Positions 1-53,583 of a stretch of 53,583 nucleotides of DNA are shown here, one piece after another. How positions within the stretch are numbered: the first letter of the stretch is position 1; each line of letters starts with the position of its first letter. The stretch comes from an uncultured bacterium (GTDB taxonomy: Bacteria; Vulcanimicrobiota; Vulcanimicrobiia; Vulcanimicrobiales; Vulcanimicrobiaceae). The notes under the pieces are model-generated. The model made no database searches and was not told the DNA's origin. It saw only the letters and a list, made by a program, of their open reading frames with translations. A program made the translations under genes and the position numbers. The DNA lies in contig CAIKPM010000041.1 in NCBI GenBank assembly GCA_903829325.1, positions 1-53,583 on the forward strand, in the 5' to 3' direction.

Positions 1-57
1 ACTTAGTGAAGAACCACGACGACGAAGTAAATGTGATCTAGGCATGCAAACCTCGCA

Positions 58-513
58 ATGAGTGAGGGTATGCCTGGATTATCCCAAGATCAAATGGGCG
101 ACGCAAGACGGTGTCAAAGCGACGCTTACCCTGAGTCCACTGAGGCAAGAGATTCCGATCCGGATCGTGTGGTCACCGGAAGTTCCCACACGTTTTCTGC
201 TTCGAAGCTTGATGATCAAACGTTGGGTTTGCTGGCCGAACGACCTGAGGTCACCTCCAAGCAGCTTGATCAAATTGTTGCGCATCCCAACGCCGGAGCT
301 TTTACATTGAGGTGTGCCGCAGGCAATCCTCAGGCAAACGGTGCTGTCCTTGATCAGATCCTTCTGCATCCGAAGGTTGACTGGACTGCTCTATATTTGA
401 TCGGTCGAGATCCGAGGAGGGATGAGAGCGAACCATTGGCTTTTGGAGAAGCAAGGAGTCGCAAAGTCGATCAGGTGAGGGTCGGGCTCTATAAGCGCCA
501 GCAGATCAGTTGA
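58..513 (+). CDS. Orphan protein with leucine-rich-variant-like repeats
   Basis: Predicted protein of 151 residues. I recognise no family over its full length. The first 45 residues are polar and rich in Asp, Ser and Arg with no signal peptide. From about residue 56 there are two to three degenerate repeats of the type L-A-x-x-P-x-x-T-x-x-x-L-D-x-I-x-x-H-P, which resembles the leucine-rich-repeat-variant (LRV) pattern of short paired helices. The last 25 residues are basic. No Shine-Dalgarno is visible before ATG 58, and ATG 70 is an alternative start. Stop codons lie in frame just upstream, so it does not extend out of the window. It could be a remnant of a longer LRV protein or a small free-standing one. 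Confidence 0.45.
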   Translation: MSEGMPGLSQDQMGDARRCQSDAYPESTEARDSDPDRVVTGSSHTFSASKLDDQTLGLLAERPEVTSKQLDQIVAHPNAGAFTLRCAAGNPQANGAVLDQILLHPKVDWTALYLIGRDPRRDESEPLAFGEARSRKVDQVRVGLYKRQQIS

Positions 514-619
514 GCGATCACGACAATTGCCTGGCCTTTCTCGACGTGCCTGATTTGTTTCTTATCGCGTTGGGTAGCAAATACAGAGAGTTTTTCCGCT
601 GGATTGTATGTTGTTGTAC

Positions 620-648
620 TTGTCATTCTCCATGCGCTGTAACATAAT
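620..648 (+). promoter_or_regulatory. Sigma-70-like promoter for the gene at 742
   Basis: A TTGTCA -35 box at 620-625 and a CATAAT -10 box at 643-648 are separated by 17 bases, each one mismatch from consensus. The predicted transcript has a leader of about 85 bases before ATG 742. The remainder of 514-741 shows no gene. Confidence 0.5.
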
Positions 649-741
649 GTAATTGGGTTATCCATTCGCTCAATTGATGTAGTGTCTCGGAGTTTCGTGG
701 ATGGCTGTGTGCACGCTTAACGTGCGAAGGGGTTTTGTTCC

Positions 742-1200
742 ATGGGTAGCGCTGCAGAATTCGTGAACGGTGAGCCGGGGCTGGCTGATCCGACCTCGAG
801 TCCGGTAGTTCATCTTGGCTATCCGGCTCCTTCCAAGCAGCTTCATGTCTCCCCGCGGCTGATGAGCGATGTCGTCGATGCCCAGCATATCTCCCAAGAG
901 ATCGCTCAGCGCGCCGCTGCTGGTACTGCTTTGCTCCAGGATTTAGTGACCCAGCAAGCGTTTGTTGCGACTGAAGTGCAAGCGCAACAGGCTGTCCCGC
1001 AGTCGGGCATGCTCGTGCAGCAGTTGCTCGCCGAAGACGCCGCCCGCAATCTTGTTGCCTATCTTGAATCCGGTCGGATTCAGACCCGCAAAATGAAACA
1101 CGAGCAAGCGGTGAAGCATCCACGGGTCCGCACTGCTCCTGATGAAAGTCTCCTCGAAGAGACGACGGTCGCTTCTGCGAGTCCCTCAACCGCTGCTTAG
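742..1200 (+). CDS. Hypothetical Ala/Gln-rich helical protein
   Basis: Predicted protein of 152 residues with no family I recognise. The N-terminal 40 residues are polar and rich in Gly, Ser and Pro. Residues 40-110 look like continuous amphipathic helix, rich in Ala, Gln and Val with few charges. The tail is Ser/Thr-rich with scattered acidic residues. There is no signal peptide or membrane segment. ATG 742 follows an AAGGGG Shine-Dalgarno at a 9-base spacing and has its own promoter at 620-648, so it is probably a single-gene unit. It ends 72 bases before the aminotransferase start. The disordered-then-helical layout resembles secreted or scaffold proteins, but that is only an impression. 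Confidence 0.55.
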   Translation: MGSAAEFVNGEPGLADPTSSPVVHLGYPAPSKQLHVSPRLMSDVVDAQHISQEIAQRAAAGTALLQDLVTQQAFVATEVQAQQAVPQSGMLVQQLLAEDAARNLVAYLESGRIQTRKMKHEQAVKHPRVRTAPDESLLEETTVASASPSTAA

Positions 1201-1272
1201 TCCGGCTCGTGGGAGTCGGAGCGATGCTTGGTGTCGAAGACTATGCGGACTAACCGTTTACGCGAGGAATTG

Positions 1273-2439
1273 ATGTCGAAGAATCTGCTCTTGATCCCTG
1301 GCCCCGTCGCTGTCGCTGAATCTGTGCTGTCTGCTATGGCCAAACCGATGGTCGACCATCGTGGCCCCGCTTTTCGGGCTGTTTTGGAGCGTTGCACCTC
1401 GCGGCTCAAACCAATCTTCGGCACGACGAGCGATGTCGTGATTTTGGGTGGCGCGGGCACCAATGGGCTAGAGTCTGCTGTCTCGAGTTTATTCTCTGCG
1501 GGTGATAAGATTCTCGCATGCCCGATTGGTGTCTTCGGGCAGCGTTTGGCCGCGATCGCCAAGACCTGGGGACTTGATGTAGAGCTGCTCGAGACGCCAT
1601 GGGGGCAAGCGCTCGACCCAGCTCGCCTCGCTGCTCGACTCCAGGCTGATGCGAAGTTCGAGATCAAGGGCATCTTGCTCACCCACAACGAGACTTCGAC
1701 TGGCTGCCAGAACGATATGGCGGCCCTTGCTCGAGCGATCGGTAACCACCCCGCTAGCGTCGTGGTTGATTCGGTCAGTGGCTTGGCTGCTTCGCGTTTC
1801 GCGATGGATGAGTGGCAATTCGACGTTGTGGTGACTGCGTCACAGAAGGCCCTCGCGGTTCCGCCCGGATTGGCAATGGTGGCTGTGAGTAAGCGTGCTT
1901 GGGAAAGAATGGCGCTCGCGAAAGGGCCTGCTTTTGCGCTGGACCTGCGCAAGGCGCGGGAGTTTGCCGACCTCGGCCAAACGCCCTGGACCCCTCCGGT
2001 CTCGGTCGGTTTTGCCCTGGATGTTGCCCTCGAACAATACGAAGCTGAGGGAGCCGAACAGGTCTGGCGCCGTCACGACCGGACCGCGGTTGCGATCCGT
2101 GCTGCTGCCAAAGCGCTCGGACTAGAGGTTTACTCGAGCGAAGCTGCCCATTCCCCAACGGTCGTCGCGATGAAGGTGCCTGAGGGGATTGAGGCCGCGG
2201 CCGTACAGCGGACCCTGCGTGAGCAGTACGGCGTAGTCATTTCGGGGGGGCAAAAAGAGCTCAAGGGCAAGATCTTCCGCATTGGAACCATGGGTGACGT
2301 TCTCCAAGCCGAAATGCTTGGCGCGCTCGCAATCTTTGGGTTAGCGCTCAACCAACACGGTCACCGTGCAGACCCAGCCGCCGGAGTGCGCGCAGCGTTG
2401 GCGAGCTTTGCCGAGGATACCCAGCCGGCGCTCGCCTGA
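1273..2439 (+). CDS. Class V aminotransferase (alanine-glyoxylate / serine-pyruvate type)
   Basis: PLP-dependent fold-type I enzyme of about 388 residues, the usual size for the alanine-glyoxylate / serine-pyruvate / phosphonate aminotransferase group. The family N-terminus LLIPGPVAV and the MVDHRG segment are present. GGAGTNGLES binds the cofactor phosphate, T-H-N-E-T-S-T-G precedes VVVDSVSGL with the cofactor Asp, and TASQKAL carries the lysine that forms the Schiff base. I chose ATG 1273 because GAGG lies 5 bases upstream and the conserved N-terminus begins there; ATG 1228 would add 15 unconserved residues. Probable roles are serine or glycine metabolism or glyoxylate transamination. The neighbours do not decide the substrate. 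Confidence 0.85.
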   Translation: MSKNLLLIPGPVAVAESVLSAMAKPMVDHRGPAFRAVLERCTSRLKPIFGTTSDVVILGGAGTNGLESAVSSLFSAGDKILACPIGVFGQRLAAIAKTWGLDVELLETPWGQALDPARLAARLQADAKFEIKGILLTHNETSTGCQNDMAALARAIGNHPASVVVDSVSGLAASRFAMDEWQFDVVVTASQKALAVPPGLAMVAVSKRAWERMALAKGPAFALDLRKAREFADLGQTPWTPPVSVGFALDVALEQYEAEGAEQVWRRHDRTAVAIRAAAKALGLEVYSSEAAHSPTVVAMKVPEGIEAAAVQRTLREQYGVVISGGQKELKGKIFRIGTMGDVLQAEMLGALAIFGLALNQHGHRADPAAGVRAALASFAEDTQPALA

Positions 2440-2477
2440 ATGAGATTTTTTCGATAAAACGAATTGTGGGCGTGGGT

Positions 2478-2509
2478 TGTAGGGAGCCTGTGGATCCAGG
2501 TTCCCTACA
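2478..2509. terminator. Hairpin between convergent genes
   Basis: A 13-base-pair stem with one wobble pair (arms begin TGTAGGGA and end TCCCTACA) and a 5-base loop sits between the aminotransferase stop and the end of cvpA, overlapping the cvpA stop codon. It lacks a U-tract on either side, so it may act as a bidirectional transcript-end stem rather than a classical intrinsic terminator. Confidence 0.5.
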
Positions 2510-3011
2510 GCTCGTGACGTCTGAAAATCGGGCTCACAAACGGATGCACAAACCACGGCAAGTCTTCGCGCAGGTTGTGATCGATGTTTTCGTTCGGTGT
2601 CACAATATAGCGAATCAGGAACGTGTGTCGCAGATCGTTGCGTAGGTCAGGCGAAAGCGGGAAGAAGAGTGCGACGTAAATGATCGCCCAGAACAGAAAC
2701 CCAGCTTTGACCACTCCGACGAGCGAGCCGAGGAACGCATCGATCGGTGCCACTATTGAGCCCTGAGCGTAGCGCTCGAGCGTCCAGCCGAGGAATGCTA
2801 CGATCGAATATGTCGCAATCGCACAGATTGCGAAACCAATTACGTGGGCGGAAGCGAGGCTCACGCCGGTCATCGTGTGGATGAAGCGGTCCCACCAGCC
2901 GGGGTACAACCAGGCTGCGGCAAAGGCGGCAATGAGCGCAATGGTACCGCCCAGCTCCGAAATGAAGCCGCGTTTCCAGCCTTTATGCGCCATGATGCCT
3001 GCAACCACCAC
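2505..3011 (-). CDS. cvpA: CvpA family membrane protein
   Basis: Inner-membrane protein of the CvpA (colicin V production) family, linked in various bacteria to envelope homeostasis and colicin secretion; its biochemical function is unsettled. Four hydrophobic helices are visible, with the family K-G-W-K-R-G-F-I motif after helix 1 and a Gly/Ala-rich helix ASAHVIGFAICAIATYSIVA. The start is a problem. GTG 3011 cuts into helix 1 and removes the conserved segment GWPDVIIVVV, which is encoded in frame upstream, yet no ATG, GTG, TTG or CTG occurs there. An ATA at 3041 overlaps the pheT stop (ATAG), and an ACG at 3047 sits 7 bases after AGGAG. The true start may be one of these. It lies directly downstream of pheT, as in several Firmicutes. 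Confidence 0.75.
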   Translation of the reverse strand: MVVAGIMAHKGWKRGFISELGGTIALIAAFAAAWLYPGWWDRFIHTMTGVSLASAHVIGFAICAIATYSIVAFLGWTLERYAQGSIVAPIDAFLGSLVGVVKAGFLFWAIIYVALFFPLSPDLRNDLRHTFLIRYIVTPNENIDHNLREDLPWFVHPFVSPIFRRHEL

Positions 3012-3037
3012 GATGATAACGTCAGGCCAACCGTAGT

Positions 3038-5407
3038 CTATGTTCGTAGCACTGCTCCTAATTCGCTTTGGGCTGCGCTCAGAATGTGCGCAATGGCAGA
3101 ATCTGCTTGCAGATCGGTGAGGGTGGCATCCGGACTTTGCAGGACGACCCGAACGGTGAGGCTTTTACGCTCGGGCCCGAGTTGATTGCCGTGGTATTCA
3201 TCAAAGACCGAGACCGTTTGCACTAGTGGCTCAGCTTGCGCAACGATGTACTGGACTTGCGCCGCAGCAACCGTTTTGGGCAAGCTCAGCGCGAGGTCGC
3301 GCGTGATGCGGGGGAAGCGCGATGGTGTGCGATAGCGCTGCGGAGGGCGTTCTTGGAGTGAGGCCAGATCAAGCTGCGCGACATAGCAATGGGCGTCGAG
3401 CTCATACTCGGCAGCCAGCCGGGGATCAAGCGCACCAATCTGCGCGATAATGTGGCCTTCGTGAAGAATTGCTGCGGTTTTTCCAGGGTGTAACCCCGTC
3501 ACTTGGGTGGGCTCAATGTGGAGACGATCGGGAAAAAACGCTCGCAGTAGCGCTTCGATCCGACCTTTGAACGTGAGGAAATGCTGGTCATGCCATGGTC
3601 GGGAATTCGGCTGATTGGTTGTCGCATAGGCGCTGATCCACATCGCTGCGGTTTGCTCACTCTTGGGGTCGTTGTTCGGGAAAATATGGCTGAGTTCAAA
3701 GAGCGATAGCTCGCCCTCACGTAACTCGCTCTGGCGACGGCGCAGAGTCGCGAGCAAACCGGGCAGGAGAGAAAAGCGCAGATAATGTTGTTCTTCAGAA
3801 AGCGGATTGTTGATCGCGATCGTATTTGGCGCTGCTGTGGCTGTTGCCGCGGCAAAACGTTCGGCAATACGCCCCGATTCAAGCGAGAAGCTGACGACTT
3901 CGTGAAAACCGAGCGCAGCCGAGCGGGTCGCAAGTGCACGTTCGCGCAGGTAGGCGGCGCTGGAGATTGGGCTAGGGGGCAGCGCAAATTCACTCGCGAT
4001 GATTTGATCGTAGCCAATCGAGCGAGCAATTTCTTCGATAAGGTCGGCAGGCTGGCTGATGTCGCTGCGCCAGTCTGGCGCGGTGACGAGCCAGCCGTCG
4101 TGGTCGGCGACCAGAGTAAAGCCTAAGCGGCTCAACGCGCTTTCGAGCGCGCAATCGCTGATCGCGAAACCCAGCAAGCGATCCGCCGCTCCGCGCGGTA
4201 AATGCACGCTGTTTGGTTTTGGAATATGACCGATCACTGCGCGTGGATGGAGTTGTCCCCCGTGCTCGCTCAGCAGATACGCGGCGCGGGCGGCAGCAAG
4301 CTCAATCATTGCCGGGGGGATGCCTTTTTCGAAGCGGCTGGAGGCTTCGGTTCGCACGCCCAAGCGGTTGGCACCGCGGCGGATACGGGCTGCACGGAAG
4401 GCCGCACACTCGATGATGACTTCGGTGGTATCTGCCTGTACCTCGCTCGTCGCGCCCCCACGAATTCCGGCTAGTGCGAGTGGTCCGTTCTGGTCCGCGA
4501 CCACGAGCAATTCTGGAGAGAGTGTTTGTGCGAGTCCGTCGAGGGTGGTGAGCTGCTCGTTGGATTGTGCGTCGCGCACGATCAAGGTTGCGTTGTTGAT
4601 GGCGCGTGCATCGTAGAAATGCAAAGGCTGGCCGAATTCGAGCATGACGTAATTCGAGATATCGACCAGAGTGCTAATCGGGCGCTGACCGGCTAATGCG
4701 AGTCGAATCCGCATGCTGCTCGGTGCTGGGCCATTGGTGAGCCCAGTGACGCGTTGGGCCACGAAGGCAAGCACGTCGTCCGAATGCAGCTTGATCTGGA
4801 TTTCGTCGGCACCGGTCGGAGCAGGCGGGGTGATTGGCGGTAGTCGTAAGGGGCGCTGGTATGCCGCGGCAAGTTCGCGAGCGACCCCTACGATCGAGAG
4901 GACATCAGGGCGATTACTCGTGACTTCGATATCGAAAATTGGATCGAGCAACCCGAAGTGGGCAACCACGTCGGTACCTAAGGGCAGATCGCGGTCGAGC
5001 TGCATGATGCCGTCTTCGAACCACTCGCCTACCAGGCCCAACTCGCTGGCCGAGCAGAGCATGCCTTGTGAATCAACCCCACGCATTTTGCGCGGCTCGA
5101 TCGTCAGGTTGGGCAAGACCGCGCCGATGGTCGCCACGGGGATAACTTGTCCTACCGCCACGTTGGTCGCAGCGGTTGCAATCGTGAGGAGCAGTTCGTT
5201 ACCGACGTCGATGGTGCAGATTTGCAGACGATCCGCATTCGGATGAGGTTGGAGGGCGTCAATCCGCCCTACCAATACACCGGAAATGCGCGGTCGCGTT
5301 TCGGTTTCTGCAACGGGGAAGCCGAGGCTGGCGAGCTTTTCGGCGATTTCTTGCGGGGTCTCAGGTAGGTCGGTGTAGGCGCGCAGCCAGCTGAGCGGGG
5401 TCTTCAT
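3038..5407 (-). CDS. pheT: Phenylalanyl-tRNA synthetase beta subunit
   Basis: Beta chain of the heterotetrameric cytoplasmic PheRS, 789 residues, the normal length. An EMAP-type tRNA-binding domain is visible near residues 40-150 (VGRIDALQPHPNADRLQICT). The B3/B4 editing region follows at about 200-370 (GIRGG, SSRFEKGI), then the B5 domain with R-S-I-G-Y-D. The C-terminus carries the FDX-ACB anticodon-binding domain (SRFPRITRDLALSLP). The ATG start overlaps the pheS stop by 4 bases, so the two subunits are translationally coupled. The stop TAG sits within the presumed start region of cvpA. Confidence 0.97.
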   Translation of the reverse strand: MKTPLSWLRAYTDLPETPQEIAEKLASLGFPVAETETRPRISGVLVGRIDALQPHPNADRLQICTIDVGNELLLTIATAATNVAVGQVIPVATIGAVLPNLTIEPRKMRGVDSQGMLCSASELGLVGEWFEDGIMQLDRDLPLGTDVVAHFGLLDPIFDIEVTSNRPDVLSIVGVARELAAAYQRPLRLPPITPPAPTGADEIQIKLHSDDVLAFVAQRVTGLTNGPAPSSMRIRLALAGQRPISTLVDISNYVMLEFGQPLHFYDARAINNATLIVRDAQSNEQLTTLDGLAQTLSPELLVVADQNGPLALAGIRGGATSEVQADTTEVIIECAAFRAARIRRGANRLGVRTEASSRFEKGIPPAMIELAAARAAYLLSEHGGQLHPRAVIGHIPKPNSVHLPRGAADRLLGFAISDCALESALSRLGFTLVADHDGWLVTAPDWRSDISQPADLIEEIARSIGYDQIIASEFALPPSPISSAAYLRERALATRSAALGFHEVVSFSLESGRIAERFAAATATAAPNTIAINNPLSEEQHYLRFSLLPGLLATLRRRQSELREGELSLFELSHIFPNNDPKSEQTAAMWISAYATTNQPNSRPWHDQHFLTFKGRIEALLRAFFPDRLHIEPTQVTGLHPGKTAAILHEGHIIAQIGALDPRLAAEYELDAHCYVAQLDLASLQERPPQRYRTPSRFPRITRDLALSLPKTVAAAQVQYIVAQAEPLVQTVSVFDEYHGNQLGPERKSLTVRVVLQSPDATLTDLQADSAIAHILSAAQSELGAVLRT

Positions 5408-6465
5408 GCAAGTTGCTCCAGAAAATCGCGCTCGTTCTCGTAAAAACTACGGATATCGTCAATCCCATGACGGACCATCGCGATCCGCTCGACGCCGACT
5501 CCGAATGCCCAACCCGAATACTTCTCTGGTGAGCAGCCAACTTCGCGCAGCACGTTTGGATGGACCATCCCAGCCCCACCGATTTCGATCCAGCCGGTGC
5601 CGCTGCAGGTCGAGCAACCGTCGCCACCGCAGCCGGGGCAAGTAGTGTCAACTTCTGCGCTGGGTTCGGTGAAGGGAAAGAACGAGGGACGAAAGCGGAC
5701 CCGCTGCTCGGGCCCGAAGAGGGCGCGGCACATGCCGGTGAGGGCTGCTTTGAGGTGGCCTAGATGCACGCCGGGTGCGACGAGCAGCCCTTCGACTTGG
5801 TGAAACATGAACGAGTGCCGGGCATCGAGAGAATCACGTCGGTAAACCCGCCCGGGTACGACAAGTGCGATGGGTGTGCCGTGAGCTTCAATTGCGCGAA
5901 TTTGCATCGGCGACGTATGGGTGCGCAACACTAGCCCGCCATCGAGGTAAAACGAATCGAACCCCTCGCGTGCGGGGTGATCGGGTGGAATGTTGAGGGC
6001 ATCGAAATTGTAGTATTCGGTTTCGATTTCGGGGCCGGTCAACACGGCGAACCCTGAACGCTCAAAGTAGCCGGTAATTGCATCGGTGGTGCGGCGTAGC
6101 GGGTGGAGTGAACCCAGTGCTGGCGATGCCCCTGGGAAGGTCACATCGATACGCTGCTCGAGTTCGGCCATAAGAGCGGCTTGCTCAAAAGCGGCAAGCC
6201 GTTGAGTCAGAAGCTCTTCGAGCTTCGTGGCGCAATCATTAATCCGCTTGCCGGCGGCTGGCTTTTCGGCTGGGGCCAAGCTGCCAATCGCACGGCGCAC
6301 AAGCGTTAACTCACCGCTACGACCCAGATAGGCAACCCGGAGAGCCTCAAGGGCCTCAGTGGACGGGCTGGCGGCAAGGTCGCTAGCAAAGCGGGTTTCG
6401 AGCTGAGTGAGTTGTTGTTCGAGAGAGAGGGGCTGTGTATCGCTTGATGCAGAGATAGTGGTCAC
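5404..6465 (-). CDS. pheS: Phenylalanyl-tRNA synthetase alpha subunit
   Basis: Catalytic alpha chain of PheRS, about 353 residues when read from GTG 6465. After an N-terminal coiled coil (about residues 15-85), class II motif 2 region residues appear (RRDSLDARHSFMFHQVEG), then FRPSFFPFTEPS, a four-Cys C-P-G-C-G-G-D-G-C-S-T-C insertion common in PheS, and the motif 3 segment AFGVGVERIAM. The open frame continues upstream to ATG 6657, but that codon lies within the promoter at 6628-6657, so the extension is unlikely. GTG 6465 overlaps the TGA of a short upstream frame (GTGA). It couples to pheT by a 4-base overlap. Confidence 0.93.
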   Translation of the reverse strand: MTTISASSDTQPLSLEQQLTQLETRFASDLAASPSTEALEALRVAYLGRSGELTLVRRAIGSLAPAEKPAAGKRINDCATKLEELLTQRLAAFEQAALMAELEQRIDVTFPGASPALGSLHPLRRTTDAITGYFERSGFAVLTGPEIETEYYNFDALNIPPDHPAREGFDSFYLDGGLVLRTHTSPMQIRAIEAHGTPIALVVPGRVYRRDSLDARHSFMFHQVEGLLVAPGVHLGHLKAALTGMCRALFGPEQRVRFRPSFFPFTEPSAEVDTTCPGCGGDGCSTCSGTGWIEIGGAGMVHPNVLREVGCSPEKYSGWAFGVGVERIAMVRHGIDDIRSFYENERDFLEQLA

Positions 6466-6563
6466 ACTACCGTTGGAACCGGGTGGAGGCGTCGGTAAAG
6501 AATATACGCCGAAATCGAACCGGTGCTCTTGAACATCTTCCAAAAAACGTCTGAGGTCTGCAT
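6462..6563 (-). CDS. Candidate 33-codon leader peptide upstream of pheS
   Basis: A short frame in the pheS leader begins at ATG 6563, preceded by GGAGGAG at a somewhat long spacing of about 14 bases. It ends in a TGA that overlaps the GTG start of pheS. It encodes 33 residues with two Phe, one Trp and two Tyr, fewer Phe than the classical PheS attenuation peptide. I see no strong terminator hairpin after it. A coupling or upstream-ORF role is therefore more likely than classical attenuation, and it may be fortuitous. Confidence 0.35.
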   Translation of the reverse strand: MQTSDVFWKMFKSTGSISAYILYRRLHPVPTVV

Positions 6564-6627
6564 CTTGTGTGTATCTGCTCCTCCGGATAGTTGTTTCTGA
6601 AGCGCTAAAATCGCTCAAGCCTCGCCG

Positions 6628-6657
6628 AGTATAGCACGCGTTCCTGCAGCTAGCCAA
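6628..6657 (-). promoter_or_regulatory. Promoter for pheS-pheT
   Basis: On the minus strand a TTGGCT -35 box (6657-6652) and a TATACT -10 box (6633-6628) are 18 bases apart, with an extended TG two bases before the -10. The -35 overlaps the trmH stop codon. Transcription would begin near 6621, giving a leader of about 155 bases before GTG 6465. Confidence 0.6.
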
Positions 6658-7426
6658 GACTTGACAGACGATTTTCTCTCGCTAACACGTACAAAAGAAT
6701 GCTGCCTGCGACGCCAGCATTCAAGCTCTCCATTTCGCTCTGTTGAGGGATGCCGACGCACATCTGAGGCTGAAGCGGAGTGTGTGCAATCCCTTGTCGT
6801 TCATGCCCGATCATGATCACACTGCGTGGCGGGAAGGAAAATTGATCGAGCGAGACACCATCCATGCTCGCTGCGATCAAGGGGCGCCCGTCGCTAGCGG
6901 TTGCAAACTCTGCGGGGGTGATAGTTCTTGCATCTAGGCGGAAGAGTGCGCCCATCGCTGCGCGCACGATTTTCGGATGGTAGAGTTCCACACCGCCCTG
7001 GAGTAAGAGGACGCCACCTATACCGAACGCGCAAGCAGAGCGCAACAGAGTGCCGACGTTGCCAGGGTCATTGAGCCCGGCAAGTAGCAACACGTGGGGG
7101 TGGGAGAATACGCTCGCGAGTTGAGCCTCGCGCTGGATTGCAATCGCGACAATCCCGCTTGGCTGCTCAAGCGCGGACAGGCTTGCTAAGCTGGTTTCGC
7201 TGACGAGTGCCACGTGTTCGGTTGGCAATTCTGCCAAGATCGGATAGCGTCCCCAAGCGGCTTCGGTCGCAAAAACGGCTTCAAGCGGAAATTGCGCTGA
7301 CAATGCTTCAGCGAGTAGAGTCGGGCCCTCGAGCAAAAAACGCTGTTGGGTACTACGACCCTTTTTACTCAGTAATGCACGGGCGGCGCGCAAGCGCGGG
7401 TGATGGGCGCCGAGGGTGATGGGCAT
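6650..7426 (-). CDS. SpoU/TrmH family RNA 2'-O-methyltransferase
   Basis: SPOUT-class methyltransferase of about 258 residues that should methylate a ribose 2'-OH in tRNA or rRNA using S-adenosylmethionine. An N-terminal substrate-binding region (residues 20-90, with FLLEGPTLLAEAL) is followed by the three trefoil-knot motifs: N-D-P-G-N-V-G-T-L-L-R-S-A, I-M-I-G-H-E-R-Q-G-I, and I-P-Q-Q-S-E-M-E-S-L-N. ATG 7426 starts where homology starts; ATG 7462 adds 12 residues and is less likely. It sits just upstream of pheST, as in Bacillus (the ysgA-like gene). The exact target nucleotide cannot be read from sequence. Confidence 0.88.
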   Translation of the reverse strand: MPITLGAHHPRLRAARALLSKKGRSTQQRFLLEGPTLLAEALSAQFPLEAVFATEAAWGRYPILAELPTEHVALVSETSLASLSALEQPSGIVAIAIQREAQLASVFSHPHVLLLAGLNDPGNVGTLLRSACAFGIGGVLLLQGGVELYHPKIVRAAMGALFRLDARTITPAEFATASDGRPLIAASMDGVSLDQFSFPPRSVIMIGHERQGIAHTPLQPQMCVGIPQQSEMESLNAGVAGSILLYVLARENRLSSLG

Positions 7427-7478
7427 AAGCGGGGAGCTTCGCCCGGAGTGGATGCAGTCCATCGCGAAAGCAGCGAGG

Positions 7479-7829
7479 ATGCGGATAGAATTTATTGCGA
7501 CGGTCGTTATTGGACTAAGTGTGATTGTCGGTGGACGCGCGCTCTTAGCCGAGCTTGCACAACCTCAGCTGGCGGGAATCGCGAGCCTGGTGCTCTTCGC
7601 GCTGTCGGTCGCCCAAGGGCTGGTGTTAGTGCGCAGCCTGGGCCAAGCAGGCGAATTGGCCCGTCTTGTGGCTTCGCGCGATATTACTGGTTTTATTGCG
7701 GTACTTTTTGCGATCGTCGCAGTCTTGACGCGAGCGTCATGGTCGATCGGTGCCACTATTACTGCGGTCGAGTTCGTCCTGGTGCTGGAATGCATGCGTC
7801 TGTATACCCAGCCCCAGGACGTCGCCTAG
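7479..7829 (+). CDS. Small integral membrane protein, unknown function
   Basis: Protein of about 116 residues with four hydrophobic segments (roughly residues 4-22, 31-48, 68-84 and 88-106), so a compact multi-pass inner-membrane protein. I recognise no motif. It stands alone on the plus strand between trmH and rplT, which both run the other way, and it ends 3 bases before the rplT stop. ATG 7479 begins right at the first helix; ATG 7452 and ATG 7416 are alternatives, and the longest would overlap the divergent trmH start. None has a well-spaced Shine-Dalgarno. Confidence 0.55.
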   Translation: MRIEFIATVVIGLSVIVGGRALLAELAQPQLAGIASLVLFALSVAQGLVLVRSLGQAGELARLVASRDITGFIAVLFAIVAVLTRASWSIGATITAVEFVLVLECMRLYTQPQDVA

Positions 7830-7832
7830 TTT

Positions 7833-8186
7833 TTATTGATGCGCTTTGGCGGTAGTCAGGATTTGATTAAATGCTGCTTGATCGCTTACCGCGAGTTCTG
7901 CAAGCGCCTTGCGGTTGAGGTTGATGCCAGCACGCTTGAGGCCTGCGATAAAACGCGAGTACGATAAGCCTTCGCGACGCGCAGCGGCATTGATGCGACT
8001 GATCCACAGTGAGCGGAAATCGCGTTTGCGTGCGCGGCGATCACGGAAAGCGTAGGACAGCGAGTGCAGTAGGGCTTCGTTCGCAACGCGGTAGTTGCGC
8101 CGGCGAGCCGCGCGAAAGCCCTTGACGAGCTTCATCACCTTGCGGCGATGTTTCATTTTATTCAGACCGCGCTTAATGCGAGCCAT
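7833..8186 (-). CDS. rplT: Ribosomal protein bL20
   Basis: 117-residue large-subunit protein, an early assembly factor that binds 23S rRNA and, in several bacteria, represses its own operon. The basic N-terminus ([20 protein letters not shown]) and the conserved segments [19 protein letters not shown] and INRKALAEL are all present. Last gene of infC-rpmI-rplT, preceded by AGGAGAG. Confidence 0.97.
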
Positions 8187-8227
8187 GTGTGTTCTCTCCT
8201 AAAAGGACGGCCAGAGCCGATTCGAGG

Positions 8228-8434
8228 CTAAAAGAGGTAAGGGATTTGCGGGGCAAAGCGCTTCAGATCGCCTGCGAAGGTCGGCTGTGCTTTGCGGAAA
8301 TTGCGCTTACGTTTCTGGGATTTCTTACTAAGAATATGGCCACAACCGCTAAACTGGTGGCGGTGCATAACCTTGCCTGTACCGGTGACTTTGACTCGTT
8401 TTGCGGTACCACGGTGAGTGCGGATTTTAGGCAC
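8228..8434 (-). CDS. rpmI: Ribosomal protein bL35
   Basis: 68-residue protein of the large subunit, with the family pattern PKIRTHRGTAKRVKVTGTGKV, then HRHQFSGCGHIL and a basic tail. I chose GTG 8434 because AAGGAG lies 6 bases upstream and the conserved PKxRTHRG begins at once. The start overlaps the infC stop by 8 bases, so translation is probably coupled. The longer in-frame reading upstream is antisense to nothing useful and merely overlaps infC. Confidence 0.95.
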   Translation of the reverse strand: MPKIRTHRGTAKRVKVTGTGKVMHRHQFSGCGHILSKKSQKRKRNFRKAQPTFAGDLKRFAPQIPYLF

Positions 8435-9080
8435 GAGCGACTCCTTCGTTCGGGGCTGTCTCGGTGGGAAGTGTTTCTTCATCGTCGTCGTCGTCCGCAT
8501 GCTCGATCTCATTGGCTTGAATATCGGCTTCGGTGACTTTGATGTGGGTAAACTTGGGCGGGCCGGTCGGCACGGGTCGTGGTGCAAGAATCATGAACAT
8601 GTTCTTGCCTTCTAAACGAGGTTCGCGTTCAACGACTGCGATCGGAGCGAGGTCCGCAACCATACGGTCGAGGAGGCGACGTCCGAACATCGTGTAGGTA
8701 ATTTCGCGGCCCCGGAACATGATGGTGACTTTGACTTTTCCGCCATCCATCAATAGGCGCTCGGTCATCCGAGCCTTGACCTCATAGTCGTGGGTTTCGA
8801 TTTTCGGACGGAGCTTGACTTCACGAAGCTCCCAGTTCTTTTGCTTTTTCCGAGCGTCTTTATCTTTTTTGGCTTGTTCGTATTTGAGACGTCCGTAATC
8901 GCTGACTCTGCAGACCGGAGGCATGGCCGTAGGCGAGACTTCAATCAGGTCCAAACCGCGTGATCGGGCCAGGTTGAGCGCCTGTTCAGTCGGCATCACG
9001 CCGAGCTGTGTGCCGTCATCATCGATAACGCGCACTTGCCGGATGCGGATCTGGTCATTGATTCTGAGCGGTCGTGCTAT
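8427..9080 (-). CDS. infC: Translation initiation factor IF-3, probable ATA start
   Basis: IF-3 binds the 30S subunit, prevents premature 50S joining and proofreads the start codon. The protein is about 217 residues: an N-terminal domain (INDQIRIRQVRVIDDDGTQLGVMP), a Lys-rich linker (QAKKDKDARKKQKNW) and a C-terminal domain (LRPKIETHDYEVKARM, FRGREITY). The last 25 residues form an acidic tail rich in Asp that is longer than usual. The conserved N-terminus is lost if translation starts at GTG 9035. The codon in the right place is ATA 9080, 6 bases after a perfect GAGGAGG. Rare start codons are a known device for IF-3 autocontrol (AUU in E. coli). A leader with a terminator-like hairpin lies upstream. 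Confidence 0.93.
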   Translation of the reverse strand: MARPLRINDQIRIRQVRVIDDDGTQLGVMPTEQALNLARSRGLDLIEVSPTAMPPVCRVSDYGRLKYEQAKKDKDARKKQKNWELREVKLRPKIETHDYEVKARMTERLLMDGGKVKVTIMFRGREITYTMFGRRLLDRMVADLAPIAVVEREPRLEGKNMFMILAPRPVPTGPPKFTHIKVTEADIQANEIEHADDDDDEETLPTETAPNEGVARA

Positions 9081-9109
9081 GGGTTGCCTCCTCGGCGAAT
9101 CAGGGATAC

Positions 9110-9142
9110 AAAAAAACGGTCGTTGCGCGAAGCTACTACCGT
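9110..9142 (-). terminator. Attenuator-like hairpin in the infC operon leader
   Basis: On the minus strand a nearly symmetric stem (outer arms ACGGT and ACCGT at 9142-9116, inner GT/AC and GC/GC pairs separated by single mismatches) is followed at once by seven U residues (9116-9110). It lies about 20 bases before the infC Shine-Dalgarno and well after the promoter. This is the position expected of an attenuator. Ribosomal-protein leaders for infC-rpmI-rplT are known in several phyla (L20 leader); membership of that class is inferred. Confidence 0.6.
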
Positions 9143-9239
9143 CTCAAACAAGCCAGCCGATGGCTTCAAACGGAGACCGAGCAGCCGGAAGGCGCTCGGT
9201 GAGGACGAGGATCATCTCCAGTCCCACTTCGGCTCCGGA

Positions 9240-9269
9240 ATCGTAACAGGCTCGTAGGGCAAATGTCAA
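9240..9269 (-). promoter_or_regulatory. Promoter of infC-rpmI-rplT
   Basis: A perfect TTGACA -35 (9269-9264) and a TACGAT -10 (9245-9240) are separated by 18 bases. Transcription would begin near 9233 and give a leader of about 150 bases, long enough for the attenuator at 9110-9142. Confidence 0.65.
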
Positions 9270-9381
9270 CCGGTTCTTACACAATGCACCAGAGCTCTTA
9301 ACGCCCAGCTCTAGTTCGCAGAAGTCGCTATGCCGAAAACCTGTATATACCGCTGAGGCCGCGACGAAGGAGCACACAGTC

Positions 9382-9651
9382 ATGGATGTCCCAAATGATC
9401 TTGATGCGGCGTTACGAGCGCTGTTGCGCGACGAACGGAAGCGTTGCTACCTCAGCGATGAAGATCTGGCGTTTTTGGATCGCCTGCTCGATTCCATCCA
9501 AGATGGGAGTCGCGGTGTTTTCGTGGTGATTCACCCGGATGAACGGATGCAATATATGCTGCTCAACACGAATCGAGCTGGTGCCATTGGGCTGTTAGCA
9601 AAAGTGCTGCAACGCACGGCAGAATCGCTCGATGGCGACGGCGAGCGCTGA
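9382..9651 (+). CDS. Hypothetical small acidic protein
   Basis: 89-residue soluble protein, divergent from the infC operon. It has AAGGAG about 10 bases before ATG 9382. The N-terminal half is helical and charged (LDAALRALLRDERKRCYLSDEDLAFLDRLLDSI); the second half has a short strand (VFVVIHPDERMQYMLL) and another helix. I recognise no family. It may be co-transcribed with the membrane-anchored protein that begins 6 bases after its stop. Confidence 0.6.
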   Translation: MDVPNDLDAALRALLRDERKRCYLSDEDLAFLDRLLDSIQDGSRGVFVVIHPDERMQYMLLNTNRAGAIGLLAKVLQRTAESLDGDGER

Positions 9652-9657
9652 GCTGTC

Positions 9658-10029
9658 ATGGCGCCCGAGTGGCGGAGGGTAGATCGACGACGGAAACCAC
9701 GATCAAAAATCATGGCCAAGCTCGTGATTTTAGCCGTGCTGCTTTACCTTACGCCTTCCGCCTGGATGCCGTTTTTCGGTGGCTACGAGCAGAGCTACCA
9801 CCGGGCTGTCGTGCGTCTTGCGAACCAGCGCTCGCAGTTGCCCTACTTCCAGTGCAGTGAGCCCGGAGCAAACCTGACCGATGGTACGTGCTTTATGGAA
9901 TTGATGCGTTTTAGTGAAGCAGGCGTCGGGCATTTTGTCGGTGACGTTGTCCACGGCGCCCGGGAGCGCTTTTATACGCTCCCGGCAGATACGAATAGCG
10001 CCTCGGGGAGATTATGGGGCTTTAAATAG
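9658..10029 (+). CDS. Hypothetical membrane-anchored or exported protein
   Basis: Up to 123 residues. A hydrophobic stretch (LVILAVLLYLTPSAWMPFF) works as a signal anchor or uncleaved signal peptide, preceded by a very basic segment. The remainder holds two Cys (FQCSEP and DGTCFME) that could form a disulfide outside the membrane. ATG 9712, just before the hydrophobic stretch, is an alternative start. It follows the gene at 9382 closely and converges on the beta-barrel gene, whose last 8 bases it overlaps. Function unknown. Confidence 0.5.
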   Translation: MAPEWRRVDRRRKPRSKIMAKLVILAVLLYLTPSAWMPFFGGYEQSYHRAVVRLANQRSQLPYFQCSEPGANLTDGTCFMELMRFSEAGVGHFVGDVVHGARERFYTLPADTNSASGRLWGFK

Positions 10030-10462
10030 AGAAGCGTAAGCCGATAAAGCCGCTGCTTCCAGCCGTTTTTGTGCCTAGCCCGTAGTAGCGCGCTTCGATG
10101 CTCGTGAACGGAGCGACTCGTTTGCCGACAAACACGGTGTTGATCTCGCCGCTGGTGCCGTTTTTCTTCAGTAGGCCAACGCCGGCTCCGGCACCGATGT
10201 AGCCACCCGCGTGAGCGAACTTGGCTTCGGCAGTAGCGACATAGCGGCCGCCGCTCGATGGGATCGCGACGGTTACTTGGGGAGTAATCGGAACGAGTGG
10301 TAGGCTGAGGCCTTCGCTTGCGATGAAGCCTAAAGCTTTTGTATCCGGGCTAGGAGCAAAGTATCCCACCCCAACCGAGGTATCGGCGACGGCTGGCAAA
10401 GCGGCCAAGTTGAGGGCAACGGCGACTGCCGCGCCTAGGATGAAGCGAAAGGAGCTTTTCAT
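10022..10462 (-). CDS. Exported beta-rich protein, outer-membrane-barrel-like
   Basis: 146-residue protein with a clear Sec signal peptide (MKSSFRFILGAAVAVALNLA, cleavage after AVA near residue 26). The mature part is made of alternating strands rich in Gly and Ala (GYIGAGAGVGLL, SIEARYYGLG) and ends FIGLRFSI. A final amphipathic strand with an aromatic residue near the end is typical of small outer-membrane barrels. GGAG lies 9 bases before ATG 10462. The start is back to back with the Nudix gene. No specific family is recognised. Confidence 0.6.
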   Translation of the reverse strand: MKSSFRFILGAAVAVALNLAALPAVADTSVGVGYFAPSPDTKALGFIASEGLSLPLVPITPQVTVAIPSSGGRYVATAEAKFAHAGGYIGAGAGVGLLKKNGTSGEINTVFVGKRVAPFTSIEARYYGLGTKTAGSSGFIGLRFSI

Positions 10463-10520
10463 GGCGCAATGCTCCGCTTTCAACGTAGTATTTCCTGGTT
10501 GTGCTGTCAAACCGCGGGAC

Positions 10521-11069
10521 ATGCAGAACTCCCAAGCAGATGTTGCCCGTGAAGAGACCCTGACGACTAGCCGCGTCTATGAAGGGCGTGTGATCAATCT
10601 TCGTTTGGACCAGGTCGTGGTCGGCGGAGTCCAGCGGACGCGTGAAGTTGTCGAGCACCCCGGAGCTGCGGTGATTATTGCGCAACCAGACCCCGAACAT
10701 ATGGTCCTGGTACGCCAATGGCGACATGCGGCTGGGCAGCGGATGTGGGAAGTTCCCGCTGGCACGCTCGACCCGGGCGAAGCGGCATTGACTGCAGCAG
10801 CCCGTGAATTGCGCGAAGAAACCGGCTACACCGCCGGCCAAATGGTGCCGCTTTTTGCGGGTTATTCGGCTCCTGGGTTCTCGGCGGAGTTGTTGCATTT
10901 TTTCCACGCGACCAAGCTTGTCGCTGGTCCGAGCGCGCCCGATGAAGGAGAAGAACTCCTGATGCAGATTTTTTCGCTCGGGGAGATGCAAGAAGCCCTG
11001 AGTCGGGGTGAATTGCCTGATGCGAAAACACAACTTGCGCTTTTCTGGGCGCTTTCTCGACTAAGCTGA
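10521..11069 (+). CDS. Nudix hydrolase, ADP-ribose pyrophosphatase-like
   Basis: About 182 residues. The Nudix box is complete: G-T-L-D-P-G-E-A-A-L-T-A-A-A-R-E-L-R-E-E-T-G-Y matches G-x5-E-x7-R-E-L-x-E-E-x-G. Preceding V-R-Q-W-R-H-A-A-G-Q-R-M-W-E-V-P-A-G and following Y-S-A-P-G-F-S-A-E are hallmarks of the ADP-sugar pyrophosphatase group, which cleaves ADP-ribose to AMP and ribose 5-phosphate. ATG 10521 starts close to the homologous region. ATG 10461 has a better-looking AAGGAG 6 bases upstream, but that stretch also encodes the start of the divergent beta-barrel gene, so it may be coincidence. Confidence 0.87.
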   Translation: MQNSQADVAREETLTTSRVYEGRVINLRLDQVVVGGVQRTREVVEHPGAAVIIAQPDPEHMVLVRQWRHAAGQRMWEVPAGTLDPGEAALTAAARELREETGYTAGQMVPLFAGYSAPGFSAELLHFFHATKLVAGPSAPDEGEELLMQIFSLGEMQEALSRGELPDAKTQLALFWALSRLS

Positions 11070-11074
11070 GAGCG

Positions 11075-11269
11075 TTACAGTAATTCGCCCACGGCGTGGC
11101 TTAGCAGTTCCCGGTGACCACGTAAGAAGCGGTCGAGGGCGCGGGTGGTAAGTCGTTGGCTGACAGCCCGGGGGGGGCGCTCACGAATCGCTTTGGACTG
11201 TGAAGAGGCCGCTTGTGACTGGTCGAGGGCTTGTTCGACGTGGGTCTCTGGACACTGAGAAACGGGCAT
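11075..11269 (-). CDS. Possible small basic protein
   Basis: A 64-residue reading frame with an Arg/Gln-rich, helix-forming composition (RFLRGHRELLSHAVGELL at the end) and two Cys-free amphipathic stretches. A weak AAGGCAGG lies about 10 bases before ATG 11269. It has no recognisable family. It ends 6 bases past the Nudix stop in the opposite orientation. The balance of the 11070-11382 gap is the bidirectional terminator plus about 80 bases in which I see nothing. Confidence 0.3.
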   Translation of the reverse strand: MPVSQCPETHVEQALDQSQAASSQSKAIRERPPRAVSQRLTTRALDRFLRGHRELLSHAVGELL

Positions 11270-11353
11270 AAACAGACGACCTGCCTTCTAAAAAGATGCA
11301 TCGATCTAATGTCACGGAATTGTCGTCTGGAAATGTGAAAACTGCACAAAATT

Positions 11354-11384
11354 ACGCTTGCCTGAAGGATTGGCAAGCGTTTTT
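11354..11384. terminator. Bidirectional intrinsic terminator
   Basis: A perfect 9-base-pair stem (ACGCTTGCC / GGCAAGCGT) with a 9-base loop is followed by TTTTATT on the plus strand and by AATTTT on the minus strand. It lies immediately after the leuD stop codon, closing the ilv-leu operon, and also faces the Nudix gene. Confidence 0.8.
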
Positions 11385-11913
11385 ATTGGCTAGACGCTAT
11401 TTCCCAAGCCCGAATTGTGGGGATTTTGCTCGCGAGATAACGCATGAATCCGCCCCCGAGGATGAACTGTTTTCGTAAGGGATCAAGGCTAAAGCTGAGC
11501 GGAGCGCCGCCATCGAGGCTGAGCGTTTCTTGTTCAACATCGATCGTTGCTGATTTTGCTCGCAGCGCGAGCTCGATCAGCTCGTCGCTGAGCACGATCG
11601 GAGTGAGCGCGTTGTTGTAGGCGTTTTCGTGGAAAATGCGGGCAAAGCTTGGCGCAATCACCGCTTGAAAGCCATGATCGACCAAAGCCCAGGCGGCGTG
11701 TTCTCGCGAGCTGCCGCACCCGAAATTCTCGCGAGTGACCAAGATGCGCGCACCAGGCTTGGTCGCAAGCAGTCCGGGGCCATCGGGGAGACCGGTGAAG
11801 AGATATTGTCCCAGACCCGATTTGGTAATGCCGGTGAGATAGCGGGCAGGGATAATTTGATCGGTATCGATATTGGCGCGATCGAGCGCCAGAATGCTAC
11901 CAGAGATGATCAT
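11383..11913 (-). CDS. leuD: 3-isopropylmalate dehydratase small subunit
   Basis: 176-residue swivel-domain subunit of isopropylmalate isomerase, which converts 2-isopropylmalate to 3-isopropylmalate in leucine synthesis together with LeuC. The family motifs T-D-Q-I-I-P-A-R-Y-L near residue 18 and N-F-G-C-G-S-S-R-E-H-A-A-W-A-L near residue 63 are intact. The ATG overlaps the leuC stop by 4 bases (ATGA). Last gene of the operon, directly followed by a terminator. Confidence 0.95.
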   Translation of the reverse strand: MIISGSILALDRANIDTDQIIPARYLTGITKSGLGQYLFTGLPDGPGLLATKPGARILVTRENFGCGSSREHAAWALVDHGFQAVIAPSFARIFHENAYNNALTPIVLSDELIELALRAKSATIDVEQETLSLDGGAPLSFSLDPLRKQFILGGGFMRYLASKIPTIRAWEIASSQ

Positions 11914-13286
11914 GCGGCTATTCCTCTGCTTTGGGCAAGGGGCAGCGGTTCGAGTTCGTCGGGACTGCCAAGCCGACCAAGGATGGCGCTAGCCGCGACG
12001 ATGGCAGGAGAGGCGAGATGAACGCGGCCATCGGCTCCCATGCGACCGGGAAAATTGCGATTCGAAGACGACACACAGCGAGTCCCCGGAGCGATGACGC
12101 CCATCGACATCCCTAGGCAAGGTCCACACGAAGAGTGGGTCCACAGCGCGCCGGCATCCTGGAAAACGTCGTGCAAGCCTTCGCGTTCGGCGGCGCGCCG
12201 CACGGCCTGAGAGCCAGGGGTCACGATCGTTGGAATCGCTACTTTACGCCCGCGAAAAACCTCGGCGGCGGCGCGCAGATCTGAAAGGCGCGCATTGGTG
12301 CAAGAACCGATAAACGCCTGATCGACGGCTATGGAGCGCAGAGCTTGTCCAGCTTCAAGTCCCATGTAGGTAAGCGATGTCGGATCGGCGTCGCTGGGAA
12401 TCGTGCCGGTGATCGGGGCGCTCTCACCAGGGTTGGTGCCCCAAGATACGACCGGGCGAATCGCTGAGCCGTTGATCGCCACGCTGGTGTCGTAGGTGGC
12501 GTCTTCGTCGGCACGCAGCGCAAGCCACGCCTCTGCCCGTGCATCGAACTCAGCGCCACTAGGTTGCTGTTCACGCCCGCGCAGATAAGCAACCGTGGTT
12601 TCATCGGGCGCGATGATGCCGGTAGTGGCACCGCTTTCGATCGCCATATTGCAGAGGGTCATGCGCTCTTCCATCGAGAGCGCGCTGATCGCGCTGCCGG
12701 TGTACTCGAGGACATAGCCGGTGCCGCCTTTGAAGCCGATGCTCGCAATGACGGTCAAGGCTAAATCCTTTGCGGTAGCGCCATTGCCGAGTTTGCCGGT
12801 GACGTGCACGCGCATGACTTTCGGGCGTGACAACACTAAGCAACTGGCGAGCATCGCCCCACCTTGGGCGGAGCTGCCGATGCCCAGCGCAAACGCGCCA
12901 AAAGCTCCCAATGTGCAGGTGTGGCTGTCGCCACAGCACAGGGTCATACCCGGTTCGACATAGCCACGTTCTGGCACGACGACGTGGCAAATGCCGTTGT
13001 CGCCGATATCGTAGAGCCGAATTCCATGGCGTTTGGCCCAGACGCGCAAGACCTGCGCTTGGATCGCCGTATCCGCGTCTTTGGCTGGTGACACATGGTC
13101 GTTGATGGCGACGATGCGTTGTGGATCGTACAACGCATCGCCAAAGTCGTGCTCGATTTCCAACGCGCCTTGGGGCGTGGTGATTTCGTGAGCGACGACG
13201 CGATCAATGAAAACGAGGGCATTATCACCGGGCAATTGCTCGACGATATGCCGATCCCACACTTTTTCGAAGAGCGATTTCCCCAT
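11910..13286 (-). CDS. leuC: 3-isopropylmalate dehydratase large subunit
   Basis: 458-residue aconitase-family subunit carrying the [4Fe-4S] cluster. Visible motifs are V-I-D-R-V-V-A-H-E near the start, C-C-G-D-S-H-T-C-T-L-G-A, the cluster ligands G-S-C-T-N-A-R and C-G-P-C-L-G-M, and the substrate-binding S-S-N-R-N-F-P-G-R-M-G. All three ligand cysteines are present. AAGGAA precedes ATG 13286. It follows ilvC by 18 bases. leuA and leuB, which complete the leucine branch, are not in the window. Confidence 0.95.
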   Translation of the reverse strand: MGKSLFEKVWDRHIVEQLPGDNALVFIDRVVAHEITTPQGALEIEHDFGDALYDPQRIVAINDHVSPAKDADTAIQAQVLRVWAKRHGIRLYDIGDNGICHVVVPERGYVEPGMTLCCGDSHTCTLGAFGAFALGIGSSAQGGAMLASCLVLSRPKVMRVHVTGKLGNGATAKDLALTVIASIGFKGGTGYVLEYTGSAISALSMEERMTLCNMAIESGATTGIIAPDETTVAYLRGREQQPSGAEFDARAEAWLALRADEDATYDTSVAINGSAIRPVVSWGTNPGESAPITGTIPSDADPTSLTYMGLEAGQALRSIAVDQAFIGSCTNARLSDLRAAAEVFRGRKVAIPTIVTPGSQAVRRAAEREGLHDVFQDAGALWTHSSCGPCLGMSMGVIAPGTRCVSSSNRNFPGRMGADGRVHLASPAIVAASAILGRLGSPDELEPLPLAQSRGIAA

Positions 13287-13304
13287 GATATTTCCTTGTG
13301 TCTC

Positions 13305-14315
13305 CTAGGCGCTCTTGGCCGTGGCGGGTTTGCGCATCCAAGGCATCAGTGAGCGGAGTTTTTCGCCCACTGCCTCGATCGGATGCGCCGCGTGCTGCTT
13401 GCGGAAAGCTTGGAAGCGCGGTTTACCGGCAGCGTGCTCGGCGACCCATTCCTGAGCGAATTGTCCGCTCTGGATTTCCTTGAGGATTTGACGCATCGTG
13501 GCTTTGGTCTCGGCGGTGATGACTCGCGAACCTCGCGTGTAGTCGCCGTATTTCGCGGTGTTGCTAATCGCGCCGCGCATGCCTTCGATGCCTTTTTCGT
13601 ACATGAGGTCGACGATTAATTTCAACTCGTGTAAGCATTCGAAGTAGGCCATTTCGGGGGCATAGCCAGCCTCAACCAAGGTTTCGAAACCAGCTTGGAC
13701 CAGCGCCGAAGCACCACCGCAGAGCACCGCTTGCTCACCGAAGAGATCGGTTTCGGCTTCTTCCTTGAAATTGGTTTCGAGGATCCCGGCCCGGCCGCCG
13801 CCGTTCGCGCTGGCGTAGGCCAAAGCGATGTCGCGCGTGTCGCCGCTGGGGTCCTGGTAGATCGCGATCAGCGAAGGCACTCCGCGGCCTTCTTCGTATT
13901 CGCGCCGCACGAGCCAACCTGGCCCCTTGGGGGCGACCATGAAGACATTGACGCCTTTAGGCGCGGTGATTGTACCGAAGTGAATCGCAAAGCCGTGCGC
14001 AAAGGCCAAGTAGTCGCCTTCTTTGAGGTGGGGAGCGATGGACTCTGCGAACAGCGCGGGTTGTTCTTCGTCTGGGGCGAGGATCATCACCACCTGAGCT
14101 TTTTCCGCCGCTTCATCGATGCTGGCGACCGCTAGACCATCGGCGATCACCGTGCTCCACGAGCTGGAACCGGGGCGCAAACCAACGACGACATCGATGC
14201 CGGAATCGTGGAGATTGCGTGCGTGGGCGCGGCCTTGGCTGCCGTAGCCGATGATGGCGACGGTTTTGCCGGTGAGTTTGTTGAGGTCGGCGTCGGAATC
14301 GTACAGGGCTTTCAT
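13305..14315 (-). CDS. ilvC: Ketol-acid reductoisomerase, class I
   Basis: 336-residue short-form (class I) enzyme that isomerises and reduces 2-acetolactate to dihydroxyisovalerate with NADPH and Mg2+. It shows the Rossmann motif [10 protein letters not shown], the segment [24 protein letters not shown], and the Mg-binding helix [12 protein letters not shown]. The specificity loop LRPGSSSW has Arg and Ser residues compatible with NADPH. It lies 3 bases after ilvN within the operon. Confidence 0.96.
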
Positions 14316-14318
14316 GGG

Positions 14319-14531
14319 TTAGGCGATCTCCTTCTCGTAGTCGAGTAGTTTGCTGATTTGGGCATCGAGACGGCGCAGTGCTTCCGCGTTGCCGACGAAG
14401 TCGATCGACACGGAGAACACGGCCGCGTTACGGGTGACGGCAAGCTCGGTATAGTCACAGCCGAAGCGGTGTGCGAGCAGAATCAGGCGGGCGACCAAGC
14501 GGCCGTCGCGTGTCTGGAAGGTGCGGTTCAT
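14319..14531 (-). CDS. ilvN: Minimal acetolactate synthase regulatory subunit (single ACT domain)
   Basis: Only 70 residues, amounting to one ACT domain (GRLVARLILLAHRFGCDYTEL, then a strand pair and a closing helix). Typical IlvH/IlvN subunits are about 160 residues with two domains, so this resembles the short IlvM type. It normally binds IlvB, raises its activity and carries valine feedback; whether the short form is valine-sensitive cannot be told. It overlaps the ilvB stop by 4 bases (ATGA). Confidence 0.8.
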   Translation of the reverse strand: MNRTFQTRDGRLVARLILLAHRFGCDYTELAVTRNAAVFSVSIDFVGNAEALRRLDAQISKLLDYEKEIA

Positions 14532-16258
14532 ACCTCGAGGCTCTCCCCGGCCAGGCTTTCGATTCCCTCGTCAATCGCGGCACCCGCAGGAATCATCGGC
14601 CAGACGTTTTCTTCCGGGTAGCACGCGCAGTGCAGTAGCGTCGCTTCGTTAGTTGCGAAAAAACGCTCGAGTGCTGGTTGGAGGTCGTTCAAACGATCGA
14701 TCGATTCGGCATGCACGCCATAAGCGTGGGCCAGTGCGCAGAAGTCGGGATTATCCGATAAATTCGTGGCCGAGTAGCGGGCATCGAAGAAGAGCTGTTG
14801 CCATTGGCGCACCATCCCCAGATTGCGGTTGTCGATAATCAAGATTTTGACCGGCAAACTGTAGCGGCGCAGGGTGGCGAGCTCGTGCAGCGTCATTTGG
14901 AAGCCGCCATCACCGCAGATGGCGACGACCGTGGCTTCTGGATTGGCTATCTGCGTGCCGATAGCAGCCGGCAGACCGAAGCCCATGGTGCCCAAACCTG
15001 CGGAAGTGATGAAATGATGGGGATCGAGCGGGCGCGAGCGTTGGGCGGCCCACATCTGGTGCTGCCCGACGTCGGTCGCAACGTATGTTGCGGGTGGAGC
15101 GGTCGCGAAAAAGTGATCGAGCACGTCGGTGGCCGACATCATCCCCGGCTTCGCACGATCACGCGGCAGTGGGCCGCCGTGGCTTGCTGCAGATTTTGCC
15201 CAGGCGTCGAAGCGCGGTGGGTTTGGTGCGAGCGCAGCGGTGAGCGCGTCGAGCGCCGAGCGGAGGTCGGCGTGGATCGTCGCTTGCGCTGGGATAATCT
15301 TGTGAAACTCGCTGCGATCAATATCGACGTGGATGATTTGGGCTTGTTTTGCAAACCGATCAACCCGCCCAGTCACGCGGTCGTCGAAGCGCATGCCGAG
15401 TGCGAGAATGCAGTCGGCTTCCATCACAGCGCGGTTCGCGGCTTTCCAGCCGTGCATCCCGAGCATCCCTAAAAAGTGAGGATCGCCTGGGGTTGGTGCG
15501 CCCAAGCCGTTAATGGTCGCGGCGTGTGGTAAGCCCAGGAGGGCGCAAAATGCGCGGTATTCGGCAAATGCATCTGCCGCGCGACAGCCACCCCCGACAA
15601 TCGCGAGCGGTTTTTTTGCGGCACGAATCATCTCGACTGCGCGAGCGATTTCCTCGGCTTGGGCCGGGAAACGCTGGCGGAAGCTTTCGCGCACGGCGTT
15701 GGCGATCGTTGGGCCGTCTTGCGGCGCAGGGGTGCCGCTAATTTTGGCTTCGAGGATGTCGCGGGGGATATCTACCAGCACAGGTCCTGGGCGGGGTCCG
15801 CGGGCGAGGGTGAAGGCTTTGTGGATGGTGGGTTCGATTTCGCTGACATCGCGGACGACGAGATTGTATTTTGTGATTGCCTGGGTCACGGCGGCGACAT
15901 CGGCTTCTTGGAAGCCATCGGTGCCCATGAGATGGGTTTTGACTTGTCCGGTGATCGCGACCACGGGCACGCTGTCCATCATCGCGTCGAGGAGTCCGGT
16001 GACGAGGTTGGTGGCGCCTGGTCCTGAGGTTGCCATGCAGACGCCGACGCGTCCGGTTGAGCGCGCATAGGCTCCAGCTGCGAATACGGCGGCTTGTTCG
16101 TGGCGGACGAGAATATGACGCAGATCGTGCCCATAGAGCGCGTCGTACAAGGGCATAATTGCCCCCCCGGGATAGCCAAACGCGACATCGACGCCTTCGG
16201 CCACGAGGGTATCCAGAACTCGTCGGGCGCCATTATTGGCCAAGCGCTGGGCAATCAC
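14528..16258 (-). CDS. ilvB: Acetolactate synthase catalytic subunit
   Basis: 576-residue ThDP- and FAD-dependent enzyme making 2-acetolactate or 2-aceto-2-hydroxybutyrate, the first common step to Val, Leu and Ile. The catalytic Glu lies in R-H-E-Q-A-A-V-F-A-A. The FAD region is seen in the middle, and the ThDP/Mg motif is I-C-G-D-G-G-F-Q-M-T ending at a shared IIDNRNLGMVRQW. GTG 16258 follows GGAGAGG closely. First structural gene of ilvB-ilvN-ilvC-leuC-leuD, downstream of a leader peptide and attenuator hairpin. Confidence 0.96.
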   Translation of the reverse strand: MIAQRLANNGARRVLDTLVAEGVDVAFGYPGGAIMPLYDALYGHDLRHILVRHEQAAVFAAGAYARSTGRVGVCMATSGPGATNLVTGLLDAMMDSVPVVAITGQVKTHLMGTDGFQEADVAAVTQAITKYNLVVRDVSEIEPTIHKAFTLARGPRPGPVLVDIPRDILEAKISGTPAPQDGPTIANAVRESFRQRFPAQAEEIARAVEMIRAAKKPLAIVGGGCRAADAFAEYRAFCALLGLPHAATINGLGAPTPGDPHFLGMLGMHGWKAANRAVMEADCILALGMRFDDRVTGRVDRFAKQAQIIHVDIDRSEFHKIIPAQATIHADLRSALDALTAALAPNPPRFDAWAKSAASHGGPLPRDRAKPGMMSATDVLDHFFATAPPATYVATDVGQHQMWAAQRSRPLDPHHFITSAGLGTMGFGLPAAIGTQIANPEATVVAICGDGGFQMTLHELATLRRYSLPVKILIIDNRNLGMVRQWQQLFFDARYSATNLSDNPDFCALAHAYGVHAESIDRLNDLQPALERFFATNEATLLHCACYPEENVWPMIPAGAAIDEGIESLAGESLEV

Positions 16259-16291
16259 AGAACCTCTCCTATCGTTTTTGTATCGTCTCGG

Positions 16292-16325
16292 AAAAAATCA
16301 GCCCCCCGCCTTCGGCGAGGGGCTG
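16292..16325 (-). terminator. ilv operon attenuator hairpin
   Basis: On the minus strand a 12-base-pair GC-rich stem (CAGCCCC..CGCC, loop GAA, GGCGGGGGGCTG at 16325-16299) is followed by six U residues (16297-16292). It lies about 35 bases after the leader-peptide stop and about 35 bases before the ilvB Shine-Dalgarno. This is the classical layout for ribosome-mediated transcription attenuation. Confidence 0.8.
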
Positions 16326-16361
16326 TGTGTTCATCTCGATCTCAGAACAGCAAGCCAACGT

Positions 16362-16421
16362 TCACCGAAAGTCGGGGTGACGCGTAATAAGGCCTACAAG
16401 AATGAGAATGTTACCTGACAT
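16362..16421 (-). CDS. ilv operon leader peptide
   Basis: A 19-codon frame reading MSGNILILVGLITRHPDFR. Eight of the residues from position 5 to 12 are Ile, Leu, Val or Gly, exactly the end products of the operon (I-L-I-L-V-G-L-I). Starvation for charged Ile, Leu or Val tRNA would stall the ribosome here. A G+C-rich terminator follows at 16325-16292. The -10 box ends 7 bases before the ATG, so the message probably begins at the ATG itself and the peptide is made without a Shine-Dalgarno. Confidence 0.75.
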   Translation of the reverse strand: MSGNILILVGLITRHPDFR

Positions 16422-16428
16422 CAGCGAA

Positions 16429-16458
16429 ATCTTAACACAATTGCCCGAACCCGGTCAA
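16429..16458 (-). promoter_or_regulatory. Promoter of the ilv-leu operon
   Basis: A TTGACC -35 (16458-16453) and a TAAGAT -10 (16434-16429) are separated by 18 bases, with an extended TG one base before the -10. The predicted start site coincides with the A of the leader-peptide ATG at 16421. Confidence 0.65.
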
Positions 16459-16613
16459 TGCTATTCCCATGGGTTCTTCCCCCTGCTTGTGGTTGGGGCT
16501 ATTGACTCAGGGGGCGGCCAGCGGCTTTGGGGAATTTGGCTGGAGTATAGGTTTTTGTTGTCGTTGCGCGTTTTTTATTTTATAGAGCAATTTTAGGTTT
16601 GTTTAGGTGTTAT

Positions 16614-17201
16614 ATGGTACCAGGGTTGATTGCCAGTGTGAGAAACCGTTTGCCGTTTGGGAGAGCTGTTTCAGAGACTTCACCGGAAGCCCAACCGCTT
16701 CTGTCCGGCGAGCCCGACTCGGCCCATCCGTGCTGGACATCGTCCAGCCGCTCAGAAAACCCCTTGTACTCTGGAGGACCGCAAGCTCACCAGTCTAGTT
16801 CGTCAGCGGGGGCAGAATCTGGCATTCCTTCGCTCGAGGCAGATGCTGCTGGTGCGTCGGGTCAGCCTGTTCCCGTTATGCGAGGAATTCCCGCACCCCA
16901 AGCTCCGATTTCAGTTTCTCAGGCTACCGGCGGGACAAGCGGGCTCGGTACCGCCCTCGCTGTCGGGGGGCTTGCGACTGGGGTTGCTGCTGGCGGCGTC
17001 GGGTACGAGATCCTCAAGCACTCTAATGATACCTACACCTCAACTGCCCCACCGCTTGCCCCCTATAACTCCGCCCTGAATTATGGCGGAGCGGGCCTGG
17101 GCTATGGAGTTCCCGGGTTAGGGTTGGGTGCAGCCGGCGATCCCTTGGCAACCGCCATGTACGCCTCCGGAGGCTACGGTGGCTTGGGACCTTTCATCTG
17201 A
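16614..17201 (+). CDS. Orphan protein with a glycine-zipper-like hydrophobic segment
   Basis: About 195 residues, no family recognised. The first 110 residues are low-complexity and rich in Ser, Pro, Glu and Gly, with no signal peptide. A single hydrophobic Gly/Ala-rich stretch follows near residue 120 (GTALAVGGLATGVAAGGVGYEI), then a Tyr/Gly/Pro/Leu-rich tail ending GGYGGLGPFI. ATG 16614 is chosen over TTG 16599 because AGGTG lies just upstream. The upstream region is very AT-rich. A soluble, disordered N-terminus with one central membrane-insertable helix recalls translocated effectors or pore-forming helices, but nothing in the neighbourhood encodes a secretion machine. Confidence 0.5.
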   Translation: MVPGLIASVRNRLPFGRAVSETSPEAQPLLSGEPDSAHPCWTSSSRSENPLYSGGPQAHQSSSSAGAESGIPSLEADAAGASGQPVPVMRGIPAPQAPISVSQATGGTSGLGTALAVGGLATGVAAGGVGYEILKHSNDTYTSTAPPLAPYNSALNYGGAGLGYGVPGLGLGAAGDPLATAMYASGGYGGLGPFI

Positions 17202-17240
17202 TACGCGGATAGCATCGTTCCTTGTGCCATCCGCCCACCC

Positions 17241-17269
17241 TCGACGAGGTTGGGGGGATGGGTTATGAT
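17241..17269 (+). promoter_or_regulatory. Possible promoter of the def-fmt-rsmB operon
   Basis: TCGACG (17241-17246) and TATGAT (17264-17269) are 17 bases apart. The -10 box ends 9 bases before ATG 17279, so the transcript would have a leader of only 2-3 bases. Confidence 0.4.
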
Positions 17270-17278
17270 AGGCGTATC

Positions 17279-17854
17279 ATGGGCTACGTGCGGAAAATTT
17301 TGACCGATAATCACCCAACACTGCGCAAGGTCGCAAAAAAAGTGCAGCTCAAACAGCTTGCAGATCCGCTGTTTCAACAGCTGATCGACGACATGTTCGC
17401 AACGATGTATGACGCCCCGGGGATCGGCCTAGCCGCGCCGCAAATTCATGTGAGTCAGCGGATTTTTGTGATTGACCTCGCTGACGATGAACCCGATCAC
17501 GGCCCACTCGTGATGATTAACCCCGTCTTTACCGATACCGCCGGTAGCGTCGAAGCCACTGAAGGCTGCTTATCGGTGCCCGGCTACGTTGGCGAAGTGA
17601 CCCGCTACGAACAAGTCACCTGCACCGGCTTCGATCGCTTCGGGAAAAAGTTTACCGTCAGCGGTGACGGCCTCTTTGCACGTTGCCTCCAGCACGAGAT
17701 GGACCATCTCAACGGTATCCTCTACGTCGACACCGCCAAAAATATCCGCCCCGCCGAAACCGCCGAAGAGCAAGCCGTGGCTGAAGCCGCGCAATCTGGT
17801 GGAGGAAGCCTCCAGGCGGCCGAGCTGGGTAACGTTGGAGCACTCAGCCACTGA
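17279..17854 (+). CDS. def: Peptide deformylase
   Basis: Metal-dependent hydrolase of 191 residues that removes the formyl group from nascent N-terminal Met. The three hallmark motifs are present: G-I-G-L-A-A-P-Q, E-G-C-L-S-V-P-G (Cys metal ligand) and H-E-M-D-H-L-N-G (two His ligands and the catalytic Glu). The C-terminal 35 residues are an Ala/Glu/Gly-rich tail. ATG 17279 begins right at the conserved N-terminus (VRKILTDNHPTLRKVAKKV). Its TGA overlaps the CTG that appears to start fmt. Confidence 0.95.
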   Translation: MGYVRKILTDNHPTLRKVAKKVQLKQLADPLFQQLIDDMFATMYDAPGIGLAAPQIHVSQRIFVIDLADDEPDHGPLVMINPVFTDTAGSVEATEGCLSVPGYVGEVTRYEQVTCTGFDRFGKKFTVSGDGLFARCLQHEMDHLNGILYVDTAKNIRPAETAEEQAVAEAAQSGGGSLQAAELGNVGALSH

Positions 17855-18795
17855 AAATCGTTTTTTTCGGGACCAGCGCGTTTGCGCTCCCGACCTTGCA
17901 GACTCTGCATGCCGAGCATCAGGTGCTCGCGGTCATCAGCCAACCCGATCGCCCCGCCGGCCGCGGCAAACAGCTCACGGCCACTCCCGTCAAACAAACG
18001 GCTAGCGCTTTCGGCTTACCCGTCCATACACCGACGAATCTCCGGGGAAGCTTCGTCGACGAGATCGCGGCCCTGCAGCCCGATGCTCTTGTGGTCGTGT
18101 CGTACGGGCGCTTGTTGCCGGCCGCCCTGCTGAGCCTCGCGCCCTACGGCGCATTCAACCTCCATCCTAGCGCGCTGCCGCTCTATCGCGGTGCGATGCC
18201 CCTTGCGGGTCCCCTGCGCGATGGGCGCTCTACGACCGATGTGTGCGTGATGCTCATGGACGAAGGCCTAGACACCGGCGACGTGGTGGCGCGGCGCTCG
18301 TTTGCGATCGCTCCCGATGAAACCGGCACGACGCTGCACGATCGCCTGGCGCAAGTCGGCGCTGATGTGGTCTTGCACGCGCTGGCTGAGGCCGCTGCGG
18401 GATGCCAGGTGCGGCAAAGCCAAGCGGGCTTGGCCCCGGAAGCTGAGATTCTGGCGACGTTTACCCGCCCGTTGCATGCGAGCGACCTCCTGCTCGATTG
18501 GGCCTGGCCGGCCGTGCGCATCATCAATTTTGTACGCGCCTACGCCGAGCAACCAAGCGCCCGAGCGGATCTCTTCGGCCAGCGGATGAAGGTGTTGCGA
18601 GTTACGCAGCTCCCATCGACGTGGGAGGGTGAGCTGAGCGGCTCGCCAGGGAGCTTGTTGGGCGTGCATGGGCGAGCCGCGATCATCCGCTGCGGAGATG
18701 GCGCCGTAGCCTTGGAGCGCCTGATTCCCCCCAATCGCAATATACAAGATGGTGCCGTGTTTGCACGCGCACAGATGATGGAGCACACAGCATGA
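17851..18795 (+). CDS. fmt: Methionyl-tRNA formyltransferase, probable CTG start
   Basis: Formylates Met-tRNA(fMet) from 10-formyl-THF to give the initiator. 314 residues, matching the family size. The N-terminal KIVFFGTSAFALPTL strand-loop is needed for the fold, and the catalytic loop F-N-L-H-P-S-A-L-P-L-Y-R-G-A and the C-terminal anticodon-side domain are present. The only codon that retains the N-terminus is CTG 17851, which overlaps the def stop as CTGA, with GGAG 10 bases upstream. ATG 17896 would delete 15 conserved residues. It couples to rsmB by a 4-base overlap. Confidence 0.93.
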   Translation: MKIVFFGTSAFALPTLQTLHAEHQVLAVISQPDRPAGRGKQLTATPVKQTASAFGLPVHTPTNLRGSFVDEIAALQPDALVVVSYGRLLPAALLSLAPYGAFNLHPSALPLYRGAMPLAGPLRDGRSTTDVCVMLMDEGLDTGDVVARRSFAIAPDETGTTLHDRLAQVGADVVLHALAEAAAGCQVRQSQAGLAPEAEILATFTRPLHASDLLLDWAWPAVRIINFVRAYAEQPSARADLFGQRMKVLRVTQLPSTWEGELSGSPGSLLGVHGRAAIIRCGDGAVALERLIPPNRNIQDGAVFARAQMMEHTA

Positions 18796-20111
18796 CCGCA
18801 CGCGACGTTGCCTTTCTCACCGTGAGAGATGTGGTGGGAGAAGCCCAACGTTCTGCCCACGCGGCGTTTGATTATCGCTGCAGTCGGGCGCAGTTAAGCA
18901 CACGCGATCGCGCGTTTGCCGCTGAGTTAGCTTACGGGTCGTTGCGTGCGCGACGCTTGCTCGACTGGTATCTCAAGCCCTACGTGGGGGAGCGTCTCAA
19001 GTCGTTGCCGCCATCGATCCTGGAAATTCTCCGGCTAGGCGTGTATCAGCTGCGGATGATGGATGGTGTTGAGGTCCATGCGGCGGTTCACGAAACCGTC
19101 AATCTCGCATTGCGTCATGGCCATCGTGGAACGGCCGGTTTGGTCAATGCCGTGCTGCGTCGCTTCGACCGGGAAAATCCGCCTGAGCCGCAAGCGGCCG
19201 ACTGGAGCGATCCGCTCGAATATGCCGCGACGCGATATTCGCTGCCGACCTGGATTGTCAGGCATTACGCTACCCGGTTTGCAGAGCACGATCTGGATGC
19301 GCTCCTGCAAGGCTTGCAGCAACGCCAACAGGTCGCCCTGACGTATGACACTCGGCGGATCACCGCAGCTGAACTCACCGCGATCGTTGAACAAGCCGGC
19401 GGCCAAGCCTACCCCTCGGCGTACGTGGGCGAAAGTCTGCTGGTGAGCGATGCTGCTCAAATACCCATGCCCAGCGATCAACGCTTTTTCGGCCAAAGCG
19501 AGAGCGCGGCGATGGTTGTCGATATTCTTGCCCCGCAGCCGGGCGAGAAGGTGCTGGAATTTTGTGCCGGTCGTGGCAACAAGACCTTACAGCTTGCCAT
19601 GCGTCAGGGTGCCGCGCCGCAGCTCACGACGATCGAATTAGACCCGCGCAAGGCCGCTCAACTCGCCGAACGCCTGCGCTTAGCAGATACGACCGGAGTC
19701 GCCCTAGTCGTGGCCGATGCCCTCGTCTACAGCGGCGATCAAGTTGAGGCGGTTTTGGTGGATGCGCCGTGTTCGGGCTTGGGGATAGTCGGGCGCCAGC
19801 CAGAAGCACGTTGGCGCAAGCAGCCGGGCGATCCGGCGCGCCTCGCTGAGCTACAGCAAAAGTTGCTGCAGGCGGCGCTCGCGTTTGTCAAACCGGGGGG
19901 GCGCTTGGTCTACAGCGTTTGCTCGACCGATCCGCGCGAGGGAGAAGAGGTCATCACGGCTGTGCAGCAGCGCAATCCCGCTTTGGTCTACGACGCCTTG
20001 CCCGAGCGCTATGCTCGCTTGGCTCACCCCAGTGGCGGTCTGTTGATTCCCCCGGGTATCGAGGGACGTGATGGCTTTTTCATCGCTCGGCTGACGCTTA
20101 CGAGCCCATGA
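18792..20111 (+). CDS. rsmB: 16S rRNA m5C967 methyltransferase
   Basis: 439-residue RsmB (Sun/Fmu) enzyme. An N-terminal NusB-like RNA-binding domain (about residues 5-140, YRCSRAQLSTRDRAFAAELAYG) is joined to a SAM-dependent m5C methyltransferase domain. The catalytic cysteines are in D-A-P-C-S-G-L-G and in S-V-C-S-T-D-P-R-E-G-E-E. The AdoMet loop EFCAGRGNKTLQLA is present with A replacing the usual first P-G-G-K pattern partner (CAGRGNKT). ATGA overlaps link it to fmt and to fhaA. Confidence 0.94.
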   Translation: MTARDVAFLTVRDVVGEAQRSAHAAFDYRCSRAQLSTRDRAFAAELAYGSLRARRLLDWYLKPYVGERLKSLPPSILEILRLGVYQLRMMDGVEVHAAVHETVNLALRHGHRGTAGLVNAVLRRFDRENPPEPQAADWSDPLEYAATRYSLPTWIVRHYATRFAEHDLDALLQGLQQRQQVALTYDTRRITAAELTAIVEQAGGQAYPSAYVGESLLVSDAAQIPMPSDQRFFGQSESAAMVVDILAPQPGEKVLEFCAGRGNKTLQLAMRQGAAPQLTTIELDPRKAAQLAERLRLADTTGVALVVADALVYSGDQVEAVLVDAPCSGLGIVGRQPEARWRKQPGDPARLAELQQKLLQAALAFVKPGGRLVYSVCSTDPREGEEVITAVQQRNPALVYDALPERYARLAHPSGGLLIPPGIEGRDGFFIARLTLTSP

Positions 20112-20740
20112 ACCTCTTCGCGGCGCTCGAACGAGGGTGCGCGCTTTTTGTCGAGCGGAGTTTTGCTCGTATTTTCCCGAGTAGTTTAGAGCCGGTGCAC
20201 GTTGCCCGGCGTTTGATTTCCGCGCTTGAGGCAACGTCGCCACCGCCCACGCTCTACACGGTCTATTTGCACCCGAACGATCGAGAACAATTGGCCGACG
20301 AGTTACCCGATTTGCAGGCTGCCTGGCAAGAAATGCTCGCGCAAATGGCGGAGCGTTTGCATGTGGCCTTAGCCAGCGAGCCGGTCGTCGACGTCGTGGC
20401 GCATCCTCGCGTCGTTCGCGGCACGGTCGAGATTGCGGCGTTGCCGGGTGCTGTGATCGTGCGGTTGCGGGTGTTGTGTGGGTCGCAGCGCGAGGTTGCG
20501 CTGGTCGTGCCTGAGGGACAGGTGCTCCGGGTCGGGCGGGCGGCCGATTCGGCTCTCGTACTGCTCGATCCGAGCGTATCGCGGCACCACGCTGAGATCG
20601 TCTGGCAGGATGGCAGTCTCCACGTGCGCGATGTGGGTTCGACCAATGGGATTTTTATTGCCAAGAAGCGAGTGCAAACCGCTGTGTTAAAAATCGGTGA
20701 GCGCATCCGTTTTGGTGCGTGCGAGTTGGTGCTCGAATGA
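20108..20740 (+). CDS. fhaA: FhaA-like protein (DUF3662 + FHA)
   Basis: 210 residues. The N-terminal region (ALERGCALFVERSFARIFPSSLEPVHVARRL) is the DUF3662/FhaA N-terminal domain found in actinobacterial FhaA. The C-terminal 80 residues form an FHA phosphothreonine-binding domain with the canonical G-R, S-x-x-H and N-G residues (LRVGRAADS, VSRHHAEI, STNGIFI). In Mycobacterium FhaA works with peptidoglycan synthesis regulators under Ser/Thr kinase control. It is much shorter than mycobacterial FhaA because the linker is missing. Overlaps both neighbours by ATGA. Confidence 0.9.
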   Translation: MNLFAALERGCALFVERSFARIFPSSLEPVHVARRLISALEATSPPPTLYTVYLHPNDREQLADELPDLQAAWQEMLAQMAERLHVALASEPVVDVVAHPRVVRGTVEIAALPGAVIVRLRVLCGSQREVALVVPEGQVLRVGRAADSALVLLDPSVSRHHAEIVWQDGSLHVRDVGSTNGIFIAKKRVQTAVLKIGERIRFGACELVLE

Positions 20741-21159
20741 CGTTTGATGCTTTCGGCCTACGGGTCGCTTCCTTAGAAACCCTGGGGTTGTTGGGGCTTG
20801 TTGTGGGATATGCCTTAGCTGCTCGTCGGTCGTTTGGCGCGGTGTTCCCCCAACGCGTGCATCGAGTCGAATTGCTGATCGAGGAAGGCGACCAACGCAG
20901 AACGCTGCGCTTGGTCCTACCAATCACTCTGGGCCGCAGTGATGATGCTCAAGTTCGCCTCAATGATTTGCATGCAAGTCGGCTGCATGCGTTGATCGAT
21001 GTGGAGGAGGGCACAGCTTTTGTCGAAGATTTGGGTAGTCGTAATGGGACGCGGGTCAACGCGCGGCTCATCAGTGGGCGTACAACTCTTGCCGCCGGTG
21101 ATGACATTCGTGTTGGCCGGGCGAGGATCGTCTTTTCCGGAGAAGTGCCTTGGACGTAG
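20737..21159 (+). CDS. fhaB: FhaB-like membrane-anchored FHA protein
   Basis: About 140 residues when started at ATG 20737, which overlaps the fhaA stop. One N-terminal hydrophobic helix (LETLGLLGLVVGYALAA) is followed by an FHA domain with I-T-L-G-R-S-D-D, A-S-R-L-H-A and G-S-R-N-G-T-R-V-N. This is the layout of FhaB/FipA, which sits beside pstP and rodA in Actinobacteria and binds phosphothreonine on cell-division or wall proteins. No Ser/Thr kinase is encoded within the window. Confidence 0.88.
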   Translation: MTFDAFGLRVASLETLGLLGLVVGYALAARRSFGAVFPQRVHRVELLIEEGDQRRTLRLVLPITLGRSDDAQVRLNDLHASRLHALIDVEEGTAFVEDLGSRNGTRVNARLISGRTTLAAGDDIRVGRARIVFSGEVPWT

Positions 21160-22028
21160 CAGTCGGAGCTGAACAGGGAGAAAACCGCGAACACGGTGAG
21201 GAGTCTTACCTCGCTGACCAGCTTTCTGCTGCCGTCAGTTTCTTCGGCGTGGCCGATGCGTTCGGAAAAGTCAGCCGTGGCGTCGCGGCAGCACCCCAAG
21301 CATTGGATTTGATGCGTGATTTTCTGCGGCGCAAGGCGCGCTCGGGCGCTCTCAATAGCCAGCGGGTCAGCTTGTCGTTCTTAGGCCAGACGGTGGTTGC
21401 GGCATTGGCGTACGCGAATAGCTGCCTGTTTGCGCGCAGTGGCAGCAACGAAGATTATGTCGCGGGGGGCATTTCGATCGCTAGCTTGCTCATCAGCGGG
21501 CGCGATGCGTTTGTGACGCATTTAGGCGATGCGCGGGTGTATTTGTACCGGCGTGGTCAATTGAAGCTTTTGACGCAAGACGATGCGGTAGGCTTTGAGC
21601 CGATCACTGCGACTGCCACGGCGGTCGTTGCCGGGCCGCCGCCACGCAGTTTGCTATGGCGCACGCTCGGAACCCAGGCGAAACTGGAAGTGAGTATCAC
21701 CCACGTCGAACTGTTGCCGTCGGATCGCTTCTTGTTGTGCACGAGTGGGGTCCATCGCTTGGTCGCCAACGAGGACATCGCGAACGCGTTGCTTGGCCAG
21801 GACCTTGCGGCAGACGCCCTCGGCACCTTATTGCTTTCTTCCCAACTGCGCGATTCGACCGATGGTGCAGCGGCGATTGTTGTTTTTGACCCCTTGACCC
21901 CTTTGCGCGAAGGTGTGTGTGCGGCGCCCCAACCACGCAGTCGGCGGCGCGTCTTGTTGGTGTGTCTAGCGATCGTCGCTGCTTGCGCCTTGCTCTATGT
22001 ATTGCGAGGGGCGCATCTCACTCTATAA
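21150..22028 (+). CDS. Divergent PP2C-type phosphatase, possibly inactive
   Basis: 292 residues: a PP2C-like domain (1-250) followed by one C-terminal membrane helix (VLLVCLAIVAACALLYVL). Position and layout match PstP of the fha-pstP-rodA cluster. Several metal-site motifs depart from PP2C consensus. The usual R-x-x-N-E-D near the N-terminus reads R-E-H-G-E-E, D-G-M-G-G reads D-A-F-G-K, and the later S-D-G reads T-S-G. Conserved are L-G-D-A-R-V-Y-L and the terminal D-G-A-A region. The start is TTG 21150, overlapping the fhaB stop by 10 bases. It may have a changed or lost catalytic role. Confidence 0.78.
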   Translation: MDVAVGAEQGENREHGEESYLADQLSAAVSFFGVADAFGKVSRGVAAAPQALDLMRDFLRRKARSGALNSQRVSLSFLGQTVVAALAYANSCLFARSGSNEDYVAGGISIASLLISGRDAFVTHLGDARVYLYRRGQLKLLTQDDAVGFEPITATATAVVAGPPPRSLLWRTLGTQAKLEVSITHVELLPSDRFLLCTSGVHRLVANEDIANALLGQDLAADALGTLLLSSQLRDSTDGAAAIVVFDPLTPLREGVCAAPQPRSRRRVLLVCLAIVAACALLYVLRGAHLTL

Positions 22029-23265
22029 ACATCTCCTCGAGCAGCGTCGGCATGCGTATCCGATGGTGGTGGCTCTCGCGGTTGCGGCTTGCTTTCTGAG
22101 CATGGCGCCCAACGGGTCGCTCGGGCCGCCGCTGGCTCCGTTCGCGCTGGCATTGCTGGCGCTAGGCTGGGTCTTGACCCCTGTCCCGGCGGGTGAACGG
22201 GATGATGTCTTGCCGGCGCTAGCGGTGGTGGCAGCAGCGATTGGGCTGTGTGTGAGTGCGCGAATTTCACCTGATTTGGCGCGCCGGCAGGAAGTCTGGC
22301 TAGCGTTTTCGCTCGGCTTGGTGATGCTGAGCAACGGTTGGTTCGGGCGTTTTCGCGCGCTCGCGGCGTATAAATACCTTTGGGTGGTGGCGTCCGTATT
22401 CGCTTTTTTAGCGTTGGCGCTGTTTGGCGTCGAGATCCACGGTGCGCGTTTATGGCTGCGCTTTGGGGTGATACAGTTTGAGCCGATTGAATTTATCAAG
22501 CTGTTCATTGTGCTTTTCATGGCAGCGTATCTGGCGGAAACCGCCGATGTGATCGCCAGTTCACGTTGGTGGTCGTTTCGCGCGAATGCACGTCACCTCG
22601 GCCCCCTTTTTTTGGGGTGGGGTGCGTCAATGTCGATTTTGATTTTTCAACGAGATTTAGGGATGTCGGTCCTCTTGTTGGCGACCTTTGCTGCGATGCT
22701 CTACGTCGCAACCCGGCGACTTGATCTCATCCTTGGCGGTCTGGGCATTTTTTGCGGAGTTGCCGCTTGGGCCGTCCATCGCTATGCGTATGTCGCCGAG
22801 CGAATCAACGTGTGGCTACATCCCTTCGCTGATCCACTCGGGGCGGGATATCAAGCCTTACAGGCCTTGTTTTCGATCGCCGCAGGCGGCGTCTTGGGGA
22901 CGGGCTATCGTCTCGGCCAGCCTTTAGTGATTCCTGAAGTTGCGACCGATTATGTCTATGCCGCTTGGAGCGAGGAATTTGGTTTTGTGGGCGCGGTGCT
23001 CTTGCTCGCGCTCTTTTTGGCGATGGTGCTGCGCATGCTCGACGTTGCGCGACGGGCTCCTGATTTGTACGCAAAACTCGTCGCAACGGGTTTAGCCGCC
23101 ACGCTTGGGGTGCAAATTATTGTGATCGTCGGAGGGGTGTTGGGCTTGTTCCCGCTGACCGGGATTACGCTGCCGTTCATCTCTTATGGCGGGAGTTCGT
23201 TGGTCTCGAATATGCTGCTCATTAATCTGGTGTGGGCGATCTCGCGTCAGCCCCGGCGTGCGTGA
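21997..23265 (+). CDS. SEDS family cell wall polymerase (RodA/FtsW)
   Basis: Polytopic peptidoglycan glycosyltransferase of 422 residues with about ten membrane helices. Visible SEDS landmarks: the loop ARLWLRFGVIQFEPIEFIK, which usually reads P-S-E but here is P-I-E; V-I-P-E-V-A-T-D-Y containing the essential Asp; W-S-E-E-F-G-F-V-G; and the last-helix motif G-I-T-L-P-F-I-S-Y-G-G-S-S-L. The start overlaps the PP2C end by 32 bases. RodA is favoured over FtsW by the fhaAB-pstP linkage, but no class B PBP partner follows, so I leave the symbol open. Confidence 0.88.
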   Translation: MYCEGRISLYKHLLEQRRHAYPMVVALAVAACFLSMAPNGSLGPPLAPFALALLALGWVLTPVPAGERDDVLPALAVVAAAIGLCVSARISPDLARRQEVWLAFSLGLVMLSNGWFGRFRALAAYKYLWVVASVFAFLALALFGVEIHGARLWLRFGVIQFEPIEFIKLFIVLFMAAYLAETADVIASSRWWSFRANARHLGPLFLGWGASMSILIFQRDLGMSVLLLATFAAMLYVATRRLDLILGGLGIFCGVAAWAVHRYAYVAERINVWLHPFADPLGAGYQALQALFSIAAGGVLGTGYRLGQPLVIPEVATDYVYAAWSEEFGFVGAVLLLALFLAMVLRMLDVARRAPDLYAKLVATGLAATLGVQIIVIVGGVLGLFPLTGITLPFISYGGSSLVSNMLLINLVWAISRQPRRA

Positions 23266-23316
23266 GCTTGCAGAGGCGATTGCCGTTGTGGTAGAGTAAC
23301 GGTAGTTGATCAATAA

Positions 23317-23345
23317 AAGCGTGGGTTGTCCCACGCTTCAGTTTT
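23317..23345 (+). terminator. Intrinsic terminator after the SEDS gene
   Basis: A 9-base-pair perfect stem (AAGCGTGGG / CCCACGCTT) with loop TTGT is followed by CAGTTTT. It separates the def-to-SEDS operon from nusA. Confidence 0.7.
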
Positions 23346-23466
23346 GTAGGGCACCCTTTATGGGGAGAGCAGTCTCGTCTCGTGACGAAATCGCTCTGGT
23401 CTTGCGGAAACGCGCAAACCTTGAATGTGAAATCCACACCGCGTAGCGCAATAGGAGACGCACAGC

Positions 23467-24699
23467 ATGATGAATATTTCCGAGTTACAAAATGCGTTAC
23501 GCGAATTGCAAGGTGAACGCTCGATTTCGTTTGAGATGTTGCTGGAGGCTCTCGAAGCCGCGCTGATTTCAGCGTACAAGCGCAACTATGGGGCGGAAGC
23601 GAATGCGATTGTCGTGATCGATCGTGAAACCGGAGAATATCGCGTCTATCATCGCCGCACGGTAGTTGACGAGCTGACTGATCCCAAAACCGAAATCCTC
23701 AAAGCCGATGCGGGTGCAAAGTACGAGCCGGGTGATTTCTACGATGAAGAAGTAACCCCGAAGAATTTTGGCCGTATCGCTGCACAAACCGCGAAACAAG
23801 TGATCGTCCAGCGCTTGCGTGAAGCTGAGCGCGATACCGTATACAATACTTTCACCGAAAAATTGCACGATTTAGTGACCGGCGTTGTGCAGCGTTATGA
23901 GCATCGCAATATGTTCATTGAAATTGGCAAGGTCGAAGCAATTCTGCCGATTTCAGAGCAAGTTCCGCGGGAAAATTATCGGATTAATGACCGCGTATTG
24001 GCCTACGTGCTTGATGTGCGTAAGACCAATCGTGGCCCCCAAGTCGTGCTCTCACGGGCGGCCGAAGGTTTGGTCCAACGTCTGCTCGAGCGTGAAGTCC
24101 CAGAAATCACGAATAACATGGTTGAGATTATGGCGATCGCACGCGAAGCCGGTAGCCGGACAAAGGTGGCGGTCCATTCGAATCGTCCCGAGATCGACCC
24201 GGTTGGTTCGTGCTTAGGACCAAAATCGACGCGGATTTCTGGTGTCTCCGATGAGCTGCGCGGTGAAAAGATTGACGTCATCCGTTGGTCCCCGAACGCA
24301 GCGACTTTCATTACCAACGCGCTTGCCCCCGCAAAAGTGGTGACCGTCGAGATTTACGAGGACGATAGTACGGCGCTAGTGATTGTGCCGGATTATCAGC
24401 TTTCACTCGCTATTGGGCGCGATGGGCAGAATGTGCGTTTGGCATCACGCCTGACGGGTTGGCGGATCGACATTACCAGCGAAACCGAAGCCGATGAAAC
24501 GCGGCAACGGTATCTACACGATCGTGAAGAGCGTGGGTACGAGGCCACCGCTGCGGCGCTCGAGGTCGAAGGCCTGGAACCAGCGGTCGCTGTGGAAGAG
24601 GAAGAAGTCGAGCTCGAAGTCGGAGCGATCGATCCGGAACTCATTCGCAAGCTTGAGGAATTTCGCCGTGAGATGCTTGATCCGGATCGGGTCGGATGA
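23467..24699 (+). CDS. nusA: Transcription termination/antitermination factor NusA
   Basis: RNA-polymerase-binding factor controlling pausing, termination and antitermination. 410 residues: N-terminal domain (1-130), S1 domain (GVVQRYEHRNMFIEIGKVEA), KH1 (S-R-T-K-V-A-V-H-S...G-P-K-S-T-R-I) and KH2 (L-A-I-G-R-D-G-Q-N-V-R-L-A). The C-terminal 50 residues are an acidic tail without the AR repeats of proteobacterial NusA. AGGAG precedes ATG 23467 (ATG 23470 is the next). The usual upstream rimP is missing here. TGA overlaps the ylxR ATG. Confidence 0.96.
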   Translation: MMNISELQNALRELQGERSISFEMLLEALEAALISAYKRNYGAEANAIVVIDRETGEYRVYHRRTVVDELTDPKTEILKADAGAKYEPGDFYDEEVTPKNFGRIAAQTAKQVIVQRLREAERDTVYNTFTEKLHDLVTGVVQRYEHRNMFIEIGKVEAILPISEQVPRENYRINDRVLAYVLDVRKTNRGPQVVLSRAAEGLVQRLLEREVPEITNNMVEIMAIAREAGSRTKVAVHSNRPEIDPVGSCLGPKSTRISGVSDELRGEKIDVIRWSPNAATFITNALAPAKVVTVEIYEDDSTALVIVPDYQLSLAIGRDGQNVRLASRLTGWRIDITSETEADETRQRYLHDREERGYEATAAALEVEGLEPAVAVEEEEVELEVGAIDPELIRKLEEFRREMLDPDRVG

Positions 24700-24926
24700 G
24701 TCCCGAGCGGACTTGTGTCGGCTGCCGTCAACGCCGCGAGCAGGCTTCCCTGCAGCGATTTGTGCAGGCTGAGCCGGCTAGCTGGGTGCTGGCAACCCAA
24801 CCGCGTCGCCCTGGGCGCGGCGCTTATCTTTGTTCGCTCGCATGCGCTGAACGAGTAATGAAGAATAAGCGGTATCCAGGGCTTGGCGCTAGTGCAGCAA
24901 CCGTAGGGATCTGCGCGATGATATAA
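24696..24926 (+). CDS. ylxR: YlxR family RNA-binding protein
   Basis: 76-residue protein of the YlxR family, found between nusA and infB in many bacteria and implicated in nucleic-acid binding and regulation. Motifs: R-T-C-V-G-C-R near the start, then G-R-G-A-Y-L-C at residues 45-51, and a third Cys pair region (SLACAERV). It starts within the nusA stop (ATGA). The partner ylxQ (L7Ae-like) is not present. Confidence 0.88.
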   Translation: MSPERTCVGCRQRREQASLQRFVQAEPASWVLATQPRRPGRGAYLCSLACAERVMKNKRYPGLGASAATVGICAMI

Positions 24927-24975
24927 AGTGGAGCATGCAGCTTGTTGGCTGTATCAGGGTTTAGAGAAGGGCAGT

Positions 24976-27807
24976 ATGGCAACCGCGAAAGTTCGCATTT
25001 TTGAGCTCGCAAAAGAGCTGGGCATTTCCTCAAAAGAGTTAATCGGTCTTTTTGACCGACTGGGGCTTGAAGCCAAGAATCAATTGAGTGTCGTCGATGA
25101 TAAAATCGCCGATCTGGTTCGTGGCGTGCTTCTTCGCAAAGGGCAGCCTGCAGCAGCTCCTGCTCCTGTCGTGCCGGCGGCTCCGGTTGCCGCGGCAGTG
25201 GCGCCCCCAGCGGCGCCACCGATTGCCCAGCCTGAGCCTGTAGCCGCGACGCTTGCTCCTGAGCCAGAGGCTCAGGCTGCACCCACGCCTGCTCCTCGTC
25301 CTGCTATTTTTGATGAAGCGCCGGTACCCGTTTTGCGACCGGTTCCGCCCATATCCCGGCGTCAGGTGCCCGCTCGCCAAGACCCTGCGGTTGCAAACTT
25401 GATCGAGGATGAGGCTGAAGATGTCGAAACTCAGCCGATTCCGCCGTTATCGCGTCAGCCTGAAGTAAAACCAGTGGTCGCTGCCCCTAAGCCGCCTCCA
25501 CCCCCACGACCCCGCACGACGTTCGATACCCCAATTCCTCAGTTGCGCCCGGTTTTGCGCGCGCCAGGGCCTGCTGCGCGTCCTGCAACCCCGCCGCCGA
25601 AACCAGGCACTACGGTTCCTGGCCGACCTGGGGTGGTTCCGCGCCCCGGCCAGCCGTCGCTAGCGGCGCCTCAAGCCAGCACGGGGGCGCCTAGTGTGCC
25701 CGCCCGCCCGCCCGCCCCAGCGCGACCCGCTCGGCCTAACTCCAATGGTCCATTTCGTCCGCTTGCGCCCCCGCCCGGAGGCGCCACCGGTACCGCTCGG
25801 CCTTTCACTCCTCGTCCAGCTTCGCATCAGCCCTCACCGAATGCGGCGAATGGCGCAGGAAGCATGAATGTTGGCCCGACGCCGAGTTCGGGTGCCCCAG
25901 GACGCGGTGGGAACAACCGCGGACACGATCGGGAAAGCGCGGCAGCTAAGCGCGATCGCGAAAAAGAGCTGTTGCTCGAAAAAGAACGGCAACGCAAGAA
26001 GCGTAGTTCGCTTGATGCTGCCCCGGCCGTTCTGCCGACCGTTTTGGAAAATATCGAAATTCCGGACGTTCTGACCGTGCAAGAGCTGGCGACATCGATG
26101 ATTATTCCGGCTAAGGATGTCATTAAAGAGCTGATTAAAATGGGCACGATGGCCACGATTAATCAGAATATCCCCAGCGATACGGCCATTGCTGTTGCCA
26201 AGAAATTTGGCTTTAATGCGGTGGTCAAAGAGGCTGGCGATGAAGTCATGGTCGAGCAAGAAGAAGATCGCCCCGAGATGCTTTCTCCGCGGCCGCCGGT
26301 GGTCACAGTGCTTGGGCACGTCGATCACGGTAAAACGTCGCTCTTAGACAAGATTCGTCGCGCGAATGTTGCTGGCGGTGAAGCCGGCGGTATTACCCAG
26401 CGTATTGGTGCGTATACGGTTGAAAAAGATGATCGTAAGATTACCTTTATCGATACGCCTGGTCACGAGGCATTTACAGCAATGCGCGCACGCGGAGCGA
26501 AAGTCACCGACGTCGCGATTCTGGTCGTGGCTGCCGACGATGGCGTCATGCCGCAAACGATTGAAGCGATCAGCCATATCCGTGCGGCTGATGTCCCGAT
26601 CGTGGTCGCCATTAATAAGATCGATAAAGAAGGCGCTTCGATCGATCGCGTCAAGCAGCAATTGACCGAACAAGGTTTGCAACCGGTTGATTGGGGCGGC
26701 AAAACCGAAATGGTCCCAATCAGTGCACGCCAGGGGATTGGTATCGATCAATTACTGGAAACCGTCTTGCTCGAGGCCGATTTACGAGAGCTCAAGGCCA
26801 ACAAAAATCGTCGCGCAACCGGCGTGGTGATTGAATCGGCGCTTGATCGTGGGCGTGGTGCGGTTGCGACCGTCCTAGTCCAGAACGGTACGCTGCGCGT
26901 TGGAGACGTGGTCGTCGTCGGAGGCGCGTACGGAAAAATCCGTGCGCTTAATGATGACAAGGGCAAGCAAGTTAAAAAAGCCGGACCCTCGATACCGGTT
27001 GAGATTATGGGCTTGTCGGACGTTCCTTCGGCGGGCGACGCGTTAATGGTGGTTTCCGACGAACGCATCGCGCGTGAGGCTGCGGCTAAGCGCTCAACGA
27101 AGCGGCGTGATACCTTCATCGCTTCGAATCTTGGTCCGCGCGTTTCGCTCGAAAGCTTCATGGCGATGCCTGCAGATGGCGCGGCCAAGACGCTCAACTT
27201 GGTGATCAAGGCGGACGGTCAAGGTTCTGTCGAGGCACTGCGTTCTCGCGTCCAGGGCTTGTCTGTTTCTGAAGTCGAGATTCGCGTTATTTTTGCTGGC
27301 GTCGGCGGCATCACCCCGAACGATGTGAATTTGGCGAGCGCTTCAAATGCGGTGTTAATCGGCTTCAATATTCGTCCAGATGAAACGGTAAAACGCCTAG
27401 CGGAAAATGAAAAAGTCGATCTGCGTTTCTATCAAGTCATCTATGACGTAGAAAATGATTTGCGTCGTGCCTTGGTCGGAATGTTAGCGCCGAAATATCG
27501 TGAGGTCATTTTGGGCCGTGCTGAAGTACGAGAAGTCTTCAAGGTCAGCAAAGTCGGTACGATTGCGGGTTGCTACATTAAAGACGGCAAGCTCACGCGT
27601 CATGCGAAGGTGCGCGTCATCCGTGATTCAGTGGTTGTGTTTGATGGAGAACTTGAGTCGCTGCGGCGTTTCAAGGACGATGTCAAGGATGTTGCTGAAG
27701 GTTACGAGTGCGGTGTGCAAGTTGCGAAATTTGCTGATCTCAAGGTTGGCGATATTCTCGAAGCGCATAAGGCCGAACTGATCGCGCCTGAATTGGCAAA
27801 CGTGTAG
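24976..27807 (+). CDS. infB: Translation initiation factor IF-2
   Basis: GTPase that places fMet-tRNA at the 30S P site. About 943 residues with an N-terminal IF2N domain ([18 protein letters not shown]), then a long Pro/Ala-rich, low-complexity stretch (about residues 50-310) and a Lys/Arg/Glu-rich helix. The second IF2N-like domain precedes the GTPase, with G-H-V-D-H-G-K-T near residue 447, D-T-P-G-H-E-A-F and N-K-I-D. Domains II-IV follow. ATG 24976 is chosen because AAGGG precedes it and the conserved N-terminus starts there; ATG 24928 adds 16 residues of no known pattern. Confidence 0.96.
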
Positions 27808-27812
27808 GCAGC

Positions 27813-29123
27813 ATGAAACAAGAACGCCTTGGCCGTATCGATGCGGCTATTCAACGCGCACTCGCTAACGCGATTTCGACCCAATTGACCGATCCTCGAC
27901 TCGGGTTTACCACGGTGACCCGAGTTGAGACGGCAGCAGATCTCAAGACGGCTAAGGTCTATGTTTCGGTGATCGGCGATCGTCATGCCGCGCGTCTGAC
28001 TCTTGATGCCTTAACTCATGCTGCGGGATTTTTGCGTGGTGAATTGGGTCACGCGGTTGATTTACGCCATACGCCGGAACTGCTTTTCATTGAAGATCGT
28101 TCGACAGAAAAGGCAATCGAAATGAGCAAAACGCTCGCTCAGCTTGCGGCTGCACCTGAGGTGCCTACGGCAGAGCAAGTCGTGGCGTTTTTACAGCATT
28201 GGGATTCGTTTGTTTTCGTAAGCCATGTCAAACCCGATGGTGATACACTCGGAGCGGGTCTCGCTTTAGGTTTGGCGTTGCGCGCGCAGGGCAAGACCGT
28301 TGCGTATTTTCAGCAAGACCCCGTACCGCGTAATCTACGCTTTCTTGCCGATACCGATAAAGTCTCGCGCGATATCCCGCAAGCCTTAGTTGATCATGCA
28401 CTCTGGGTTTTCTGTGATATGAGTGATGCCGGAAGAGCGGGTGAATATTTGCCTGAGATTCCGCGCGAACGTATTTTGGTGATCGATCATCACTTAGGCA
28501 ATACATGCTTTGGTGCGGTTAATTATATTTTGACCGAAGAATGCTCCACGGGCACCTGCGTGCTGCATCTGCTCAAAGCGATGCAGGCGAAGATAACGCC
28601 CGAGATTGCAACGTGTTTATTGACGACGATCATGACCGATACCGGTGGATTCATGCATAGCAATACGACCGCGTCGGTCTTGGCGCTTTCTGCTGAATTA
28701 ATCGAAGCGGGTGCGCAAAAAGAAGAAATTACCAACCAGATTTTTGCGAATAAGCGGTTTGCTGCAACGCGATTAGTTGGCGATGCTTTACGCACTGCGC
28801 GTCTTGAAGATGACGGAGCGTATTGTTGGTCGGTCGTCGATGAAGCCATGTTTGCGCTTTATGGCGCCGATTCTGAAGATACCGAAGAAATTATTGGTCA
28901 TCTCCGGGCGGTTGAGGGCGTTGAAGTCGCCGCCTTGTTCAAAGTGTTTCCTGATGGAGTGCGAGTCAGCTTACGCAGTTCTGGGCGCATTAACGTCCAA
29001 GCGGCTGCGGCGCGACTCGACGGTGGCGGACACTTCCGCGCCGCCGGCTTAACGTTTGTCGGGCCCATTGAAGAAGCGATTACCGCGGTTCGTGAAGCAC
29101 TGCGAGCTGAGGGACTGTCCTGA
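27813..29123 (+). CDS. RbfA-DHH phosphoesterase fusion
   Basis: One 436-residue chain that joins two normally separate neighbours. Residues 1-115 are RbfA, the 30S maturation and cold-shock factor (LTDPRLGFTTVTRVETAADLKTAKVYVSV is its signature). Residues 125-436 are a DHH-family NrnA-type phosphoesterase, which degrades nanoRNA and 3'-phosphoadenosine 5'-phosphate. Its motifs are intact: S-H-V-K-P-D-G-D-T-L-G-A (about 137-148), D202, D-H-H at 225-227, T-D-T-G-G-F (275-280) and the DHHA1 motif G-G-G-H-F-R-A-A-G near the end. No stop or frameshift separates the parts, and the junction is a short linker near A113-T119. Lies between infB and truB, the usual site of both genes. Confidence 0.93.
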   Translation: MKQERLGRIDAAIQRALANAISTQLTDPRLGFTTVTRVETAADLKTAKVYVSVIGDRHAARLTLDALTHAAGFLRGELGHAVDLRHTPELLFIEDRSTEKAIEMSKTLAQLAAAPEVPTAEQVVAFLQHWDSFVFVSHVKPDGDTLGAGLALGLALRAQGKTVAYFQQDPVPRNLRFLADTDKVSRDIPQALVDHALWVFCDMSDAGRAGEYLPEIPRERILVIDHHLGNTCFGAVNYILTEECSTGTCVLHLLKAMQAKITPEIATCLLTTIMTDTGGFMHSNTTASVLALSAELIEAGAQKEEITNQIFANKRFAATRLVGDALRTARLEDDGAYCWSVVDEAMFALYGADSEDTEEIIGHLRAVEGVEVAALFKVFPDGVRVSLRSSGRINVQAAAARLDGGGHFRAAGLTFVGPIEEAITAVREALRAEGLS

Positions 29124-30103
29124 GCAAGATCGCCTTGCCCAAGCCGGTCACGCCTTTTGCTTTCGTCAATTTACGTAAAGCAGCTGGACCAAGCTCGACA
29201 CAGGCGGGCAGCGCTGTGCGGCGTTGCTTGCGCGATTTTTTTGCCGCTCAAGGGTATTCCGAGAAATTACCCATCGGTCATTTCGGTACACTGGACCCAG
29301 GGGCGCAAGGGGTGTTGCCCTTAGCAATTGGCAAAGCGACTCGCTTATTGCCCTTGATCGAAGATCGACGCAAATGCTATAGCTTTACGCTCGTCTTGGG
29401 ATATGCCACCACCTCCGGCGATATCGATGGTGAAATAACCGAGTCCGCTCCTGTTCCGACGGATCTTGAGCAGCGTTGTCCGGAAGTGTTTGCGAGATTT
29501 CTCGGCCTGCAGCAACAGACGCCGCCGATGACGAGTGCGCTGAAACACGAAGGGCGTCGCTTATACGAATTAGCCCGCGAGGGTGTGAGCGTTGAACGTC
29601 GTGCTCGCGATATCACGATCGATGCGCTGGAGTTCCTGGGGCTTATAGAGCCACCGGGCCTCGAGCCGCATCTGCGCGCAGTCCGAGGACGAGTGCATTG
29701 CAGCGAGGGCACTTATGTTCGTACGCTGTGCGAAGATATTGCGTTGGCGCTGGGCACCCGCGGGCACATGCGTGATCTGTTGAGGGAAGCTGCTGGTCCG
29801 TTTACTCTAGCAACCGCATTAACGTTGGAGCAAATTGCGGCAAATCCAGCCGCGGCTTTATTGCAGCCATCAAGTATCTTGCCGTTTCCTTCGCTCGAGC
29901 TGACTGGAGAAGCATTGGTGCGGTTTCGCCACGGTCAGGCGCGCTTGCTAAAGGATGGCGTACTTGCCGAGGCTGGCCTCGACGAGAAAATGCTCGAGGC
30001 TCAGACCGTCTTTGTGACGAGCAGAGAGCGTGATGCGATTGTGGTGATTGGTCTCGGAGTACTCCTCGGAAAGCAGCTCGTTCCCCGTAGCCTCTTTGCA
30101 TGA
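29120..30103 (+). CDS. truB: tRNA pseudouridine-55 synthase, probable CTG start
   Basis: TruB converts U55 in the T loop of tRNA to pseudouridine. 327 residues from CTG 29120. The catalytic motif G-T-L-D-P-G-A-Q-G-V-L is intact with its Asp. Further landmarks are GKATRL, PMTSALKHEGRRLYELAREG and G-T-Y-V-R-T-L-C-E-D-I-A. The N-terminus FAFVNLRKAAGPSST departs from the usual D-K-P-x-G-x-T-S. CTG 29120 overlaps the upstream stop as CTGA and follows GAGGGA by 5 bases. TTG 29135 is the alternative but is 20 bases from any Shine-Dalgarno. Overlaps ribF by ATGA. Confidence 0.92.
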   Translation: MSKIALPKPVTPFAFVNLRKAAGPSSTQAGSAVRRCLRDFFAAQGYSEKLPIGHFGTLDPGAQGVLPLAIGKATRLLPLIEDRRKCYSFTLVLGYATTSGDIDGEITESAPVPTDLEQRCPEVFARFLGLQQQTPPMTSALKHEGRRLYELAREGVSVERRARDITIDALEFLGLIEPPGLEPHLRAVRGRVHCSEGTYVRTLCEDIALALGTRGHMRDLLREAAGPFTLATALTLEQIAANPAAALLQPSSILPFPSLELTGEALVRFRHGQARLLKDGVLAEAGLDEKMLEAQTVFVTSRERDAIVVIGLGVLLGKQLVPRSLFA

Positions 30104-31005
30104 AAATTCATCACGTGCTAACCCCGCGTGGTGAACGCCGGCCTTTAACACTCGCGATTGGTTTTTTTGATGGAGTGCATTTAGGCCACCGCGCTATTCT
30201 TGATCAATTGCAGGTTTTGCGGCGTATCGATACCGCGCTGGCTGTACTGACCTTCGTAAATCACCCAAGCGAATATTTACGCCCAAACGAAATCCCTCCA
30301 TTGTTGACGGTGGTTGAAGAACGAGTTAATCTGCTTGCCGCGTGTGGGCTTGATGAACTGTATTTATTGCCGTTTGATGCGCATGTTGCCGAAATATCTG
30401 CACGCACATTTCTTGCAACGTACCTACTTGAGCAATTACGCGTTCAGGCGCTCATTGTCGGCGAAGGTTTCCGCTTTGGTCATGATCGTGAAGGTGACGT
30501 GGCGCTAGCTTGCGAGCAGCTGACGCCCCATGGAATCATCGTGCAAGCCGCGCCGCAAGTTCAGTTCGTAGGTGAACGCGTCTCGAGTACGCGTATTCGG
30601 GAAGCCTTAGCGCGAGCTGAAATGCCAGATGTGGACGCGATGCTTGGTGCGTCGTATTCCATTTCCGGCACGGTAATGTTGGGAGCTGGCCGAGGGCATG
30701 ATCTGGGCTTTCCGACTGCCAATCTTCGTGTCGATCCCCGCAAAGCTTTGCCTTGCGACGGAGTCTATACGGTGGTTGCTCGTAGCGATGGCCGCGATTA
30801 TCCTGGCTTGCTTTCACTCGGAACGAACCCAACGTTTGGCCAAACGGGCCGTTCGCTTGAAGTGTGGATCAAGGGGTTCACCCGCAGTATTTATGGCGAG
30901 CAGCTTCGCATTGAGCAGCTTCGCTTTTTGCGCGAGCAACAACGTTTTGCGGATGTGTCTGAATTGGTTGTGCAGATGCAGCTTGATGCCGAGGCGCTGG
31001 TGTGA
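30100..31005 (+). CDS. ribF: Bifunctional riboflavin kinase / FAD synthetase
   Basis: RibF phosphorylates riboflavin to FMN and adenylates it to FAD. 301 residues. The N-terminal FAD synthetase domain shows I-G-F-F-D-G-V-H-L-G-H and the S-S-T-R-I-R motif near 165-170; the C-terminal riboflavin kinase domain shows G-A-G-R-G-H-D-L-G-F-P-T-A-N and S-L-G-T-N-P-T-F-G. Starts within the truB stop and ends overlapping the MFS gene start. The truB-ribF pair after infB-rbfA is a common bacterial arrangement. Confidence 0.95.
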   Translation: MKIHHVLTPRGERRPLTLAIGFFDGVHLGHRAILDQLQVLRRIDTALAVLTFVNHPSEYLRPNEIPPLLTVVEERVNLLAACGLDELYLLPFDAHVAEISARTFLATYLLEQLRVQALIVGEGFRFGHDREGDVALACEQLTPHGIIVQAAPQVQFVGERVSSTRIREALARAEMPDVDAMLGASYSISGTVMLGAGRGHDLGFPTANLRVDPRKALPCDGVYTVVARSDGRDYPGLLSLGTNPTFGQTGRSLEVWIKGFTRSIYGEQLRIEQLRFLREQQRFADVSELVVQMQLDAEALV

Positions 31006-32240
31006 AGCTAACGCTGGTCGCTCCATCAAAAGCGATTGTGTTTTTGATGTCAACCGTGATGTTAGATATTCTCGCCTTATCGTTAATCGTGCCGGTTATG
31101 CCGCTGCTCTTGCAGCAGATCACCGGATTATCTCCTCAACCGGCTGCACGGTTGGGTGGCGAATTATTTGCTTTATTTGCTTTGATGCAGTTGTTTGCCG
31201 CGCCCATCTTAGGAACGCTGAGTGATCACTTTGGGCGTCGTCCCATCTTGCTCATTTCCTTATGTGCTTATGCACTCGATTGGTTTGTCATGGGTTGGGC
31301 TCAAACGCTCTTCTTATTATTTTTGGGTCGGGCAATTTCGGGCGTTGTTGGTGCCACTGGCTCTACGGTCAATGCCGCCATCGCAGATACATACTCAGCG
31401 GAAAAACGCGCGAAATATCTTGGCATGGTCAGTTCGGTTATGGGAATCGCCATGATGTGTGGAGCTGCTTTGGGTGGATGGTTAGCGATGTTTGGTAGCC
31501 GTGTTCCATTTTATTTTGCGGCTGGTTTTGCGTTTGTGAATTTTGTCTATGGATTAGTCAGTTTTCGCGAAACGCTACCCCGTGCTCAACGTCGTCCCTT
31601 GGAATGGGCCCGAATTCATCCGTTACGCACCATTGCGTTGTTGCGGGCCCACCCACAATTAGCCAAGCTCTTGCTCGCCTTCTTTTTGTGGCAGTTGGCG
31701 TTTATGGTGTTCCCGAGTACCTGGGCGTATTATTGTGCTGCTCGCCTAGGTTGGGATCCGCGCATGATTGGGCTCTCGTTCTCATTTACTGGTTTGTGTG
31801 CTGCGCTTGTACAAGTCTGTTATTTAGGAAAAATGATTGCTCGCTGGGGTGAGCGCCTTACGGTGCTAATAGGTTGTATCGTTGCGATACTTGCCTTATT
31901 TGCGTATGGTACACTAACGCAGGTGTGGATGATCTTTGTCGTTTTAGGTGTCGGGGCGAGTTGTTATGTGGCTGGCCCGACTCTGAATGCATTACTCTGT
32001 CGTTGTATGCCACCAGATGAGCAAGGTTATTTGCAGGGGATAATTGCCTCTTCTACGAGTCTAGCGATTATTATCGGGCAACTGATGATGACACAAGTGT
32101 TCGCGAGTACGAGTAAATGGATTCCTGGGCTAACGTTTTATCTCTCAGCATTGCTGGTTCTAGGCACCTTGCTGTGCACGTTCTCAACCTCATCTCCTGA
32201 AGCTACTCCTTATGAAAGGGGCCTCGTGTGCGAGTCGTAA
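31002..32240 (+). CDS. MFS transporter, TetA/DHA1-like drug efflux
   Basis: 412-residue inner-membrane protein with 12 hydrophobic segments. The MFS motif A loop between helices 2 and 3 reads G-T-L-S-D-H-F-G-R-R-P-I-L-L, and the motif C-like region G-A-T-G-S-T-V-N-A-A lies in helix 5. N-terminal LMSTVMLDILALSLIVPVMPLLL resembles TetA-type proton antiporters. Substrate cannot be told; tetracycline is only one candidate. The GTG start overlaps the ribF stop (GTGA), an unusual passenger in a translation operon. Confidence 0.85.
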   Translation: MKLTLVAPSKAIVFLMSTVMLDILALSLIVPVMPLLLQQITGLSPQPAARLGGELFALFALMQLFAAPILGTLSDHFGRRPILLISLCAYALDWFVMGWAQTLFLLFLGRAISGVVGATGSTVNAAIADTYSAEKRAKYLGMVSSVMGIAMMCGAALGGWLAMFGSRVPFYFAAGFAFVNFVYGLVSFRETLPRAQRRPLEWARIHPLRTIALLRAHPQLAKLLLAFFLWQLAFMVFPSTWAYYCAARLGWDPRMIGLSFSFTGLCAALVQVCYLGKMIARWGERLTVLIGCIVAILALFAYGTLTQVWMIFVVLGVGASCYVAGPTLNALLCRCMPPDEQGYLQGIIASSTSLAIIIGQLMMTQVFASTSKWIPGLTFYLSALLVLGTLLCTFSTSSPEATPYERGLVCES

Positions 32241-32665
32241 CTTTTCTGGCACAATTTGCGATTGTACAGCCAAATAATTTATTGACTATTGTCAACGTGC
32301 CGATTGATAGTCAGGTTGTTGGTTTGCCGCATTCCTTGGTTGTGCTCGTCTATGTCGATTGGCTGGAAACCAATGTTCGTCATCTCTTGCGTTTGGCGTT
32401 ATTTGATGGCCAAGGCGAGCCAGTACTCTCGACGATTGATCAGCATCCGATTCATGTAGAGATGCCGGTCGAGGTGGGTCGCCCTGCCGGCGTTCCAAGA
32501 GGCATGACCTTTAAGATTCCCTTAGCCTTGAATTTGACTGGGTTGAATCTCCCTGCAGGGATGTATGAGTGGCGGGCGACTGTGGGTCAAGAACAACATG
32601 CCGATTGGAACACCGTTTTTATGCTCGTTCCACCCCCTACCCCTGGCGGTCAAGTATCTTCGTAG
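32228..32665 (+). CDS. DUF6941-like protein
   Basis: 145-residue beta-rich soluble protein. The pattern of an N-terminal (VTFLAQFAIVQPNNLLTIVNVPI), a hydrophobic central strand with a V-Y-V-D-W turn, and a late L-N-L-P-A-G-M-Y-E-W-R segment matches the DUF6941 family as I know it, which has no known function. GTG 32228 overlaps the MFS gene end by 13 bases, so it closes the nusA-to-MFS operon. Confidence 0.6.
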   Translation: MRVVTFLAQFAIVQPNNLLTIVNVPIDSQVVGLPHSLVVLVYVDWLETNVRHLLRLALFDGQGEPVLSTIDQHPIHVEMPVEVGRPAGVPRGMTFKIPLALNLTGLNLPAGMYEWRATVGQEQHADWNTVFMLVPPPTPGGQVSS

Positions 32666-32719
32666 CGTGGGGGAAAAATATCATCTAGGCTCTAATGTTG
32701 GAGCTGTTGCGGTTGTTTT

Positions 32720-32792
32720 GCGCCTTTAGCTCAGTCGGTAGAGCATCGGACTTTTAATCCGTTGGTCCCGGGTTCGAGTCCCGGAGGGCGCA
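32720..32792 (+). tRNA. tRNA-Lys (anticodon UUU)
   Basis: A full cloverleaf in 73 bases. Acceptor GCGCCTT pairs with AGGGCGC (one G-U), discriminator A. D arm GCTC/GAGC, anticodon loop CTTTTAA with TTT at positions 34-36, and a T arm of CCGGG-TTCGAGT-CCCGG. CCA is not encoded. The first base pair of the anticodon stem is a U-U mismatch. No duplicated 3' end was seen that would mark an integration site. Confidence 0.97.
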
Positions 32793-32826
32793 TATAAACC
32801 GCATTTTCTTTTATCGCGCTCTTGAG

Positions 32827-33636
32827 TTAATAACAACCTAATATACGATTCTGTCCTTGGATTTGTTTGAGTACAGATGAGATTTTTTCTCGATCACCGT
32901 TTTCAATTTCGCAGTAGAAGCGATATTGAAAAACACCTTCACCAGAAGGGCGCGAGGTAATCGAACGCAGATTGAGTCCGGCATTCGCGAGCACGGTTAG
33001 CGCATCACGCAGTGAGCCTACGTGTGACGGGAAGGCCAGCGCGATGCACGCTCTGTCCAATGAGCGCCGCGGTAACGTATTACGCGCAATGAGGAAAAAA
33101 CGCGTGTAATTTTCACGCTCGTCCTGAATTCCGTCACTGAGGACAGTCGCGTTGTAGACTGATGCTGCTAGAGCAGAAGCAATCGCGACAATATGTTGGT
33201 CACCTTGCTCAATAATCTCTCGCACCGCACCAGCGGTATCATCGACTACTTTGCGTTGCCAATGAGGATATTGAGCTAGGAAAGTGCGGCATTGCTCTAG
33301 TGCAACAGGGTGTGAGCGAACCTCACGAATCTTGTCTACTGTTGTACCGGGCACACCGATGAGGTTCTGTACAACCTGCAGCGAGGTTTCATCGATGATA
33401 TGAAGATTTTGATGTGCCCACAAGAGGTCATACGAGCGTGCTATTGCCCCATAAATTGAATTTTCGATCGGCAGCAGCGCGTAACTAATATCTCCTTCTG
33501 CCACCGCGCAGATGAGTGCGTCGAATGTAACAAACCCCCGCGTAGTCGCTTCGGGCATGAGTTCCTTCGCTGCCTGCTCGCTGAATGCTCCGGGCTCGCC
33601 CTGGTACCCGATCACGCCCGCCTCCGCCGTCATCAT
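32827..33636 (-). CDS. pheA: Prephenate dehydratase
   Basis: Converts prephenate to phenylpyruvate in phenylalanine synthesis. 269 residues: PDT domain with I-G-Y-Q-G-E-P-G-A-F-S, L-L-P-I-E-N-S, and N-Y-T-R-F (catalytic Thr and Phe region), then a C-terminal ACT domain. The ACT motif normally read E-S-R-P is T-S-R-P here, and the G-A-L-V-like motif is V-G-S-L, so phenylalanine feedback binding may differ. No chorismate mutase domain is present. The TPR-type gene stop overlaps its ATG. Confidence 0.94.
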   Translation of the reverse strand: MMTAEAGVIGYQGEPGAFSEQAAKELMPEATTRGFVTFDALICAVAEGDISYALLPIENSIYGAIARSYDLLWAHQNLHIIDETSLQVVQNLIGVPGTTVDKIREVRSHPVALEQCRTFLAQYPHWQRKVVDDTAGAVREIIEQGDQHIVAIASALAASVYNATVLSDGIQDERENYTRFFLIARNTLPRRSLDRACIALAFPSHVGSLRDALTVLANAGLNLRSITSRPSGEGVFQYRFYCEIENGDREKISSVLKQIQGQNRILGCY

Positions 33637-33959
33637 TGCCCCTGCCGCGTTGCCCGCGCGCGTGCCTCATAGGCCTCTGCCTGCGCAGTTTCCCCTATTT
33701 GCCGGTACATGGCAGCCAAGCTGGTTAAGGCTTCGGTGTCGCGTGGATTGCGCTCGATGCGTGCCCGTAAATCTCGCAACTCTGCCGCGACGGCTGGTGG
33801 TGGGGCTGCGTTACTTGAGCTCGTGCCAATGCTCGATCCATTCGTGCCAAAGCCAATTTGCAGAAAATGCACGATTGGAATCGCGGCAAATCCTGCAATT
33901 ATCAGCAGCACGGGCACAACTACCCGCGTTGGCAAACCTCTAGCTGGGATATTTTTCAT
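33633..33959 (-). CDS. Membrane-anchored TPR-type protein (CcmI-like)
   Basis: 108 residues: a hydrophobic helix (VVVPVLLIIAGFAAIPIVHFL) and then, after a Ser/Ala/Pro linker, one tetratricopeptide-like repeat (LRARIERNPRDTEALTSLAAMYRQIGETAQA). The pattern resembles the C-terminal TPR of cytochrome c biogenesis CcmI/NrfG-type proteins, but the cytochrome genes are absent here. Its stop overlaps the pheA start by 4 bases and it follows a secreted protein by 18 bases. Confidence 0.6.
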   Translation of the reverse strand: MKNIPARGLPTRVVVPVLLIIAGFAAIPIVHFLQIGFGTNGSSIGTSSSNAAPPPAVAAELRDLRARIERNPRDTEALTSLAAMYRQIGETAQAEAYEARARATRQGQ

Positions 33960-33977
33960 CCGAGCCCTTGTTCAAGA

Positions 33978-34556
33978 CTACTGCGATGATGCCATCCCAT
34001 TTACCGAGCGTGCCCCGATCGGCGACGGCGGAGGTGCCATTTGCGGATAGCTCATCACGTGCACTCCTGCGCATTCGCGGGCCATATCTGGATAGATGCG
34101 TGGATCAAGCATGATCCCCGCGCGAGCAAAGTCGGTGCATTTTTGGATGGTTGTGCTCGTATTATCGATTTGATGCGAGGTCAGCACCTCGTGCGAAAGA
34201 TTCATGCACGTTCTGCCGGCATCGCCGCCGATTGGCGCCAGATATTGCACCGAGAAGCCCGTGTCAGAGTTATCGAGGCCGACCCCTGAGCTTTGGCGCG
34301 CGCCGTAGCCGCCGATGGCAATCTGTGGTGACTGACAGCTGATGCCGCCGCCGTAGGAATTCGCACCGAGATTTTCATTATTGATTTGCGTTGACACATT
34401 CGACGTCGTCGCAGCTTGGTTCGTGGTGGGATTCACCGACAAGCTATTGCTCGGGTTAACCGTGGTGGTGGACGTTGTCGATGGCACCGATTGCGCGAAG
34501 GCCGGTGTGCCTACGAGAACGGTGGCGATAAGACAGGCAAGAAGACGAATATGCAT
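33978..34556 (-). CDS. Secreted Ser/Thr/Asn-rich protein, family A
   Basis: 192 residues with a Sec signal peptide (RLLACLIATVLVGTPAFA). The mature N-terminus is a Thr/Ser/Asn-rich tract of near-repeats (N-P-S-N-S-L, N-P-T-T-N-Q). A conserved core follows: N-S-Y-G-G-G-I-S-C-Q-S-P-Q-I-A-I-G-G-Y-G, then three more Cys (CMNLSHEV, QKCTDFA, RECAGVH). It is a paralogue of the gene at 34596: all four Cys and the core are shared. Two disulfides in the periplasm or at the surface are likely. AGGAA precedes the ATG. I do not recognise the family. Confidence 0.7.
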   Translation of the reverse strand: MHIRLLACLIATVLVGTPAFAQSVPSTTSTTTVNPSNSLSVNPTTNQAATTSNVSTQINNENLGANSYGGGISCQSPQIAIGGYGARQSSGVGLDNSDTGFSVQYLAPIGGDAGRTCMNLSHEVLTSHQIDNTSTTIQKCTDFARAGIMLDPRIYPDMARECAGVHVMSYPQMAPPPSPIGARSVNGMASSQ

Positions 34557-34595
34557 ACGATTCCTCGCAAAGCTGCGGGTGGCAGGGGAGATGAA

Positions 34596-35486
34596 TTAGC
34601 GAAGTTTTGAGGGAGCGACGTCGTTATAGGAAAGGATTCGCTCGCGCAGACCATTGTGCGCACGCCACGATTGATCTTTGAGCAGGCGGCGTAAGAAGGC
34701 ATTTTCCAAATCGTATTCAGCGATAACCGCCCGCAGATGCGCGTCTTCGTGGCGAATATGCGCGGCCACGATTTGGCGTTGATGGTGGTTGCGCATATGA
34801 TGCGAGCGCATTTCAAGCATCGCGAGACGTTGCATGCGGTGCATGGCGATCCGTCGCAGTTCGGAATTATGTTCTGGCGAGAAATCCGAGAAATGGATCG
34901 GGCGCATTCCCACAAGCGCGAGCTGGGTTTTGCCGATGACCGTGCCCGTGGTTGGCAAACTGCTGCTGCTGGTGCTCGTTGCCGGCACGAGTGTGGCGAC
35001 ATGCACGCCAGAGCACGCGTTGGCTAGTTCGGGGTAAATTTTTGGATCGAGCACGACGCCTGATTTGGCGAAATCGACGCATTTTTGGATCATCGTAAAG
35101 CTGTTGTCGAGTCGGCGTGCTTTGAGGACTTCATGCGCGATTGCCGCGCAGCTTTTGCTGGCTTCAGCGCCGACTGGGGCGAGATACGATACCGAAATTC
35201 CCGTGTTGGAATTGTTGAGTGCTGCGCCGGCGGTTTGGCGGCTTCCGTATCCACCGATAGCGATCTGCGGGGATTGGCAACTGATGCCACCGCCGTAGCT
35301 ATTCGAACCCAAATTTTGGTTGTAGACCTGGGTTGATACATTGGACGTCGTCGCGGCTTGATTCGTCGTGGGGCTCACTGTCAAGCTATTGGTCGGATTG
35401 ACCGTGGTGGTGTTGGTGTTATCCGCCAAGGCTGGGCAAATGGCGAGAATCGCGGCGACTGCACAGATGAGAAAACGGTGCTGCAT
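34596..35486 (-). CDS. Secreted Ser/Thr/Asn-rich protein, family A, with a long helical tail
   Basis: 296 residues. The first 185 match the paralogue at 33978: signal peptide (HRFLICAVAAILAICPALA), the N-P-T-N-S-L/N-P-T-T-N-Q tract, the Gly-rich core G-G-G-I-S-C-Q-S-P-Q-I-A-I and four conserved Cys. The extra C-terminal 100 residues are helical and rich in Arg, His, Glu and Met (MHRMQRLAMLEMRSHHMRNH), likely coiled coil, possibly metal-binding. The His/Met cluster is unusual for a secreted protein. Separated from the paralogue by 39 bases. Confidence 0.72.
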   Translation of the reverse strand: MQHRFLICAVAAILAICPALADNTNTTTVNPTNSLTVSPTTNQAATTSNVSTQVYNQNLGSNSYGGGISCQSPQIAIGGYGSRQTAGAALNNSNTGISVSYLAPVGAEASKSCAAIAHEVLKARRLDNSFTMIQKCVDFAKSGVVLDPKIYPELANACSGVHVATLVPATSTSSSSLPTTGTVIGKTQLALVGMRPIHFSDFSPEHNSELRRIAMHRMQRLAMLEMRSHHMRNHHQRQIVAAHIRHEDAHLRAVIAEYDLENAFLRRLLKDQSWRAHNGLRERILSYNDVAPSKLR

Positions 35487-35503
35487 GTTGTCCTCAGGAA
35501 AAG

Positions 35504-35914
35504 CTATGGGTTGGAGTAGGTGCTGACCGTGTTGGTGACGTCGGTTTGGACTTCGGTGCCTTGGAGGCTGGTGTTGGTGGTGCTATACGAGCCATACGTG
35601 CCGCTGGCAACTGCGGTGGTCGTCGCGGTCTCGGTCATAGGACCGTTGACTGAGCTGTTGCTGCTACTGCTGCCCGAGCTTCCGTTTGTTGAGCCGTTGT
35701 CCGTGACCGTACCAGATTTCGAAGTGGTTGAAACGGTTGATTCGGTACCATTGGTCCAGCTGGCGCTGCTGCTGCTGTTGCATACGGCGCCGCTAACGAC
35801 GGTCGTTTGGGTTGAATTCGAGACGCCAACATTTGCGGCTGAGGCGACGAGTGGTAAGGTCGAGAGAGCAACTGTTGCCGCAGTGAAGAGCCAACCTTTG
35901 ATACGATGTTTCAC
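35504..35914 (-). CDS. Secreted Ser/Thr-rich protein, family B
   Basis: 136 residues from GTG 35914, with a signal peptide (KHRIKGWLFTAATVALSTLP, cleaving after ASA). The mature part is nearly all Ser, Thr, Gly, Asn and Val, with repeated short strands such as T-V-S-T-T-S-K-S-G-T-V. A tail N-T-S-L-Q-G-T-E-V resembles N-T-S-L-E-Q-G-V in the neighbour at 36015, and both end in S-N-P or F-N-P. It is probably extended or fibrous. AAGGA precedes the GTG at a 10-base spacing. No homologue recognised. Confidence 0.65.
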   Translation of the reverse strand: MKHRIKGWLFTAATVALSTLPLVASAANVGVSNSTQTTVVSGAVCNSSSSASWTNGTESTVSTTSKSGTVTDNGSTNGSSGSSSSNSSVNGPMTETATTTAVASGTYGSYSTTNTSLQGTEVQTDVTNTVSTYSNP

Positions 35915-35968
35915 GAGGTCGTAATCCTTCTTAATATATTTAAGGTAAATGAGCGGAGCTACAGTAAC

Positions 35969-36007
35969 GAAGGAGCACACTCAGCGAAACGTTGAGCATG
36001 CTCCTTC
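35969..36007. terminator. Strong intercistronic hairpin
   Basis: Outer stem GAAGGAGC/GCTCCTTC and inner stem CTCA/TGAG, separated by symmetric 3-base bulges, form a perfect two-part hairpin in the spacer between the two family B genes. It has no U-tract on the minus strand (GTTACTG follows), so it may be a processing or stability element rather than a terminator. Confidence 0.5.
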
Positions 36008-36014
36008 ATTGATC

Positions 36015-36440
36015 TTATGGGTTGAAATAGGTACCGACGCCTTGCTCTAGGCTGGTGTTGGCAATTGTGGAGCCGTTTGATTCGTCGAGTACAGAATGCT
36101 TGTGCACCGTATCAGTTGTGATCGCTACAGCGTTGGCGGTTGTGTTGGCACCTTCGCTGAAGTTGCCGGTGATGCTGACATTGCTTTGCGCAGGGTCTAA
36201 TGACTGACCAGCCGCTGAGCCGGTGTCGTTGGAGCTGCCAATCTTGTACGTCCCCGAACCTGCAGTGCTATAGGTCGTCGTCTTGACTGTTTCGTTCCCG
36301 GTTACGGTTGGGTGCCCGGTCTGCAATGTGCTCGAGAAGTCATCCGTTACGCCGATGCTGTAGGCTGAGGCGGCGAGGGGGAGGGCGGCGAAGGTGGCGA
36401 TGGCGGCCGCGGAAATGATGTTGCGGAAAATATTTTTCAC
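36015..36440 (-). CDS. Secreted Ser/Thr/Asn-rich protein, family B
   Basis: 141 residues from GTG 36440, with GGAAGGAA about 8 bases upstream. Signal peptide KNIFRNIISAAAIATFAALP cleaves near ASA. The mature chain is Thr/Ser/Gly/Asn/Asp-rich with short alternating polar strands and no Cys. The C-terminal N-T-S-L-E-Q-G-V-G-T-Y-F-N-P matches the family B neighbour's end. First gene of a likely minus-strand unit running to pheA. Composition and strand pattern suggest a surface or fibre-like polypeptide, which is inference. Confidence 0.68.
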   Translation of the reverse strand: MKNIFRNIISAAAIATFAALPLAASAYSIGVTDDFSSTLQTGHPTVTGNETVKTTTYSTAGSGTYKIGSSNDTGSAAGQSLDPAQSNVSITGNFSEGANTTANAVAITTDTVHKHSVLDESNGSTIANTSLEQGVGTYFNP

Positions 36441-36826
36441 AGGCTAGTTCCTTCCAGTTTCGGGGTGTATGAGTAACCACTTGGGTGAATTAAGAGGAAT
36501 TTTGTCCAGTCCGAATATATTGGCTGCCGCTCGATTATAGCGGTCACACCAGCTGCTTCAGAAGAGGACGATGGGTACCGTGCTATTACCTTCGAGGCAT
36601 ATCATATGGTACAAAGTCCTGCCTAAGGGAGGATATACCCCGGCTTTTCAGCCGGTCTCACACACATTGCCCAGATTATTCCTCTTTGAACCTAGGTCAG
36701 GCATGATCCCAAGAGCATCATGTACCGCTTGCCCTCCCTTGGAAAGCCATCTTTAGGGAAAATAGCGCGGAGATCATCCCTTATTTTGTCGCTGATCTTG
36801 GGTCTTTCGGGCTATTGCGTGCGCTA
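36441..36826 (-). promoter_or_regulatory. Gap with a TATAAT box upstream of the secreted cluster
   Basis: 386 bases without a gene between the helicase stop and the first secreted protein. On the minus strand a perfect TATAAT (36539-36534) lies about 95 bases before GTG 36440; its -35 region is not consensus. A 6-base-pair hairpin (CCGGCT/AGCCGG) sits at 36640-36655. No further structure was seen. Confidence 0.4.
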
Positions 36827-39049
36827 TTATGTGCGAATTGTGTGCGCTTGGCGCAGCTCTTCGAGAAATTCTGGCGCGGTTTTCCCGCGCGTCGCGGGAC
36901 CCCACGCGCTGACGAATGCGGCTTGCCGCGCCCGGCCGAGAGTGTAGGAGAAGATGCGGCGCTCTTCGGCGTTGTAGGCTTCGCGGATGCGATGTTTCTC
37001 GAGATACCACGTGAATTTTGCGCTGCGTGCGCTGAGCGTACTGCCCGCGTTTTCGCGCGCGATGAAGCCACGTTGCGGCGAATAGAGCATCGCCTCGGGC
37101 ACGAAATAGCGGGGGAAAGCTCCCGCCCGCGCATCGCCGATCGCGACGACATCGAAGGCTCGTCCGCGTAGCGCGTGTACCGAACTCACGCACACCGCCT
37201 CGTGATCGAGCTGGGCGAAGACGCGCTCCTCGTGCTCGCTCGCGTTCTGCGCTTCCCATTGCGTCAGCAGAGCTTCAAGCTCCAAGCCCGGTTCGCTGCG
37301 CCCGAGCTCGAGTAGTCCCCCGAGCACGCGGCTGAGCAGATTCCGGCTATAGCGGGCGCGCACGCTCTTGCCTCCCGCGAGTCCGCTGGTTGCTACGATC
37401 GCGCTCAGTGCTTCGCCCGGTGTCGTGCTTGTCGCGAGCAGTTCCCGCCAGCCGCAGAGTTGCTCGCGAAATCCCGCGAGCCGGGTCTGGGTGCTCACCT
37501 CAAGTATGTGGTCGTTGCTGCCGTCGAAGACGTTGGCGAGAAACTGGCTGATCCGCTGTGCTTGCGCTTGGGGGCGTCCGGCGCTGGTTGTCGCCTGTGG
37601 AAACAGGCTCGGATCTTGCGGTGGCACGCAGAGCAGCGCGATGCTGCGATCCGACAATTGCAGCAAGGGCGAACTGAGCAGACGCAACACCGCATCGGGG
37701 CGCTGCTTCGGTGCAGCCAGGCACCACAAGAGCGCGACCGCGTCGAGCGTGCTTGGATCGCTCGTGAAATTGATGTCGCCCGCGCAATCCACCGGGATAT
37801 CGTGTGCCAACAACGCGTCAACAATCAGCGAACTGCAGCGCAGAGTGCGCAGCACAACCGCGCAGTCCCCCGGCGCGACACCAAGATTGAGTTGCTCCCC
37901 AATAAATGCCGCGATGTGTTCGGCCTGGGCTTGCGCATCGCTGCAGCGCTGCAGCCGGAGCGATGTGGGTTCATGGGGCGCGTCGGGAGGAGCCGTGGGC
38001 GCATCGGGATGCGCAAAAATTGCTTGCTGGGCCGCGATCGTTTGCTGAGTCCCTCGTCGGCGACGATGCAAGATGATCTGTTCGCTGGCGCATGCGATGG
38101 TGCGCTGGGCGCGCGCTCCCTGAAAACTCGACATACTCGCGTGGATATCGCCGGCGAGCATCATTCCGTTCAGCGTTTCCCCCCAGATGCTTTGCAGCAA
38201 GCCCAGTTGGGCTACGGTGAGCTCTTGCGCATCATCCAAAATAACCGCGTGAAATTGCGCGTGCAACGCAGCCGCTTGATGTGGCTGTTGCTGAAAAAAC
38301 GCGCTGAGTTGTTGTGTAAAACCAGCTTCGGTGATGCATTTTTCAGCTGTGCACAAGCGCGTGAAATCGCCGAAAAGCTGCACAATAATCCGCGTCAAAT
38401 CGATTTCGCGCCGCCGTTGCTGTTCGAGTCCAGCGCGATCGACCCTCAGCGAACCGCGATGCTCTTCTTTTACGCCGCGTAATAATTCAGGATCGGCGAA
38501 ATTCGGCGGCTTCGCATAAAATTGCATGCTTGCCCGCAACGCGCTTTCCTCGATGCCTAGCGGATCGAGGCCAGACGCGAGTAGTTTCTGCATCAGGCGA
38601 AAGCTCGCGTCAAGGAATCGCTCGGGCGTACGCAACCCGCTTACTTCTGGGTCAATTTCCCCGCTGACGAGGCTGGGCCAAGTTGCGGATAGCAGTGGCT
38701 CGGCACAGCGCAAGAATAGCGCGCGCGCCTGGGTCGCGTTTACAATGCGCAGGTTAGGGAGCAACGGTTGTTGCGCTCTGACAAAATCTTCGACGCTACT
38801 GCACGTGACCCGCGTCCAATCCGCTTCGGTAAGAAACCCCGCGAGATGCTCGCGCAAGGCATCGGTCGTGGCCGCGGTAAGGGCTAGACAAGCGCCCGGC
38901 TGGGCGGCGAGGGTGCGGCGCAGATGGAAGCCGAGAATGGTGGTTTTCCCCGCTCCACTCGGGCCGCATACCGCGAGACTGTTGTTGCTCAGGTCGACCT
39001 CGAGCGCCGCAGCTTGCTGCGGGTCGAGGCATAATTCAGCGGTAATCAT
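36827..39049 (-). CDS. UvrD-like SF1 DNA helicase
   Basis: 740-residue superfamily 1 helicase. Walker A G-P-S-G-A-G-K-T-T (about 29-37), motif II I-L-D-D-A-Q-E-L near 271-276, motif III A-G-D-I-H-A-S-M-S-S-F-Q-G-A, motif IV L-H-R-R-R-R-G-T and motif V/VI C-V-S-S-V-H-A-L-R-G-R-A-F-D with E-E-R-R-I-F-S-Y-T-L-G-R-A-R are all present. It is shorter than AddA or AddB, and shares no nuclease domain. Its start directly abuts the stop of the adjacent nuclease. Together they look like a two-gene relative of AddAB/RecB-type end processing. Confidence 0.85.
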   Translation of the reverse strand: MITAELCLDPQQAAALEVDLSNNSLAVCGPSGAGKTTILGFHLRRTLAAQPGACLALTAATTDALREHLAGFLTEADWTRVTCSSVEDFVRAQQPLLPNLRIVNATQARALFLRCAEPLLSATWPSLVSGEIDPEVSGLRTPERFLDASFRLMQKLLASGLDPLGIEESALRASMQFYAKPPNFADPELLRGVKEEHRGSLRVDRAGLEQQRRREIDLTRIIVQLFGDFTRLCTAEKCITEAGFTQQLSAFFQQQPHQAAALHAQFHAVILDDAQELTVAQLGLLQSIWGETLNGMMLAGDIHASMSSFQGARAQRTIACASEQIILHRRRRGTQQTIAAQQAIFAHPDAPTAPPDAPHEPTSLRLQRCSDAQAQAEHIAAFIGEQLNLGVAPGDCAVVLRTLRCSSLIVDALLAHDIPVDCAGDINFTSDPSTLDAVALLWCLAAPKQRPDAVLRLLSSPLLQLSDRSIALLCVPPQDPSLFPQATTSAGRPQAQAQRISQFLANVFDGSNDHILEVSTQTRLAGFREQLCGWRELLATSTTPGEALSAIVATSGLAGGKSVRARYSRNLLSRVLGGLLELGRSEPGLELEALLTQWEAQNASEHEERVFAQLDHEAVCVSSVHALRGRAFDVVAIGDARAGAFPRYFVPEAMLYSPQRGFIARENAGSTLSARSAKFTWYLEKHRIREAYNAEERRIFSYTLGRARQAAFVSAWGPATRGKTAPEFLEELRQAHTIRT

Positions 39050-40018
39050 TCAGCGTCCAAAGGGGTCTGTGGTGGTGAGGGGGCGGGTCCGGCAGGCAAA
39101 TTGATATGCGCAATACGTGCAGGCTTCGGGGTCGCTCGTGGTTGCGAAGTTCGATAGCGTGTTGACCGCCATGGTTTGCGCGAGACTAACCATCCGTTGG
39201 CGGGCAGCGGTGAGTTCGGCGATCCCGAGTCCGCCTCGTTTGGCTTTGCCGCTGGGTGCAGCGTACCCAGGCACAATCTCGAGTTCGATCGGTGCGACTT
39301 CCAGCAGCGGGTCTTTGAGGGGAATCAGCGTCAAGCGAGTCACACGATCCCCAGCCGCGGTGCGCGACCAATAGTAGAAGGGGAGCTGAAATTCGCGGAA
39401 TGCATTCACTTCATCACGGTAGGCAGTCGCGCTGAGCGCGATATTCCCGGTTTTATAATCGACCACGGTCACACCATCGTGGGCTTCTTCGCGGTCGAGC
39501 CGATCGATAAATCCGGTGAACGAAAATCCGTCTAAGTCAAGTGGCGCGTGGGTTTCATTGCCGATTACCACAAACGGGGCTTGGCGACTGCGTTGTACCA
39601 GCCAATCGATATAGCGCACGGCGGTCCGCTGCGCGCGTCGTTCTTGCAGTTGGGCTTCGATCGTGCTCGCAAATTGCGCGCGGTATTGCGCAAACGCTCG
39701 GGTAATGTCTTGTTCGAGTTCGCGTTGCAATTCGGTGCGTTCGACACTACTGGGCTTAGGATAGCGTTGATGAAAGTGTTCGAGTGCTGCGTGGAACGCG
39801 GTGCCGTAGGTTGCCGCGGACGAGCCGGGGTCTTCAACGACGTTGCAGAGGTAGCGAAAGTACCATTTGCGCTCGCAGTCGGCGAAGAGGTTGAGCGCCG
39901 AGGCGCTGAATGCGCGTCGGTACGGCGGGACAGGCAGGGCCTGCTCGGGCTCGAGACTCAGCGTCGCGGAGCTTTCTTCGAGCGTCGCGCGGATGGCGAG
40001 CAATTCAGCGGATGGCAT
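39050..40018 (-). CDS. PD-(D/E)XK nuclease, Cas4/AddB-like, probable [4Fe-4S]
   Basis: About 322 residues. The RecB-type nuclease motifs are visible: F-S-A-S-A-L-N-L-F-A-D-C near residue 46, G-T-A-F-H-A-A-L-E-H-F, and V-V-D-Y-K-T-G near residue 181 (the D-x-K active site). One Cys in A-D-C-E-R-K plus C-x2-C-x5-C at the end (C-T-Y-C-A-Y-Q-F-A-C) form the iron-sulfur pattern of AddB and Cas4. ATG 40018 is preferred over upstream starts because homology begins near residue 25; TTG 40033 is an alternative. It precedes the helicase with no gap. Confidence 0.83.
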   Translation of the reverse strand: MPSAELLAIRATLEESSATLSLEPEQALPVPPYRRAFSASALNLFADCERKWYFRYLCNVVEDPGSSAATYGTAFHAALEHFHQRYPKPSSVERTELQRELEQDITRAFAQYRAQFASTIEAQLQERRAQRTAVRYIDWLVQRSRQAPFVVIGNETHAPLDLDGFSFTGFIDRLDREEAHDGVTVVDYKTGNIALSATAYRDEVNAFREFQLPFYYWSRTAAGDRVTRLTLIPLKDPLLEVAPIELEIVPGYAAPSGKAKRGGLGIAELTAARQRMVSLAQTMAVNTLSNFATTSDPEACTYCAYQFACRTRPLTTTDPFGR

Positions 40019-40055
40019 AAGGCAATCGATCAATCGGCACCCCGCCGATATTCCG

Positions 40056-40072
40056 CCGCCCGACGGCGGAGC
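40056..40072. repeat. Short GC palindrome between divergent genes
   Basis: CCGCCG and CGGCGG arms separated by 5 bases, in the gap of about 170 bases between the nuclease and cysteine synthase genes. It could be a transcription-factor site or a weak hairpin; no further evidence. Confidence 0.3.
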
Positions 40073-40190
40073 CTCTTGGCGTCCTATCGCTCGACTAGGC
40101 GTTCTAAAGTCATGTTCAATCGAGTGCCGAAGTGCTAGACGCGCGCTGATAGGGCGGCCTGGACGAGGCGGCTGAAGCTCGAGGGGTGTT

Positions 40191-41156
40191 ATGTCGATGA
40201 AGAACATGCTGAACAATGGCGGTCTAAAAATCTATGCCAACGCGCTCGACAGTATTGGCAATACGCCTCTTATCCGGCTGGGCAGAGTTCATACAGGCCC
40301 TGTCAATGTCTGGGCCAAGATGGAATGTATCCAGCCTGGCGGCAGTGTTAAAGACCGCGCCGCAAAAATGAGCATCGAGACTGCGCTCCAAACGGGAAAA
40401 CTCCAACCGGGACAGTCGGTTGTAGAAATGACCAGTGGCAATATGGGTGCTGGACTTGCTGTCGTGTGCGGTGTGTATGGTCATCCATTTATTGCGACGA
40501 TGTCCGAAGGGAATAGCCCGCAACGCGCGGTGATGCTGCGAGGATTGGGTGCCGAGGTTGTGCTCGTTCCTCAGGTCAATGGTCTACCTGGTCAAGTGAC
40601 AGGGGATGATATCGAAGCCGCGGCTCAAGCCGCGCGACGTATCGCTCAGGAACAGGGTGCTTATTATGTTGATCAATTTCATGCACCGCACGGAATCATC
40701 GCGCACGAGCAAGGTACGGCACAAGAAATCCTCACGGCGCTAGACGGCTCGGTGGATGCTTTTGTTGCTATTGTGGGATCGGGAGGGACGTTCGTTGGGG
40801 TGAGTCGAGGCTTGAAAAAACACAATGCCGCTATTCGTTGTGTGGCAGTGGAACCAAAAGACGCGGAAATATTAGCAGGCAAACAAATAAAAAAGAAACA
40901 GCACATGTTGCAAGGCACAGGCTACGGCTTTATTCCGCCGTTATGGGATCCTAGTCTGCCTGACGCCTTCATGGCGGTAAGCGACGAAGAAGCACAAGTC
41001 ATGCGGTATCGATTGGCGGCCGAAGAAGGGCTCTATGTCGGTTTTTCCGCCGCAGCAAATGTTGTAGCGGCAGTCAAATTCGCGCATTCCGGTGTTTTGC
41101 ATTCGGGTGCTAATATTGTCACCATTTTGTGCGATACAGGACTAAAATATAGCTGA
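40191..41156 (+). CDS. PLP-dependent cysteine synthase family protein
   Basis: 321 residues, fold-type II PLP enzyme of the CysK/CysM/cystathionine-beta-synthase group. The PLP Lys is K54 in P-G-G-S-V-K-D-R. The substrate loop T-S-G-N-M-G-A-G has Met where T-S-G-N-T-G is usual. A-T-M-S-E-G-N-S replaces the CysK P-E-T-M-S, a feature of a less studied subgroup. The phosphate-binding loop G-S-G-G-T-F-V-G is intact. GAGGGG lies just upstream of ATG 40191. Substrate is probably O-acetylserine or O-phosphoserine, but not proven. Confidence 0.85.
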   Translation: MSMKNMLNNGGLKIYANALDSIGNTPLIRLGRVHTGPVNVWAKMECIQPGGSVKDRAAKMSIETALQTGKLQPGQSVVEMTSGNMGAGLAVVCGVYGHPFIATMSEGNSPQRAVMLRGLGAEVVLVPQVNGLPGQVTGDDIEAAAQAARRIAQEQGAYYVDQFHAPHGIIAHEQGTAQEILTALDGSVDAFVAIVGSGGTFVGVSRGLKKHNAAIRCVAVEPKDAEILAGKQIKKKQHMLQGTGYGFIPPLWDPSLPDAFMAVSDEEAQVMRYRLAAEEGLYVGFSAAANVVAAVKFAHSGVLHSGANIVTILCDTGLKYS

Positions 41157-41297
41157 GGGTTGCCATCCAGTCGAAAAAACGCGCTCAATGAACGGGGACT
41201 CTCCGGAATATGCAGATGAGTGTTTTGCCACTAGTTAAAACGGCAAAGAACTAGCGGTCCCGTAGCGGATCACAACAATCATCGCAAGGAGCGTCAA

Positions 41298-41879
41298 TTG
41301 CCGTCCTCACAGCCAAATATCACGACATACGTTAGCGACATGATCGCTCTCGAGCAACACATACTGCAACCTCTGCAATCCCAAGTGGAGGATGCTGCAG
41401 TCCAGGCTTCAGCACGAGTGCTATCCGTAGTCCAGGAGATCCTCGCTGCAGCTCATTCGCACATCGAAGCCTTGAATGCACAGCTTGTGGCGCTCGGCGG
41501 GCATGCCGGCTCGCCGATAAAGAGCGGCGTTGCCGCAGCGCTCGGCGCTGTCGCATCGGTTATTGATAACGTTCGGAAAACCGAAGTATCCAAAGACTTG
41601 CGAGACGATTATACTGCGTTGTGCCTTGCGACGGCGAGCTATAATTTGCTCCATGCGACAGCGCTCGGTTTCGGAAATCAGACCCTTGCAGACCTTGCCA
41701 AGCAACATCTTACAGAGTATGGAGCGCTGGTCATGAAAACGAACGCTTTGCTCCCTTTTGCTGCTCTAAAAGAATTACGCGAACTCGGCGTTCCGGTTGA
41801 TCCATCTGTGGCTGAGAAAGCGCAAGCGGACGAGCAGTCTGCATGGCAAGAAGCGTCTGCAAAGCAATCCGGCTCCTAG
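41298..41879 (+). CDS. Ferritin-like (YciE/YciF-type) helical protein
   Basis: 193 residues, nearly all helical. The N-terminal Y-V-S-D-M-I-A-L-E-Q-H-I and the central H-S-H-I-E-A-L-N with E-V-S-K-D-L-R-D-D-Y and Y-N-L-L-H-A-T-A-L segments suit a four-helix ferritin-like bundle of the DUF892/YciF group, in which Glu and His residues could bind metal. I infer this from pattern, not from full motif identity. TTG 41298 is chosen because AAGGAG lies 6 bases upstream. It may respond to stress, as YciF relatives do. Confidence 0.6.
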   Translation: MPSSQPNITTYVSDMIALEQHILQPLQSQVEDAAVQASARVLSVVQEILAAAHSHIEALNAQLVALGGHAGSPIKSGVAAALGAVASVIDNVRKTEVSKDLRDDYTALCLATASYNLLHATALGFGNQTLADLAKQHLTEYGALVMKTNALLPFAALKELRELGVPVDPSVAEKAQADEQSAWQEASAKQSGS

Positions 41880-41882
41880 TCG

Positions 41883-41977
41883 ACGACGAAATCTCGCATA
41901 CGGGTCAGGGCATTCGGCCGATGTTCTGGTTCCGTGACCCGAGTGGTCACACACTGCTCGTCGTCGGGCAACCCTGA
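41883..41977 (+). pseudogene. C-terminal remnant of a VOC/glyoxalase-fold protein
   Basis: A short open stretch encodes an end that reads R-P-M-F-W-F-R-D-P-S-G-H-T-L-L-V-V then stop. The F-W-F-R-D-P-x-G-x-x-L pattern is the typical last motif of VOC (glyoxalase/bleomycin-resistance) proteins. No upstream domain exists, since the preceding frame is the ferritin-like gene. Between here and 42185 I see no further gene. Confidence 0.45.
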
Positions 41978-42173
41978 CTCCGTATTTGCGGATAATGAAA
42001 CGCCGCGCCGCATTACCCCCCTGGACATGACCCTCATCCGTATGGCGGTATTGTCGCTACATACTAGGGCGACTCGTCAAGCGAGGGTTTTGGTAATCTG
42101 CGTTCCATGGGGAAAACGGCTCAAGGGAAGAAGCTTAAGGGTAGGTGGCTAGTTGCTTGCCCGCTTGCTGAGC

Positions 42174-42179
42174 TAGATT
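42174..42179 (+). promoter_or_regulatory. -10 box of a probable leaderless transcript
   Basis: TAGATT ends 6 bases before ATG 42186, placing transcription initiation at the start codon. No Shine-Dalgarno is present. The -35 region is poor. Confidence 0.35.
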
Positions 42180-42185
42180 GGAAAT

Positions 42186-43700
42186 ATGCGCGCTAACGAA
42201 TTCATGCCCCACTGCATGTGCCTGCTCTGGAAACCGGAATTGTTGCTGGCGCATGTACTGGCCGACGGGCTTATCGCGTTCGCGTATTTTTCCATTCCGA
42301 TATTTCTCATCTGGATCACTCATAAACGAGGAGACATTCCCTTTTCGTGGGTTTTTTGGCTGTTCGCAATCTTTATTTTAAGTTGCGGTACGACGCATAT
42401 TCTTGCTATATGGGTTATTTGGCACCCTGTGTACGTGCTTGAAGCGGTCATTAAATGGGTGACGGCGATCGCTTCGATTGGTACGGCGATTATGCTGATT
42501 CCCTTAACGCCGAAAATATTGCGCATTCGTACTCCCGAGCAGGCCGATGAACTCATCAACAAACTGCGGCGCGAGCACTCAATCGCTACGACCTACCAGA
42601 ATGCCTCGTTACCGAAGGTTCCGCAGGGTGCACCCGGTCTGGACATTCATGCAATCTATCGGCCTGCGGTACGAGATCTCGAAATTGGCGGAGATTGGTA
42701 CGATGCGTTTACCTTGCTCGATGGCCGCTTATTGGTATCGATCGGTGACGTCACGGGAAAAGGTCTCCAAGCATCGGTGATTATGTCGAAGGTGCGGCAA
42801 TCGATACGCATCGCGTCGCAAATCGTCATCGATCCAGTAGCAATTCTCGACGCAGCAGACCGGGCGCTCGTGGCAGAATATCCCGACGCCATTGTAACTG
42901 CTTTTATCGGTGTTTTTGATCGTACGGTCGAGCAATTTACCTATGCGAGCGCTGGACACCCCGGTCCAGTTCTACGCCACGCTGACGCGCGCACCGAGGC
43001 TCTGCACGGCTCGAGTTTGCCGCTAGGCTTGCGGCATCGTGACGAAACGGTAGCATCGCGGGTGATCAACCTCGAAGACGATTCGCTGTTTGTTTTCTAT
43101 ACTGACGGCGTGATCGAATATTCACACGATTTCGCTGCAGGCGAGGCACGTCTAGCGGAAGTCGTTGCGATGCACGGCACGGTCATCGCAAGTGATCCCG
43201 CTGCCTATATCCATGACCAGGTTATCGTTGGCGAATCTCGGGATGATATTGCCATTCTCACCGTCGGTGTCAAAGCATTAGCGAGAAACATCGATGCGCA
43301 GGAATGGGATTTTAACGTCCTTGACGAGTTCAAGGCCGCGAACGCCCGTCAAGAGCTTATCGCTTTTTTACGTTCGCGGGGTTTTGAGACGGAAGACCTT
43401 GCAACCGCTGAGCTTATTTATGCGGAGCTCATTGGTAACGTCCTCCGCCATGCTCCGGGGCCGGTGAAAGTCCGTATCGAATGGCACAGCGGACGTGCGG
43501 TGCTCAATATTTTTGACCAGGGACCCGGTTTTCAGCATATGCCTCGTTTACCGAACGATGTCTACGCCGAGTCCGGGCGGGGCCTTTACTTGATCTCGAC
43601 GTTAGCTGATTATTTCCATATCGCTCGTCGTCCGGGTAAGGGCAGTCATGCCCGGGTGGTCTTGGTTCCGGTCGTGCACCGACTCCTGAGTTTGCGCTAA
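42186..43700 (+). CDS. Ethylene-receptor-like sensor fused to SpoIIE phosphatase and HATPase
   Basis: 504 residues in three parts. Residues 20-112 match the ethylene-binding domain of plant ETR1 and its cyanobacterial relatives: three membrane helices with D27, Y34, I64, C67 and H71, which align with ETR1 Asp25, Tyr32, Ile62, Cys65 and His69 at a constant offset of two. C67 and H71 would bind Cu(I). Residues 150-370 form a PP2C/SpoIIE phosphatase (G-G-D-W-Y-D, G-D-V-T-G-K-G, Y-T-D-G-V-I-E, R-D-D-I-A-I-L). Residues 390-500 form a GHKL ATPase of the anti-sigma/RsbW type (E-L-I-G-N-V, D-Q-G-P-G-F, G-R-G-L-Y-L-I). It should act in an anti-sigma or partner-switching route in response to ethylene or another Cu-sensed ligand. 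Starts without a Shine-Dalgarno. Confidence 0.87.
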   Translation: MRANEFMPHCMCLLWKPELLLAHVLADGLIAFAYFSIPIFLIWITHKRGDIPFSWVFWLFAIFILSCGTTHILAIWVIWHPVYVLEAVIKWVTAIASIGTAIMLIPLTPKILRIRTPEQADELINKLRREHSIATTYQNASLPKVPQGAPGLDIHAIYRPAVRDLEIGGDWYDAFTLLDGRLLVSIGDVTGKGLQASVIMSKVRQSIRIASQIVIDPVAILDAADRALVAEYPDAIVTAFIGVFDRTVEQFTYASAGHPGPVLRHADARTEALHGSSLPLGLRHRDETVASRVINLEDDSLFVFYTDGVIEYSHDFAAGEARLAEVVAMHGTVIASDPAAYIHDQVIVGESRDDIAILTVGVKALARNIDAQEWDFNVLDEFKAANARQELIAFLRSRGFETEDLATAELIYAELIGNVLRHAPGPVKVRIEWHSGRAVLNIFDQGPGFQHMPRLPNDVYAESGRGLYLISTLADYFHIARRPGKGSHARVVLVPVVHRLLSLR

Positions 43701-43796
43701 ACAAAGCGCGTTTGAGATTCACGCCCTGCTATTGGGTGTGCTCGCCTCAGCTCACGGATCGGAGGCCTCGCCTGGTTATCGGGGAACCTGGCCGCT

Positions 43797-44360
43797 ATGG
43801 CGATGCGGATTATTGTGGGTATTTCTGGCGCGAGCGGCACCGTGTATGGCGTTGCGGTCCTACGTGCGTTACAGGCGGCGGGGGTCGAGACGCATCTTGT
43901 GCTCAGCCAAGGTGCTACGCGCACGATGGCGCTCGAGACCCCGTTTACTCCCGAGGAAGTCGCGAGTTACGCGAGTGTCGTGCACGACGTGCACAATCTC
44001 GCCGCGAGCATTTCCAGCGGCTCGTTCCGTACCGATGGCATGGTTGTTGTCCCGTGCTCGATGAAGAGTGCTGGCTTCATCGCCCACGCGCTCAATAGCG
44101 ACCTCCTGACCCGTGCGGCCGATGTCTGCCTGAAAGAGCGCCGCCGCCTGGTCTTGGTTATCCGCGAAACCCCGCTTCATTTGGGGCATCTGCGCACGCT
44201 CACCCAATTAGCGGAAATCGGCGCAATCATTTTACCGCCGATCCCCGCGATGTACGCGCAGCCGCAGAGCGTCGATGACATCATCGCGCACACTACCGGC
44301 AAAGTGCTCGATCAACTAGGCATTGACAACGCCCATTTTCGCCGCTGGCAAGGCGCGTAG
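43797..44360 (+). CDS. ubiX: Flavin prenyltransferase UbiX
   Basis: 187 residues. Makes prenylated FMN for UbiD-type decarboxylases. Motifs: V-G-I-S-G-A-S-G near the start, S-I-S-S-G-S-F-R, and V-P-C-S-M-K. UbiD is not in the window. The gene end is duplicated: the last 25 bases recur at 45049-45073, just after a copy of the BY-kinase gene end. Confidence 0.93.
   Translation: MAMRIIVGISGASGTVYGVAVLRALQAAGVETHLVLSQGATRTMALETPFTPEEVASYASVVHDVHNLAASISSGSFRTDGMVVVPCSMKSAGFIAHALNSDLLTRAADVCLKERRRLVLVIRETPLHLGHLRTLTQLAEIGAIILPPIPAMYAQPQSVDDIIAHTTGKVLDQLGIDNAHFRRWQGA
44336..44360 (+). repeat. R1: ubiX-end repeat, copy 1
   Basis: 25 bases forming the tail of ubiX including its stop. An identical 25-base copy lies at 45049-45073, immediately beyond the second toxin-antitoxin boundary. 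Confidence 0.9.
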
Positions 44361-44384
44361 TGAGCCCAACTGGTCAAAATAGCC

Positions 44385-44413
44385 TTGACAGACGCATATT
44401 TCTGCTGTAGCAT
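44385..44413 (+). promoter_or_regulatory. Promoter of brnT, leaderless
   Basis: Perfect TTGACA (44385-44390), 17-base spacer, TAGCAT (44408-44413). The -10 ends 5 bases before ATG 44419, so the message should begin at or next to the start codon. No Shine-Dalgarno is present. Confidence 0.65.
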
Positions 44414-44418
44414 AAAAT

Positions 44419-44691
44419 ATGCGTCTGTCGTATGATCCAGCAAAAAATGAGCGCAATATTCGTGAGCGGGGCTTGTCGTTTGAACTTGTTGGGGAGCTTG
44501 ACTGGGTAACAGCGATTGCGATGGAAGACACGCGTCGAGAATATGGCGAGAAGCGCATACGCATCCTTGCACTATTACTAAGACGACTCTATGTCGCAGT
44601 AGTAACTATTCGTGGCGATACAACACACGTGATTAGTTTGCGCAAAGCGAACGATAGGGAGATAAAGCATTATGAACAGCTCCAAAGCTAA
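44419..44691 (+). CDS. brnT: BrnT family toxin
   Basis: 90-residue ribonuclease toxin of the RelE-like BrnT group. The signature beginning L-S-Y-D-P-A-K-N-E-R-N-I-R-E-R-G-L-S-F is clear, and the C-terminal H-V-I-S-L-R-K-A-N-D-R-E region has the usual R-x-A-N/R-E pattern. It opens a two-gene module with a perfect -35 promoter. It overlaps the antitoxin by 20 bases. The module is placed between the ubiX tail and a copied BY-kinase tail. Confidence 0.88.
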   Translation: MRLSYDPAKNERNIRERGLSFELVGELDWVTAIAMEDTRREYGEKRIRILALLLRRLYVAVVTIRGDTTHVISLRKANDREIKHYEQLQS

Positions 44692-44968
44692 TCCCGCATC
44701 GCAGCCTGATGACGAAAATCCTGAGTGGACGGCTCAAGAAATCCAACAAGCGCGCCCTGCGGCGGATGTCCTAGAGGCAGTGTTTGGTCCAGGAACGAGC
44801 AAGATTGTATTGCGAGGTCGAGGTAGACCGAATAAACCCGATCGAAAAGTCAATCAAACCCTCCGTCTGGACCCTGACGTGCTGCGAGCTTATCGGCAGC
44901 AAGGCAGCGGCTGGCAGGCGCGTATCAATCAAGTTCTACGCGAACATATGCCACAATATCCGAGCTAA
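44672..44968 (+). CDS. brnA: BrnA family antitoxin
   Basis: 98-residue antitoxin with an acidic N-terminus and a C-terminal ribbon-helix-helix-like DNA-binding part (VNQTLRLDPDVLRAYRQQGSG, then WQARINQVLREHM). This is the BrnA family signature. It would neutralise BrnT and repress the shared promoter. The frame overlaps brnT by 20 bases, with translational coupling likely. A copied fragment of the BY-kinase gene begins 6 bases after its stop. Confidence 0.85.
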   Translation: MNSSKANPASQPDDENPEWTAQEIQQARPAADVLEAVFGPGTSKIVLRGRGRPNKPDRKVNQTLRLDPDVLRAYRQQGSGWQARINQVLREHMPQYPS

Positions 44969-44973
44969 GCGCC

Positions 44974-45047
44974 TAGCGTAGCATCTTTTCGGTTTCCGGG
45001 AGCGACTCAAACGAGTAGCCACCTAAATTGTTGAGCTGAGGGACCGC
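44974..45047 (-). repeat. R2: copied 3' end of the BY-kinase gene
   Basis: 74 bases that match 46064-46137 with 3 mismatches. The minus-strand reading gives the same C-terminal peptide (G-G-Y-S-F-E-S-L-P-E-T-E-K-M-L-R against E-A-E). It is therefore a duplicated gene tail, not a new gene. Confidence 0.9.
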
Positions 45048-45048
45048 T

Positions 45049-45073
45049 TTTTCGCCGCTGGCAAGGCGCGTAG
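45049..45073 (+). repeat. R1 prime: ubiX-end repeat, copy 2
   Basis: 25 bases identical to 44336-44360. It abuts the copied BY-kinase tail with a one-base gap. This junction of a copied downstream gene end with a copied upstream gene end is what a tandem duplication of the interval would leave. Confidence 0.9.
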
Positions 45074-45157
45074 CTGATCCCCCTACACTCGCATGGAGGG
45101 CATACGACGTCGTACAGACTATTCTCGAGACCCTAATGCCAGTACGATCTATGCCCG

Positions 45158-45186
45158 TTGCGGTGATATACACCATGGTGTATACT
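45158..45186 (+). promoter_or_regulatory. RHH/PIN promoter with palindromic operator
   Basis: TTGCGG (45158-45163), 17-base spacer and TATACT (45181-45186). An 18-base perfect palindrome TATACACCATGGTGTATA occupies 45167-45184, from the spacer into the -10 box. Binding by the RHH antitoxin would block RNA polymerase. Confidence 0.7.
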
Positions 45187-45205
45187 TGGATTGGAGGTGC
45201 CGGCT

Positions 45206-45481
45206 ATGATGCATCGGACCAATATCTATCTCGAAGACGCCCAGCAAGAAATGCTGCGACACCTCGCCGCTAGTCGCAGCGAAACCATGTCGGAGGTCAT
45301 TCGCCGCGCCATCGGCCGGTATATTTCGGAGGAACTGAAAAGCCCCGACCTCGGTGCGCGCATGGATGCTCTTGCCGACCGAATTCGTTCGCGATATCCG
45401 GCGCCATCGGATGCGCAGATAGATGAACTTGTTGAGCGCGGCCGACAAGCATCTGGGCAGCAACCGTTACCACCTGCATAA
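45206..45481 (+). CDS. Ribbon-helix-helix antitoxin
   Basis: About 91 residues. The N-terminus H-R-T-N-I-Y-L-E-D-A-Q-Q-E-M-L-R-H-L-A matches the RHH beta-strand and first helix, and S-E-V-I-R-R-A-I-G-R-Y-I the second helix. The tail is the flexible toxin-binding segment. GGAGG lies 7-8 bases before ATG 45206 (ATG 45209 next). It sits 3 bases before the PIN gene, an antitoxin-first order, under a palindromic operator. Confidence 0.85.
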   Translation: MMHRTNIYLEDAQQEMLRHLAASRSETMSEVIRRAIGRYISEELKSPDLGARMDALADRIRSRYPAPSDAQIDELVERGRQASGQQPLPPA

Positions 45482-45483
45482 TC

Positions 45484-45954
45484 TTGCGAGTAGTACTTGA
45501 TACGAACGTTTGGCTGAGTGCGTTCCTGACTCCGAATCCCGCCTCTGCTGCAAGGCTCATCTGGAATGCATGGCGCGAGGGTCTCTTCGAAGCCCTAGTC
45601 AGTCACGCCATTGTCCATGAAGTCGCCGATAAACTCCTGGAGCTCGGGTATGATCGCGGGGACGTGCATGAGTTCGTGACGCTTTTATACAGCCTGACAA
45701 CAACCGTTCAAATTGAACATCAAGTGATGGGATGTCGCGACCCTAAAGACGACCCATTTATTGAGACAGCAATCAACGGTCGCGCGGAATATCTTGTTAC
45801 GCGCGACAAAAGGCTTTTAGTATTATCGCACCATGTCGATGCGTACGTGAAGGCGCGTGGTGTAACGATTTTACGGGATGCGCGGCGCGAGGCAAGCGAG
45901 ATTGATTTCTGTCAGGTGTTGCGCACGCATCCAGATTTCAGAACATCGCAGTAA
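45484..45954 (+). CDS. PIN-domain toxin (COG1569-like)
   Basis: 156 residues with a PIN fold: the N-terminal V-V-L-D-T-N-V-W-L-S-A active-site Asp, then acidic residues in E-V-A-D-K and G-C-R-D-P-K-D-D-P-F, and the late Y-L-V-T-R-D-K-R-L segment. This is the putative-toxin PIN_3 pattern. Likely ribonuclease paired with the RHH antitoxin just upstream. The start is TTG 45484, read from codons alone; no clear Shine-Dalgarno is seen. Confidence 0.85.
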   Translation: MRVVLDTNVWLSAFLTPNPASAARLIWNAWREGLFEALVSHAIVHEVADKLLELGYDRGDVHEFVTLLYSLTTTVQIEHQVMGCRDPKDDPFIETAINGRAEYLVTRDKRLLVLSHHVDAYVKARGVTILRDARREASEIDFCQVLRTHPDFRTSQ

Positions 45955-46062
45955 CGCCACGCTATCAATGATTCTAGCGCCTTTATCTGCGCCATGATCT
46001 GGGATTACAATCGCGTATGGATAGTGGAACGGCCGGTATTTGCGGTGTGCGAGCAATAGCCC

Positions 46063-48189
46063 TTAGCGTAGCATCTTTTCGGCTTCCGGGAGCGACTCAA
46101 ACGAGTAGCCACCTAAACTCTTGAGCTGAGGGACCGCGCGGTTCACGACGATGCCTAAGATGTTGTTGATGCCGATTGTGTGGAGACGCTCTAAAGCGAT
46201 GTGGGTGGTACGTAGATCGGTCGCGCCGGCGGCAACAACCATCACGCTTGCTTGCGATTTTTTGCAGATGACCGCGCTATCGACGACCGGAGCTAACGCC
46301 GGGGTATCGATGATAATCGTGCGATACGTCTTGAGCGCCTCTGCTAGCAACAGATCAAAGCGTTCCGATTGCAGCAAGGGATACGGCGCTGGCGTTGGTG
46401 TGCCGCTCGTCAGAATATCCAGCCCAGGATAGCGTGTTTTCTGAATGGATGCGCTCAAATTCGCACTTCCAACGATGACATCCGACAATCCATGAGTATT
46501 CGCAATCTCGAATTTTTTATGCAATGACGGTCGTCGCAAATCTGCGTCGATCAGTAAAATCCGCGGCGTTACTTCGGCTAGAGCGATCGCAGTATTCATC
46601 GCGATCGTCGATTTGCCATCACCCGGGCACGGACTCGTAAACGTAACGGTTCGCAAGGCTTGATCAGATGAATACCGCAGCGCGGTCACGAGTTGTAAAA
46701 ATGATTCAATCGTCAGTGAATGCAGCGATGGTAAGGAAAGTTGCCCACCATTTTCAAAACGCGGAATCGAAGCGAGTAACGGCAGGGCAAGTTGCTCAAT
46801 GTCGTGCTCGTCTTTAATGGTGGTGTCAAAGAACTCGAGGAGAAATACTCCTGAGAAGGCGAGCGCTAAGCCGACAACACACGCAATGAGCAGGTTCGTG
46901 AGCAGGTGAGGCTTTGCAAGCGCGTTGTCGGCATTCGCACGTGAGAGGATCGTCACGTCGGACAAGGCGGTGCTTTTCGAGAGAAGAGCATCGTTATAGC
47001 GCTTTTGCAGAATGGTATACAGATCCGCAGCCGCAGTCGCATCACTGTGAAGCTCCGAGAGGCGATTGGTTTGGTGCGGTAAGCGCCGCAAGGCTGGCTG
47101 CAGTGCGGCCAGCTGCCCGTGGAGTTTGTTGAGTTGGGCGAAGTCAGAAGAAATTGCCGCTCGCGAGTTGGCGGCTTGCTGCATCAGCGAGGTATACACG
47201 GGGTTTGCTTGCGTCATAACGCTTGCCACGATGGTCGGGGGTGTTTTGGCAATTTCAAGGCGTAATTTTTCTTGCTGGGCACGTAAATGAATCACCAGCG
47301 GGTGGCGATCGGTATATTGTTCGCGCGCCGTCTGCAATTGAATCTCGACTGCCGAAAGCTGTGATTGCAGATTGGCTAAAATCGGGTTAGGTGTGATCGA
47401 TCCGCCGGCAGAACTGGTTGGTGTCAATGCACTCAACTGTTCGGAATCATTGCCGAGCAAGGCTTGATTTTGACGCAAGTCCACCTCTGCGTTGGCAATA
47501 TGCGAGCGCAAGTTATCCATCCGCGCAAGCATATTTTGCGTTTCGATATTCATATCGGCGATCTGATGCGCGGCCTCAAATTGCGCCAAGGCCTCTTGGG
47601 CACGATGCATGCGGCGACGGGCTGGAGGCAATTGTTGGGCAGTGAAGCGGAGCGCCGCGTCAGCGGAAGAAGCGACCAGATCGCGCTCGTGGTCGACGAA
47701 AGCCTGCACGAAGGCATTCGCAATCTGCGCGGAAGCTTGAGGCGAATTCCAGGTCACCAAGACATGCAAAATCGAGGTATCGGTGACTGGTTTAACTTTG
47801 ACGTTCGCGAGTAATGCTTGGGGGGATGTATGGAGATGCAGACGATTGATTACTTTCTGCGCAACTTCGTCTTGCATCAATAACTCGCTATACGTCTGTG
47901 CGGATTGAATCCCCGGTTGTAGCTGCAGTGCGTTAAGCACCGGTAAATTCGTGAGTTCGTTCGATGCATTCTGCGCGCTTGCTGCACTACCAGCAATAAT
48001 TTCAACCGTTGTCGTGTACGTCTTGGGAATGAGCAGTGTTACAATGAATGTCGCGCCAACAAATCCGCCGAGAATCATCAAGAAGATTTTTTGATGACGA
48101 CGCAAAGCACGCACAAGCGCAGACCATTCCTGGTTTTGCAGACGAATATCGGATGCTTTTGGTGGCATGCTGTTGGCTAATTGATACAT
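46063..48189 (-). CDS. Wzz/BY-kinase fusion for exopolysaccharide synthesis
   Basis: 708 residues combining a chain-length-regulating Wzz domain and a bacterial tyrosine kinase. TM1 is near residues 36-54, a long periplasmic coiled coil follows, and TM2 is near 430-450. The cytoplasmic kinase has Walker A S-P-C-P-G-D-G-K-S-T near 520, A' L-L-I-D-A-D-L-R-R-P and Walker B T-I-I-I-D-T-P-A. The usual C-terminal tyrosine cluster is missing; one Tyr remains in G-G-Y-S-F. The 3' end is the source of repeat R2. Third gene of the minus-strand EPS unit after GT2 and the deacetylase-Wza gene. Confidence 0.9.
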   Translation of the reverse strand: MYQLANSMPPKASDIRLQNQEWSALVRALRRHQKIFLMILGGFVGATFIVTLLIPKTYTTTVEIIAGSAASAQNASNELTNLPVLNALQLQPGIQSAQTYSELLMQDEVAQKVINRLHLHTSPQALLANVKVKPVTDTSILHVLVTWNSPQASAQIANAFVQAFVDHERDLVASSADAALRFTAQQLPPARRRMHRAQEALAQFEAAHQIADMNIETQNMLARMDNLRSHIANAEVDLRQNQALLGNDSEQLSALTPTSSAGGSITPNPILANLQSQLSAVEIQLQTAREQYTDRHPLVIHLRAQQEKLRLEIAKTPPTIVASVMTQANPVYTSLMQQAANSRAAISSDFAQLNKLHGQLAALQPALRRLPHQTNRLSELHSDATAAADLYTILQKRYNDALLSKSTALSDVTILSRANADNALAKPHLLTNLLIACVVGLALAFSGVFLLEFFDTTIKDEHDIEQLALPLLASIPRFENGGQLSLPSLHSLTIESFLQLVTALRYSSDQALRTVTFTSPCPGDGKSTIAMNTAIALAEVTPRILLIDADLRRPSLHKKFEIANTHGLSDVIVGSANLSASIQKTRYPGLDILTSGTPTPAPYPLLQSERFDLLLAEALKTYRTIIIDTPALAPVVDSAVICKKSQASVMVVAAGATDLRTTHIALERLHTIGINNILGIVVNRAVPQLKSLGGYSFESLPEAEKMLR
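46064..46137 (-). repeat. R2 source copy: BY-kinase 3' end
   Basis: The original copy of the 74-base segment seen at 44974-45047, 96 per cent identical by my alignment (3 mismatches). It begins at the BY-kinase stop. Confidence 0.9.
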
Positions 48190-48197
48190 TGCGTTTC

Positions 48198-49874
48198 TCA
48201 GTACGTCGGTAGGCCGACAAGGCGGCCGAGGAGCAGAAGGGCATTGCCCGTTGTGTTACTGGGGCGACCGTTGCCCTTGGCGATCGGAATATAGACGATG
48301 TCGCCTTTTTGCATCGGGATATCGCTCTGTATATCACCAGCGACGAGGGTTTTATACAGATTAATCTGCATGGTGTGCGCTTCTCCATTGGGATTCACGC
48401 GAGTAAGATACACGTGATTGAGATCAGCGTTCGCGTTTTGGCTGTTTCCGGCTTTGGCAATTGCCATCGAGAGTCGGTCGCCCTCGTTCAAGGTGACATT
48501 ACCGGGGTGATCAACCGAGCCAACCACTTCGACGTCGAAAGTGTTCGGGTTGGGGATATACACGACCGACCCGTCATCTAAGGCAACGTTTTGCGTGGTG
48601 TCACCGTCGTGGAAGAGTTGTTGGAGCGATACTTGCTCGATGTTGGTAGTGCCTCGAGAAATCCGTGCGACCGGCAGGCTGCCATTACTCGCGGCAAGGC
48701 CGCCTGCCGCAGCGATTGCATCGGTGAGGTGAGCATCGGAGCGCAGAAGATATTTTCCCGGATTCTTGACATTGCCGAGCACTAAAATCATTGATTCGGC
48801 AGGCGTTGCAACTGCGATGGCGACATCAGGGTGTTTGATGAATGTTTGCAGTCGATGCGTTATCGCGCGGGTCGCTTGGTCTGTCGATAACCCTCTGAGC
48901 AAAACCCGCCCAATGAGTGGATAATCGATGCTTCCATCGGGCAAGACCGTGACATGTTGCGAGAGCGTTTGATCGCCGTATACCTGAATGTCAAGCACAT
49001 CTCCAGCGTGGATATAATAATGCGCGGTGAATCCATCCCCGACCGAGCCTGAGCCCGCAAGTCCAGCCGCCGCCCCGCTGGCTTGAACAAGCGTCAACGA
49101 AGCCAATATCGCGCTTGCGATGGCGAATGCTTTCACGGATTGTCGGGAAGCTGATGCCAAATTTCCTAAGGTGGTAAACAAAAAACCCATTTTTTTATAA
49201 CCTCGGATGATGTGCGCTAAGGCCTTGATCGTTTGCGGACGTCCATTATGAAGCAGAAGAACCGCGGGATCACGGGCTTGCGCGAGCGCTCGATCGACAA
49301 TCGTTGTGGCGTCAACATCCTCGTAATCAGCGGGATCGACATTCCATAACGCCACTGTTTGCCCGGCTTGCGTCGCTGCTTGCAGAGCTGCGGGTGTGCA
49401 TTCACCATGGGGCGGGCGAAAATAATGAAGTGATCTGCCTGTGGCAATTTCGACCAGCTGATGTCCAGCGAGAATTTCCTGGGCTTGTTCGTTAGGTGAA
49501 AGCGTGCTCAGGCGAGGGTGCGATTGCGAATGCGAACCGATTTCCATCTGTGCCGCCACGATCGCTGTGGTTGCGGCTCTATTGCTCATCGCTTCGTTGC
49601 CTACGAGAAAAAATGTTGCGGGCACGCCTTCGCTCGCCAAAATCTCGAGTAGCTCCTGGGTGTTGCCCTCGTAAGGCCCATCATCGAAGGTCAAGACTGC
49701 CCGCCGAGCAGGTGGTCGTGGGGCGATTTTTTGCAGCAAGATTCGGGCAGCTTGGAGTGCGACTCGGGTGCGGCGAGGGTTGATGATACCGGCCAAATCG
49801 TTCTCTGGACCGATAAACAGGGGAAAGCGCGTTTCCCAGTCTGCATGGCGCCAGAGTCGATGCAGCTTGTTCAT
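48198..49874 (-). CDS. Polysaccharide deacetylase fused to a Wza-type exporter
   Basis: About 558 residues. Residues 55-235 are a NodB-type deacetylase: T-F-D-D-G-P near 62-67, H-S-Q-S-H-P near 115-120, R-P-P-H-G near 153-157 and L-L-L-H-N-G. This would remove acetyl groups from the glycan. A hydrophobic segment near 248-265 then ends A-S-G-A-A, like a signal peptide inside the chain. From about 287 the polysaccharide export and SLBB domains follow (H-A-G-D-V-L-D-I-Q-V-Y-G, V-L-G-N-V-K-N-P-G). No stop lies between. ATG 49874 overlaps the GT2 stop; TTG 49877 is one codon earlier. Confidence 0.88.
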   Translation of the reverse strand: MNKLHRLWRHADWETRFPLFIGPENDLAGIINPRRTRVALQAARILLQKIAPRPPARRAVLTFDDGPYEGNTQELLEILASEGVPATFFLVGNEAMSNRAATTAIVAAQMEIGSHSQSHPRLSTLSPNEQAQEILAGHQLVEIATGRSLHYFRPPHGECTPAALQAATQAGQTVALWNVDPADYEDVDATTIVDRALAQARDPAVLLLHNGRPQTIKALAHIIRGYKKMGFLFTTLGNLASASRQSVKAFAIASAILASLTLVQASGAAAGLAGSGSVGDGFTAHYYIHAGDVLDIQVYGDQTLSQHVTVLPDGSIDYPLIGRVLLRGLSTDQATRAITHRLQTFIKHPDVAIAVATPAESMILVLGNVKNPGKYLLRSDAHLTDAIAAAGGLAASNGSLPVARISRGTTNIEQVSLQQLFHDGDTTQNVALDDGSVVYIPNPNTFDVEVVGSVDHPGNVTLNEGDRLSMAIAKAGNSQNANADLNHVYLTRVNPNGEAHTMQINLYKTLVAGDIQSDIPMQKGDIVYIPIAKGNGRPSNTTGNALLLLGRLVGLPTY

Positions 49875-50872
49875 CAACGAGTGACCTTGCCGGATAGGCG
49901 CTGAACGGCATTGCGCACGCTTGAGAAAATACGGCCTCCAAGTGGATGTTCAGCACACTTCGCGATACAAAAGAACAGGGCAGCAGGGAGATTGGGTCGT
50001 TGTTGCCAGCTCTCGCGGAATTGCTGTTTTGCTTCTGTGGCTGCGAGTGATCGCAAGAGACAGAGCCCGGCTTGGACGTGTTGCTGCGGACGCAGTTTGA
50101 TACATTCTTGACCGATTCCCGGAGGATAGCGCTGGGGATCAGCACTGATCTTTATGCCCACATTGATGTGGGCAATAATCATCTTATCCCAGTGTTGCGA
50201 GCTATTCTGCGTATGGGTGCGAATCTTCGTCAAGGGTTCATTGGTAAGAATGACCCTAGTCAGTGCCGCTGCCCGCAGCAGCCAATCAAGATCTTCGGCG
50301 TAGCGCATCGTTTCATCGTAGCCCCCGGAAAGCACAAAGAGCTCGCGTGATACAATGACCGATGCGTGGACGATAAAATTTACCTGCGCTAAGCTTTTGG
50401 CAAACGAAGCTGTCTCACAAATGAAGACTTGTGGTGTGCTTGTTGGTACGAGTTTGACCCGACGGAAAACGTCAATCGTCTCGAGCCCGCCTGGCAAGGG
50501 GCCGCGTTGATCAAAATAGCGTGAGTCGGTAAAGCATAAGCCGCTTGAGGGGACGGTCATAAGCGCCTGCCACTGGCTCTCGAGTTTCTTGGGTGCCCAG
50601 AGATCATCAGCGTCAAGGAAGGCAATCCACGGTTCGCTTGCTAGCCGTACACCGGTATTGCGTGCGTTCGAGACGCCGGCATTGTGCTGCACATGGACTT
50701 TTGCCCCGAGCGCGTGGGCGATGTCGCTTGTTGCATCGCTTGAACCATCGTCAATAACGAGAATTTCAGCCGGCCGCGCGGTTTGGGCGCGTACGCTCTC
50801 TATCGCAGCGCCGATATATGCTTCTGCGTTATAGGCTGGAATAACAACCGAAATAGGAAGCCCATGGTGCAT
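49874..50872 (-). CDS. Family 2 glycosyltransferase
   Basis: 332 residues, GT-A fold. The N-terminus I-S-V-V-I-P-A-Y-N-A-E-A-Y-I and the nucleotide-sugar motifs V-I-D-D-G-S-S-D and F-L-D-A-D-D-L-W are canonical. It would transfer a sugar to the growing lipid-linked repeat unit of an exopolysaccharide. It starts the minus-strand EPS unit; ATG 50872 has no clear Shine-Dalgarno. Acceptor and donor unknown. Confidence 0.88.
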   Translation of the reverse strand: MHHGLPISVVIPAYNAEAYIGAAIESVRAQTARPAEILVIDDGSSDATSDIAHALGAKVHVQHNAGVSNARNTGVRLASEPWIAFLDADDLWAPKKLESQWQALMTVPSSGLCFTDSRYFDQRGPLPGGLETIDVFRRVKLVPTSTPQVFICETASFAKSLAQVNFIVHASVIVSRELFVLSGGYDETMRYAEDLDWLLRAAALTRVILTNEPLTKIRTHTQNSSQHWDKMIIAHINVGIKISADPQRYPPGIGQECIKLRPQQHVQAGLCLLRSLAATEAKQQFRESWQQRPNLPAALFFCIAKCAEHPLGGRIFSSVRNAVQRLSGKVTR

Positions 50873-50889
50873 AATAAGGAGTCATACAT

Positions 50890-50917
50890 TTCTGAGAGAG
50901 ATATATACCTCTGAGAA
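50890..50917. promoter_or_regulatory. Imperfect palindrome at the EPS divergent promoter region
   Basis: A 28-base near-palindrome with arms TTCTGAGAG and CCTCTGAGAA about a TATATA core lies 17 bases upstream of the GT2 start. It could bind a repressor or activator. Confidence 0.4.
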
Positions 50918-50919
50918 TA

Positions 50920-51106
50920 GCGCACCACTGATTTTTCCCGCTAGGGTACCCACCAAGCAGGTCCCCGGTCTTTCAGGAACCCCCACCGGGCCTTTTGGCC
51001 CTGCGGCAACAACGCCGCAGGATAATGCGACAATTGCGCTCCTCAGAGCCACGGTCCCGCAGACGCAAGCGAGGCAGCGCTGGCCTAGCGGTGGAATCCC
51101 CTCCCG
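50920..51106 (+). other. Structured non-coding region before the GT4 gene
   Basis: This stretch holds two compact hairpins (GGGCC-TTTT-GGCCC near 50985-51000, and CCTGCGGC/GCCGCAGG with a 6-base loop just after) and several shorter stems. It ends in CTCCCGGTGAG before the GTG start. It may be a folded mRNA leader; I could not match it to a named riboswitch. Confidence 0.35.
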
Positions 51107-52201
51107 GTGAGAGTTGTACATCTCGTTGAGGCTATGGGCGGCGCGACGCATGTGTGGGGTAAGGAGCGGGTGATCCACTGGCTTATGCAAGCCCAGCGTG
51201 CCAGTGGCTTGCTCGAGCCGGAATTGGTTGCGTTTGCGCCCGCGCTCGTGGTCGATGTCTTGCGTGAGGCGGGTTTCCCGGTGACGGTGTTGACGGAACG
51301 TCACCAAACGCTCGCGCTGGGAGCGATTACTCGCTTGTGCGCAACCCTGCGTGAAAAAGCTCCGGTGATTTTGCACACCCATGGATATAAAGCGAATATA
51401 CTTGCGCGGATTGCGCGTGTCATGGGTGCACCGATGATGCGCCTTATCAGCACGAGTCATGGATTTGATAATTACGCGCCCCGGCTTGCGTGGTACAATG
51501 CGCTTGATCGCACGACGGGCTATCTGAGCACGATCTGCACCGTTACCGATCCGCGGATGGCGCAGAAATTTCCGCCCGGTGTGCGGGTGAAATACATCGC
51601 GAATGCCTTGCCGGATGCGCCCGCGTTCAGCGCATCCCAACGCGAGCAAGGTCGCGCGCAGTATCGTTTTGCCGCTCACGAATGTGTCGTCGGTATGCTG
51701 CATCGACTTATTGCGCAAAAAGGCGTTGCCGAATTTCTTACCGCTGCGCGATTGCTACAGGAATGGGGACGCAACGATATTATTTTTGCGCTTGCTGGCG
51801 ATGGGCCGTTGCTGGCGGATGTCCAGTGTGCGCTGGAAAGCTTGCGTAGTCTGCGTTATGTCGGATATGTCGATCCTCCCGATGAATATCTCGCCGCTCT
51901 CGATGTCTTTATTCAGCCATCGCGTAGCGAAGGCTTGAGCTTGGCGTTGTTGCAAGCGATGCGCGCTGGGCGGCCGATTATAGCGACCCGCGTCGGTGCG
52001 ACAGAAGAAGTCCTCACCGATGCTGTTGATGCGCTGCTTATTGCTGCACAAGATCCGCACGCTTTAGCACTGGCGATTATTCGCTTGGCGGATGAGCGCG
52101 CGTATGCAGCGCAATTGGCTGAACGTGCGCGGCAACGTTTTCTCGATCATTTCCAGATTGAACGCCAACACCACGATTTTTTGGCGCTGTATACGCAATG
52201 A
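51107..52201 (+). CDS. Family 4 glycosyltransferase
   Basis: 364 residues, GT-B fold. The N-terminal half shows V-H-L-V-E-A-M-G-G-A-T and H-T-H-G-Y-K-A-N; the C-terminal half has the phosphate-binding G-M-L-H-R-L-I-A-Q-K-G-V and the E-x7-E retaining motif S-E-G-L-S-L-A-L-L-Q-A-M. It retains the anomeric configuration of the transferred sugar. GTG 51107 start. TGA overlaps the next glycosyltransferase (ATGA), so the two plus-strand genes are coupled. Confidence 0.9.
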   Translation: MRVVHLVEAMGGATHVWGKERVIHWLMQAQRASGLLEPELVAFAPALVVDVLREAGFPVTVLTERHQTLALGAITRLCATLREKAPVILHTHGYKANILARIARVMGAPMMRLISTSHGFDNYAPRLAWYNALDRTTGYLSTICTVTDPRMAQKFPPGVRVKYIANALPDAPAFSASQREQGRAQYRFAAHECVVGMLHRLIAQKGVAEFLTAARLLQEWGRNDIIFALAGDGPLLADVQCALESLRSLRYVGYVDPPDEYLAALDVFIQPSRSEGLSLALLQAMRAGRPIIATRVGATEEVLTDAVDALLIAAQDPHALALAIIRLADERAYAAQLAERARQRFLDHFQIERQHHDFLALYTQ

Positions 52202-53379
52202 AAGAACGCATCCTCGTTCTAACTCGTTTAGCTCCTTGGACTTTGGCGGGTGGCGCGCGTATTCGTAATCACTGGATGATCCGCGCGTTGGCTGCGCGTT
52301 ATCGGGTTGACCTTGTGCTGACCGAGCCGCATGTGAGCGTTCCGCAAGAATATGTGCATATGCTCGAAAGTGTCGAGGTGATTCCGCCAACTCAGCAGAG
52401 TTGGGGAGCACGGGTTCGTGATGCCTTGGTGAAGAGACAGCCGCTGTATGCAGCGGGGATCGTCAGCGAGCGCTTGCAAACAGCGGTCGCAAATCTCCTC
52501 GCGCGCCATCGTTATCTCGCGATTCAGACTGATCTCAATATGCAAGCTGCGATTCCCGAGACCACGACTGTGCCGATTGTCTATAATGCCCACAACTGTG
52601 AAACCGCTTTGCAGCGTCGTCATGCTCGTGCCGCAGGATTACCGCTTGGTCCGTTGCTCGCTTGGGATGCTCGTCGTTTAGCCGAATTCGAGCGGCGTAT
52701 GCTGGAACGATCAGCGCTTATTACCGCGTGCTCGCTCGATGATTTGCGTGATTTGCATGCGTTAGCGTTACGCGCCGATGAGCGTGCGGTGCTGATCCCC
52801 AACGGTGTTGATCTGGCGCATTATCGCGATATTCGCGAAGACGCGTTTGAGCCTCGTCGACTTTTAATCACGGGGAGTATGGATTGGCGTCCGAATCAAC
52901 AGGGGCTCTTTTGGTTCTTGGACGAGGTTTTGCCGTTTTTGCACGCGCATGACGCAACGCTTACGGTGCGTGTTGCTGGTCGGATGGATGCTGCGTTTGC
53001 GCAAAAAATCGCGAGGTATCCCGGTATCACGGCGATTGCTCATCCGGCTGATCTGCGCGAAGAACTCGAGCGCGCTCAGCTTATTCTCGCGCCAATTACC
53101 GCCAGCAGTGGCACGCGTTTACGCATTTTAGAAGCATGGGCAGCTGGTCGTCCGGTGGTAACGACCCACTTTGGCGCGATGGGTCTTGAGTATGAGGACG
53201 GTCGCGAATTGCTGACCTGCGATACCCCGCAAACGTTCGTCGACGCAATTGTGACATTGCTTAATTCACCCGAGCAGTGGCATGCGATTCGCAACGCAGC
53301 GAAGCAGCGCGTGGTGCAGTATGATTGGGCGCCGATTGGTGAGCAGTTGCTTGCGGCGTATGAGAGGCTGAGTCCGTGA
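52198..53379 (+). CDS. Glycosyltransferase, GT-B fold
   Basis: 393 residues. Begins with R-I-L-V-L-T-R-L-A-P-W and G-G-A-R-I-R-N-H, has Y-N-A-H-N-C-E and I-P-N-G-V-D-L in the middle, and the late segment G-T-R-L-R-I-L-E-A-W-A-A-G-R-P-V-V, which is the donor-binding E region. It resembles the GT1/GT4 group of sugar transferases in EPS clusters. It overlaps the preceding gene by 4 bases. From 53380 to the window end I see no gene, only short inverted repeats (CTACAT-G-ATGTAG and GCACT-CAG-AAGTGC). Confidence 0.88.
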   Translation: MKERILVLTRLAPWTLAGGARIRNHWMIRALAARYRVDLVLTEPHVSVPQEYVHMLESVEVIPPTQQSWGARVRDALVKRQPLYAAGIVSERLQTAVANLLARHRYLAIQTDLNMQAAIPETTTVPIVYNAHNCETALQRRHARAAGLPLGPLLAWDARRLAEFERRMLERSALITACSLDDLRDLHALALRADERAVLIPNGVDLAHYRDIREDAFEPRRLLITGSMDWRPNQQGLFWFLDEVLPFLHAHDATLTVRVAGRMDAAFAQKIARYPGITAIAHPADLREELERAQLILAPITASSGTRLRILEAWAAGRPVVTTHFGAMGLEYEDGRELLTCDTPQTFVDAIVTLLNSPEQWHAIRNAAKQRVVQYDWAPIGEQLLAAYERLSP

Positions 53380-53583
53380 AGGCTTGGCGCTCAGCTAAAG
53401 CACGAATTTCCCGACGTAGGCGGCGGTATTATTAGTGAACCATGTGCGCCGTAGCAGCGCAGAAAGAGAGCCTACATGATGTAGCACTCAGAAGTGCGAG
53501 AAGCTGTGTGAAAGATGAGGGTAGGTCCCTCGGAATTGGCTTTCAGGAGCGAGTTTCAAACCAATCCATGCTGCTGCGATCAA

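Follow-up and report, generated by a model that had tools for sequence, protein, structure and literature searches.

An ethylene-receptor-type sensor domain fused to a SpoIIE phosphatase and an RsbW-type kinase in Vulcanimicrobiota, as a candidate input to sigma factor partner switching

We here asked whether a sensor domain of the type found in plant ethylene receptors may be coupled, in an uncultured bacterium, to the partner switching of a sigma factor. The question was raised by a gene in a stretch of 53,583 nucleotides (contig CAIKPM010000041.1 of assembly GCA_903829325.1, family Vulcanimicrobiaceae; hereafter the window), for which a first-pass annotation had proposed an ethylene-receptor-like copper sensor fused to a SpoIIE phosphatase and a HATPase domain. 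Open reading frame calling gave a single frame at positions 42186–43700 of the forward strand, running from an ATG at 42186 to a TAA at 43700 and encoding 504 amino acids, with the equivalent ATG as start codon in the full-length orthologues of two other genomes, G117 and G060. Three Pfam domains were found in this protein in the order ETR1_N, SpoIIE (PP2C) and HATPase_c_2. As the HisKA domain was absent by Pfam from all of the 504 residues and the output consists of SpoIIE together with HATPase_c_2, the protein is a carrier of the ethylene-receptor sensor domain and not a classical receptor kinase. An assembly chimera or a frameshift as the origin of this arrangement was ruled out by its presence in four genomes of other genera, in one of which the copy is broken. 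The genes neighboring it in the window encode a cysteine synthase, a DUF892-like protein and UbiX, none of which gave a functional link.

The identity of the N-terminal part was clear from its match to ETR1_N (PF25487; aa 19–114, positions 42240–42527, + strand; E = 1.2e-35 and 122 bits, against a cut-off of 27), with no competing Pfam or NCBIfam match that would place it in another three-helix family, and the same E-value rules out a chance pattern of residues. The five ETR1 residues that the first-pass annotation had listed at a constant offset were all recovered, each shifted by +2, as D27, Y34, I64, C67 and H71, while an alignment with AzoEtr1 and ETR1 and a residue table covering 28 domains showed that I37 and P38 complete the ethylene-binding set, seven of seven residues thus being present; K90, furthermore, matches the helix-3 lysine of ETR1. 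The proposed Cu(I) pair likewise held, with C67 (codon tgc, 42384–42386) and H71 (codon cat, 42396–42398), spanning positions 42384–42398 of the + strand, aligning with Cys65 and His69 of ETR1. I37 and P38 correspond to I35 and P36 of ETR1; the AzoEtr1 row of the alignment, retrieved from a database (L215, 525 aa, in agreement with the published length), gave the same columns as that of ETR1. The published ethylene-binding set consists of seven residues, and ETR1 no longer binds ethylene when the equivalent Asp or Cys is mutated (PMC11819568). Over the sensor domain, the window protein shares 41% identity with AzoEtr1, of which residues 1–130 bind 14C-ethylene (PMC11819568). Since SynEtr1 is reported to be responsive to light as well as to ethylene (PMC11819568), the natural signal of the window sensor may nevertheless differ.

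An AlphaFold2 model of aa 1–147 (mean pLDDT 76) placed three membrane helices at aa 17–47, 55–79 and 83–112, in agreement with the hydropathy peaks, although the input alignments were shallow and the membrane part can be trusted at most moderately; the model of the full protein, made at low alignment depth, was poor in that part. Both models contained a short helix at aa 117–140 (42534–42605, + strand), which connects the phosphatase with the third membrane helix. Foldseek searches with the sensor model returned nothing significant, and we found no solved structure of an ETR1_N-type sensor domain.

Among 149 Vulcanimicrobiota genomes, ETR1_N scored above its cut-off in 14, and the same full-length fusion was found in G117 and G060 (genera g10 and g36), which are 60 and 59% identical to the window protein and have all seven binding residues each. 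Within the protein, conservation was highest in the sensor, with 67–68% identity as compared with 56–63% in the phosphatase and kinase domains, and with 58–66% in the region of the signaling helix (aa 113–150). Comparing the sensor domains of G117 and G060, we obtained a dN of about 0.10 and a dS of about 0.85, and the sensor is thus under strong purifying selection with its site intact. A third genome of another genus, G074, carries a fusion that is only 38% identical and has five of the seven residues, with the Cys changed to Gly and P38 to Ala, which shows that not every fusion of this kind requires copper-dependent ethylene binding. Within the same phylum the sensor was also found on histidine kinases, PAS/GAF proteins and GGDEF cyclases. 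These included a GGDEF protein of G095 (L109, 973–1827) in which the Cys of the copper pair is Gly, and a histidine kinase of G119 (L112, 325–1932) in which the His is Tyr, giving natural variants with which a loss or change of ligand may be compared. In G118, a fifth copy of the fusion (L214, contig 1, 1808000–1820000) was disrupted both by a frameshift and by the insertion of a transposase gene, the family of which recurs several times in that stretch.

Such losses bear on what the N-terminal domain does. It could be a membrane anchor or dimerization device only, its sequence being kept by descent and without any ligand sensing, as the lost Cys of G074 and G095, the lost His of G119 and the broken copy might suggest; but with the sensor being the best-conserved part of the protein, under strong purifying selection and with an intact site, we consider this highly improbable. 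A different possibility is that architecture and partner switching are as proposed but that the signal is not ethylene and lies instead in Cu(I) as such, in CO or some other small molecule, or in the membrane or redox state. The Cu(I) site that these residues define leaves a ligand position free, no ligand is known from the phylum, and P38, Y34 or C67 can be changed in relatives; a sister SpoIIE protein on contig 54 of the same genome, moreover, has an MHYT-like membrane domain, of a type proposed to sense metals and gases, with a Pfam score just below cut-off. Against this stands the retention of all seven ethylene-binding residues in the window protein, G117 and G060, just as in AzoEtr1, for which binding is proven, and in SynEtr1, for which it is reported, and we regard a signal other than ethylene as rather unlikely. 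Our preferred reading of the domain is still that it senses ethylene or some small ligand like it.

The output half was proposed to be a PP2C phosphatase followed by an anti-sigma-type kinase, and this was borne out by the profile matches as well as by the catalytic motifs. The SpoIIE/PP2C Ser/Thr phosphatase domain (aa 151–363, 42636–43274, + strand; PF07228 match at aa 179–362, E = 2.3e-34, above the curated cut-off) has all four of its metal-binding aspartate motifs intact (GGDWYD168, GDVTGKG187, TDG306 and RDD352). It is followed by an RsbW/SpoIIAB-type HATPase_c_2 domain (aa 384–484, 43335–43637, + strand; PF13581, E = 3.2e-14, likewise above the curated cut-off), having an intact N-box (E414/N418), G1 box (D444-x-G446) and G2 box (GRGL464), and profile matches to RsbW (6m36) and SpoIIAB (1til). 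The solved protein closest to the output half was the RsbU-RsbW part of Rv1364c (3ke6), found both by sequence (E = 2.2e-39) and by Foldseek (E = 4.4e-20). Since PP2C-HATPase halves having PAS or GAF inputs are common in many proteins of the same bacterial family, the output half as such is ordinary, and the unusual feature is solely its pairing with this input.

If the output acts in partner switching, a STAS-type anti-sigma antagonist should be found in the genome. Searching the contigs of the window's own genome (1.89 Mb, 96% complete) with Pfam profiles, we found one ETR1_N protein, four SpoIIE proteins and exactly one STAS protein. The latter is an RsbV-like antagonist encoded on contig 26 in an operon together with an RsbW-like kinase and a sigma factor of the SigB/SigF/SigG family (TIGR02980, 280 bits against a cut-off of 234), and it has a phosphorylatable Ser58 in a canonical DSTG motif. 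Neighbors of the same kinds were seen in relatives, with an RsbW-like open reading frame just upstream of the fusion gene in G117 and a STAS gene in G074 of which the ATG overlaps the stop codon of the fusion by four bases, in further support of the partner-switching claim. The contig-26 STAS protein is therefore the likely target of the window protein, as judged from sequence, and it could be acted upon also by the other three SpoIIE proteins, being a GAF-SpoIIE-HATPase protein on contig 62, an MHYT-like-SpoIIE protein on contig 54 and a protein with SpoIIE alone on contig 45. It could also be that the sensor is rightly identified but that the output feeds an unrecognized STAS-like or non-STAS substrate instead of the SigB/SigF operon. 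The window gene is unlinked to the operon on contig 26, a divergent STAS protein could be missed by a Pfam profile in a 96% complete assembly, and the G074 fusion has a private STAS; the sole STAS protein found, on the other hand, carries the canonical phosphorylatable DSTG serine, and we find such another substrate improbable.

The contig-54 protein (L097, 4878–6443, – strand) represents a second membrane sensor on a SpoIIE output, with its MHYT-like N-terminus at 20.9 bits against a Pfam cut-off of 21 and with degenerate motifs.

Taking these results together with the contig-26 operon as the preferred target, we consider it probable, at roughly 0.6, that the window protein senses ethylene, or a small ligand resembling it, in a Cu(I)-dependent manner and controls SpoIIE activity and, with it, a SigB-type sigma factor. 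In the mechanism that we infer, from copper and ligand to the direction of the response and the identity of the substrate, the three N-terminal helices would form the ethylene-receptor-type site, with Cys67 and His71 holding a Cu(I) at which ethylene, or another small unsaturated compound like it, may bind. Coupling of sensors to PP2C dimers is proposed to run through coiled-coil linkers, which control RsbU and are predicted to control further PPM phosphatases; the same kind of linker, with the same sensors, is common to histidine kinases and GGDEF proteins (PMC12143880). The helix that AlphaFold2 predicted after membrane helix 3 and ahead of the phosphatase fits this coiled-coil coupling scheme, and occupation of the Cu(I) site by a ligand would hence alter the dimeric helix that leads from membrane helix 3 into the linker, and in turn the SpoIIE/PP2C domain. 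The phosphatase would dephosphorylate the STAS antagonist at Ser58, the candidate being the sole RsbV-like protein found in the genome, with the fused RsbW-like domain probably rephosphorylating the same substrate or setting the balance, whereupon dephosphorylated RsbV would bind RsbW and the SigB/SigF-type sigma factor would be freed.

We next consider how such fusions may have arisen. A tree of the SpoIIE-HATPase halves, built with a quick method and having SH-aLRT support only, required at least two changes across strongly supported branches, separating the window protein, G117 and G060 from G074, and the fusion therefore probably arose twice, independently in G074. A more far-reaching formulation would be that ethylene itself, through a plant-type Cu(I) site, exerts direct control over a Ser/Thr phosphatase and, through it, over a sigma factor of the general stress response, in a pathway free of histidine kinases that was reached at least twice in Vulcanimicrobiota by swapping the sensor onto SpoIIE outputs; this we hold tentatively, at somewhat less than even odds.

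Comparisons with characterized systems placed both halves in known families. AzoEtr1 of Azospirillum brasilense shares the three-helix ethylene-binding domain, the same seven residues and the helix-3 lysine, but its output consists of PAS and a histidine kinase with a response regulator encoded adjacent to it (PMC11819568), whereas that of the window protein is PP2C and an RsbW-type kinase. Cyanobacterial SynEtr1 (as described in PMC11819568) and plant ETR1 have the same binding residues and Cu(I) pair; their outputs, however, are of kinase type, without phosphatase or anti-sigma domains. The Mycobacterium tuberculosis RsbU-RsbW-RsbV fusion Rv1364c (3ke6) similarly has PP2C followed by an RsbW-type kinase in one chain, but its input is a PAS domain and a STAS domain is fused at its C-terminus, whereas the window protein has a membrane-bound ethylene-type input and no fused STAS. 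Bacillus subtilis RsbU and RsbP are sensor-driven PP2C phosphatases that act through a helical linker on RsbV to free sigma B (PMC12143880), differing in their input domains and in having no fused kinase domain. Closest in output half and linker, at about 33–44% identity, were SpoIIE-HATPase proteins of the same bacterial family (L015–L018 and the protein on the genome's own contig 62), which have PAS or GAF inputs and not an ethylene-receptor domain.

The first-pass annotation had regarded the whole layout as undescribed. This stood for the pairing of input with output, since no paper combining 'ethylene receptor' with 'SpoIIE' was found in the open literature searched, and not for the PP2C-HATPase half, known from Rv1364c and the PAS/GAF proteins; the pairing thus appears undescribed, as does its connection with partner switching. 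Bacterial ethylene receptors in the open papers searched are histidine kinases, and a partner-switching version would, if true, let ethylene, a plant-hormone gas, set a bacterial general stress response, and this in a phylum with reported occurrences on alpine plants, in lichens and in soils. As this phylum has the one sensor on each of the three outputs, such a version would also make a concrete case for the proposal that sensors swap freely among histidine kinases, GGDEF enzymes and PP2C phosphatases by way of a shared helical linker (PMC12143880).

Beyond these genomes, no SpoIIE fusion was recognized among the 40 plasmid records listed or in one draw of 396 genomes, the taxonomic make-up of which is uncertain, and a scan of genome contigs returned SpoIIE proteins with the sensor half matched in none. 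Plasmid matches (Novosphingobium, H1) that covered the ethylene-binding domain and more were considered as SpoIIE fusions and rejected, the ES2-1 protein being an ATP-binding protein beside a response regulator and hence read as a histidine kinase. A second link between ethylene-receptor-type sensors and partner-switching proteins was seen in a phage-like contig (L221, IMGVR_UViG_3300035445_000156), with a terminase large subunit at 5627–7507 (PHROG, 3.6e-35) and, at 3842–4897, a fusion of an ethylene-receptor-type domain (ETR1_N, 4.8e-15), a long coiled coil and a STAS domain (7.3e-13). Two further virus-labelled IMG/VR sequences, of 58 and 350 kb, encode stand-alone ethylene-receptor-type domains without an output domain: that of L218 (3959–4450) has five of the seven binding residues and lies near an amidase/endolysin gene, and that of L217 (3968–4384) has all seven.
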